DNA from: Cucumis sativus
Taxonomy: Eukaryota; Streptophyta; Magnoliopsida; Cucurbitales; Cucurbitaceae
Direction: 5' to 3'
Length of the DNA: 64,000 nt
NCBI RefSeq assembly: GCF_000004075.3
Contig: NC_026655.2
Coordinates: 6,820,001 to 6,884,000 of the forward strand
Position 1 is the first letter of the stretch; each line of letters opens with the position of its first letter. Below the pieces are notes generated by a model, which worked only from the letters and a program-made list of their open reading frames with translations, was not told where the DNA came from and made no database searches. Of the stretch, positions 1 through 64,000 are shown one piece after another. Made by a program: the position numbers and the translations under genes.

Positions 1-1127
1 ATGATTAATTTAGGAGCAGATAGGAAATTATATGTGTAGAGAGATTAAATTTATTTTATGAATGGGAGAAAGTTGTACACAAAATTAAATAGAATTAAAG
101 ATGAATAATTGTGAGAAAGAAAAGGGGTTTAGGGTTTTTATAAGAAAAGGATATGACTAAAAGAGAGATTGAAGTGTCGGTGTGCAGAGAAGAGTAAAAT
201 AATATTAATTTGCAAAGTTATAATTAATCTGACTATAAGTTGTTGGGTGTAATTAATTATAGATTCGTTAAAATTAAATGCCAATTTAAATTTGCATTCA
301 AAACTCATTTGGTCTTGTGAAAAAGGTGGCGTTTTAGAATTAAACCCTAAACCTTTACCAATATCTTTCTGAGAATATGTACAAAACTTCTAAGTAGTTC
401 TCCAATTTCTTTTATTTTCTAAACTTTTTAAATATAAAATAAATACATGGTCATAACTTAATAACAAAATATGTTTATTAATTTTAATTTTAATTTTTTA
501 TATTATTTTTGTAAATAGTTGATTCCTAAATTCAAAATATTGCATTTTCACCTCATTTTTTTAGTTTATAGTTTAATCATATTAAGTTTTAAAAGGTTGC
601 ATTCTTACTTTTAAATTTTGATTTTAGTTGTCTTTTAATCTTCAAATTTTGAAGTTTTACAATGCTTGCCTATTTATTTGACTCTAACTTTCAACTAATT
701 AATATAAAATAATTCTATTGTGAGAATATTTTTAAAAGAAAATGGTAAAACATAATAAATTTGACCAAATACTTATAAAATAATAGCAAAATTTCAGATT
801 CTTTCAATACCAATTATTTGATAGTTAGTGATATCCTTATATTAATAGCTAGCTATGGAAGGATATCACTAATTAATAAAATTTAACCCCAAATTTTATT
901 GAAAAATCAAAGTTACAGGATCCAATAACAAAATTTAAACAAAGTAAGTTGTTAGAACTCAACCGTAAAAATTTTAACCTTTTAAAAGATAGGAATATAA
1001 AACCTTTTTTAAAAAAAATAAAATAAAATAGGAGTAGAAAGGAAAAATGAATAAAAAGTAAAATAATAGATTGATGAGAAAGAAATAAAAAAGAATGGAG
1101 GAGTAATGAGTGAATGATATATGAGAC
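1..1127. other. AT-rich sequence left of the HD-ZIP IV exons
   Basis: If the HD-ZIP IV gene is intact, this stretch is the start of its next intron, since the exon to the right ends in a consensus donor at 1126-1127. I looked on the minus strand for the expected zipper-loop-zipper and START exons and found nothing that reads as them. A GATATCAC-type inverted pair near 828-870 hints at a small transposon relic. No other feature is supported. Confidence 0.5.
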
Positions 1128-2043
1128 CTTGATTTGGGTGCGCTTGTTTTGAAACCAGAACTTGACTTGGAGAGGTTCGAGCCCTAACTCACGGCTCAGC
1201 TGTTTTCTTTGCTTGTCATCTGGATGTGGACATTCCTTAAAAAACCTGAAACCAATTTCCACCCCTATATTTCTTCTTCAACTAATATCATACATATACT
1301 TCCACACACATTTGCTATATAAAAAAATAGAGAACATCTAATTTAATCCATGATATATATGTAATAATCAGTTGTCTTATGCACATTTGGCTTCAAACAA
1401 AACAATTTTTATGTTGTGGTTTGAATATGCATTAAAAAGTTGACAGTATTCCTTTTTTACATATTACTTTTATGGTAGGTGAAAATCTAATATTTTTAAT
1501 TGAAAGTTGGAAAAGTGATTAACAAAAACTAAAAGTTGAACAAAATTATTACATAGTGTTCTCTTCTTAAACACATGTACCGTTTGTTAATGATAGTCAT
1601 CAACTTGGTATAATCAGGTTTGCATCAGTTTTTTTGTCTAGCCTAACTAGACTCAATAAATCGCACTATTATTTTGTGAAATTCAAAATTAAGATCCAAA
1701 CTAGGTCCATCAAGGTGAAAATTAAATAAAACAAAATGATTTTAAACTAGTTTTTAACCAGCCTTAGTTAATTAATAAAGAGAGAGAAAGAAGAATATGC
1801 TTACGCTTCCATTTCCTGAATTTGAAGCTGAGTATGGCGATGGTAACGCTTCCTCTTATTTCTCTGATTCAAAAGATCACATTGTTCTTCTCCCAAAGGA
1901 GCATCCATGGCATCGGTCACCGACCTACTCTCAAACTCATCTTCTCCAAATTTTTCGAGTTCGGTTTCGAAATTTTTCTGTGTCATCTCCAGTAGAAGAT
2001 CATCCTGATGATGATGATCTTCAAATCCATGTGCTCCAAACAT
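1128..2043 (-). CDS. HD-ZIP class IV homeobox protein, N-terminal part (first two coding exons)
   Basis: Two coding exons are visible: 2043-1805 and 1245-1128, joined by a GT-AG intron (GAAGC|GTAAGC to TTTCAG|GTTTTTT) that keeps the frame. They encode 119 residues: an acidic N-terminus with a His run at residues 10-12, then a homeodomain at about 62-119. The homeodomain starts in [10 protein letters not shown], contains [16 protein letters not shown], and has the recognition helix [11 protein letters not shown]. This pattern is diagnostic of the class IV (PDF2/ATML1/HDG2) family of epidermal-layer transcription factors. Family members are about 700-800 residues long, with a zipper-loop-zipper and a START domain after the homeodomain. 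Exon 2 ends in phase 0 at a consensus donor (AAG|GTCTCA), but no further exon is found to the left edge, so the gene runs off the window or is truncated. Most relatives read TQMK where this has TQIK. The exact family member is not certain. Confidence 0.88.
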
Positions 2044-2075
2044 GGCTTCCCTTCTTAGATGATCTCTAAGGCTTC

Positions 2076-3332
2076 CTAAAATCTACACAACCATTATAAA
2101 TTAAAAGGAAAGTTGACATATTGCTGAGAGAAATTAAAAGCAAAAAAGTAATGAGAATGGATACTTTTATTAATTACACATTCGTATCATATTGGTACAG
2201 TACACTTTCTGAACTATAAGAAAAAAAATAAAAGAAAATTTATATGATGGGGTGTTAATATATTTAACATGCAGAGTGTAAAAATTTAATGCACTCCAAA
2301 CAAAAAAAATAAGTGTAAATTTTAAAATTTCTTGTTATATAAAAAGAGATTAATTCCCATTTCAGGTAAATTTCTGTGCCAACCCATAAGGGGTATAGCT
2401 AAATAAAGTGTAGAATATTAAATAAGAAAAATGGGATCAAACTAGAATTAATGAAGGCTTTTCTTTTAAAAAGAAAGCTGTGAAACATTTCTGAAATCTT
2501 CTTGATTAAAGCTTTTTACAAATTACAGTAATACTTCTAATATTGCTTATTCTTTTTACATTTTTTAAGTACAACAATTACAAAGAATAGAGATGAAAAA
2601 TTGAATCTTCCACTTTTTTTAAAAAAAGAACTAACGAAATCTAACCTTTAACTTAGCTCAACTAGTTTATATCAATTTCAACTAATTAATTTAAACTACA
2701 TCTACACAGGATGCATGCAGGAGGTTTTTCTTAACATGATAATAATGTTGCATAAAAGAAAATAATTTGATGAAAAAAATGAAATATTGATAGATACTTG
2801 ACCTTGTTGATGAATTCAGATGGTGATGGGAGGTGAGAGAGTGAAGAAAGAATTGATGAGAAGCTTAGTATGGGTTGCCATGCAATGTGATTTCAGTAAA
2901 GCCTTAGCTTGAAGAAACCTTTGTTTGAATATAAAGAAGAACAGTAACAGTGGCGTTGAAAATAAGCAAAGGGAAGGTTTTGAAACGGAATGAGGAAAAA
3001 AAGGGCCAAAAACAAAGATTAGAAAAAAGAAGAAAAAAACATAAGAATGTGGAGAAGGAGGATTGGGGGCAAATAAAGTTAAAAAAAAAAAAAAGAGAAA
3101 AGAAAAAAAAAAAACAGAAGAAGAAAAACAGAAGTTTCAGTTTCTTTTTCCTTCTTTTTTTCAAGAATCACAAAAACCAAGACACAAAACAAAAACGTTT
3201 TGTAACGTTTTTTTATTGATGAATGGTGAAGAAAAGAGAAGAGAAGAGAGAAAGGCCCTCTTCTTTCTTTTTCTCTTTGAAAGGGTTAATAATAAGGGAT
3301 TTTTGATGATTGCAAAAGAGGGGGGTTTTATA
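2076..3332 (-). promoter_or_regulatory. Leader intron, 5' UTR and TATA box of the HD-ZIP IV gene
   Basis: Upstream of the ATG at 2043, an acceptor (ATTTTAG|GAAGCC, exon resuming at 2075) and a donor (AACAAG|GTCAAG, leader exon ending at 2803) define a probable 5' UTR intron of about 727 bp. The leader exon is pyrimidine-rich on the minus strand. A TATAAAA box lies at 3326-3332, which would place transcription start near 3295. A 5' UTR intron is common in this family. All of this is inferred from consensus sites. Confidence 0.5.
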
Positions 3333-3399
3333 AAGAGGGGTTCAGAAGTGGGTGTGGAGAGTTAATTGTGAAAATATGGAGAGAGAAATGTAAAGCTAA

Positions 3400-6300
3400 G
3401 GGGTTTTGGAACAGTTGGGAAGATGAGTGAGAGTTGCAGTGGGACACTAAATAAGAATACTGAACACACAGGAATAAGACACACATTATTTTTCTTTTTC
3501 TTTTTCTTTCTTTTATATTTTTGTTGAATTCTTACATTGGTTTCAATTTGTTTAAAATTATTCTGCTCTCAAACATAAAATAAAATATAAATTTGTATAT
3601 GAAAATTTTAAATTTGTTTTATATTTATGATTGACATCACATCTATGTTAAAAGAATTCAGTGCAAAGAAGGAAAGAAATGAGAATTTTGAAAAGTAATA
3701 ATAAGAGTAAAAAGAGAACTCAGTAAACAACTCAATACTTCGAAGGACTTTAAATTTATCATTCATGTTTTTTTTTTTAAAAATCATTTTGTAAGACTTG
3801 TAAGAGTCAACATGTTTTCTCTATCATCTCTAATTGTACTTTAAAGACTATACCTTAATGGTTAGAGTAGTAGATCCCCTACTTGACAACTCACTAACAT
3901 GTGGTGAATTTACAAAGGGTCTAAGAGGATAATTAAAATGCAAATATACACTCAAATTAAAGATCAAATGATATCAATCATGGGAAATGGGAAATTTACA
4001 TGCATTCATATAACCAATAATTTAATTACCTACTACTACTATCATTAATCATTTAAATTCAATTGGAACAATAAATTCAATAATGATTAAAAAATCGAAG
4101 TAAAAATTCAATCCAATCCAATGAGAAAGAATATCCCAAATAAATAAAATTATTGGTTCTTTTTAATTTTCCCCCCCACCCTTTTGACTCATGTGAGAAT
4201 TTTCTGTTCTTTTTATATTTTCTAGGATTAGAATGATGGAAATGATTTCAAATCCTACATATTTAGGTTTGGAACCAAATTTATTTCAAAGAAGAGAAAT
4301 CAAATTTTATTGTTTTGATACTCATCGAAATAAAAATAAAAATGTTACACATTTGCCAAAAAAAATTTACCCTCCATAAAAAAAAACATGTAATTTTATA
4401 AAGTATATATATACTAATTAAGCTTTAGAAAATGTACAATTAACTCTCTTCACAATTTAATACCGCAATGCTAATTATTAACTAATCAGGATTACTTCTC
4501 TAATTTCTTCATTTTTACGTAAAGGAAGTTAAACTGTCAATAAAACAAACACTGAACAGAGGACGTACGTGTTATTAAGCTTAAAAAACAATTCAACAAA
4601 TTTATTATGCAATATTTTTATTTTCCGAATATTACTCTAAACTAAAAAGAAAAAGAAAAAGAAAAAATATTTTATGGTAAAACATGTGATAGTTCGTACT
4701 TATTCTGGTGGCCCTTTATTTGATACGTTTGGTCCTCACATAGAATTAATCAGCTATATATATATATATACATATCTTGTGCCATTTACTGTTGTAGTTT
4801 GTTATTAGATCTTTCTTAATTTCTGATCCTCTTAGACCTACTTCTTAATTAATTATGTGCTTTTTCTTCATTAATAACCATTAGACTACCTATTACAATA
4901 TAGATTATACGATGAAATATATCTTTTGATTATCTTTATTTGTTATTAACCCTACTGAGTTAATCAACTTCTCCTAGTTTCATTTAAATCTCTCTCTTAG
5001 TCCACTTATACATTTACTTCCTTTTTCTTTTGCTTTCTAATTCTATTGTTATTTCTTGTATTCTAGTCAAACTTCGGAAAAGAAAAAGAAAAAGAAAAGG
5101 AAAAGAGAGTATGATGAATTTATTTAGAAGAAGAGATCAAATATATATGATCTTTGAAATAAGAAAAATCTAGAAATGGGTATGATGCTTGTTCAACACA
5201 CACTCTATTACTTAAATAAGTGAGTTAAGAAGTACGAAAGCTTTAAGATATGAATTGATTTACTCCTCCTTGAGTGATCTTATTTATTGAAAAAGTCTAA
5301 CTGAGAGTATAGACTGATAATTAACTATGGTTTTGAAAAGGATTAGGTTGAATGCGAGCCACCACCTAGGCTAGAGCATGCACTGGATATGCTACATTTA
5401 CGAAAATGGGAACCAAAGCCCTTCGAGGCCAAGACTGGGAATTTAGGCCAATAAATTTAATGATAATTTCAATAATAATAATAATAAATCCTTTTAAATT
5501 TATCAACAAATTAAAGTGCTCTCCTTTTTTCTCTATTGATATAATATATTTCCTTCCTAAAGTCTGAACTTATATAAATGTTATTTTTGCTTTTATTTTA
5601 AACTTTACTCGAGAGACGACCATTAACAAAAATGCAAAAAAGATCATTACTTTACCACGAATAAAATAGAATATATTTATAATCAGAAGGGCACTCGTTA
5701 TCCATTGCAACAAGGCATTCTTAATGAGCATTTAATGTTAGAACAAATGATAATATAAAAACGAAAATGCAATATTCTTTTGGGGAAGAAAAGAAAATAT
5801 CAATAATTTCACCCCTCCCATGTTACATATAAATGTCAACCAACAATAATTTTCATTTATTACATAGTTATAAATAAAATGAATTATGCCCTGCAAAAAA
5901 TTTCTTATAATAATTTAGGTTTTATATCAATGGAACTTAATAATTTGGAGTGAAGTTGGGAAAACAAAATTGTGGAGGTGGGAGTTGCAGCCAAGCTTTA
6001 ATGTGGGTTGTCCTTCAAAAGCTCACCCTAATTAAAATACAGCAGTTTAAACTCAATGCCCAATATTGCTTTGTTGTTTCTTGCAAGCATTCCAACCACA
6101 AGTATCTATATACACATTGACTTTTGCCCACATATTCAATCAATGTTGAGCATTTTTCCCATTCTACTTTTCTTTTGTTTTCTGATTTTCAGTGCCCTTT
6201 GTTTATTGTTTTACCACATCCCATTTATGTCCTTTTTGGCAGCACAAAACAAATAAAATAATTGCTTATACAAATATCAAAAACTTAGATCAACAAGTAC

Positions 6301-7315
6301 TACTCGTGCCTTTGTTTTCTCTATGGTTGGATTCATTAAAGTTATAAATTATGCTATAGTGTTTTGTTTGATACTGTTGAGGGTTGTTCTCACCAAACCC
6401 AAAAGTTTACAATGGACTTAAGTCGGTGAGAAATTGGAGAAAGAAATGTGGAAATGTGCATATCTTGAAAGAAAAAAGTCTGTGTCTTAAGTTTCAAACC
6501 AACAAACCGAGTTGTAAAAAATAATAAAATATATATCAATCAAGAAATAACTAAGCAAAACTTGATCGTCTCAATACACTAAACTATTGAGAGCATCACA
6601 ACCTTACTCTAACATCATTGGTGTTACATATCCACATGCAAGTATCAAAGGAAGAACAATATCAATAACCTCGTTTTGACAACCTTCGAAAGAGAAGTAA
6701 TTAAGTAATCTTCAAAGGAAACTCCTTACTCTCTTTGTACTGCTTAGTTAAACTGTACTTTCAATACTAACTTAAATGCAACAAAATGCGGTAGGCTCAG
6801 TAGCACATTGATGCGAGTAACTTTCGACAAGTTAGTTCAATAGATGAGATTAGACTAGAGAATTGGGTGGATAGACAAGCCCACAACAACAAACGAGTGT
6901 GAATTTTCAGAGCAACACATATACCAAAGGGACCATATTGATGTGAATATTGTATTAGGAAAGGGTTATTGCACTTTAGTACTTTATATACATGTTAAAG
7001 TTTTTGATATCTACCTACGATAGGATTTGACTCGATCATTCAATAAAGGGATAATTTGGTGCACTAAGTTGAGTTCTAATGTTTATAACTATTATGTCTA
7101 ATGAAGTGAATATATTTGTGAAGTTAGAAATTAATTTGTGCTTTCAGTTCAAAGTTAAATTAATTGAGCTAATGGTATTTAGGGTAGCTTTTTGCAATCT
7201 AAAAGTCTAAGTGGTTATTTTCCTTCAATCACATACCTTATCACAAATTTAAAAATGAATAATTATAATTGGTGACAATTTTAAGAATAATAATTAAGTA
7301 TACACCAAACAATTA
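3400..7315. other. Intergenic, no supported gene
   Basis: AT-rich DNA with homopolymer tracts and short AT repeats (for example TA steps near 4755-4770). Open frames here are short and low-complexity. A small island of less AT-rich sequence at about 5340-5455 has no recognisable coding content. No tRNA, rRNA or transposase signature was seen. Confidence 0.5.
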
Positions 7316-7480
7316 AAAATATTTGTAAATATAGCAAAAATTATCATCGATAGAATTGTATCTTGATAAACTCTTATGGTCTATATTAATAGATCAATAG
7401 TTACAACATGGTCTATCTATGATAGATTTTTATCATTAATAAATTTTACAGATTTTGCTATATTTGTAATTTTTTTAAAT
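7316..7480. mobile_element. MITE-like inverted repeat, copy A
   Basis: The left end (TTTGTAAATATAGCAAAA) and the right end (TTTTGCTATATTTGTAA) are near-perfect inverted repeats about 165 bp apart. Sub-terminal blocks related to CTATCAATGATA lie in both arms. No coding capacity. The same architecture recurs near 18993, 52979, 56476 and 59304, so it is a dispersed nonautonomous family. Target-site duplications were not resolved. Confidence 0.6.
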
Positions 7481-10400
7481 ATTACTATCGTGTTACAGTT
7501 CAAGTATATTTTACGAGTAACCATTCTACTTGAAGATGTAATGACATTCTTTAAGCTTTTTTCCTTTTTTTTTTCAATTTCAATCACCAAATTATACTTT
7601 TTTTCTTCATTTTGGGAAGAACCCATGGAGAAAAATCTCATTTTTCGTCCACAATTATCGCTTTTTATTGGGGAAAAAAGGCCAAAGAAAAAGAAGAAGA
7701 ATGAAAAGCTTTGTTCTAAGCTCTGTTCTTTGGTTCCTTGTATCTCAGTCCAATTCTCACTGATGAATCCTAACACAAAAATTCCCAATCAACAAACTAA
7801 ATCTCATTCTTCCATTTACCCCTCAAAAACAAAAAATAAAATCCAAGAAATCAGATTCTTGAAATTAAAATAACCAAGAAGACAGAAACCTCGTTTACCT
7901 ATGAGACGTGATGAAAAACAGAGGAACCCCTCCCCCCTAAAAAAAAAAAGAACTTAGTGATTATGAACATGTTTATATACATAGAAGAAAACACCAGACC
8001 TTTATTTCACGACTAATGGTGAAAAAAAAAAGACAACGAAATGAAAAGGATATTAGAATAATTGTTATTTTAATTTCACGTTATTTTGTCATTAGTCAAC
8101 TAATGATCAACTTTAACAAGACATAGACCATCTAGAACTATTTTTTTCAACCTCGAAACTCAAGTGTCGATTGAAACAACTTTAACACCAAATTTTAGAG
8201 ACAAAAAAAAAAGAAAAAAAAGAGAAGAACATCCAGGGGTTTAGGAGTTTTTATAGTATCTTTTGTCTAATTGTAGGTTGAGGTTCATTATGGATGTATG
8301 TTGGTGTCGAGAATGGAATTAAAATCTCACATTTTACGGTATCTATTCATCATAGTTATTCATAATGAATGATTGTGCAAAGGTAGATTGTCACGTGTAG
8401 TACAAAATTAAACAATTTAATTCTTCTAAAAAGTAGTTTTTTAATACAAACCAAGGCATAAACGGTAAATAAATTATTGTGAGGGGTTGGTTGTGAATAT
8501 TAAAGATCGCTAAACAGTAATGAAAACATGAATATTATATATGTCGTCGTCAAGCTTTAGGTAGCTCATAGATAAACTGTATTAATTAGACTATGTTGGT
8601 CCCATATGATCGTCACAAACCACATCTAAACTATTCTATAAACTAAAAACTTCTATATATGAGTCTTGATTTACAAGAACCTTTTGGAAGTACAAGTAAT
8701 CAGTCATATATTTCTATAGTTAATTAGCTAGATCAATGAATTCTCTTAATCTTGTTGTCTTATTAGTCCTAAGATGCATCTTATGTACTCTTAGCTCACA
8801 TGGCAACTCAGGCTTTTAATCTTATATCCTTTTGTGAAATTTGTTCATATCTTAACATTCTCAACATTAAGACTTTACTTGACATGTTGATTTAAGACTC
8901 AACCAGTCTGCTGATTTGAGTTATTAGTTCAAAATTAACAAGACAGTACACATAGTTTCAACAAAAGAAATAGAAAGTGAGAGATATGCATGCAATTGCA
9001 TGCACTCACTTAAAGTCATATTATTCTTTCAGGGAGATCCCTTAAGAAAATGCATTGGCTCCTTTAGGATTTGATTCAACCTTCCTCTAGGTAAATCATA
9101 CTCTTACAATACATTCACGCACGCCAAAATAACCTAAAGAGGTTCTAATCTTCGGAGGAACTTTCATTCCTGACAAGAAAAGTATAGACTAGTTTATGTG
9201 GTTTTCTAATTCCAATCTCGAATCTCTCCTTTCTTTTATGAATTCAACGCTTTATATAGACTCTTTATGGTTGAACTCCATGCTTCATGAAACTCTAGCT
9301 GAATTCTGGATCAAAGAATGGATTGGGAGCTTAGAAGTAGCAAAATACGAACTGATGCAAAAATTGCTTCTTATTTTTGTTCTGGATCTTCTTGCAACTC
9401 TACAACATTGCTCAAATCATCTCTAGATAGCCCCAACTCACTTTAAAACCTTCTCAAGTCATCCAAAATGACTCGCAATAACTCTTATTTTTTATGGTGA
9501 CTCACAATATCTTATTTTGACTAACTTACTAACCTTTCGGGCTTTAATGACAGATTTTGTACTCAATTTCACCTGCACTAATCCTAATAAAAAGATAAAA
9601 AGTAACATTTATCACGTATATAAGAAATGGCAACTATCATCAATGGTATAAGACCTTTTTTATGAAATTAAAAGTAAAATTATAAGAGTTATTTATGTTC
9701 AAATGAAATAATATCATACCATCGTGAAGATATTTAGAAGTTTATTATAAGTGAGAAAATTAAGTAAGCATACGAATGAAATTAGATGTGGCCAACCAAA
9801 AATTCACCAACCCAATTACGGAAGTGAATGGTTAATTAAAAAAGAAAAATTATTTTGAAAAAGGTGATCAAATCTCATTTGAGCACTATTCTTTAGGTCT
9901 ATCTGCACAATAATTCCTAGTTTCATATCAGTTAAGTATGCAAGTTTTCAGCATGCACAATAAAAAAGGTATTTTATAAATGTATGAGCCAAATTCCCAC
10001 ATGAGAAGCATCGATATTTGTGTTAATAACAAATATAAATTACATTATCAATGTTGATTGGTGGAGATACAAGTCTTCAAGTTTTCTCTTATCTTAAAGG
10101 TGATATACCATTTATAGTACCATCTCAATAAATATTCTGCTTAATAAGTGATCAATTATTTTATCTCAGCAAGTAGAACCGCACTATTCTAAAAACTTGA
10201 AACCCTCCTTAAACAGATGATGTTGAAGACAATATAAACAAATAAGTAGGACAGAGAAATAAAAACAAAAGCCATCCATCAGCAGCAGCACAGAGCACTG
10301 GAAATTTCTGAGGCAGTGTCGTTCCTTCATTAAATGAATTAATGCAAGTGGTCGGAAAGATAGCAACGTCACCACCATGAAGATGGTTGCTGAGTTTGGC

Positions 10401-10963
10401 CGATGCAATGCCTTCTGTCATTTTCTCATAGATTTACATTACAACGTTGCACCAACAGTTTACAGAGAACCAAACATGGTGCAATGAATCATAAATTTTC
10501 CAGACCCCATCAAATAATAAATGTTTATAAATCATCAATAGGTGGAGGAAATGAAGTAACAAAACAATTTCTTTTGATAAAAAAAAAAACGTCAGCTTTC
10601 TCTTTTTTCTTACAACATTCATTCAAAGTAGCACACTTGCCATTTCCAGCATAACTTTTTCTTCTTGAAATGAAAACAAAATGATCTCTTTTGACCCATC
10701 TTAGATATTGCATCAAGATCCTTTTTTTCTTTACATATATTCTGATGCCTATCTAGATTTCGTTCTCAGTGGCGAAAAGAATCTGGATACTACTGTTTTA
10801 TTGTTCGTCTGATTTACACTCCAGTCGAAACAATTACACCATTCCTGATATGATAAAAGAAGACAGACTAATTCTGATTTTTGACAATCTTTTTCTCTAC
10901 GTACGCATATAGACTGGTTTTACTATTCCTTTGCACAAGTGTATTAGAGTTATGATGGCAGTT
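7481..10963. other. Intergenic, including the 3' flank of the RIC gene
   Basis: Mostly AT-rich with no convincing gene. The stretch 8700-9560 is more complex in composition and may be a decayed retroelement, but no terminal repeats, primer site or protein domain were found. On the minus strand the 3' UTR of the CRIB gene should start at 10963 and extend left. An AATAAA-type signal on that strand near 10796-10801 could end it. The complex stretch 10180-10450 is unexplained. Confidence 0.4.
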
Positions 10964-12692
10964 CTAGACTTGCAAATTTGGTACCATCTTGATTTCTCCG
11001 AAGGACGGTGGCTTTGTCTTTGATACTCGAGATGATTTTGACGAGGAAGATTTTGGAGAGAAGTTTCTGGTCTTTTTCTTTGGTTTTGTAGGAAGGTTGG
11101 GAATTTCTGTTCGTGGAAGTTCGCCAAAGAAGTCGGATGTTTGTTGGCGTAGCATTGCTTGATCAAAATCTGTTAACAGATATGAAAGAGTATAAGAATC
11201 CTTGATAAGTAATGATTCACCATTCATTTTTCTTTTGTCAAGAAAACAATGTAGACACACCACAGCAACCAAACAATCAGACCATGTGCATTATGCAACT
11301 TCCATCAATTGTTCACAGAAAATTACAAACTGCCTATCAACGTCGACCAGGGAGACCCGAAAAAGAAGAAAAGGTCGGAGTAAGTGTCACAAAGACTGTT
11401 CATAACTGGGATGACAGACTATCCAAAATTGGCATTGGTTCATGTGTCAACAAAAATCCAAGAACGACGAGAACGACGGCTAGGATGAAACTCTGACAAG
11501 AAATATACAGTCAAATGTACAAAGTGAAACAGAAGAGTAAATCCCAAATATAACATTGTCCTCACAACCAGAACAAACAATGTTCTAATGTAGTAAGCCA
11601 TAGACCGCAATTTCTCGATCAATCAGACAAAATTGGGCAGATTCAAGCGTCTAAAGAGATAGAAATAGTTCAAGATATTGCACTTTTCAATTGGATTTAC
11701 CACATGGTTTTTGATATAAGCAATCAATCTGTCATCATATTGTGGACCACAAACTATAATAAAATATAACCTTGTTTCTTTCAAAGGCTAATAAGCACCA
11801 ATATTACCCCAGAGAGAGGAGTGGTGGTCTCGTGACATAAAAGCCAAAATATCTCTCTAATGGGGGTAAAGAATCTTTAAAATCTGTTCATATCATGGAG
11901 CTATTCAATAAATTATGAAAGAGACATTAAATTTATTTGATGTCTTCAACAGGTTAACCCGTGAAAAGCTCCTGTTTTCACTTGTCCACTAACAGAAAAT
12001 ACCTTCCATCCAATTGCACATGCTCTCAGTACCATTTCTCCATTCCCACTTTCCATCTACCGCAGTTTCTTTTCTAATCCTACACTTGGTTTTTCTTAAA
12101 AAAAGAAGTGATCCTAAAGAAAAAAAGAAAAAAAGAAAAAAAGAAGAAAAGCTACAGTGGAGGGTGGCAAAATGTACCAAGAGAAGACCATGTTGTAGGA
12201 GCTGTTACAGCAGTAGAACTTGAATCTCTTCTATCACTAATATCGCCAAACGACGCGGCAGAGAAATGCTCTGGTGCTGTTTTGAATTCATTCATCTACC
12301 AAAACCAAGGGAAATTTTTTAAAACACCCGGATAGTAAAATTGTGAAAACACTAAAGAAAATCGAAAAGAAAGCGAAAATGTTGAGACCAGAAGATGGTG
12401 AAGGTGATAACTTACCCAACTGGGCGCTGTACCAGAAGGGCCATCCCATCCAATATGTGCCACATGTTTCACATCTGTAGGATACCCGATCTCCATCTCT
12501 CGTTCTTTCACCACTAGAACACCCCCCAAATTTTTCATATCAGTCCCAAATAATAAAAGAAAAGAAAACAAACGAAAAGTTAAGAAGGAAAATTGAGTAA
12601 AACAGAGAAGAATGAGAAGAAACAGAAACATTACCAAAGATTTGGGAAATGTACTTGAAACTTTTGTAGATCCCTTTCAATTTGTTTGACAT
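10964..12692 (-). CDS. ROP-interactive CRIB motif-containing protein (RIC family)
   Basis: Four coding exons (12692-12635, 12513-12416, 12295-12178, 11169-10964) join in frame at consensus sites to give 159 residues. The N-terminus ([14 protein letters not shown]) leads straight into a CRIB motif at about residues 28-44 with the required I28, P31, H36, H39 and G41 ([17 protein letters not shown]). The C-terminal half is Ser/Lys-rich, with a Pro/Lys block ([11 protein letters not shown]) and a run of serines. CRIB proteins of this class bind GTP-loaded ROP (Rho-of-plants) GTPases at the plasma membrane and steer actin, microtubule and tip-growth responses. The length and the conserved tail (SKSSRVSK, ending NLQV) fit the short RIC10/RIC11-like group rather than the long RICs. 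Exon 3 would reach a TAG at 12152-12154 if the 1-kb third intron were retained. The family call is firm; the exact RIC number is not. Confidence 0.93.
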
Positions 12693-13500
12693 GATTTTGA
12701 AACTAAAAAGACCAATACAACAGCTGATACAATACAACCAACCCCTTTAAACAATAAGATTGCAAATCAACAAACAAGTACCCCCAAAGAAGTTGGAGAT
12801 CAATGGTTTTGCTTTTACCCTCCAAACCTGCCAAAAAAGTAGACATACTGAGCTAAAACAAAGCTTTGCGTGTATTTTTTAAGCATATTAAAATCAAACA
12901 ATGCCAAGAGTATCAGAGAAGGCTGAGTGCATGTGATTTCGAACCCAACTTTTTTTTTCCCTTTTTTTCCGGTGGATGAAGAATGGTATCTAATAATTGT
13001 AACAAAAGAAGATACATTTCATTAATGAAGAAGATATGATTTGTAGATTCATTAAAGGGTTTCAAAACCCACATTTCTTTCCCATAATACAACAGTTCAA
13101 AATACAGAAAACTAAACAGAAAAGCAAGTAAAATTAAAAAAATTAATTAACTAAAAAGATACAATACCTAAAGAAAACCAACTTCTTCTTCTTCTTCTTC
13201 TTCTTCTTGTCCAGCAATTGGGAGGCTAGAGCTTCCTCCTGTAGTTACGTTCGATTCGTTGGGGTGGAAAGAGAATGATGCAAAGCATTCATTTGGGAGT
13301 TCAAAATGCGTAACAGTGAAAACCCATTAAGGAAAAACAAGAAAAAAAGAGAGAAGGAATGAAATGAGTAAAAAAAATCCAAAGAGTGAGAAAGATTTTG
13401 GAGTGGAAGATGTTCATAACAAGGAGGGAGGGAGAGAGAGAGAGAGAAAGAAATGGATGGGGTTAGAAGAGGAGAAAAAGGTAAATTGACAATGAAAGGC
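12693..13500 (-). promoter_or_regulatory. Leader and promoter region of the RIC gene
   Basis: This region holds a minus-strand GAAGAA repeat (CTTCTTCTT on the plus strand, about 13182-13208), a likely leader donor (TTTAG|GTATTG near 13165-13170), and a GA-rich tract at 13425-13450. This suggests a spliced 5' UTR with a purine-rich leader, which is typical of plant signalling genes. The transcription start is not resolved. Confidence 0.35.
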
Positions 13501-16500
13501 CTCCAAAACGAAGGGTAATTGAGGGTTGAGAGAGTTAGAAGGACAATGGCAGGAAGAGGAACTTAATACAAATAAGATTAGGTATTGGGTCAGTGATAAG
13601 TATTCTGTTCATCTACATCTATCTATGTATCACTCTCTATTGCTCATCAGATGCTGTTTTGTGGGTCTATTTTCTGAATTCTTTAAATTTTCATTTTTCT
13701 TTCTTTTATTTTTCTTTTTAAGTCATTTTACGATCATATATGGTAACTTTTAGACATTTTACTATCGTATATGTGGACGAAAAAAGAAAGATTGATTGAG
13801 GTTAGGTGAGTGATTAAAATATTGTTTTGGTAAAAGATGTAAAGTGGGGAAAAATAGTAGAGTTTAGGTTTGATTAAGTTAAAAGGCCAAAATAAAAAAT
13901 GAACCAATTTGAGTCTCAAAACACAATTTGTTTTTTGTTTCTTTAATTAATTTCCAGCTGGTCCTATTCTCATATCATATAGCTGTTTCCCATTTTTTCC
14001 ATTTCATTTTGGAAATTCCTCCTCCATAATAAATACTCCAAATTAATAGTTGATTTTTGCTACCAACAAAAAGTCTTTTCTTTTCTCTATTGTTTTAAAT
14101 CTTTTCCCTCCCTTTTATCATAATTTGTGTCTTCTAACACTTTCAAAAAAGAATAATAAAAATTATACAAAATTTGATAGATTTTATTATAATTTATAAA
14201 TAGTTTTAGATCTTAAAATATTCAATTTCTTATATACAAATGTAATTCAATGATTTGTTTAATAATTAATAAATTTTAAATTTTAAATTTTAGTATTAGT
14301 ATAAGCGGAGCTCAACTAAGACAATTCAACTAAGACAATTGAAAGGAATAAATGAAATTGGTGGAAAAATATTTATAAATTTCAAAATTTATAAACTAAT
14401 CCTAAATATGTCCTTTTCTTTTCCTTTCTCTTTCGTGCATCCCACAAGGTTACTGAAGGAAGTATTGAATTGTGAAATAAGATCCATATTCTCTCTTCTT
14501 TTTATTATTTATTTATTGTAATTAACAAAATCATTTTAGTTTATTTTATTTATATATATATATATATTTTTTGGGGGGGGGATGATGAGGTCTTTTGAGG
14601 TTGGAGATGAAGTGAAATTTGGGCATTGGGCTTTTCCATTTGACAGCTGCTTTTAATGCTTAATAGTGTTGTTTGATGGTTGTTGGAGGCACGTCTTGGC
14701 CTTTCCTTCAACAATATTGTCTCTTTTTATCAAACCAAACCCATTATTATTCTTCCTCTTCTCATTTTCATTCAATTCTACACCACTCATTTTCTATACA
14801 AATTACAAATCCTTTTACCTTCAACTTTATCAATGCATTTGCAACTTAATCTTAATTAAATTCTCTTTCATGTTATTTATTATTGTTATTCCCATAGCTT
14901 TATTTACAAAATATTATTTATAGTATCAATGTTTGGATAGTTATGAATGAATATGTAGTTATCCATCATTCCATAGTGCTTTGAGTTGTCATATACTAAT
15001 GGAATATGGATTTAGATTGACTTTTCACAAAGAAATTTTCTTCATACAATCTTGGACAGTTGGACTTACTTACCAAAACAAAAATGCACATTTATTCATT
15101 AAACTAAGTGTGAAGAATATAATGTAGAGACCATTTTTGTTTCTTTTTCTTTAATCCTTTTCTAAGTCAACTTAATTAACACTTTTTTTTTTTTTGTACT
15201 ACAAGTGACTTTAACAACTTTTTTAGACTTAGAAACTACCCTTCATTCAACCATCATTTATGAGTTAAATCTTAATAAATTATTTGATAGTATTTTGTCT
15301 AAATCTTTAACTTTGATATTTGCGTCTGAAAAAGTCAGCCCATTTAAGTTTAGGTATTGGTCGGAGCAAGTCCATAGCATAGTTAGATTATTGGGCCGAA
15401 ATTCGAAGCCCATAAGTGGAAAGGGAGATTGAAAAAGCACATAAATGATGGTAGAGATTTGTAGGACGTACCACATTTTTCTAATAAGATTATGCATCTC
15501 TCACCTATGCTTTCTGTATTGTAAATTTACTCTAAATTATTAATAATATTAGGTCAATCAAAATTACGTTAATTTATTTTTATGTGAATCACGATAGAGT
15601 CCTAAAAATTATACAAATGGACTTATTTGCAAAAATATCATTAATTATAATTTAGAAGCACTTGAAAAATAATAAAAAAAAAATTATAATAATAGGATTC
15701 ATGTCATTACATATTTTAAATTAAAAAAATAGTAAATTTAAAAATTGATAACCTTCTGTTTAGCCCTCTAATAACTCTTTGATAGTCGTTTGATATCATT
15801 AATTTTGTTATATTTGTAATATGTTCTTTTCTAAATATTTTTATCATTTGATACAATTTTTCTAAATTTAATTAAATATTTTTAGTGTTTAAAAACTCAA
15901 TCAAATGACAAACACATGATAATAGTTAGATGTCAATTCAATTGTTTGCGTTTTAGTGGAATAGTTGGACTTATTTATCAAGTTACATAGTTTGAGATGT
16001 GGAGTTGTATCGCAAAAACAGTTTTTTTTTTTATTATTATTGCCATCTAATTATTATCTTATTTCCTTGTAATAATTAGTACTCTACAATCATCGTATGA
16101 GTTTTTACAAAGATATCAACTACTTCAGATAAGCTAATCAAATGATAAATCATAATGCAATAAAAAAAATTCCTACCAATTGACAAAAAATGAAAGATCG
16201 ATAACACGAGAATATGATGATAATAAAAAACTACTTAACAATTGACAAAAGTTGAAAGGTAATGAGACGATTATCACATTCTCCTAAGTAATTATAAAAG
16301 AAAAAGGAGTGGTCATTATATAGCAATCAATATCATTTACAATTATATACCAATCAATATTAAATAAAATAACAACAAGATAATGGTAAGTGTGTATCAT
16401 TAACAATTAGATAACAATAAATATCAATTAGTAATCAAACAACAATAAATATTATTAATAATTAGCGGTAACCAAATGTACTTCCACATTTTAAACTATG

Positions 16501-16673
16501 AAACTGTTTTGGTCCTTCTACAATTTCAATTGAAAATTTTAAAATGTTGGGTGGTGGAAGTTGCTTGTTAATCTTTATCATTGATAAAGTCATAGTATAA
16601 GAAGCAAAATATAAAATAAAATCCATGAAAATACAACGTTTATGTGTTGAAATGTAGTGTGTGGGTACAAACT
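13500..16673. other. Intergenic, no supported gene
   Basis: AT-rich DNA with a TA run followed by a G9 tract at about 14552-14581 and a poly-T at 15184-15196. The frames are short and low-complexity. No RNA gene or mobile element could be delimited. Confidence 0.5.
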
Positions 16674-16676
16674 ACA

Positions 16677-16708
<32 letters not shown>

Positions 16709-16715
16709 GAGAAAG
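16674..16715. repeat. (GAAA)n microsatellite in the 3' UTR of NTF2
   Basis: About nine GAAA units ending in GAGAGAAAGG. They lie about 20 bp past the NTF2 stop codon, so on the transcript they form a CTTT-repeat 3' UTR. Probably length-polymorphic. Confidence 0.85.
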
Positions 16716-16735
16716 GACCCTCAGGGCTCAACCAT

Positions 16736-17502
16736 CTAACCATAATTGAGACGAAATATGTCATTCTGAACGAAAAGGTTGCCTTCTGGTGATGGTACTA
16801 AGTGAAACATCTGCCAACCAATTTCAAACCATTTTCAATTTCTCATAAAAACCAAACCAAACTTTCTAATGCCTAATCTCATCATTATTTCATTTTCGCA
16901 TTTGCTTATTTTCTCAATCATTTATATTGATTTAAACCTTTCTTAAACATATATTTGAATTTATTAGATGAAAATTAATGTGATTTTTTTTTTTAAAAAA
17001 AAAAACACTTGTACTTAAACCTTAAACGTTAAACCAAACCCACATTAAGTATAAGATTTGAATTCTTTTAAAAAAATTAATTTTATTTCTTTAAAAAGAA
17101 ACCAAGTAATTACAAAAAGGGTAGTGATTATAATGAAGTAAGAACAATTATGTTAAACAAGTGTTTTAAAGAGTATAAATGGATAGGGTAACCATAAACC
17201 TGACTGAATCTGAGTGGGTGTTCTTCTTCAGGTATCTCAATGCTACCGCTGACGAAGATGAGGATGGAGCCGTGGACGGAGGAGGGCTGCGTGTCTATAG
17301 TGCTAACCACATGTCGACAACGTTCAAATGGCAATTGCTGAAGCTTTGAGGAGATATCATGAACTCCTAAAATTTGTTGCCCTTCAAAAGTGAGCATCGA
17401 GTCAGGCTGATACAGAGATGAAAGAGAAGCTCTTTCATTATCAAACAATTGGTAGTAATGTTCCACAAAAGCTTTCCCAATTATATCACCCTCTTCTTCC
17501 AT
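16736..17502 (-). CDS. NTF2: Nuclear transport factor 2 (NTF2)
   Basis: Two exons, 17502-17200 and 16810-16736, joined across a 389-bp intron (TTCAGTCAG|GTTTAT to TTGGCAG|ATGTTT), encode 125 residues, normal for NTF2 (about 120-126). The single NTF2 domain fills the protein. Family signatures include FVEHYYQLFD, MLTFEGQQI, SGSIEI and the ending FVQNDIFRLNYG. NTF2 is a homodimer that binds RanGDP and FG-nucleoporins and returns Ran to the nucleus, powering nuclear import. The second exon has only 24 codons and is too short to be seen by ORF length; I found it from the conserved ending. The RFSQ/MFHL splice position matches my memory of plant relatives. The start follows an AT-rich leader and gives the expected N-terminus. 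Nothing looks broken. Confidence 0.95.
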
Positions 17503-18101
17503 TCCCTCTAATTCTCTTTAACAAAACCAACAATACAAACCCTTTTGCTTCTACTAGCTAGTGATTATACAATAATAATGTTGGTTTATTGTTTATAATG
17601 TGAAGTGCATGTAGGAAGAGAGATTTGTAATTACTGATATGGCGTTGGGGTATGTGGTTGAGTAGTGAAGAGGAAGAAGCGTAAAGGGGAGTCATTTGAG
17701 AGAGTGAGCAAAAGAGGGAATAATTGAAATCGCTGTGTATGTACGCAAAGAGAGGAATAAAGGAGATATTGGGTAAAAGGGGTATCAAAATGAAGGCATC
17801 ACTTCACTTTTCTACTCTTTTTAATTGCCTATGTAATTTTATATGTATTGTTATTATATTCTCTCTCTTTTTTTTCTACTTTAATTGATACTTGTATAAG
17901 GAAATAATAATCCAAGAAGTTTATTAATTTTAGGGGACAAGTTTATTTGGTCATGTATTCATGAACAATAGTTTCCATTCTTATAAATAGTGGTATAGAG
18001 TAAAATATTTGTATAGAGGATACTGTTTATTTGATTATTGAAATAGAAGCATAAACAAAATTGATGTATTTAATTTGGGTTCCTTCTTATCAAAACTTCA
18101 C

Positions 18102-18103
<2 letters not shown>

Positions 18104-18160
<57 letters not shown>
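18104..18160. repeat. (TA)n microsatellite
   Basis: About 28 uninterrupted TA units. Likely highly variable in length between accessions and prone to assembly error. Confidence 0.95.
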
Positions 18161-18163
<3 letters not shown>

Positions 18164-18992
18164 GCATTTGAGGTGTATTTCAAGATATGTATCAATATTT
18201 ATGTATCTCATTTACTTCTCATCACATAAAAAAAAAAAAAGAATAAAAAAGAAAAATTTAAATTATGATTGTTATACGTACAATTTAATGAAACATTGAT
18301 GTTGAAGATATATCTAATAAATTGCTTTTTTTTTTCTTCTTAGAATTATGTGCATATCTTTGCCTAGCAATCTATAGCCATTAATTTGAAACATTCCCTA
18401 TGAGATATATTTGGTATTGAGATGTCATAAATAAAATAATAATGTGAAATGCAATTTTGGGACTCCACACCATGATTTTATATTGTTATTGGAGGCAATG
18501 CAATTTCTCGTTCTCTTTTGTACGTTTTTCTTTTTCATTTTCTTTGGACTGTGAGATCCTTCTCAAAAGAGGGTGATCATATACAAATCGAATGATGTTG
18601 CAAAACGAAATGTACATTGAAGAGCATAAAAAAAATAGATGAGTAAGATCATAAGAGAGAAGAGCAATTTGTAATTTATAAAGGAAAGGGATCGAAAGAG
18701 TGAAGATCAGTTATGAGAATTGACCATTCCATATATATACGACACATTTGGTTTGATAATTTCACTGGTATTTGTTAGTCAATGATAAAAAAGTGTGGAT
18801 GAGAATCTCTTCCCACCTTCTACATAATTAGGTTCATTTGTATAAAAGCACTCACTTAGGTGTGGTTGGATTGTTGTAATTGCACCAAATCACTTAGGGG
18901 TTGTTGGGCGTTTGGCATTTGGTGGGAGAGTTTTTTTCTAAGGAAATTGCAATAGATGACTATTTTAGCAATAATAATTAAGGATGTAACAA

Positions 18993-19170
18993 CATTTTTA
19001 AAAAATTGCAAATATAGCAAAACTATTACTAATAGACTTGTATCATTCGTAGACTTCATATGGTATATTAGTGATAGACCAATATTTGCAACATGATCGA
19101 TAAGTGATAGACTTATATCATTGATAGAATTTGACAAATTTTACTATATTTGCAATTTTTTTAAAATTGT
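18993..19170. mobile_element. MITE-like inverted repeat, copy B
   Basis: The left arm contains AAAAAATTGCAAATATAGCAA and the right arm contains TACTATATTTGCAATTTTTT, in inverted orientation about 178 bp apart. The interior has several GTGATAGAC/ATCATTGATAG blocks. Same family as the copy at 7316, and the best-preserved one in the window. No coding capacity. Confidence 0.65.
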
Positions 19171-21565
19171 GCTATATACTTAATTAATTTGAATTTAATT
19201 ATTAAATTTGCAACTATCTCTTTTTTCTAACTTTTATTTTTGTTTTAAACTATTTTTAAAAATTAATAGTAAGTCAAATAAATTAAATATTAAAATAAGT
19301 TGTGTTGGTTTAACTAGAAAAATTAAAATTTTGTTTATAATTTTTTAGGTATTAAATAAGATTTTTAGTCAAAATAATTAATGTAATTTCTCATTGTTTG
19401 GAGCCAATAAATATAGAAGTTCTTTATCTTCTATATATGTAAAATAAAAAGAATTTTTTTAATTACTCAAATAAAAAATAAAAAATTGTACATTTTAATA
19501 CAAAGAATAAAAATAAAGGAATACATCTTAACTTTATTTTTCATCTTTGTTTTATCATTTTTTTAAGAGAAAAATATGAATACTCTTCCCCTAGCAAAAT
19601 TTGAAGAAAACAAATGACAAAAATTAAAAAAAAAACCTCCTGATAAATTTTTTTTCTTCATGTTATATTGATTGAGTTGAGAATTAAGACTTAAAAAATG
19701 AGGCTTGTTTGGAAAAGTGAGATCCGTGAGGGGATCTCAGGCTTCAAGCATAATCTAAGTATTTTGTATATATTGAATGAATCTGATATAAGATGTGAAG
19801 TATTATTTTGGAAGCAAAAAGTTCAAACTTAACTAGTAAATCTAAATTGAAATTGAAGACAAAGTCGTAAAAAATTCGTTATATCGATATTACTTGTCAA
19901 ACACAGTTATCAATTTCTTTTTCTTTCTACTTCTTTTCATTTCTAAATTTGCTTACTTGTCATATGTATTGTTTGCAACCATATCGGATTCAACAATAAC
20001 CATATGAATGGAATTCATCTATTTAGATGAACACATGTAACTAAAATAACTTTCTCCTATTAAGATAACTTTACAAGCGTCTTGAGGTTGATTTCCCTAA
20101 ACAACCTCTGGGATAAAAACAGAGGGAAAGATGGTGTAATCTAAATTCCCAATGCAATACTCATCTCTTCATCTTTCACCGACAACCTCATGACCTTTGC
20201 ACATGATTCCTTCTTCTTTCGCCACCCAATTTTCTTCTCTATTTGCTGTTCAATTCTGTATGCTACTCATCAATATTAGATGTAACCCATCCATTCAACT
20301 TCTTTAATATTTATCCAACTACTACTAAGATCAGAACCTCAGTAGACACCCTAGTGGTAGATTTAAAAATTTCTTGTAAAAATATTTTGAGTAAAAAGTG
20401 GAATTCGAAATTAGATCTAGAAGATACTAAATAACAATTTAACTATACACAACTGGTTTTGAGAAAAAAAACAAATTCATTGTTATCACATTCTCTTGAG
20501 TAGAAGGAAATAGATCAAACATTGAACTGCATCAAATAAATGTGTTTTTTTTTTTTTTTCTATTTCATTTGTGATGGAATCAAATTCTTTGATAGCTTTG
20601 ATGTACTAAAGAAAAGAAAAGGTCTGAAAAGGAGGAATAAAGACAATATTGCTAAAATCGAAAAGAAAGTGATAAACAAGAGCTCATTGAAAGAGACTCT
20701 AAAAAGTTGAAGGCTCCACCGCTTTCCAAATTGCATACACCGTCGAATTAGCCTTCCACTTAAACCAATTAAAACGAAATCCATTTTATTAGTGACATTT
20801 ATTCACTGTCATCTATTCGTTTTATGGCATATTAATCCGTTGGAAACCGTGTTCTTAGCCTATTAACAAAGTTTCTTTTACCAATAAAGCTTTATTTTGT
20901 GGAATTGTCTCTTTCCCCATAATTAATTCGGTCCTTCTGTGGAGAATATGAGTACCCTTTTTCTTTAATCTTTTTGTCTTCATAACCCCCAATACAATAT
21001 TCATTCATTTCTCTTCAGCATGTGATCTCCTTGACAAAACCAGCAAGTAGAATAGTTTAGATCTAACTTCTAATGAATCATAACCCCGTTTTAAAAAAAT
21101 AAAAATAAAAGAAAGTTTAATGATTGTGAAAATAACATGTCATGTTCTTGAAGACAGTCCCATTGTGTGGCAGCCTGGATGCACTTCCCTGTTCCCTAAG
21201 CTTTATTTTACCAAGCTGCATCAATTCCTCCTGATTTCCAATAATACCCATGTCGGCTTTGGTTCTGCCTCCTTTTGTTGTAAGCTTCTTTTGGACATTT
21301 TGGTCAAGTAACTTTCTCCTCACACTAACAAAAGTTCAACGGATCAAAACTCTTTGCTGTGGTAACTACATTACTAACATTAAATTCGCTTGAAATTACA
21401 AGTGAAATGCATTGTAGCTTATATGGGTCTACGAAAGTCTTGTCCATTTCTTACAGTTCAATTATCAGATATAAACCCAGATCAATGATTTCAATTATTT
21501 AGTTCTCATTTCCTGTGGAGAAAGTTCATTTCTCATTTCTCAGCTTCACGAGTCCTCCGTTCAAG

Positions 21566-22846
21566 ATGGAGATGGAGAGGATTTCTCCAACACGCTTCCT
21601 TGTTTTCATAGCTGCGATCTTGGTTGCTTCTTCCTCTTCTTCTTCATCTGCAGATGATTCTAAACCAACTTTTGCAGATATGTTTGAAATGTCTTGCCCC
21701 GATGACCATTTTAAAACCTCTGACGCCGGCCAGATCTGGCATTTGTCTTTGGACAAAGAAGCAGGTAAAGTTATTGAATGACAAACGGTATCCTGGTTGT
21801 TTTAAAATCAAAGCTATCTTTTTTTCTTTTACCTGAAGTGATCTCTATAAACAGGTTGTGGGTTTCAGACAAAGGAGAGATATAGATTTGGTTGGTTCAG
21901 CATGAAACTGAAGTTGGTCGGAGGTGACTCTGCCGGTGTTGTCACAGCATATTATGTAGGTTCTTGAACATCCTTCAAGCTCAAGTTGATCTTGCTTTTC
22001 AGTTTGTGGCTAAGATTGAAAGGGTTTTGCAGATGTGCACGGAGAATGGAGCTGGACCAGAGAGAGATGAGCTAGATTTTGAGTTCTTGGGGAATAGAAG
22101 TGGGCAGCCATATCTGATTCAAACAAATGTTTACAAGAACGGGACTGGGAACCGTGAGATGAGGCACATGCTGTGGTTCGACCCCACAAAAGACTTCCAT
22201 ACTTATTCCATTCTCTGGAATGACCACAGGATTGTGTAAGTTCTACTGTAAACTCAAGTTCTATTAAAAGTCTTCTAAGAGTTAGTCATCGTCCTTCATC
22301 GTAACAAACAGAACAAGAAATTCACTGATGTGGGCCATCCGCTTTCAGTCATTTATTCAAAACGCCTGGTGGGTGGTGTGGATGAAGCTTATGTAGAATG
22401 TTGAACCCAAGTGATTAACTCATCTATTGCATTCTTGGAACAGGTTTTATGTGGACAGAGTACCAGTAAGAGTATACATGAATTCAGATAAACCGAACAA
22501 CTTCTTCCCTAACGAGAAGCCCATGTACCTGTTCTCGAGCATTTGGAACGCAGATGATTGGGCTACAAGAGGAGGACTGGAGAAGACGAACTGGACGAAG
22601 GCGCCATTTGTATCCACATACAAGGACTTCAACGTAGATGCTTGTCAATGGGAAGACCCATATCCGAAATGCGTATCGACGACGACAGAGAACTGGTGGG
22701 ATCAATATGATGCTTGGCATTTATCGAAATCTGAGAAATTGGATTATGCTTGGGTTCAGAGAAACCTTGTCATCTATGATTATTGCAAGGATACCGAGAG
22801 GTTCCCCACTTTGCCCTGGGAGTGTTCATTGAGTCCATGGGATTAA
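21566..22846 (+). CDS. Xyloglucan endotransglucosylase/hydrolase, XTH8-like
   Basis: Four exons (21566-21764, 21855-21955, 22033-22235, 22444-22846) give 301 residues, normal for the family. Residues 1 to about 28 form a signal peptide with a Ser run. The GH16 catalytic core has [10 protein letters not shown] at 112-121, with nucleophile E113, helper D115 and acid/base E117. N121 begins an N-R-S glycosylation site, as usual in XTHs. The C-terminal XET extension carries paired cysteines ([19 protein letters not shown]). The enzyme cuts and rejoins xyloglucan in the cell wall during expansion. The motif reads DELDFEF where many members have DEIDFEF, a conservative change. The ending [12 protein letters not shown] and the internal [16 protein letters not shown] resemble Arabidopsis XTH8 from memory. 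I chose the ATG at 21566 over an in-frame one at 21515 because it places the hydrophobic signal correctly. The next gene is tail to tail, about 500 bp away. Confidence 0.95.
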
Positions 22847-23354
22847 GATATCAGAACAAAGTCAAATTTTGATTTCTTCTTTTGGCTTTTCGCTTCATGT
22901 CATCAATCAATAGCCCATTGAATTTTCTTCACTTTTATTCAATTGTTACCAAATTCCTGTATATTTTGAGCTGAATGTCGAGTGCAACTGGTAATACATA
23001 AATTGTTATCATTCTTAATTTACAACTTCTAATAAATTGGATTATTAATTTTAGCCTACAATCTACCAGAAGAGTAAAAATGATTTCTAGAAAAGATAAT
23101 TCTAGTTCTAAATCATCAAGAAATGCACTGGGATCATTCTTAGAGAAAGAACTTTCAATTTATTTAATAGAAACCACTAATATTATACATATGCATCACA
23201 TAGAATGATGTTCTCCTCAAATTTCTAACTTGAGAGAGAACTTTTAAAAACATACGTCAGAAGTAAAAAAAGAAAAGATCCCAAATTCATCCACATGGCC
23301 ACAAACATATTGGCCATCCACGCAAACCAAATATTCCACTTTCAGAAGAACAAT
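22847..23354. other. Convergent intergenic region between XTH and polyubiquitin
   Basis: About 500 bp holds the 3' ends of two converging genes. The XTH 3' UTR runs rightward from 22847, with an AATAAA-like stretch near 23030. The polyubiquitin 3' UTR runs leftward from 23354. Nothing else is seen. Confidence 0.55.
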
Positions 23355-24728
<1,374 letters not shown>

Positions 24729-25057
24729 CTATACAGAAACAAAAGAAAGAGATAAGAATAAGAAAACTCTATTTCCATAAATCCGAATCACATATTAATC
24801 CAATCAAGCACATAAAAATCGAGCAGAAATCAGAAACAAGATTAAGAATCACAAACCCCAAATGGATCCAAGAGCAGATCCAAAACCCAATTTAAGAAAC
24901 ATGTAAAACGAAAATCTCGGAAAGCATGAAGAAGATGATAAAAAAAGAAAAAGGAGAGGGAGAAATACCTTGGAAGAGAGGGAATTGGTTCGCTACGAAG
25001 TGAATGAGAAGAGAAAATGTTGCGAAGAACCGAAGGGATAGAAGGGGTGTATTTATA
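24729..25057 (-). promoter_or_regulatory. 5' UTR intron and TATA box of the polyubiquitin gene
   Basis: The acceptor TGTATAG abuts the ATG, and the donor TTCCAAG|GTATTT lies at 24967-24968, giving a 240-bp leader intron (24729-24968). The short leader exon starts at 24969. A TATAAAT box is at 25051-25057, placing transcription start near 25025. Leader introns of plant polyubiquitin genes are known to raise expression; that role is assumed here. Confidence 0.75.
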
Positions 25058-25099
25058 GTGAGAGGGAAGGGCAATGTGGTCAGAATTATCCATTACTTT

Positions 25100-26889
25100 T
25101 TGGCCACGCATTTGCCGTTTGGTTTCCTATTAAATGAATCTTTTCTTTGGACCCAATTTTAGAATCGACTTGCTGACGTCATTTTACCATATTAAGTTGA
25201 CGCCCGTTATAACAGAGTTAGCTTCCGTTATAAAGAAAATTCTAGAGGTTGCGCGTCTCGTCTACAAGTCCATTTTTTATATATTAATCAATGATTTATC
25301 ACACACACTATCATCCCCTCTTCCACAAACTACTTTTTAGGTCACCATTTCTAATTATTTTTATTATTTATGTTCCATTCCTTTTAACAATATGAAATTA
25401 GTTTATTTTATTTTAAAAAATATAAAAATATAAAAGATTTCTTTTTAGTGAAAAATCTCTACAACGCTAATCGATTTACCTCGATATCTTTGTTAATATA
25501 CGAGATTAGAGATTTAAAAAAGATTTTGAAGATTTGATAAATTCTTTGCAAGTTTTTACATGCAGATTACTAGATTTTTATTCGAAGTAATCTCAATTAC
25601 GATGGGCATCAAGTAATTTAACAAAGTATCAATTAATCATAAATATGGATTTAGGAGAATATGATTTTATAACTATTATTTATTCATTTTATTAGATTTG
25701 TTCGTTTTAATTGGAGGATATTTATGGCCAAATCTATTTTTCAATTCAATTCATTTATTATTATAGCTAATTGAAATAATTAATTGTATTAGAATAGTAT
25801 CATACCTAATTAGAGGGGATTATTATAATCTTATATAACCATATACAACAAACACCCTCCAAATTTTAAAAATTTTAATTTAAAGCTAATTTAATATCTA
25901 TGATTTCAAAAAAAAAAAAAAATGTTGAGTGGAATATCAAAAAAGTATATAACGAATATTATTTATATAAGTTAATTGAAATATGGACATTTTGTATTGT
26001 ATTAAGGATGATGGTGAGGAAGAGTCGGCAAAAGATGTGTAGAAGAGTCGGCGAAGAAAAGGAAAATGGGTGGGGAAGATTCGAGGCACCGATTAATTGG
26101 CCGTTGGGGTTGGAGAAAAGTCTTGGGGCCATACCCCTTTATTGCAACTAGCCCACTCTGTACCCACAAACTTTAAGCAAATTGTCTTTTTACTTCATCA
26201 AAATATCTACGCATATATCAACAATTCTTCCTTTCCTTTCATCAAAATTCAATTTCTCTTTACAAATGTGGGACACCAAAAATTACTGAAATAGACCTTT
26301 TCCTTTTCTTTTTCTTCAAGATATTCACAATAATCTTTTGTAATTTTTAGTGACGGCATTCAACAACATGATTGAGTGATGCAGGTGAAATTTTATGAAA
26401 TTGTTTTATGCTTTACAAATATAAAAACTAATATAATAGTTTGAACAATTTTATGGATTCACATTCTTTTCTCATCCAAACACATTATTTATGGCAGCCA
26501 ATGAAAAAAAGTAAATGAACATTACTTTATTTCTTAGTTGAATTCTCAGCAGGATATTTTAACTCATAAATTAATTATAAAGTGATTATCAATGTAATGT
26601 ACTATAACTTGAGAACATGAGATTCTTGACTGATATCCAGAAGGTACAATTGATTTGAACTGAAATTACCTCGAGGTAGGGGTCAAAATTATGCAGTCAC
26701 AATGAGGCCCAACTGGTATTAAATGGTTTCGACTTTGAGGCAGTAGTAATTTGATTGTACAGTATGGTTGTCTTGTAAGTTGTAACTGACTCCCTGAAAA
26801 GCTAACTCGTTCTCTAACAATGGTAACATGATGGTTGAATTTTACCCAAAATTGTTGCAGAGTTTGTGGGCGCAAAGCTTACCAGCAGC
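25100..26889. other. Intergenic, with the 3' flank of the DnaJ gene at its right end
   Basis: The left part is the polyubiquitin upstream region. The middle is AT-rich and without a supported gene. The right part, about 26600-26889, is the likely 3' UTR of the minus-strand DnaJ gene. Confidence 0.5.
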
Positions 26890-29800
26890 CTATCTTCGGC
26901 GTTTCGATTCTTTTCGTATTTCAGACAGGTAGTTCTCCAAGTTGGGTTTCTTCCATAAACATCTCCTAATAAGGTCTTCCTTTGTTGAGTCATCTGATTT
27001 ACAGAATTCAAGCAACAATCATAAATTAGGCATTGTAGGTTAAGAAAAGCATAGGTTGGGGAAAATACCCTTTGAACAAATATGGACATTTCGTCCGTGG
27101 AACTGAGAGTATAGTAGTGTAATTAGTTCCCTGGTTATAAACAAAGAGAATGGGGAAGGACAGAGGTAGGTAAGCATTATTCTGGTGACCCGTGAGTAAA
27201 TCAGGGCTTGAGAGATATCTCAAGTCAAAGATCTCGAAATACTTGGCTTTGGCTTACATTGAAGTTTTCTTCATTGCCTTTCAATTTAATTTGATATTAT
27301 TCTGGTTACTGTCATTTTGATTTTCGTCTCACAGCGGCTTTTTTGGGAGATGGAAGGTAAAATGGAGACTCAGATTGGTAGTAGATGGAAGAGAAAATAG
27401 TGGAGATAGAGAAGAAGCAAGCACAACAAACTCCTTAGCTCATTACTTGTATGTCTTCAAGAGAAGAAGCAAGCATATCAAACTCCTTAGCTAATTACTC
27501 ATATTTTAAGAGCATTCCTCTCAAGAACTTCATCCATGCTTTTTTAGTATTTTTTTAGTAGGGAAAGTCGCGCTTAATAATATTTGCCTTTTGTTTTTCC
27601 TCTCAATGTTTTACAATGTCTTTTATCTTTCTTTCATAAATAAAAAAGTTGGATTCTTAAGCAAATTTGAAAACAAAAACAGGCTTTCAAAAACTACTTT
27701 TCTTTAGTTTTCAGAACTTATTTTGGTTTTTGAAAACGTTAGTACAAAGTAGGCAACATAACAAAGAAATTTAGAAGTAGAAGTGGTGTTCATAAGCTAA
27801 GTTTTTAAAAACCAAATTAGAGAACCTCAATTAAGGGACAATACAAAGCTGCATTAAATTACTTTGGAGAAAGACAAAAAAACATTGAAGCAGCTAATTG
27901 CTCACCGGTGTTTTTCCATGCATCAACAGGGACTCTAAGTGATGTTTGCGTCAAGTAGGAAGCATCTTCCCAAGAGTAAGGTGTTTTTTTGACCTTGTAT
28001 CTCCAAAACCAACAACTATTCCACAATAATAACTGGATCAAGGAAAAACAATGATAAATCATAAATCCTTGAGGTAAATGAGGTAAATGAGCTAAAGGAA
28101 TAAAGGTCCGCTCAGTAATATAATGAAAACATCGAAACTGAAAATCCAAATGACCATACAAATAACAGAATTCGAAGATTTGCTGGCACAAAATCTAACC
28201 TTGCCAATAGTGTAAGGTAGAAGAATAAAACGAATGCCTAGCAGTTCCCATATAGACGGCTTCTCAGCTCCTTTTATTTGCAATTCCAGTTCTTTGCTAA
28301 GATCTTCATCCACTTTTCTGACACAAGTACAAGAAAACAAAAGCAATAAAATAAATAAGATAGGTTATATTGAGGTTCCAAATTGAGGAAATGGAAAAAA
28401 ACAGAAGAAAACAAACAGTCCAAAAATTATGTATAAGAGCAGCATTGGGTAATCTGAACTGCAGAACAATACTAGGGAGAGAATCCTTTATTTAATAAAA
28501 AAATTTAACCTTGAACTTGAAAAGGTGTTCCAGAGTGAACACAGTAAAAGTTCAAAATCTTACAAAATCACCCAAAACAAATACAGAAAATAAAAAATTG
28601 GATGTCCTGTAAGGCTGTAACAAAGCCTCAAATCAATCCACAAAATCATGTAGCACTAAAAACTTTAACCCAATGAAAACAAATATCCAACACAACCACA
28701 AAAACCCATCTATAAAAATAACCTCCCTCAGTCACAAGGATACTCGTACATAGCTACAAATCTCAAAAGATACAAAATAATATTTGCAGCTTAAATATCA
28801 AACTTTATTCTTTCAGATTGACACAAGGCTAAGAACAAACTTTTTCAGAAAGAACGACATTTATTTTATTTTGTTTCCCTAATAGTTCTGGTAATTAACA
28901 AACAACTTCATACTTATCTAGCTTGTGACCTTTCTTCTTGTTTGTTGCTCCTCCACTTCGTTCAAGTTCAAGAGCCCGTAATCTATTTTTGTAAGCAGGG
29001 GTTTTCTTGACCATGTCAATAGCCTATAGCACGAAGTAAATGATTCAGTAGAATGAAATCTAGCATATATTTGCAAATTTGGATAAAAAATATGAATAAC
29101 TATACAAATTTCCCAAGATCAGGTTGAAACAACATTTGTACATCCCTGTCCTAGTCATATACTCAAAAACAGAACAGGAAGGATAAAATCAAAATATCAA
29201 AGGCTTCACTTTTCATACAAAACCAGGAATGGTATCAAAGCCTAGAATTCATGTGACCTGTGAAAGTTAACCGGGCCATCCATCAAACATTTCACCTAAA
29301 AACCATCATATTTTTTCAAGGTCGAATAACTTAGAGATTATCATAGCACCTGATGGTATCTTGTCCACTGATTCAGATATTGAAATGCAGACATAATCAG
29401 GAGAAGGCCAATCAGCACAGCACGAGCATCCTAAAATGAGAGCAGAAAACCAACATAAGTACTAAAACCAGCGCAAAGTGATAAATAAATTTAACCTAGT
29501 TATAAACTACATATTGTGTACATGAGATAAGTATAAAAGTCCTTACCGTCTTATGACCATAATATGCATGATAATACCGAGCTGTGTTGTAAAATACCTA
29601 AAAAATGAAGAAATCACAGTTTAGTACATCAAAAAGCAGCCAGTGTCCATCAGATAATTGGATAATTGATGACAAAATCATGGTTTGTTCTTTGTTCGAG
29701 TTTCTTCTTTTCTTAGAAAGCAAGATGGTATGGATGCATATATACAGCCAATCTTAATTTGCAGTAGTAGCCCAAAAGACAGGCATATTCAAATCAAAGA

Positions 29801-30919
29801 TCTCATCCATCGTAAAGGAAAGCTTTAGGCAGTAACATTCTGCAAATGTTGACATTATTTTGGTCTCTTCCTGTGATGATTTTTCACAAAAATGAATTGT
29901 CTCTTGGAATCTGGGTTAAAAGGGAATGTCTATTGTTCACGCCTAAAAAAATCAAGGAATCTAAATGCAATCCTATTCTCTACGTATCTTGTTCTTTTTT
30001 CAGCCCTATCTTCATATATTTCAAATGCCAAGCGTCTGATTTACCACTTATGTTTGGACAGCCTCTAGGCAACCAAATTGTACCCAGAAAATGGATGCAA
30101 TCACTCTACACTTGTTAAAAAGGCATCACATTGGTAACTAGACAGAGAAAATTAGAAGACATCCAACATATGAGTCTATTGCCACTTCTAGTAGAAAAGT
30201 GTAAACCGGAGAAAGAACCCACAAAACCAGATACAATGGCCAATGGTATGGCTGAACTAGCACATGAGAAAAGATTGATAGCAAAAAGAATATTATAATG
30301 CTTGAGCAGTGGACTTCAAATACTTAAAACTACCTCTTCCGGATGAGCAATTGCATAATCATATTGCTCTCTCGTGGATTCATCTTTCAAAATCTGCAAA
30401 TCATAAATAAGCTCACATGTTTAGAAAACGAAGATAACTAGAATTAAACAACAATAAAAGCACAGCGATGATAATAGCATCTAGAATTTTTACGTATCCG
30501 TACCTCATAAGCATTGGCAATCTTAACAAATTGCTTCTTTGATTCCGGATCCGGGTTCTTATCTGGATGGCTTCAAGGAACAGGAAAAACAGAAATTCAA
30601 ATGGAATGACAATGAATTTAAAAAGGCATGGAATGGAATAGAAGGGAGGGAAAAACGAACAATTTCAACGATAGTTTGTAGTAAGCTTTCTTGATCTCCG
30701 ATTGTGTTGCAGTCTGCGATACACTGAAAGGGGCAGTTGAAAATTAATGAGAAAGATCAAAATTAAGATGAAAAAAAGGGAAAATGAAGGCGGAACATAC
30801 CCGAGGAGATCGTAGCAATCGTCTTCGTCGCAGTAGATAGCCATCGAGGGGGAGATCAACAGGAAGATGAGGGTGATGGATACGATTGCGCGCCACCGTG
30901 TGGTTGCCGGTGGCGCCAT
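26890..30919 (-). CDS. ER-type membrane DnaJ protein (DNAJC25 / plant dnaJ 50 type)
   Basis: Ten exons join in frame at GT-AG sites into 299 residues: 30919-30801, 30723-30661, 30570-30504, 30393-30334, 29597-29547, 29430-29350, 29023-28914, 28317-28200, 28032-27906 and 26993-26890. Residues 11-27 are a hydrophobic signal or anchor ending in SPSMAIYC. The J domain follows (about 33-100) with HPD at 62-64 (FHPDKNPDPE), which stimulates Hsp70 ATPase. Further hydrophobic segments are at about 123-139 and 208-232. A conserved block YKVKKTPYSWEDASYL precedes a basic tail ending SKRRR. This order matches the DNAJC25 family of ER membrane co-chaperones, with the J domain probably lumenal, serving BiP. 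I chose the ATG at 30919 over in-frame upstream ones because it gives a short standard N-terminus. Several exons are only 51-81 bp. The gene looks intact. Confidence 0.95.
27409..27510. repeat. 52-bp imperfect tandem duplication inside the DnaJ gene
   Basis: A block starting GAGAAGAAGCAAGCA and continuing CAAACTCCTTAGCT occurs at 27409 and again at 27461 with a few differences. It lies in the last intron (26994-27905) of the DnaJ gene. Confidence 0.75.
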
Positions 30920-31460
30920 CGTGTTTAGAGGGTGTAAGGTGGTAATTAGGAATGGAAATGGGGAGGGGAGATTGACTAGGGATTTGGCGCAAATGAAGTT
31001 TATGAAATTTGTGTTTGAAATCACAAAGAATAACCTTCGTGCTACAGTGGTAGGATCTGAGGTAGATGATGACGATGATCTAAGCGTTAGATTTCAGATG
31101 GACGGGAGCGCCGTTAGATTGGAACCCCATCATTTTTAACCGTCTGATTTGCATAATCTTTCTTTCAAATCACTCCGACCGTCTATGGCTGAGATTTCAG
31201 ACGTTCAATTTTCATTTTTTATATTTTTGCAATATGCAAAAACAAATGTCATTCACCATTTTTTTCTACATTTTTATTCCATTTCCCTTTTTTTTCCTTC
31301 ATTTTCTTTTTTCTTACACGAAATGACTAAAATAACTGTTTGCATTATTATGGAACTAGACTCCATGTTTATGAGCATTGACTACGGGTATAAGTTCAAC
31401 ATGAATAATAAGGGTTGGGTTGGACCTAAAAAATCGGTTCAACCCAACTTAACTTGAATT

Positions 31461-31522
<62 letters not shown>

Positions 31523-34500
31523 TAATCATGTAGGAAGTTAATCGATCATATGAAAAGTTAATCGATTGTGTAAAAAGTAAAAGATTGTTTGAAGGTAGAA
31601 AACTAAACAGTCGTTGGGTTGGAAGTGAAAAAAAAAAAAAATACAACTCAACTTAACCCATATTTTATGAACTGGGTTGGGTTGGGTTTAAAATTAATTT
31701 GAGTATTCTTCACGTTGTTAATCCAACCAATCCTAAAATATGGGTTTAGTTGAGAACTCACAACTATTTAGATCCAGAATCAATACATTTTTATTGATAT
31801 TAAAAAAATGTTTATTTGCAATTTTGATTGATATGGTTTGGAGAAAGTTAAATTTTAGTTAATTATATAACTTTAAAAGTGAGAATTTTCTCAATAGTTT
31901 CTTACAATTAAGTGTACAATTAAGTGTTGCCTTGAAAATATGACCATATAGTTTCATAATGAATGTATTGGATTAACAATTGATCCAAAACTTAATCAAT
32001 GGATTATGATAATGTTTTTAATAATATCAATGTTTTAACATTCTTCCTCACTTTTTTTTATGCAACAACACAATACCAGAAATCAACTACTCATTAACCC
32101 ATCTTTCTAGATCAAACAATTACCACGAGATGAAAAGAAAGTTTTCAACCTACAAAATATACTCAAGCAAATCCTTCCTGTACAACATAATTTAAATTAA
32201 CCAATTGTATTTACACACATTTTCATTTCTCTTTTCATCCTCTTGATGTTGATTAGCTCAAATTCAAAATGAACTTTTTAAAAAGAATTCTGGATAGTCA
32301 ATTGCTTTTATCCCAATTTTATCTTTAAATTTATCAAAAACATAGTATTGAATTTATGCCTATTAGTTATGTTATTTACTTTTGAATTCAAAATGAACTT
32401 CATCAATTGTTTTTATCTCAATTTTATTTTTAATATATATACTTCCCAGTTGCATAATTTTAATTTGAAGTTAACTATGTAATAAATCCGGTTGATTATT
32501 AAAAAAAAAATTATGTTGTATTATACAAAATTAAAAACTTTTCACGTATTAATTCAAATCAATTAACATATAATACAATAATCTCGGTTACACATAAACA
32601 TAATTTATAAGGTAATAGTTGCAAAGTTCAAATCTCTAGTTAGATTCTCATCTCTACATTGATTATTATACTTATAAAATGGTGCAAGGAAAAGAAAACA
32701 AAATAAGAAATATACCGAGTCATTGCCACGTTAACAAAAAGTAAGTCTGTCACGTGTTTAAATAGAGCAAAGAGTTTGAAGGAGGTGTCATGGGGGAGAG
32801 GGAAGATTTTGTTGAGTAATGTGGTAAGAAAGAAAACAAATAGACCAGCCTTGGTATAGCTGTGTTGGTAGGACATGCACGTACCACATTATTTTCAAAC
32901 ACACCACTACACATTACACTACACATTACATTTTAATTTGTATCTAGTAGATTTGTAGATTTGTGATGTTTAAAAACTAAGTATATAGTTCATGTTGAAT
33001 AGATTAATAATCTTTTTTTCTTAAAAAAAAAATGTTTATAATAGATTGATAATCTAATATACACGAGATTAAAATATATTAAAATTGTATTAGTTAACTA
33101 TTTGGTTTTTTACTTTTTACTGTTAAATTAGAACGTACTTGATTTGTCATCTACATTTTCACGGAAATCTTAAAAAACAAATAAGAATTGTTTTTAAAAA
33201 TTTGTGTTTGCTCTTTAAATTTGAGTAAAAATCTGACTCAGTACTTGATAAAGCATGGTAAGAAAATGAGATAAAATAATTACACAACCTGTCTTCTTTG
33301 AAAATGCTACTTTTAACTTTTATTATTCACTTTCTATATATACTTCTATTTTCAAAACATCAAACCTAATTGTGAAACTAAGAAAAAAGTTTTTAAGATT
33401 CTAGAATTTGCAAACAAATTTAAATATCTCTTTAGACAGAATAAAAAGTGAGAGAAGAAAAATATATAAATTTCAAAACAATGAAGGATGTAATTTTGTT
33501 TAATATTTTTTCTTTTTTATTTGGACAAAATGCAAACATCAGTTGATACTTTCAAGCCATCCATAAAATTATAACAAATTCTTATATCTTAAGAGTTCAA
33601 TTATAAAACAGGTATATATTTAAAGACTTAATTTCTACCCTATTAAAAATTGAAGAATAATTTTTGGAATTTGGTCTTTTTATTTTCACTCAACATAAAA
33701 GAAAAAAAAGAACTTTTTTCTCTCTATGCTCCACACCCATAGGCTCATGCTTGATGCTTCTTGGGCTCTGCCTTGATCACATGTCTTTTCTCCACTCATT
33801 ATTTTATATACATATATATCCCAAATTTGTATCTATATATACATATTAGTTTTGAATATACGCATATGTGTGGGAGATACCAACGCCTAACTCATCCTAT
33901 CACTGTCTACTTAATTCTCTCAAGGAGAGTGCTAATTAAATAAAGAGTTGAAGTTAAGTTGATAATATAATTATAGGATATTTTAGGAAATAGTTGACAC
34001 AAATAACTAAGTAAAAAATGTGAGTGTTTTGATGAGGTAATAAACATGCTTAATTGTTGGTGAAAGAAGAGATGAGTTGATTTTCTTTATTCCCAATTCA
34101 ACGCTCTCAAATTATCTAAGTTTGCTAAACATCTCTACGTAATTTTTAGCGAAAATTTTTATCGTTAGAGTTTTGTATCAATCTAAATCTACCATTGTTA
34201 AGTGATTATTATGTAATAATAATTGGACAATTTGATTTAATGTTAACAAATATAATTAATAAAAGTAGTTAAATAACTTACTTGATCCATAATCTTGTTT
34301 ATTTTTCAACTTTTTACTCTAAGTTTCCGTAACATGGATTGAGAGTAGCACATATACTGATAGTTTTGAGGTCTACATCAAGAAAACTATTGGTAAAGTA
34401 GAATTGAATTATTTGAGGAGAAATTGAGTAATAATAATAATAATAATTCAGCCGGCAATTCTAAATTATTGGAATGCTACATAATAGAAATTGTAGTAAG

Positions 34501-34529
34501 CAAACAAAATCGAGGGTTTTGTATACAAG
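30920..34529. other. DnaJ promoter, then gene-poor AT-rich DNA
   Basis: The first roughly 200 bp are the DnaJ leader and promoter. After that no gene is supported. A block at about 31408-31735 has related ends (AAGGGTTGGGTTGG on the left, CCAACCAATCCTA on the right) around a TA tract, and may be a decayed inverted-repeat transposon. The remainder is AT-rich with short frames. Confidence 0.45.
31464..31518. repeat. (AT)n microsatellite
   Basis: About 27 uninterrupted AT units. It lies within a stretch flanked by GGGTTGGGTTGG-type motifs that is probably itself repetitive. Confidence 0.95.
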
Positions 34530-34630
34530 AAAATGATTAGGGATGAAAAAAAGAAAGAAGAAAATGATTAGGGATGAAAAAAAGAAAGAAGAAAATGATT
34601 AGGGATGAAAAAAAGAAAGAAGAAAATGAT
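34530..34630. repeat. 31-bp minisatellite, about 3.3 units
   Basis: Units beginning AAAATGATTAGGGATG followed by an A/G-rich tail start at 34530, 34561, 34592 and (partial) 34623. The three full copies are essentially identical, which suggests recent expansion. It lies in otherwise gene-free DNA. Confidence 0.9.
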
Positions 34631-36216
34631 TGGGGGGGTATTGAGCTTTATGAATTTTGGTTGAGAGAAGAAGCCCTTGTGGGTTTTGCCGACCAAAATA
34701 ATGGTCAAATATTTGTGGAGCAGGCACCAAAGAATCACATCCAAGATTTGATCTCATATGAAAAAAAGGAATTCATAAAAAAAAAAATGGAATTAAAAAA
34801 TTGGAGATATTTTTTTTTGATGAAAATGCAAGGGAATAATACATTTTTTTTTATTTATAAAAAGAACTGGGAAAAATGAATGAAAAGAGGGAGTCCAAAT
34901 GAGTGGCAAAGATACTGGGTGTGGTCCTATGCCCTCCTTCCCTTTTTTAATCCAAAGCCCTTTCGTTATCACCTAAACAAAGCACATGGCTTGCATATCA
35001 CCTTCCAATTTCCCCCCTCTTCCCTCTACTCTGCCTATAATTACAAACATAATGATAATGATGTGTGTATATGTGTGTATATGTGTGTATATATTCATTT
35101 TTGTATTTGTATATATCCACCACTTGCATGTGCTTTAAATTTTGGTATAGTTAACTAGTTAAGAGTGTAGTAAGTAATTAAAGTATTTATATGAATGAGA
35201 GGAAGAGATTAACTCTATTAATTATTGTAAGTATATATTTATATGAAGAATGGATTGATCTAAGCTAAGATTTCTCACTAAGCCCTTGTAAGCTATTAGG
35301 TTCGAAAATTGGTTAGTTGTTGCTTTTTCTATTATTATGAGAATAGTGGAAATGAATGGGTGTAGTTGATATTGAATATGTTTAGATGAAAGGGAAGAAA
35401 TATAGGAAAAAAAAATGGATTTAGAGGAGAGAAGTGTAGTAGTTGGGAGAGGGGGAGCTGCATGCATGTGATTCTACATTTGGCCACGTATGGAATGGAC
35501 ATGGAATGATGTCTCAATTCTCTTCAACGGGTCGGGTCCCAGTACCAATCATGTGCCCTCTTTCTCTCACACACTCTCACACTCTATTCTTTTTCTTTTT
35601 CTTTCATTTTCAAATGGTGCATATTCAACCAAGTCTCTTTCTTTTCTTTTTCCCCTCTCCTTTCTATCCCATTCTAGTAAAAAAAGTAATTAATGCAGCC
35701 CCCAAATTAACAGTACCCTCTTCATTTCAGTTTCAATTCATTTATTCTATGTTCCCACCGTCGGCCGCGTCTTCATCTCTCTCTCTTCATAATATCCCTT
35801 TTCTTCTCTTCACTCTTCACTCCCCCATTCCATTTTTTAAACCCTTTCTTTTTCTTTTTATCCTTTTTAATTTTTTATATATATATTTTTTTTTTATCAT
35901 ACCTTACTAGAGATCGTGAAATTCACATCCTAATTTTGGTAGGTCCATTCAAATCTCGAGTTATTATTCAATTTTCTTATTGACTTGAACACTACTAATA
36001 TAATGCGAAGGTTAACACATTTTCTTTGATTAAATTTTGACGTCAGTGTATGTATGGGTGCATTTTACGTGTGTGCAACGTGTAGGGAGTAGTAAAGGGA
36101 TGAGCATGTAGATATTGGGAAGAGTGGGTTTACGTTGAAGTTCTGTGTCCATTCATTTCACATTTCCCTTTTCCTATCTTTCTCTCATCACTTTCATTTC
36201 CCCCTATATATATAAC
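34631..36216. other. Intergenic with pyrimidine-rich and more complex blocks
   Basis: No gene is supported. Blocks at about 34880-35030 and 35455-35580 are less AT-rich than their surroundings. The second holds the RY-type motif GCATGCATG near 35460-35468. They could be conserved noncoding elements or promoter parts, but nothing here proves it. Confidence 0.3.
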
Positions 36217-36843
36217 TATATAAATAAAACTATCCTCCTCACATTTCATTCTGTCACACTCTCTCCAATATATACTTTCCATCCCTTTTTCCCTTTTCGT
36301 TTACTATATATATATATATATATATAATAACTTTCATCTCTTTGAAAGTAAAAGTGACATCCCCTTTTTAATTATTTCTCCCATTTTCCTATATCTCTCT
36401 TGGAAGAAGGTAAATATAATAATGTATGGTAACACAATAATATCTCTAACGTTTAATTAACTTATACACCATATTAATCACTCATTTCGTTTCTTTTCAT
36501 TTCAGACCACTTCAAAGAAGTAAAAATGACGCACACTCTAAAACACCAGGTAAGTTTCATTTCGTTTTGTTATTGTTAGTGGAACTAGGCTCGTAGGTTT
36601 TTAAAAGGATGGCCATAGATTAATTATAACATAAATAGATTTAGCTTTCTTATTTTGCAGCTACTTTTGTTTATTCGTTTTGTTAAGAGCTGTTTGTGTC
36701 TGTACAGAAGAATGGGCACACATCGAACCATATGTTTTGGCCATTTTAGATCTTTCCCGATTTTTATATATAAATGGCTTCATAATTTAAACTGTAATTG
36801 TCGCTCTTTGTTTTTTCAGAAAAGTTCCAAGTATCTAAATTAA
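36217..36843 (+). other. Candidate small spliced transcript of unknown function
   Basis: I do not recognise this locus. A TATATAAATA box at 36217-36226 precedes a pyrimidine-rich leader. A donor (GAAGAAG|GTAAAT at 36410) pairs with an acceptor ending at 36505 (TTTCATTTCAG). The next mini-exon has an ATG at 36526 and ends at 36549 with a strong donor (CACCAG|GTAAGT). An acceptor at 36660 (TATTTTGCAG) then allows an in-frame reading to a stop at 36841-36843. The hypothetical product has 68 residues and no known motif. It may instead be a noncoding or microRNA-type transcript, though no mature plant microRNA was spotted by eye. Splice consensus alone is weak evidence. Confidence 0.25.
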
Positions 36844-37016
36844 TGCTTCTTTTTATATATTTTATATTATTATATATTTTAAAATACCAAAATTAAATCC
36901 TCTATTTTTCTTTTTTTCTTTTCGTTGTAATAATTGACTTGAATTGGTTAACCATTGGATTATTTAAAATGAGTAAATTTTTATAATTACGTTATATAGA
37001 GCCATTGGTTGCTAAG

Positions 37017-37166
37017 ATGGACACGAAGCTGGCTGTCATGATCTTTATCTTTATTTGCTGTATTTTCCATTTTACAGCCACGTCCCATCAAACGAGTCTT
37101 GTACGGTTCTATACTATTTTACTACAATTCAATTATATATTTTGCTTCATTTTTTTTTTATATTGA
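37017..37166 (+). CDS. Hypothetical short secreted peptide or first exon of one
   Basis: A 49-codon frame starts in good plant context (AAGATGG). Its first 22 residues look like a signal peptide: a Lys near the start, then a hydrophobic core VMIFIFICCIF and a small-residue end FTATS. A GT occurs after residue 28 (AGTCTT|GTACGG), so the frame could be a first exon, as in many small secreted peptide genes. I found no matching mature peptide motif (CLE, CEP, RGF, PSK, CIF, IDA or cysteine-rich) in the AT-rich DNA to the right. It could be chance. Confidence 0.2.
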   Translation: MDTKLAVMIFIFICCIFHFTATSHQTSLVRFYTILLQFNYIFCFIFFLY

Positions 37167-39321
37167 TATATTATTAAAACAGATAAAAAAAATATTATTG
37201 GTTATGTTAGTTAAGATAAGAGTTAGAGGGAAAATAAATTATGATTGAACAAAACAGACATCCCTTCTTCATATATACATATATACATGTTGAAATGCAT
37301 CAATATTAAGATTGTGTAAATAAACTAATATTTTGAATACCATATTCTGTCAATAAAACCCATTGCCCTACGCATTGTCATTTCAACAAATAAATTTTAA
37401 TAAAATCTTTTCTCTCTCTTTTTCTTTTGGAAGAAATAAGATATTGAATTATTGGTCAAGGGATATTATTATTAATAATGATAATTGTTATTATTATTGC
37501 CACTGTGTTGTAATTCAACGTTGTGGCCACAAAATAATTAGTTGATCATTTAGTGGGTCTCTCGTCTTGTCTTGAAAGCTATATGCGTTTGAAGAGGCAC
37601 GAACAATCAAGCTTCTTTGAATGCTTTTCTTCAGAGGAAAGAAAACCAATATGTGTGTATATATATACACATTTCAACAACAAATTTTAAGACTTTATTA
37701 AAAATAAATAGTTACCCACTTAGAATCTAAAATTTTACTATATTTTATTAATATTTTAAATGTTTTTATTATTTATATATAATAATTTTTTATTGTCTAA
37801 TTCTTTTGACTAAAATTAAATTTCCCATCATTGTTGGATTTATGATGTAATATTTTGTTAATAAGTATTTTTGTTAAAATTTGAAAGAAAAATAAAAGGA
37901 ATAAATGATTGATGTGTAAAATTTATATTTTAGATGCCACATCATACAGACACCTATTAAGTAGGTAATTAATATTACATTATAGATATTAAAAATGAAG
38001 TTAATTGTTTTGATTGATGTATAGTTAAATAGTATACCCAACATATAATGAATTGGAAATGGTCAAAAGATTGGGAAGAAACAACATACTAAAGATAAAA
38101 TAGAATTCAAATTTAGAAATGAAAACGAAGACCATAATTATTTTACTTGAAATTAAGCGAAAGAGATTTTGAATTAAAGTTTGATGTATGTTGAAGAAGC
38201 AAACAAAAAATAGACATAAGAACTGCCACACCCTTTGTCTCAGAGAATAGAATAGAATAGATCTATATACACTTTTTGAGGTATATGAATTGGCAAACAC
38301 ACAAATATATATGTATATTATAAGTATGAATATTGAAAGAGGCAAAGGCACATGTAATATTCAGAGATGGCCTCTTCATTACAATGGCAAACTGACATCC
38401 ACTCTATACTTCTTCTCGTTCCTTCCAGCACCTGATCCCTTTTTAATTAACAAACCACATTCAAATATTTGACTTCCCCTTTCTACCTTTTCTTTCTCTC
38501 TCTCTCACAATTTTTTTTCAATTTTTTAAATCTCTTCTTAATCTTTATTTTAGTCCTTTCAAATATTTTTCTTCAAAAAAATTCTTAGTGCAATTTAAAA
38601 TGGGCTTAATTATTTAATAAATATATATTCTACATGCTGTTCTTTTTAATAATATATAATTTTAAAGTTACTTTTCAAAGAATTTACTTAGCTTGGTTTA
38701 GGATAAATTAAGTAAAAGATTAATGGAATAACATAGTATTATAAACTTTTGGAAAGTATACAACGAAAAATATTGACCAAACTAAACATTTTGATGTTAT
38801 CAAGAAGTATTCATGGCAAACAATAACATTATGAAGTCGTAGAATCTACGCTATATAAAATTAATGAGTGACGTAGTGTTTGTTTGAATTTCTTAATTGA
38901 TTTTTATTCTTTAAAATCAATTTTGAACATGTAATCTATTTAATCCTTAGAAGGGTAGGCAAAAGAGATATTTGAACACAAAATATTCTTTTTGCTTAAA
39001 AAGAATACTGCATTTTGTGAGTTTTGATTGAATTTGAGAAGAAGAAAAAGGAGGGTGAAAATGTTTGTGTGACTAAGCCTAGCCTACAATACACACACTA
39101 TATAAATCTAAACAACATAAACCAAAGACAAACAAGAAAAAGAAAAAACAAGATCAACATAAAGAAAAGAAAAAGGGTCTTTGTTATTATTATTTGCTTC
39201 CTTCTTTTAATTAATTTGTCTTCTATTTCTCCGATTACTTTGTCTTCTTATACAATAAATTTGATAATCACCACTTTTAATTTTGTGTCATAATTTATAT
39301 CAGTCGTCTGCAAACGTGGCC
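37167..39321. other. Intergenic and promoter region of the GA 2-oxidase
   Basis: AT-rich with no supported gene. At the right end a TATAAAT box at 39101-39107 sits about 215 bp before the GA2ox start codon and is the likely core promoter. The leader between them is purine-rich and then pyrimidine-rich. Confidence 0.5.
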
Positions 39322-41015
39322 ATGGACCCACCATTTCACGAGGCTTACAAGACCCTCTTGGCCGAAAGGGCGGCGGCGGCGACGGGTGCAAAGGGAGCCA
39401 GCGACGTCGTCCTCACGGTGGTCGAGGAATGGGATCTTCCGCTGGTTGATTTAGAGCGTTTGACGGCGGGCAAAGTGGAAGAGGTGGAACAATGCAAAAA
39501 TGACATAATTACAGCTTCTAAAGAATGGGGTTTCTTTCAAGTTGTGAATCATGGGATTTCAAATCAGCTTTTGGCCAAAATGAGAGCTAAGCAAATCGAG
39601 CTTTTCAAGCAGCCGTTTGAGCGTAAGAGTAAAGAAGATCAATTTTCGAATTTCTCCGCCGGAAGTTACCGTTGGGGAACCCCCTCCGCCACTTCTATTA
39701 CACAACTTTCTTGGTCCGAAGCTTTTCATGTTTCTCTATCTGATATTCTTGGAACCAACGGCTCCGATGATGATGATCTCAGGTACAATATTACACCTTT
39801 TTCTTCTTCTTTCCTCTTGATGAAAATTGTTTGAGCTTTAACGGAATAAAGAAACTCACCTCCACTTAAACAGTCTCAGTTTAGATTCACTTTTTTTTCT
39901 CGTTTTGATATATATTTTGTTTTTGTAATTATACTAACAAACACAAATTTTTACTCATGGTTTTCTTATTATATATTATGATATACCATAAAACGTTTTC
40001 AAAACTCATGCAAATTTTTTTGAAAAACTGAAAAATATTACTTTTTAGATTGAAGAAATGAATTATCCCTCCTTACCTTATTTAATATGGTATTATAGTG
40101 TGTAAAATGTAAATAGATTATAACATCGAAAATCGGTTGAAGATGATCATCTCCATAAGAAACTTTTGACAAGTTTGATTTACTCCACAAGTTAAAAGAG
40201 ATAAAAGAATAAGAATAATATATACATATATATATATGTATGTACTTTGATATATATTCCTGATAATATAAGTTGTACTAGAATAGATTAAATTCTTTGA
40301 TACCATACATAGCATGTAGAGGAAGAGAGGCAAATATAATTAAAGAAAGGGTTTAATAATAAATGAAAAGGATGCATTCAGGTCAACAATGGAAGAATAT
40401 GCGGGAAAAGTTTCAAGGTTAGCACAGAAGCTAGCAGAGATATTGGGAGAGAACTTGGGGAGAAGCTCAAAATTCTTCGTGGAAAATTGCGTGCCCAGCA
40501 CGTGCTATCTCCGGATGAACCGGTACCCGCCATGCCATGTTCCGGGTCAAATATTCGGTCTGATGCCACACACCGACAGCGATTTTCTCACCATTCTTCA
40601 CCAAGATCAAGTCGGCGGCTTGGAGTTGGTCAAAGATGGGAAATGGATCGCCGTTAAACCCAATCCCCAGGCTCTTATTATCAACATAGGAGACTTATTT
40701 CAGGTAATACTTAATTACGACTTTTATGTTTACTCTTTTATGCTATTTATGTTCACAATTAATTAATTGATATTTGTACTGCAGGTTTGGAGTAACGATG
40801 AATACAAAAGTGTAGAGCATAGAGTTGTGACAAACTCGAAAAAGGAGAGATATTCAATAGCCTATTTTTTGTGTCCATGGAGTGAGACGGTGATAAAGAG
40901 CAAGAGTGAGCCAGGGGTTTATAGAAGGTTTAGTTTTAGGGAATTCAGGAATCAAGTTCAAGAAGATGTTCGTAAGTATGGCTACAAGATTGGTTTGCCT
41001 AGGTTTGTCTTATGA
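39322..41015 (+). CDS. Gibberellin 2-beta-dioxygenase, GA2ox7/8 type
   Basis: Three exons (39322-39782, 40382-40703, 40785-41015) join in frame to give 337 residues, normal for the family. The DIOX_N region comes first (WGFFQVVNHGIS). The 2-oxoglutarate/Fe(II) dioxygenase fold follows, with iron ligands H217 and D219 (PHTDSDFLTILHQD) and H273 (SVEHRVV), and the 2-oxoglutarate-binding R283 and S285 (ERYSIAYF). The blocks SWSEAFHVSLSDI and VGGLELVKDGKW are typical of the GA2ox group that acts on C20 gibberellins (Arabidopsis GA2ox7/8). Such enzymes hydroxylate GA12/GA53-type precursors at C-2 and lower active gibberellin. I chose the ATG at 39322 (MDPPFHEAYK) over an in-frame one at 39283 because it matches the family N-terminus. 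The C20 versus C19 substrate call is inferred from motifs only. Confidence 0.9.
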
Positions 41016-42736
41016 TCCATCAAACTTCAAACCCCAATTTTTTCAAAGATAATAATCTGGCTGATCTATATATATATATACAAGTTTGTTTTTTTTTTAT
41101 TTTTACAGTAGTTTGTGGCTTCACACATATAAGAGCAATACTAATGTATGTAAACTCGTAAAGAAAAAGAAGAAAAAAAAATGTTTGTTAGGCCAGGTTG
41201 TAACAAATTATGTTTAGATGATTAGATGGAAGGTAATGTTAGTAATTGGATACACTGTTTAAGTATTATTTTAGTACTGAACCTTTTTGTAAGAATTAAA
41301 AGGAAGCTAAACATCCTTTTGTCTTCTTAATTATATCATTTCAATTATCGTTGAGCTAAGTTGGATTACATGCAATTGAGATTGAGATTTTTTAAAGCAT
41401 AAGCTGAAAATTAAAATTTTGATATCTATTTAGACTTTACCTATTTTTTTCATTTAATATAGCTCAATTAATTAAGAAAAAAAAAGTTAACTTACCTAAC
41501 AAATCTTATTATTCCTTTTATTACAAGAAACGTTGGAATGTTTAGAAATAGTCAAGAAGGTATGCTTTATTTAAGAAGTTTTCTTGAAGGATAATTTTTT
41601 GGCTATGGGATATTGTATACTTTGTACAAAGTCAGTTTATCGTCATTAGCAAGGCTAAAGACTACGTTTTAGTAATTTCACTTAAATTTTATGCCAACGG
41701 AAAATAGAAAATGATCATTTTCAACAAGTAGAGAATATATTTCATTTTTTTTCTTTCAAATTTTAGGTCATTCATTAGTCAAACTCGAGTTACTGAATCT
41801 TAAAAGTCCATGGGCTAGATAAAGTATGCAAGCCATTCTTTTTCTAACAAAAATTGTAGTACTACATGAGTGCCTACTACTTTAATTCACAATTTTATAA
41901 GAAAAAATTTCATATTACTACAGTACGTAGAAAAATTTGTACACGTTTGATGATGAACTAAAGAACAAGACTAATTTCATATAATTTAGTGATAATTATG
42001 TCGATGATTTCACGAGAATACTCCTCAATATATATATCTCTAGTAGAAATGTTGTGTATGGGAAATGAGTCCAAATTACCTACATATAGAGTAAACATAT
42101 AAAACCATGAACGTTGAAATTATTCACATAGAACATGATAGACACTGCTATTAGCGTTGGATAACAATACATATTGTTATAGCGTTTACGTATTTTTTCG
42201 TCTACTACTTTGTTGTCGGTGTTACTGTTAGTTTTTTGGATCTGGAGATTAGCTTGAGAGGAGGAAGATCACGTTGCTTATTGAACGTTTGATTACCTTT
42301 GTTTGAGAGTCCTCTGTTCTTAGTTAGAACAGTTAAAACAAAGAGTAGTTGTTTCTACCAAGCTTCTTTAAAAAGAAAAACCATGAACAAAACCTTGTTA
42401 TTATTACTGATTATGTTTACACAATTGACATTACTGTTCTAAAAACTTTCACTACAAGCATTGTAGATCATTGACAATCTCATATGCACTATCCTCGCCA
42501 TCTCCACGTTATTTCTGGTCTCCATTTGTTATGGGAACTTTTTTCTGGTTGGGTCAGCTCTTTGTATGAAGATGTTGAAAATCTACTTTACTTTATAAGA
42601 TTATGAAGATATTTTTGTGATGAGCAAGAAAAGATGGAAGATATTTTGAAATCGTGAGCTGATACTGATAGACAGTTTCCCTTTCATATCATGAAGAACA
42701 TTTTTTACAAAAGGTAACCATTTTCACATTACTGCA
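41016..42736. other. Intergenic between GA2ox and the PPDK regulatory gene
   Basis: The GA2ox 3' UTR occupies the first few hundred bases. The stretch at about 42115-42340 is more complex and includes a short inverted repeat around ATAACAATACATATTGTTAT, possibly a transposon relic. No gene is supported. Confidence 0.4.
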
Positions 42737-44259
42737 ATGGCTTCTTCCACCTTCAGCTGGTCCAAAATCCCTCACACACCCTGTTACCAGAATCCCAAAT
42801 CTGCAACAATCCAATCTTCCTTCTCCGTTTCTCTCATCAATAACCAATCCTCCTCCGATTCTGTTTCAGAGGTCCGCAAATCAAAGGGCAGCCCCCAATT
42901 GAATCGCTGGTCTAGGGCTCGCGCTTTGCGATCGGGGCACAAATTGGAGCGCCACAGCAATCGAGCTGCTCAGGCCGTCGAGCTGCGATCTCCCGATTCG
43001 TCCACTGACAGAGCCCTACCTGAGCTTGACTCTAAAGGAAGGTATGGCGACGATGATGTGGAGAAGACTGTTGGGAAGTCTATTTACATGGTGTCTGATG
43101 GCACTGGATGGACGGTGGAGCACTCCGTCACTGCCGCTTTGGGTCAATTCACTCATTGTTTAGTCGACCGTGTTTGCCCTGTTAGCACCCATCTGTTCTC
43201 TGGGGTAATTCTGGATTTCTTTGTTTCTCTTTTTATTTTTCTTGGATTTTTTAATTCTATTTTGTGATAATCGGGAACTACTCCGAATTGGGATTTTCTG
43301 TCTTTGTTGAGAGTTGTTGTTTGTTGTGTGTTTCTCCCAATTCATATATGATTAGGAATTAGGATTTGGTAGGAAGATGATAGGGTCTGAAATGAAGTGT
43401 TTTGAATTTGTATTAAACATGGCAGGTTGATGATGTAGAGCGATTACGGGAGATAGTAAAACAAGCAGCCAAAGAGGGTGCTATGCTTGTTTATACTTTA
43501 GCTGATCCATTCATGGCTGAATCTGCAAAACAAGCTTGCAAATTGTGGGGCATTCAATCCACTGACATATTGGGGCCACTAACAGAAGGTGTTGCATCTC
43601 ATCTAGGTGTCTCACCGTCCGGTCTTCCTCGCGGGGCTTTTGGCAATAATATCCCACTGACTGATGAGTACTTCCGTCGGATAGAAGCGATTGAGTTCAC
43701 AATCAAACAAGATGATGGTGCATTGCCTCAAAACTTGAACAAAGCTGATATTGTTCTTGCTGGGGTATCTCGAACAGGGAAAACGCCATTGTCGATTTAT
43801 CTTGCACAAAAGGGTTACAAAGTGGCCAATGTGCCGATCGTAATGGGAATCAAACTCCCGAAGAACCTGTTCGAAGCAGACCCTGAAAAGGTGTTTGGTC
43901 TGACTATAAATCCAATTGTGTTGCAAACAATCAGAAGAGCAAGAGCAAAGAGTTTGGGATTTAGTGAAGAAATGAGAAGTACGTATTCAGAAATGGAATT
44001 TGTTAGAGAGGAGCTGGATTATGCTGGAAAGGTTTTTGCTCAAAACCCCACATGGCCTGTGATAGGTATTCAATTGATCAGAAGACAAAATGTTCTCCCA
44101 TTTATTGTTGCTAAATTTAGATTATTGACTATAGTTTCATCTGTTTGGCTTGCAGAGGTGACGGGGAAGGCCATAGAAGAAACTGCTGCTGTCATATTGA
44201 GGCTTTACCATGATAGAAAACACAAGTGTTCAATGCCAAGAATATCAAAGCGCTACTAG
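42737..44259 (+). CDS. RP1: Pyruvate,phosphate dikinase regulatory protein (kinase/pyrophosphorylase), plastid
   Basis: Three exons (42737-43204, 43426-44065, 44156-44259) give 403 residues. The first roughly 90 residues are Ser/Arg-rich and poor in acidic residues, as in a chloroplast transit peptide. The DUF299 domain starts near [13 protein letters not shown] and contains the P-loop AGVSRTGKT (268-276). The protein is a bifunctional enzyme: it inactivates PPDK by ADP-dependent threonine phosphorylation in the dark and reactivates it by Pi-dependent dephosphorylation in the light. Blocks [25 protein letters not shown] and FGLTINP are conserved. Intron 2 (44066-44155) is exactly 90 nt and has no in-frame stop, so a retained-intron mRNA would encode a 30-residue insertion. 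I treat it as an intron because removing it restores [14 protein letters not shown], the standard ending. The next gene is tail to tail. Confidence 0.95.
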
Positions 44260-45358
44260 AGACTAGGGTAAAACACAGGTTTCTGAAAGTTACTATAGTA
44301 AACTGTAAATGATGATCATAATTCAGTTCGTAAATAAGGGCAAACCTACACCTTGTAAAATTACTTCTTGGTCTTAACAAATGAAATTGAAAGCTGCTAT
44401 ATCTGTGCTGTGGGCGCTGCACGACTAGGCTAGTCGTTTACTTGAAAAGAGCATTTGAGAAAGTTACAGTTTTGGATGCTATAATGATCTATTTTTACCT
44501 TATAAAGTTCCTGTAAGGAGAAACTTGCCTTTCTTGGTGATTTTGGTGCAGTGTTTATCCAATTATCTTCATCACTAGAGCTTTAGTTCTCTTTATTGAA
44601 TGCATTTCCTTCTTTCCACAAACATGGTCTGAACTAGTTCATCTTACTTGCTTTGCTTGAAATAGTTAATTAAATGGTAGTGATATGATATATGTACTCT
44701 TTGCGACTCCCTTTTTATCACATTACAAAACAAACCCACATCCTGAAATAGGAACAATACAAAAACACTGTTGGAAAATCTTCAAGTGCGCATGCATTGA
44801 GTACATCCAAATACACTTTCTGTTTGTAGGACTGCTAACCCACTCTTCTTGCTCACATGGAAGCCACAGAATACAAAGGAATGGCACTTTTTATAAACAA
44901 AGAATATTGGAGGAAAAAGGAGATTGTAAAAGTATTTGAAGAGTAATTAGATCAATCGCCACTCAACCACTCAACCACCCTCCATTAATCTATCAGGTGG
45001 AGAGAAATCCTTAACACACATTATTAAAAGGCAAAACCACGTTTCTGATCTGAATTCTTTCATCTGTCAATTTTTGGTAATTAACAAAAGAGAACAAAAA
45101 GAAAAGTAAAGATTCCATTCCTTTGTCATATTCTACTTTGTCAATTTCTTCCATTCCTAAACTGTTGTAAACGTGCCGGCATCCGAGCCCCAGCGGCCAT
45201 AAGAAAACCTGTGGTGCTCTCTTGCTTTTTAATCTGCTCTTTTGGTCTTTCTCACACCAGTCTCTATCTCTGTGTACAAACACATCTCAAATCATCTTCA
45301 ACTCTCTGTATTGTGTTGTTGTTATTCTCGTTCTTGCTTTTCCTGCCATTGGTTATAA
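44260..45358. other. Convergent intergenic region
   Basis: This holds the 3' UTR of the PPDK regulatory gene on the left and the 3' flank of the minus-strand membrane protein on the right. No additional gene is supported. Confidence 0.5.
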
Positions 45359-46850
45359 TTAATCAAACCCCCGTTGCTCGGCGTTGGGTTTCCCGATAGC
45401 TAATGTGAAATATATCAGCACCATACTTCCTATACATGACCTGTAACAAAACAACACCATTTAGAACCTTGAAACAAGAAAGAAAGAAAGATGCAATTTT
45501 GACGTATGCAGGCAAATGGGTTTGTAGGTGAAGATGTAATTACTAATTTTGTGAGCTTACACAGTGGCAAACAAGAGAAGAACTTTCTTAGGATCCAACA
45601 TCCAAGAAGATGGAGGCCTTCTGAAACTGTTTCTTCTAAGAATGGCTCGTTCAACCGGCGCTGCCGTGTTGCCGGTGGTTATAGTGATCTGATGATGAAC
45701 TTGAGGAACTCCTAAATGGTCTTGTTGAGACCCCACTGCCACTGCCGCCGCCGGCCCGGCTGCTTTTTCTGCCATGGTAGCTCCAACTGCAATTGAAAAA
45801 ATACCACAATTTTGAACCAAAGATCAATTCAAAGGACGATCCCTACAAGTTTCCTAATTTAAACTCTTTGTTTCTTTTTTCAAATTGAATCATTCAAATT
45901 CAAACAAGTGGTAATATTCTGAGTTGAGTTAAGATTAGAAAATTTGTGTCAAAATTTCCCGTGAATCTTAACAATATGAGAAAAATTAGCTACACCAACC
46001 AACAGGAAATCCCCACCAAACGTGTACATTAAATGCAAATATATAAACAAAAAACATTATTCAAATCTAAACATATAATTCAGTTGATTAGAGTGAATCA
46101 GAATCGACCATCACAATACAGGTTGGCTAGAACCCACTAGTTGCGCACATCAGGGATTTGTGTGGCCTATTTGTTCTTTTCTAGTATTAATTATATTTCA
46201 ATGTTTGGTGCTGCCATTCAAATTTAATATATACAGTATTATTATCAATAAATTATTCGAAATAAGACTGACACTAACATTAGACCAAAAACGAGGACAA
46301 ACCAAAAGTACTTTTTCTTTTTTATTTTTTTTTCTTTTGTACTTTTAATTTTATTAAAGACGATGATGGTACCTGTTGGAGATGATGAATCTCTATCTAT
46401 AGGAGCGGAATTGTTAGCAATCATCTTGTCGCCGCCACGCTGAGGCCCTTTTCTGGATGAATTTCTCTGCAACTTTGATTTTCTTAAAATAATTAACAAA
46501 AAGGGTAACCAAAATTTTCTTCAAAATTCAAAATTTTAAAGAAAAAAAAGAACTCACTGTAATTCTGGGATTTGTGGTGGATTCTTTAGTTCCGCCATTG
46601 GAGGAGAAGCCATTCATATCGATGACGAAGCTATCGGAATTGGTGGAGTAATGCACACCGTTTGATTGACTACAAACTGAAATTTTCTGGGAATTTCTCG
46701 TTTCTTCCGATGGATTAAGTTCCCGATGAGTAGAAGACGGATTCTAAGACGAAAATTGAAAGGAAAATCAGAGGAAAGATCTGAATGAAAGAAGAAAGAG
46801 ATCAAAATGAAAAGTGAAGAAGAAGCACTCACCAATTTGGGAATTTCCAT
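45359..46850 (-). CDS. Plant-specific single-pass membrane protein of unknown function
   Basis: Five exons join in frame into 201 residues: 46850-46833 (only 18 nt, MEIPKL), 46743-46558, 46466-46373, 45786-45561 and 45440-45359. Residues 7 to about 160 are hydrophilic and Ser/Asn/Thr-rich with basic patches (RNSSRKGPQRGGDK, ILRRNSFRRPPSS), and look disordered. A single hydrophobic segment at about 168-190 (KVLLLFATV, then IGSMVLIYFTLAI) is followed by a short polar tail ending RGFD. The layout suggests a tail-anchored or type II membrane protein with a cytosolic N-terminus. RNS and RRNS sites could be phosphorylated. I recall similar uncharacterised plant proteins with the same ending, but assign no function. 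The last exon was found by following the donor ACTGT|GTAAGC to an acceptor TTACAG that extends the membrane segment. Confidence 0.82.
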
Positions 46851-46893
46851 CAGAAAGAAAATGAATTGGGGGAAATCGGAGCCGACAAGGAAG

Positions 46894-47225
46894 CTATAAA
46901 GGAGAGAAATAAAAAGAAGGGTACTTCAAATAAGTTAAAAGACGAACAATAATTTATTTGTAAATCAAGATTAGTTTCTGGGTTCAAACAGAGTTAACAA
47001 ATCCCGTGATATTACAACAAAAAATGCTAAAAAAGATATCCATTATTGGTTGTTAAAAATATTATATTCAATTCCTTTCCTTTTCACTAACCACAACACA
47101 AACACAACAGTACACAAACCTTTTTAAACTTTCAAATCCAAACAAAACAAAACAAGGAAAACGAAGAACTCTTTCTTTCATCTAAACTATTTCATTGCAG
47201 TATCATACGGTAAGAAATAACTGAC
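46894..47225 (-). promoter_or_regulatory. Probable 5' UTR intron of the unknown membrane protein gene
   Basis: An acceptor (CTTTATAG|CTTCC) and a donor (TTTGAG|GTCAGT) bound a 332-bp intron in the leader. The upstream leader exon is pyrimidine-rich and probably starts near 47380-47400. The start codon at 46850 follows about 43 bp after the acceptor. Inferred from consensus only. Confidence 0.45.
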
Positions 47226-47399
47226 CTCAAACAGAAACCTTCAGCTGAAAATTCTGAATCAAATGGACAGAAATTGGCAAATTGAAAACTGAAAACCAAA
47301 ACAACCACAATAATAATAATAATTGAAAGTGAAAGAGACAAAGGGAAGTGAGAAAGAAAGTGCCGAATTTGGGATTTAGAACAACGAACTTATTTCCTT

Positions 47400-50300
47400 T
47401 TTGTCATTTCATTCTATCATACTATGCATATATTTATACACACACACACAACAAACAAACACCATTAAGTTTGGTTGCCTTTTGTTTAATAACAATAACG
47501 TTTAATTAAATTAAATTTAATGATATGAACATGATGATATGCTTTTAATTTTTAATGTGGTTAATTAAAAATGACCGTGACATATTGTTTAATATTAAGA
47601 TGATGATAAGTATTAAAAAATGAATAATGGTGTGAGGATGGTGATGGGAAATGGTTGCGTGTTTAATTTAAGTGTTCTTTGAAGCATAGTGGTTTCCAAA
47701 TATGATACATCGCATCCAATTGATTATCTACCTATGTATCAAGACCAACCACATCTTTGCAATGCTTATCATTATTTAAATCCATAATTCTGCCTAAAAA
47801 GTTTTTTTTATTTTCATCTACAAACAAAATTTCATATTGTATCACTAAATTATAGATAATGATAAACATTTTTACTAAAAAATTTGTTTACTATAATTGA
47901 TATTGAAAACCTTTAAAATAATATTTGTTAACTCTTTAAACTTTTGACATTATTATTATTATTATTTTAATTCTTACTACTTATAATTTAAAACCAATTT
48001 GTTTCTGAGCTATATTTGCCTTTTTAAAAATAATCTCATCAGCATTATTTTAGCAACTTTAGTTTATCATTTATAAATCTTTTAAAAATCAGAACAAAGT
48101 TTCTCTATGCAGTAACTATATTCTCATTATTACAAAAAAAAATTAAAAGACCATTTAATAATCTCTAATAATTAATATATTCAACTGGGTCATGTCATGT
48201 TTCCAATAATGACTTCAATAAGGTCTAATAATTGATATATTGATTCAATTCCTTAATTACTATGTATATCTTTTTTAGGAATGAATAGCTTAATTACTAA
48301 ATAAATACTTGTTCCCATAACCATACCATATAATTGACCTAACGAAAATTACTAACAATTATGCTTTTATTTATCAAGCATTAATTTTTACAACATTCAA
48401 AAGTGAAATTCAATATTGAGAGAGAGAAAGAAATCTTTTGGAGTGTTTTTTTTTTCTTTTAATAAACATAACAAAAAAACAAATTTAATATTTTCAAAAT
48501 TACTCTCGAGCATTTATTGTATATTGCACGTACCAATAAAATGAATTTGAATTAATTAAGAAGTTGATATGAATTGAATTATACCAATAAAAAAACTTAA
48601 GATTGTAATTTTTGTGATAATATGTGATAATGATCATTAAGGTCAATCCTTAGATGTGCAATTGGTAGTTTGACTTTAATTTGATAATCTTCCACAAAAG
48701 AAGGATCGCTTTGCTTGGAATTGAATTTCAAAATTTGAGTACTCTTTTGACTTTGAATAATTATATTAAACATGCATCAACAATTAAGAAAACCCATTAA
48801 TTAACCATTGAATTTAAATTATGAGGCTAATTCATGGAATGGGTTATCCTATAATTGCTTTTTAAAAATAATGTGACCAAAATCTAATTAGGGTCTCGAG
48901 TGTACGTACACAATAAGTATACATACATATTGCAAACAATACATAGTTAAATGTTTAAGATTATATATATGTGACACCTTAATTAACTACCAATGGAATG
49001 AGAAATAATGTTGGTTTAATTTTCTACCAAATAAATTTCTCTTGGAGTTATTATCTCCTCCAAAACATGCCGAATTTAGGGATGTGAAACATTATGAGAT
49101 TATTCAATATATATTAAAAGTATGATATTTGATTAATTAATTAGCCCCTAATTACAACGTGTGAGAACCACAATTCTAAGACTAATACACAAAACAATCC
49201 AAACACCTCATGGAAGAGAGGGAAATATTAATGAACTTTTGCGTAAGAAAATGGTGAATGCAAATATATAAGAAGAATAATGTTAATATGAGAGCCAGTA
49301 AAGTCAAAGAATATTTAATTATATACGTAGGATTACAGAGAATTCCCATATAATTTGAAAGCTGTCCAATTTGTAATATTTTAGGGTATGGTCATGCAAC
49401 ATTATATTTATAAACCACTAGAAAAGGGCATATATAGCACATGATGTTATAGTAGGAAATCAAGCCGCATGTCATGGAGATTCATTATTTGCCTTTTAAT
49501 TTCTTTTGAATTATTTTGGATTTTACGACGTCGTATCCTCATAATTTCCTTCTTTCATTCTTTAATTCTTTACTTAGAACTAATTGGACTCCTCTCTAAG
49601 TTAGAGTGTTGTATATATAAACTTTAATCATTGTTATTGTTATGGGATCTGACTTTTTAGAGCCATTTTGGATAATGTGTGAATTAATAAATTTGATTTT
49701 GGGATTAGGTATCACGAAAGGAAATGATCACTACAAGGTTTTTAATTTGAAGCAATTGTACTTCCATTAATTATGTATATAATTTAACTCTATTATTATT
49801 TGATGTTCAAAGCTTAAGATAACAAATCATATATTTTATTTAATTTAGTGTGTGTATATATATATATATTTGACACCTTTTCTTTGTTTGGAAAGACCAT
49901 TCTTGAAATCAACTCTATTGTTAAATTGAAGAGAAAAAATGATTTGGTTCCAAGTAGGTTAAAACCACCTCTTTCACACCATGTTTTCATTACCAAGCCA
50001 TTTGAACCTAAATATACAATGAAAATAAGTTGAATTTGATGTTGTAGGTATTTCTTTTAGAAATATAATGTGTTTTTTGTTAACAAATTTTAGAAGTTGG
50101 ATTGGTTCGAATGTGTTTGATGACATCTTATTTTTATTGCCTACATGCATACCAATTAAATATTAAGTGGAATTAATTTCAACAATTATTATTAGTAATG
50201 CATTTAAGAACACATATTTTATATTCTAAATTTTTGTAAAGTTATTATTAAGATACGTGACCTACAATGTTACAACAATTTCAAAGACAAATGGAAAATC

Positions 50301-52978
50301 TACATTGCAATATTACCTATATTTGTGATATAATGCTAAGGAAAGATAATTTCACTTAATATAAAATCAAGCAATTTAGGAAGATGTACTTAATCTATAA
50401 ATAAATGGTAATTATAGGGGACAAAAATAGCTTGACTTAGTAAAGAATCCTTTCGTGCATTTTTTAATTGACTTTATAATAAGTGTTAGAAAAGCGTTTA
50501 TAGTAAAAAAAAAATGTTTAATTTATAAACACTTAAAAAGTCAATCCAAACACACACTAGACTCCTCTTAAATGTGTAAAATTTAGCCTCTCTTAAGCAT
50601 GAGGCTCCCTTACCAACAGAAGGAACATCTTTGTTTATACTTTTTCAAATAAAAACTACTTCACTAGATAAAGTTAGGATCTCCCTTTAAGTTTTGAAAA
50701 TCCTTTATTCTCGAGTAAACAATAAAATTAAGCTTCATAGATGATTAGAGTAACACCCAACATTGCTTTACCAATCATTAGGATTGACACACTATGAAAC
50801 CTGAAGAAAACATACGATAATGACACAAATATTCTTCATGAAAAGTAACAACCCCGAAAAGAGAAAAACAATATCTTAAATACGCAACCAAAAATGAGAA
50901 CCAAACACATACGGTAATCCACATAACCAAGAGAGAGAAAAAAAGTCCTTGAGAATAATAAACCATATAACTATTTAGATAAGAAAAGAGTTTTTCAAAA
51001 TAGAATTAGTAATTACGTGTGAGATATTCTATGAGACATCTCAAGGACAAGAAGCACGATAAGATTTACCACCAACTACAAGGCCAAAAATTCTATCACA
51101 GTATACATAAATTTAATTTAACAAATAGAAATCGAGTTTATAACCTAAAATACTATATTTACCAAAATTTTAAGTTTCTAAATATTAATATTTGTCTTAA
51201 AGGAGAATCATGCATTTTTCAAAATTTAAGTTAAAATTTTTCAATATTTTGATCAAGAATTCAAAAATAAATATGTTTAGAATGGTTAATGGTATTAAAC
51301 TAATATTTTATATATTTATATATAAAGCACACAAAAAATATATCAAGTGCTTAGAAGTTTTTTTTAATATTTTTTTGACCTATGAGTTCTTTGGATCAAA
51401 CAATGACTAAAATTTAAAGTTCCACTCCCCTCAACTTCAACTATTTCATTTTCAACCAAGTAACCTATGAATTTTGTGTTCAAAATCCTTATTTTTACTA
51501 TCTAGAACTTCATGCTAATTATATAACTTATAGCACTAAAAAAAACTACCAAGAAAAAAGAAAAAGAAAAAGAAAGAAAATGGATGACCAAAACTCAACC
51601 CAACTATGATATAATGGTTGGTTCAAAATGGTACCAAATTGATCCTCCTTTTTAGTTTGTGGTGTGATACTTAACATTGAAGCCAAACCAACAAAATACT
51701 TTGAGTGAAAGTGAATGAGAATGGATATCCCATCATTTGCCTTTCAAGCTTCCAAATACAACTTAAAAGTTGCCCAAAAAATATCTAACCTTCCATCTTG
51801 GGATTACTCTATAGAAAAATATATTGTGACAGCAAATATATATATTAGAGTCTAAAAGCAAATTAAATTTATTTTTTAGTAAAGCAGAGATAATATGTCA
51901 TATGGAGGTAAGGTATATTAATTAATAAGGGTATATGGGATAATCTAGATTTGAATCATAAATGATATGTTTAAGAAGGAATTGATTAATTTATGGATGT
52001 GTGGGGGCATATATAATTAATTAACAAAATCCCATATGGTTGTATGATTATTGTTCTTCAATTCCTTTTTTCCTTTTCCTTTTGCTTTTCTTATTCATGG
52101 AGTCAACTTTGCAAATAATATATCGTAGGCTAAGCCCTAAGGTAGTGTTAACTTTATGTATTCTTCTATTATGGTCTACCCTCCTTTGATAATATTGTTT
52201 GGGAATAACATAAAACTCAAAAGTTATATTTTCCACCCAATATATTTGTAGCTTCTACTTTGTATTACCTAGGGTGACCCATATATTATATTTAACTTTT
52301 TTTTTTAATACAAATTTGAGTCTTATGTCGCTTGAATTTCTTTTTATTTAATTCGTTTCATGATCTCCATAGTTTGTACAAGTTTTAAGTCTGGTTTGAA
52401 AGGATCAAAATAACATGGGTGTAACATTTAAATTCACTTTTCTTTAGCCAATATTTTTTAACTATCATTTGAATGCTACATTTTTAATCTTTAATTTTGA
52501 GTTTAATTTCTATCTAATATATATATTTTAGAAGGTTATGTTTCTATTCTTGAGTTTTGAGTTCAATTTTCATTTGGTCGCTAATTAATTTAAATATTTT
52601 ATATTTTTTTCAAAAGATATTTGTCGTTAACTTTGTTTATTAATTTAAAATGGTTGTAGGAATTTTTTAGTTAAATTTAATTGGAACGGAAAGTTAACAA
52701 ATAATCTAATTTATTTTAGGGAGATTATTTTAAAGAATATATTTGTCGAAAATATTTATAAATATAGCAAAGTATTACTATGATAGTAATCAATATCATT
52801 TATTATTTAATTAACAATGATGTTTTACTATATGTGTAAATATATATTTTTTATTTTGTCGTATTTGATAAAACCCTTAATTTAAAGTTTAACAACTAAA
52901 AGTGATAATTTAGTGTAAAATCAAGAGATAGTTACAAATATAACAATTAGATTTAAAATAATTAAGTATATAGTAACA
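47400..52978. other. Large AT-rich intergenic region, no supported gene
   Basis: Over 5 kb of AT-rich DNA with short, low-complexity frames. A region at 52740-52850 has half-sites of the inverted-repeat family. A short TA run lies at 49857-49868. I saw no tRNA, microRNA, transposase or reverse-transcriptase signature. Confidence 0.5.
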
Positions 52979-53127
52979 TTTTAAAAAATTTGTAAATATA
53001 GTCAAATCTGTCAAAGTCTATCGCTGATAGATCATGTTACAAATATTGTTATGATAAATCATACGAGTTTATAAATGATAAAAGTTTATTATTGATATAT
53101 TTGATTATATTTATAACTTTTTTTAAT
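52979..53127. mobile_element. MITE-like inverted repeat, copy C (decayed)
   Basis: The left arm has AAAAAATTTGTAAATATAGTC and the right arm has GATTATATTTATAACTTTTT. Between them lie CTATCGCTGATAGATCATG and AAATGATAAAAG blocks shared with the copies at 7316 and 18993. The arms are diverged, so this is an old copy. No coding capacity. Confidence 0.5.
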
Positions 53128-54592
53128 AGAATATAGCTATTTTCTCTTTTATTTACTAAAATTTATAATATTCACAAATATCTCTTAAAAAGAAATGAAA
53201 GGCTAAAGGTTGGGAGGAATTTTGTTGGGCAGAAGCCAAGGCATGTAGGTGAGTGACACATTGACACCCATGTAGGTCCGAACGAAGAGGTGAGAAGTAG
53301 ACCCAATGGCCCAATTAACCACACTAGACTTCAATCAATACTTATTATTATTATATGCATCTTGGCAAAAACATAGATCCAAAAGAAATTAAATGTTGTT
53401 TTATAAAACAAAGAAATCAATTAAAAAAAAAAACAAATTTGAATTCAAAATAAATATTTTTTGTTTTGTTATAAATTAAAAAATGCAATAATAGTACATA
53501 TCATGTACTCCATAATTTTTTATAATATAATTAAAAAAATGATAATTTACTGTTTTCTTAAAATAAATTATAAATATACCAAACATGTTTTAATTAATTT
53601 TTTTCTTTCTTTGTTTTTTAAAAATAAAAACAAAATGAATCACTTGTGAATTGAATGCTTATGAATATGTCAAATTCTTCCTATTACTACCATTATCCAT
53701 GCCTTAAATTTTTTAAAAGGACAAAGAAAAGTAAGTTTTGTTACCTCTAAATAATGCTTATTATGTATAAATACATATTGCAATTGAGATAAAATTGGTT
53801 AAGGGAAATTTACATTTTTCATTTTCATTTTTCACATGTAGATAAAATTCACAATTGACTTTGATGAGATTTTTCATGATAGAGGCTCAATTATAATGAA
53901 TTTATGAAAAAAATATAGAGATTTATGTATATATATGAACTAAGCCTTAATATATTCTTACAACCATAAAAGTGATTTTTAACCAAAAATAATTATTATA
54001 GGTGTTCACAAATCTCATAAATACATATACATAATACACTATTGATTACTGAATATAATTTGAGAGAAAAACGATATTAGAACTAAATATTTGTCTAAAA
54101 TTGTGAGTTTAGAACAAAACTTGTACATTAATATGGTAAAATTTTAAAACTTAAAAAAATTCCAGTATTTTAAATGACATGTCAAATGTTAAATTCATAA
54201 AGTATGGATGGAATATATACAGCAAGAAATACATGGTAAATGAATCAAACTGATTGGATATATCCATTTGGTTAAAGAAGAATAAGGAGTAATTAACAAC
54301 TTTTGTAGGGAATAAGCACAAAATTATTTGCAATTTGCAACTTTATCATTAAAAAAGTTTACTTTGTATCATTTTATCTCCAAGGAAACATGTTTTGTGT
54401 CTTCATGAATTTTTCTCTAAAGTGAAACACAGCCCATTTTAATATGACAAAAAGTAAAATTTAAAAACAACAAAACATAGCTGGATACTACAAAATACTA
54501 AAGAGAAAATAGAAAGAAAACCCAGATGGAGGAAAAGAATATTAAAAATCAACTCAAAAACACCATTCTTCAATCCCTCCAAAACCCTCAGT
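53128..54592. other. Intergenic, no supported gene
   Basis: AT-rich sequence upstream of the first LEA_2 gene. A short, more complex block at 53210-53335 has no recognisable origin. No feature could be delimited. Confidence 0.45.
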
Positions 54593-54650
54593 CTTCAAAC
54601 TTCAAACTTCCAACTTCCAACTTCGAACTTCAAACTTCAAACACCAACTT
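54593..54650. repeat. Heptamer-type CTTCAAA/CTTCCAA repeat upstream of LEA_2 gene 1
   Basis: Seven or eight variant copies of a CTTCAAA-like heptamer in tandem, about 210 bp before the start codon at 54860. This puts them upstream of the likely TATA box (CTATATATT at 54778-54786). They may simply be a simple-sequence tract in the promoter. Confidence 0.75.
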
Positions 54651-54859
54651 TTTGACATAAATAGCCAAGAATAAATTGATTGCTTCATCATTGTCCTTCA
54701 ACAAATTTTTTTAAAAAAACCTCATCTTTTTATTCTTTTCTTTACCCTTCAAAATTCTCCCATCCAAGATATTCCCTCTATATATTCACTCACTAACTCT
54801 CTTCTCTTCATTCCCATTAACCCACCAAAAATTCAAGTTTTTTCTTAGCCTAAATATAA

Positions 54860-55546
54860 ATGAATAGTCCTAGCCACTTGCCCGTACACCACACGGACAC
54901 GCCAGAGCAGCACCCAACAGCTCCAACCAAGCGCCATCACTCCGCGCGTTACTACGCCCATCGTGTCAAAGAGAGCCTCACCACGCGCGTCTCAAAGCTC
55001 ATATGCGCCATTTTCTTGAGCCTATTATTAATTATAGGCATCATAACCTTCATATTGTGGCTAAGTTTACGACCCCACCGCCCACGATTTTTCATCCACG
55101 ATTTTACAGTTACGGGTTTGAGCCTTGAAAATGGCTTCGAAAGTGCCCAAATTGTCTTCAATGCCACGGCCCGAAACTCCAATCTCAATATTGGGATTTA
55201 CTACGACGCCATGTCGGGTTCGGTTTATTATAAGGAACAGAAAATAGGGTCGACGCCATTGCTGGATTCTTATTACGAAGGGCCGAAGACTACGAAGGTT
55301 CTTACGGCGGCGCTGAGTGGAGCGACGTTGAATATTGATAGGCAACGATGGATGGAAATAAGTAACGAGCGGTCAAAAGGAGTGGTGGTTTTCCGGTTGG
55401 AGATAACGTCGACCATCCGATTCAGGATATCGGCTTGGGATAGTAAGAGGCATGTAATGCATGCTAATTGCCCCGTCTCGGTGGGCTCCGATGGGATGAT
55501 TTTGCCTTCTTCTAAGGATCTTAGATGTCCAGTCTACTTTACTTGA
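54860..55546 (+). CDS. LEA_2 / NDR1-HIN1-like (NHL) membrane protein
   Basis: A single-exon gene of 228 residues. The N-terminus is a polar, His/Pro/Thr-rich cytosolic tail (1-46). One membrane segment follows at about 47-70 (LICAIFLSLLLIIGIITFIL), ending at the RPHRPRF motif common after it in NHL proteins. A lumenal or extracellular LEA_2 beta-sandwich (about 80-228) contains FNATARNSN and IGIYYD, the family's usual strand pair. NHL proteins sit at the plasma membrane or plasmodesmata and are linked to pathogen response and sugar transport; the role here is unknown. A TATA-like CTATATATT at 54778-54786 fits a start near 54810. It is the larger of two LEA_2 genes in this part of the window, 2.1 kb from the next. 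Confidence 0.9.
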   Translation: MNSPSHLPVHHTDTPEQHPTAPTKRHHSARYYAHRVKESLTTRVSKLICAIFLSLLLIIGIITFILWLSLRPHRPRFFIHDFTVTGLSLENGFESAQIVFNATARNSNLNIGIYYDAMSGSVYYKEQKIGSTPLLDSYYEGPKTTKVLTAALSGATLNIDRQRWMEISNERSKGVVVFRLEITSTIRFRISAWDSKRHVMHANCPVSVGSDGMILPSSKDLRCPVYFT

Positions 55547-57244
55547 TTTTAACGTTCTCTTATCTTTTTTTAAAAATATTAGATTTGTGTTTGGGTTTGG
55601 AAATTTGTTGGATTAATATTTTAATTGTTTGTGTGATTTGGTAATTGGGGAACATTTTAAAACGGTAATTCAATTTTATTATTGTTTTAGAAAAGTGTGT
55701 TTATTAATGCAGTTTTAGTTAACCCTAAAGTTGGGGATTGTTGCACTCAAATATTATTCGACGAAAGTTTTCATAGTTTAGGAGGATAATTATTGATTAA
55801 TTAATTAGAGTTTTAAAGAGTTGTTTAATTAAAAGGATTTTGATTATTATTTTGTTTTGGGTGATGCTTAAGTGAGGAGGCTTGAGCTTTTCCTTTCTTC
55901 TTGAGGCATTTCTTGTGTTTTAAGTATGTTCTTTTACTCTGCCTGTGCTGTGGAAAAAGATATCAGTACTCATTTTCATAATTATTTTTCATTATACTTA
56001 ACAAAACAATCCATTTATTCCCGTTCATTTCTTTTCCTATATTTTATAAATAACTTTATCTTCCCTTCATTTCAAAGACTATTTACCAAATATAGAAAAC
56101 AATCTTAAATAAACTATGAGAAATTTGAAATCGGGGAAATTGCATTAGATGAATTTTTTTTAAAGAAAAAAACAGTTTGTAACACCTCCTCATATTACAA
56201 ATTTAACAAATATAATGATAATAAGACGATAATCTGCATTTAAATTTGTTATTTTTACAATATTAAAAATGTAAGTGATATGAACTCTATTATTACAATC
56301 TTTTTGCTATTTTTACCAACTCTCCTTGAAATTATTCATGGTAACATGAAATAAAATCAAAATAAAATAAAGAAACCACAAGCTCAAGTAGCTTTTATGA
56401 GCTTCATTTGAAATAAAACAAATCTAAATCTAAATAGTTATTGTTTAGAGTTTGGTTGAGACTACTAATAAAATGTTAAAAAGTATCAAATTTGACAAAA
56501 TATTTACAACAAACAGTAAAATTTTTAGATTCTATGAATGTATAGACATTGATATACTTCTATTAGTAACATTGATAAACAATGAGAGAAGTCTATCAAT
56601 TTTTATCATTAATAAAATACAAAATTTTGCTATAAATTATAAATACTTTTAATTTATTTTGTTATTTTTAAGAGTGTTCCCAATAACTAATTGAATAATT
56701 TAAGGAATATTTTATAAAAAAATTCACTTAACTAATGGCTTGTTGTTTGATAACTAGTACTTTGATTTTCTAATTTTAAAAACAAAGCTTATAAACACGA
56801 CTTCCCCTCCCCATTTAAAACCAAAGTCCAAATTATTGGTAGCTATATCTCAATTTTTTTTAAAAAAAAAGTTCTATATACTACAAAAGTTAGATCAACC
56901 ATTCGAAATCTACCAATGATATACCATATTGGTTAAGTAGAAGGGTTTATTAATGATAAAATCCGTAAGAGATAAGATTTTGATATATTATAATTTCTAT
57001 TGACAAAAAATAGTTTTACTAATTTAAACACACTTAGACTTAGAGATGTATGTCTAAAAGGGGAAAGTAGTGGGAACATATTGTTGGGGTTTGAAGTAAG
57101 GAATCCCAACTCAAGTTTTTCCAAATTAAATGATAAATGACTCAAAAGTTCACACTTTACACCTAAGAAATCTCCTTTAAATGTCAGAGATGAAATACAT
57201 ATGATATGTAAAAAGAACACAAAAGTTATGAACTAAAAGCAAAC
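55547..57244. other. Intergenic between the two LEA_2 genes
   Basis: The 3' UTR of the first LEA_2 gene, then AT-rich DNA. A decayed member of the inverted-repeat family lies at about 56476-56652. No gene is supported. Confidence 0.5.
56476..56652. mobile_element. MITE-like inverted repeat, copy D (decayed)
   Basis: Contains TTTGACAAAATATTTACAA on the left and AAAATTTTGCTATAAATTATAA on the right, with paired TAGACATTGATA and GTCTATCAATTTTTATCATT blocks in between. This is the same arrangement as the better copies at 7316 and 18993. Ends are approximate. Confidence 0.5.
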
Positions 57245-57514
57245 TGTTGGTGATATATAATTAAATTTGCCTTCAACCACAAGCTTAAGCTTTTGGATGA
57301 ATTGGTGGTTTAATATGGTATCAGAGCAGGTGGTCCAGGGAGGTCCTGTGTTCAAGCCCCTGTATTGTCGTTTCCTCCCCAATTAAAATCAATTTCCACT
57401 TGTTGGGCCTTTCAGATATTTCAAGCCCACAAGTGAGGGGGAGTGTTGGTGATATATAATTAAATTTGCCTTCAACCACAAGCTTAAGCTTTTGGATGAA
57501 TTGGTGGTTTAATA
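57245..57514 (+). mobile_element. TRIM (terminal-repeat retrotransposon in miniature)
   Basis: A 270-bp nonautonomous LTR element. Two direct repeats of 71 bp, at 57245-57315 and 57444-57514, are identical base for base and start TGTTGG. Directly after the left repeat is the primer-binding site TGGTATCAGAGC (57316-57327), complementary to initiator tRNA-Met as in many plant LTR elements. Directly before the right repeat is a purine tract, AAGTGAGGGGGAG (57431-57443). The element is flanked by the 5-bp target duplication CAAAC at 57240-57244 and 57515-57519. No protein is encoded, so it must have been mobilised by an autonomous relative. The repeats end in ATA instead of the usual CA. Their identity argues for a recent insertion. 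The element lies only 143 bp upstream of the second LEA_2 start codon. Confidence 0.92.
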
Positions 57515-57657
57515 CAAACTCTTCTTTCCAACGAACTCAAACAAATATTACACCAAAATTGCTTTACCTTTCTTCATCACAAAGAAACTACACCCTCTAT
57601 ATCTGCATCGACTTCACTCTCAAACTTCAACTAAACACATAAAAACCCTAAAAAATA

Positions 57658-58239
57658 ATGACTTCCAAGAGAGGCGGCTCCAATTCTGATATCTACATAT
57701 GGTTTCTTCAGGTTCTAACAATTCTAGTATTGGCTTTCTTGGCCATATGGGCCACTCTAACCCCTAGAACTCCTACTTTCACCATCACCAATATGGATTT
57801 GAAGCCATATATTCGAAACGACACCGCTCTCGCAACCACAAACTCTTCTTTCTTAGCCTTTAATGTGACCATCTCAAATCCCAACAAAATGATTGGTGTT
57901 TTCTTGGATGAGATTAATGTAACAATAGGCTGCAACAACGAGAGCCTAATTGGGTCGAGGTCGTGGTCGAAGTCAATGGCAGGATTTTATTTGGGGCACA
58001 GCGTAAGTGATTTGAAGGAGGTTGACTTGAGTGTTGATGATAATGAATTGTCATTGTGTAGGAAAGTGGATTATTATTTGAGGGTTGGGGTGGATACGGG
58101 TGTTAGATATAAGATTATGTGGTTCATAACCAGGCATCATGGGTTAGTTTTTGAAGATTATATTGAAATTGGCTACGGTCATGGGCAAATGCTAGGAACA
58201 ACACAAATGAAGTTAAAGCTAAGTTTTACCAATTTGTAG
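57658..58239 (+). CDS. Small LEA_2 / NHL-like membrane protein
   Basis: A single-exon gene of 193 residues. A short polar N-terminus (MTSKRGGSNSD) precedes a membrane segment at about 13-33 (YIWFLQVLTILVLAFLAIWA). A LEA_2-type domain follows, with TFTITNMDLKP, the N-P-N strand motif FNVTISNPNKMIG, and several N-glycosylation sites (NDT, NSS, NVT). Compared with the neighbour at 54860 it lacks the long N-terminal tail and is diverged in sequence, so the two are not a fresh duplicate. The role is unknown; the family is membrane-anchored and often stress- or pathogen-responsive. A TRIM element sits just upstream and may now contribute to its promoter or leader. A weak CTATATC lies near 57597. 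Confidence 0.85.
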   Translation: MTSKRGGSNSDIYIWFLQVLTILVLAFLAIWATLTPRTPTFTITNMDLKPYIRNDTALATTNSSFLAFNVTISNPNKMIGVFLDEINVTIGCNNESLIGSRSWSKSMAGFYLGHSVSDLKEVDLSVDDNELSLCRKVDYYLRVGVDTGVRYKIMWFITRHHGLVFEDYIEIGYGHGQMLGTTQMKLKLSFTNL

Positions 58240-59303
58240 TTAACCCTTGGCTTTGCAAATTTCTTTGGGTTTTAAGTTAGATCCAAATTCCTATGTTTTT
58301 TCTTTTCTCTCGTCTGAGATTTGTAATTTGTATTAATACTTAGATATGTATTTGGAGTAGTAACAGTTTTTATATAAAGATGAGTATCGTGTAGGATATA
58401 AACTCATAAATTAAATGTACCAAAAAGAACTAAAACTTAATCGTTCTACAAAACTTTGATTTGTTATCAATTAATTTAAAATTACAAACGTCTAACTATT
58501 TAACAGAGACTGTTTAGCATAAAAGCAATTAGAAATTGTTACATAAAATTCTCCGTTCCGAAAATGATTGAAAGACAACTTTATAAAAGAATCATAAAAT
58601 GTTATATAAAAGGAAAAACATGATGTGTACGTCATTATCTTGAACCTACTACAGTTTACCAAATTAATAGTTTAATACATCTGTAGATCATTTAATGATT
58701 CATTGCATTTAAAGATAAGAAGAGTAATTTATATACTACTTTGACCCAACTAACATCTAACCACAAATACGAAACTTGAGATTATTTGACTCCAAGACAA
58801 AAAATTGAAAAAGCCAACAAAAACTTAACTCAACTATCATTAACATATTAAGAAAAAAAAGAATTTGAAAAAAAAGAATTTGATACACTATTTTGGCATG
58901 AAATGTGACCTAATCCATTCATCTCCCTTCTTCACACTCAATATAGAACCAAAGTGTCTCATGCTATTTGTTTCTAGGTTTAGATTTTGAAAATTAAGGT
59001 ATGTTTGATTTAATTTTAAAAATTTAAGTCATTCAAAAGAGAAAAGAGGTATTTGTTAACTAGTCAAAATAGTTTTTGAAACAATTTCAGGTATATTTTA
59101 AAGAGTTGGTTTTACTAAAACAGTTTAAATAAAAATAATTTTTTTCACTATTTTTGAGTTTTAACTAAGAAAAAAAAAGATTTTTCCTTTTAGAATTTGA
59201 TTAAGAATCTAAATATATATGTTTCTACACGAAATTTTGAGAAAGAACCATAATTTTGAACTTAAGATAAAATAACAAAATGATTGTAAATTGAAAAACT
59301 TAC

Positions 59304-59436
59304 TTAAAATATTTACAAAAACTATAAAAGTCTATCGATGTGTATCAACGTATTGAAAGACATCGACAAAAGTCTATTAATGTTTATCATTTATAGAATA
59401 TGAAACTTTGTTGTATTTTAAAAATATTTTAATTTA
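59304..59436. mobile_element. MITE-like inverted repeat, copy E (decayed)
   Basis: Contains AAAATATTTACAAAAACTAT on the left and a diverged CTTTGTTGTATTTTAAAAATA on the right, with AAGTCTATCGATG and AAGTCTATTAATGTTTATCAT blocks. It resembles the other family members, but its terminal arms are the poorest. Confidence 0.4.
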
Positions 59437-59950
59437 TTATTCTATATTTTGAAAATACCTTAAAATAAACAAATACTTTTAAATGCGTTATCCAACAAGG
59501 ACTCACTAGTTCAATATATGAACTAGTTTCTTGATTTTATTGGTCATTAGGTTTTGACTAAATTTACCTATATAATTACTTATACTATCCCAATATGGAT
59601 GAATAAGTTTAGAGACCAAACTTATAATTTAAATCTCAAACAAATAACATACACACTTGTACTTATATGGATTTATGTTAATTAATGTAGTATATATTAA
59701 CTAAAAATTAATATATAGTTCAAAGTCAATACACGTGTGGTTGAAAGTTATTTTTGGATTAAAGAAATGAAAAGTCATCAAATAATTGTTAAAAAACAAA
59801 TGAAGAGTTGATTAATTGGGGGGAAAGGATCGTAAGACTTGGTGAGTTGAATAACATAGTTGAAATTAATTTGTTAGGATTGATATAGTGTTTGAAAGTA
59901 CTTTGATCTTATGCTCATTTTTCTTAGGTTACTGACGTGGTAATATCATT

Positions 59951-60070
59951 AATTAAGATGATGAATAATAGTCTTAAGATTTTAAAAATTCTGGTTCATA
60001 TGGTTAGACCCATAATTAAGATGGTGAATAATAGTCAAGATTTTGAAAATTCCGGTTCATATATGGTTGC
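59951..60070. repeat. 62-bp imperfect tandem duplication
   Basis: Two copies of a block that runs TAATTAAGATG, then TGAATAATAGTC, then GGTTCATAT. They start near 59951 and 60013 and differ by small changes and indels. Confidence 0.75.
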
Positions 60071-60608
60071 CACATTAAAAAATGTGGAAGAACAATTCTC
60101 TAATTAATTGATCATACCATCCTAATTAAATAATTGATGTCTAAACTTTTAGTTTATTTTAATATGGATTTCAAAGCTGCTCTATTTCCTCCTCCCTTCC
60201 TGACATTTATACAGCAAGAATGGTTGCTGTTTGAGAAGTTGGAATTTAAATTCACATTCAATAATTGTGTTGAGAGATGTTGACGAGTTGAAAGCGTGAA
60301 AATGGTAGAAAACTTTGATAATTGAAATCATATTATCATAAGTGAATCAATGATTTGAGATGGTACAAGAGTAAAGTGGTTTTATGTTCAAATTCTCCTT
60401 TACTCTTTTTGTAGTGATTCAAATCAATCAATGATAATATATTCTGAGAACGTTTGACCTTTTAGACAAGTAATATATGCTTAGGTAAGCTACCTGTTCT
60501 CAAATTTTGATACATGTGATCGGATCCTTAATTAAAGAAACACCACAATTAATTTTCCTAGTAAATGTCTCATCATCTTTCTCAAAGAAAAAATCTGATT
60601 TCTTATCC

Positions 60609-63285
<2,677 letters not shown>

Positions 63286-64000
63286 AGTATATGCCTTTGA
63301 AATGACTTATTTTTAGTGATTGTAATGAAGCAGAGTGTATGCATGTTCCATTACTTTCAAAGTTGTATCGAGGAGTACATGGCATTATTTTCGAAAGTGT
63401 ATTAGGGCTTTTATTCCATTGGCAAATGGATTATTTAACTAGGAGTTAGGTAGAGATGTGGAGGTGATTTAACTTGTGACAGTGTAAGTGTTTAAAATTT
63501 CAATATTATGAGAAAAATGTCATGGAAATCAACGAAAAGAAAATTTAGTTGGTTAGTGATACTCAAAGAACCAATTTAAAGTGGTTTTTTTTACGAACAT
63601 GATATTTATTTTAAGTGACATTTCACAACGATTTTACAAATTTTAGTTTAATTTTTTTGTCAAACATGATTATTTATGATTATTTTAGATGAAAGTGATT
63701 TTTTTAACATGTAAAGAAAAGAGATTTTAGCCATGCAAATATTACTCTCAAAACACAACCTAATCTTCTATCCATTTGTATTTTAAAATTTAACACAACC
63801 TAATCTTCTATCTATATATATTTTAAAATTTTAAAACCTCTTTCATTTTCTCCAATCATTATCTCCTTTTTTTTTTCTCCTAATTCTTCCACTTTCAAGA
63901 TATATTTTATTTTATTTTTGTTTGATTTTACGTTCCAACCAATTCACAAAACATGATTATCAGCTTGTTGCACTAAAAAAAAATAAGATGAACGATAGCT
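63286..64000. other. 3' flank of the receptor kinase
   Basis: The CRK 3' UTR, then AT-rich DNA to the window edge. A 40-bp tandem duplication (ACACAACCTAATCTTCTAT followed by a TTTTAAAATTT tail) spans about 63753-63833. No gene is supported. Confidence 0.5.

Follow-up and report, generated by a model that had tools for sequence, protein, structure and literature searches.

In the passages of PMC4717578 consulted here, four cucumber subfamilies of TRIMs are listed, which together comprise 2,816 copies, 30 of these being complete; tandem TRIMs are described, the Cassandra group is reported complete in cucumber, and a coding relative is absent for 278 of 289 TRIM subfamilies. We analyzed a stretch of Cucumis sativus DNA of 64,000 nucleotides (hereafter the window; NC_026655.2, positions 6,820,001 to 6,884,000), in which an initial annotation had placed a recent TRIM retroelement in the promoter of a LEA_2 gene. 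Elements of this kind are well known, and the window copy is a further member; it is almost certainly one copy of a TRIM family, inserted upstream of the gene at 57658 and most likely having little effect on it.

Structure of the element and its primer site

The element spans 270 bp (window 57245-57514) and consists of two 71-bp direct repeats, between which there is no difference, around a 128-bp interior. The complete miniature LTR structure, the purine tract and the perfect target duplication proposed from the letters alone were all borne out at the positions given in Table 1. As expected of a TRIM, terminal direct repeats are found within a total length of 270 bp (limit 1000 bp), the target site duplication is 5 bp long (4-6 bp required), a primer site follows the 5' repeat, a purine tract precedes the 3' repeat, and retrotransposon proteins are absent from the element, in which the longest stop-free run in six frames is 63 codons. 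The canonical LTR ends are TG...CA, whereas these repeats close in TA (AATA). The RNA fold of the repeat gave z -1.77, 9 of 200 shuffles folding equally well.

Table 1. Features of the element and of the region following it (window positions).
Feature	Position	Strand	Remarks
Target site duplication, left copy	57240..57244	.	CAAAC
5' LTR	57245..57315	+	71 bp, TGTTGG...AATA; TATATA at 57254
Primer binding site	57316..57327	+	TGGTATCAGAGC; starts at first base past 5' LTR
Internal region	57316..57443	+	128 bp
Purine-rich tract	57433..57443	+	GTGAGGGGGAG; directly before 3' LTR; single T, rest purines
3' LTR	57444..57514	+	Same sequence as 5' LTR; TATATA at 57453
Target site duplication, right copy	57515..57519	.	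CAAAC
Upstream reading frame	57496..57642	+	48 codons; ATG in 3' LTR, stop TAA 57640-57642
193-aa reading frame	57658..58239	+	LEA_2 match below cut-off

The letters TATCAGAGC of the primer site are complementary to tRNA-Met genes at their 3' end. A genome search for a 21-base pattern whose last letters are the complement of TATCAGAGC gave 17 sites, 15 of them exact and 2 carrying one mismatch, versus 0 in the control, and a tRNA-Met gene with anticodon CAT was present in 4/4 loci inspected out of those 17; the TGG of the primer site pairs with the CCA that is added to the tRNA. The primer site had been annotated as one for initiator Met: the match to tRNA-Met holds in the cucumber genome itself, and the matched genes are presumably those of initiator tRNAs. 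ARAGORN found no tRNA within the window. A 12-base match to the primer site at window 23750, which looks like chance, lies within an array of six direct repeats at 228-bp spacing (23349-24788), the other five being 67-82% like the first; the repeats measure 76 codons each, and we take them to suggest polyubiquitin on the minus strand.

A dispersed family: common ends, distinct target duplications

The initial annotation had proposed a genome search for the repeat, and this search revealed a dispersed family. The junction of repeat and primer site was found at 228 genome sites (at most 2 mismatches) versus 0 in the reversed control, the junction of tract and repeat at 200 sites and the repeat's end at 614 (both at most 3 mismatches; control 0). 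With 100 matches listed for each of the two junctions, 55 of the first-junction matches have a second-junction match from the list no more than 20 kb away, and the junction spacing among the matches listed is 129-131 bases in 24 pairs and 184-194 bases in 21; these two clusters therefore indicate two main size classes in the family. Moreover, a DNA search of the same genome (226.6 Mb, 88 contigs; best 40 of 1094 candidates scored) with the element listed 51 places, the window's own among them. The first 40 have 93-100% identity, two of these being truncated at one end; the remaining 11 are partial or less identical and include two that span the element (91% and 81% identity).

A table of 33 copies was built from the window copy and 32 of 40 fetched loci, of which 39 came from the whole-element DNA search and one from another search. 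Eight loci that are truncated, tandem or inverted (L013, L021, L027, L029, L038, L042, L044 and L048) are absent from it. An exact 5-bp target duplication is present in 28/33 copies (27 of those 28 distinct) and missing in 5/33, while about 0.03 of 33 would be expected by chance. The 3' letters are AATA in 33/33 copies, and the 5' letters TGTT in 32 and TGTC in one; since a copy entered the table only if its repeats could be aligned to both ends, this end uniformity is partly selected, and the duplications starting exactly at the ends are independent and stronger support. A chance or local 71-bp duplication, in place of a mobile element, is barely credible when the copies are dispersed and share their ends, and have separate target duplications and differing flanks.

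The ATA end had been suggested to mark a distinct subfamily. The end is real but, being common to 33/33 copies, does not single out the window copy. When an AACA end was searched at up to 1 mismatch, 116 places were found, and among those listed 17 differ from AATA (AACA 5, AAGA 10, AAAA 2), the others having AATA. Thus the ATA end may distinguish the family from relatives whose letters at this point, not necessarily at their true repeat ends, differ.

Tandem or inverted arrangements of the TRIM were seen at L027, L029, L044 and L048. L029 (C7:10439627-10441196) is a tandem array in which the repeat occurs six times, once in partial form, and L048 (C4:11398300-11400150) holds two partial copies, inverted and about 0.7 kb apart; a spacing like that of the L048 pair separates two interiors at C55:29064 and C55:29916.

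For a coding element enclosed by such repeats, a partial look was taken at 24 loci (20 + 4), and none was seen. The 20 loci were drawn from two groups of first-junction sites: 18 came from the 45 that have no second junction among the matches listed, and 2 from the 3 whose listed second junction is only far off. Comparison with repeat and interior indicated that all 20 hold TRIM copies or fragments, several of them carrying about 60 bp of the interior in duplicate. Stop-free runs of more than 200 codons are found in four (L050, L061, L065 and L068). That at L061:2039-2734 matches the Pfam family SH3_retrovirus, a retrotransposon polymerase domain (65.4 bits, cut-off 27); this piece and the TRIM copy of the same locus lie on opposite strands, about 5 kb apart, and the piece was not taken as coding partner because repeats like these do not enclose it in the stretch examined. 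The open stretch of L065 matches Exostosin_GT47, and those of L050 and L068 have no Pfam match at 0.1. In four additional loci, whose junction letters vary, the longest stop-free run is 133 codons and no Pfam match exceeds its cut-off; three carry another repeat no more than about 0.5 kb away, and in the fourth, L075, none was found in roughly 3.5 kb.

The window element is read as a TRIM copy because of its identical repeats, the target duplications in 28/33 copies, the AATA end in 33/33, the 228 junction sites, the tRNA-Met match, an identical sister copy (see below) and its lack of coding capacity; the anatomy, the dispersed family and the separate target duplications bear out the original identification. 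By analogy with LTR retrotransposons, an RNA copy of the source element would have been primed by tRNA-Met, then reverse transcribed and integrated by the enzymes of another element, probably one of the Ty1-copia kind.

Age of the insertion and the downstream gene

The insertion had been called recent on the strength of its identical repeats. Since 19/33 compared copies have identical 71-bp repeats, this identity is weak evidence of youth; at assumed rates of 1.3e-8 to 7e-9 per site and year, 0 differences over 71 bp allow an age of up to 1.6-3.0 My. A recent date is nevertheless supported by the copy at C49:79538-79807, which shows 0/270 differences from the window copy. Its target duplication is ACTTG, unlike the CAAAC of the window copy, and its 400-bp flanks have no match to the window at 1e-3. 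From this sister copy, and at the same assumed rates, the insertion would be at most about 0.4-0.8 My old. The compared copies were picked by likeness to the window copy, and the sample leans toward young ones.

The ATG of the downstream gene lies 143 bp past the element, as first described. Its assignment to LEA_2 is less firm: the 193-aa frame scores 18.6 bits against LEA_2 (PF03168), below the cut-off of 25.4. A neighbouring frame at 54860-55546 scores 28.1 bits, above the cut-off, and is 23% identical to the 57658 protein (E 5e-05); a LEA_2 identity of the gene is plausible though weak, as judged from these sequence matches. Comparison of the protein with solved structures gave no match at E up to 1. 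A partial paralog of the gene lies beyond the window end (L070, C1:6884731-6885023; 89% over window 58008-58299). Considered as a possible empty site by paralogy, it offers only the 3' part, about 290 bp; the insertion site is not covered and the matching 5' part is absent.

The earlier reading that the element may have altered the promoter or leader of the gene can be made explicit: the TATA-like site at 57453 (TATATA), within the 3' LTR, would direct the start of transcription, and the resulting leader would carry the 48-codon upstream frame opened by the ATG at 57496, lowering translation. This frame is also the gene's frame, and its stop lies 15 bases before the gene ATG. In the passages of PMC9456015, a cucurbit study, LTR elements in promoters are reported to act on expression in either direction, by suppression or, more often, by enhancement; those passages concern neither TRIMs (the word has 0 occurrences in them) nor the 57658 gene. 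On the other hand, TATA-like words are frequent in AT-rich DNA, and a TATAT at 57598, between element and gene, could serve a start excluding the element, which makes such a start at least as likely. We consider a change of the gene by this route unlikely. The fuller proposal, that a recent TRIM gave the gene a new transcription start together with the upstream frame, and that protein output consequently varies between alleles carrying and lacking the insertion, appears slightly less probable still. An insertion of little effect is the preferred reading, a changed promoter or leader being possible. A bacterial promoter scan, ill suited to plant DNA, gave 1 site versus 1.5 in shuffles. Should accessions vary in the presence of the insertion, it would serve as a marker; the locus also lends itself to a simple test of whether an element of 270 bp close upstream changes a gene's leader.

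Other features were observed in the vicinity. A 15-base identical pair joins the 3' end of the element (57514-57528) and the gene (57838-57852), probably by chance. A roughly 200-bp MITE-like repeat (56472-56671), which precedes the TRIM by about 570 bp, has matches on both strands genome-wide (best 40 of 1617 candidates scored). At 60609-61469 lies a reading frame that matches Stress-antifung (PF01657; 123.3 bits, two stretches).

Comparison with described TRIMs

Membership in the Cassandra group, whose repeats contain 5S-like sequence, would agree with the report of complete Cassandra in cucumber in the parts of PMC4717578 consulted. However, all Rfam families, 5S rRNA included, score below gathering in 57000-57800, so that the window element differs from Cassandra in having no 5S rRNA match at that score; we regard this assignment as very improbable. 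As described in the same passages, plant TRIMs are likewise under 1000 bp and noncoding, with terminal direct repeats and 5-bp target duplications; they likewise include tandem forms and are often in or near genes. With the window repeats ending in TA in place of CA, no basic difference was found from these elements, a likeness that concerns descriptions, not sequences. Likened on the same descriptive grounds, SMART (Zma-SMART, in those passages of PMC4717578) is of similar size, its example spanning 280 bp as judged by coordinates, and also forms tandem arrays.
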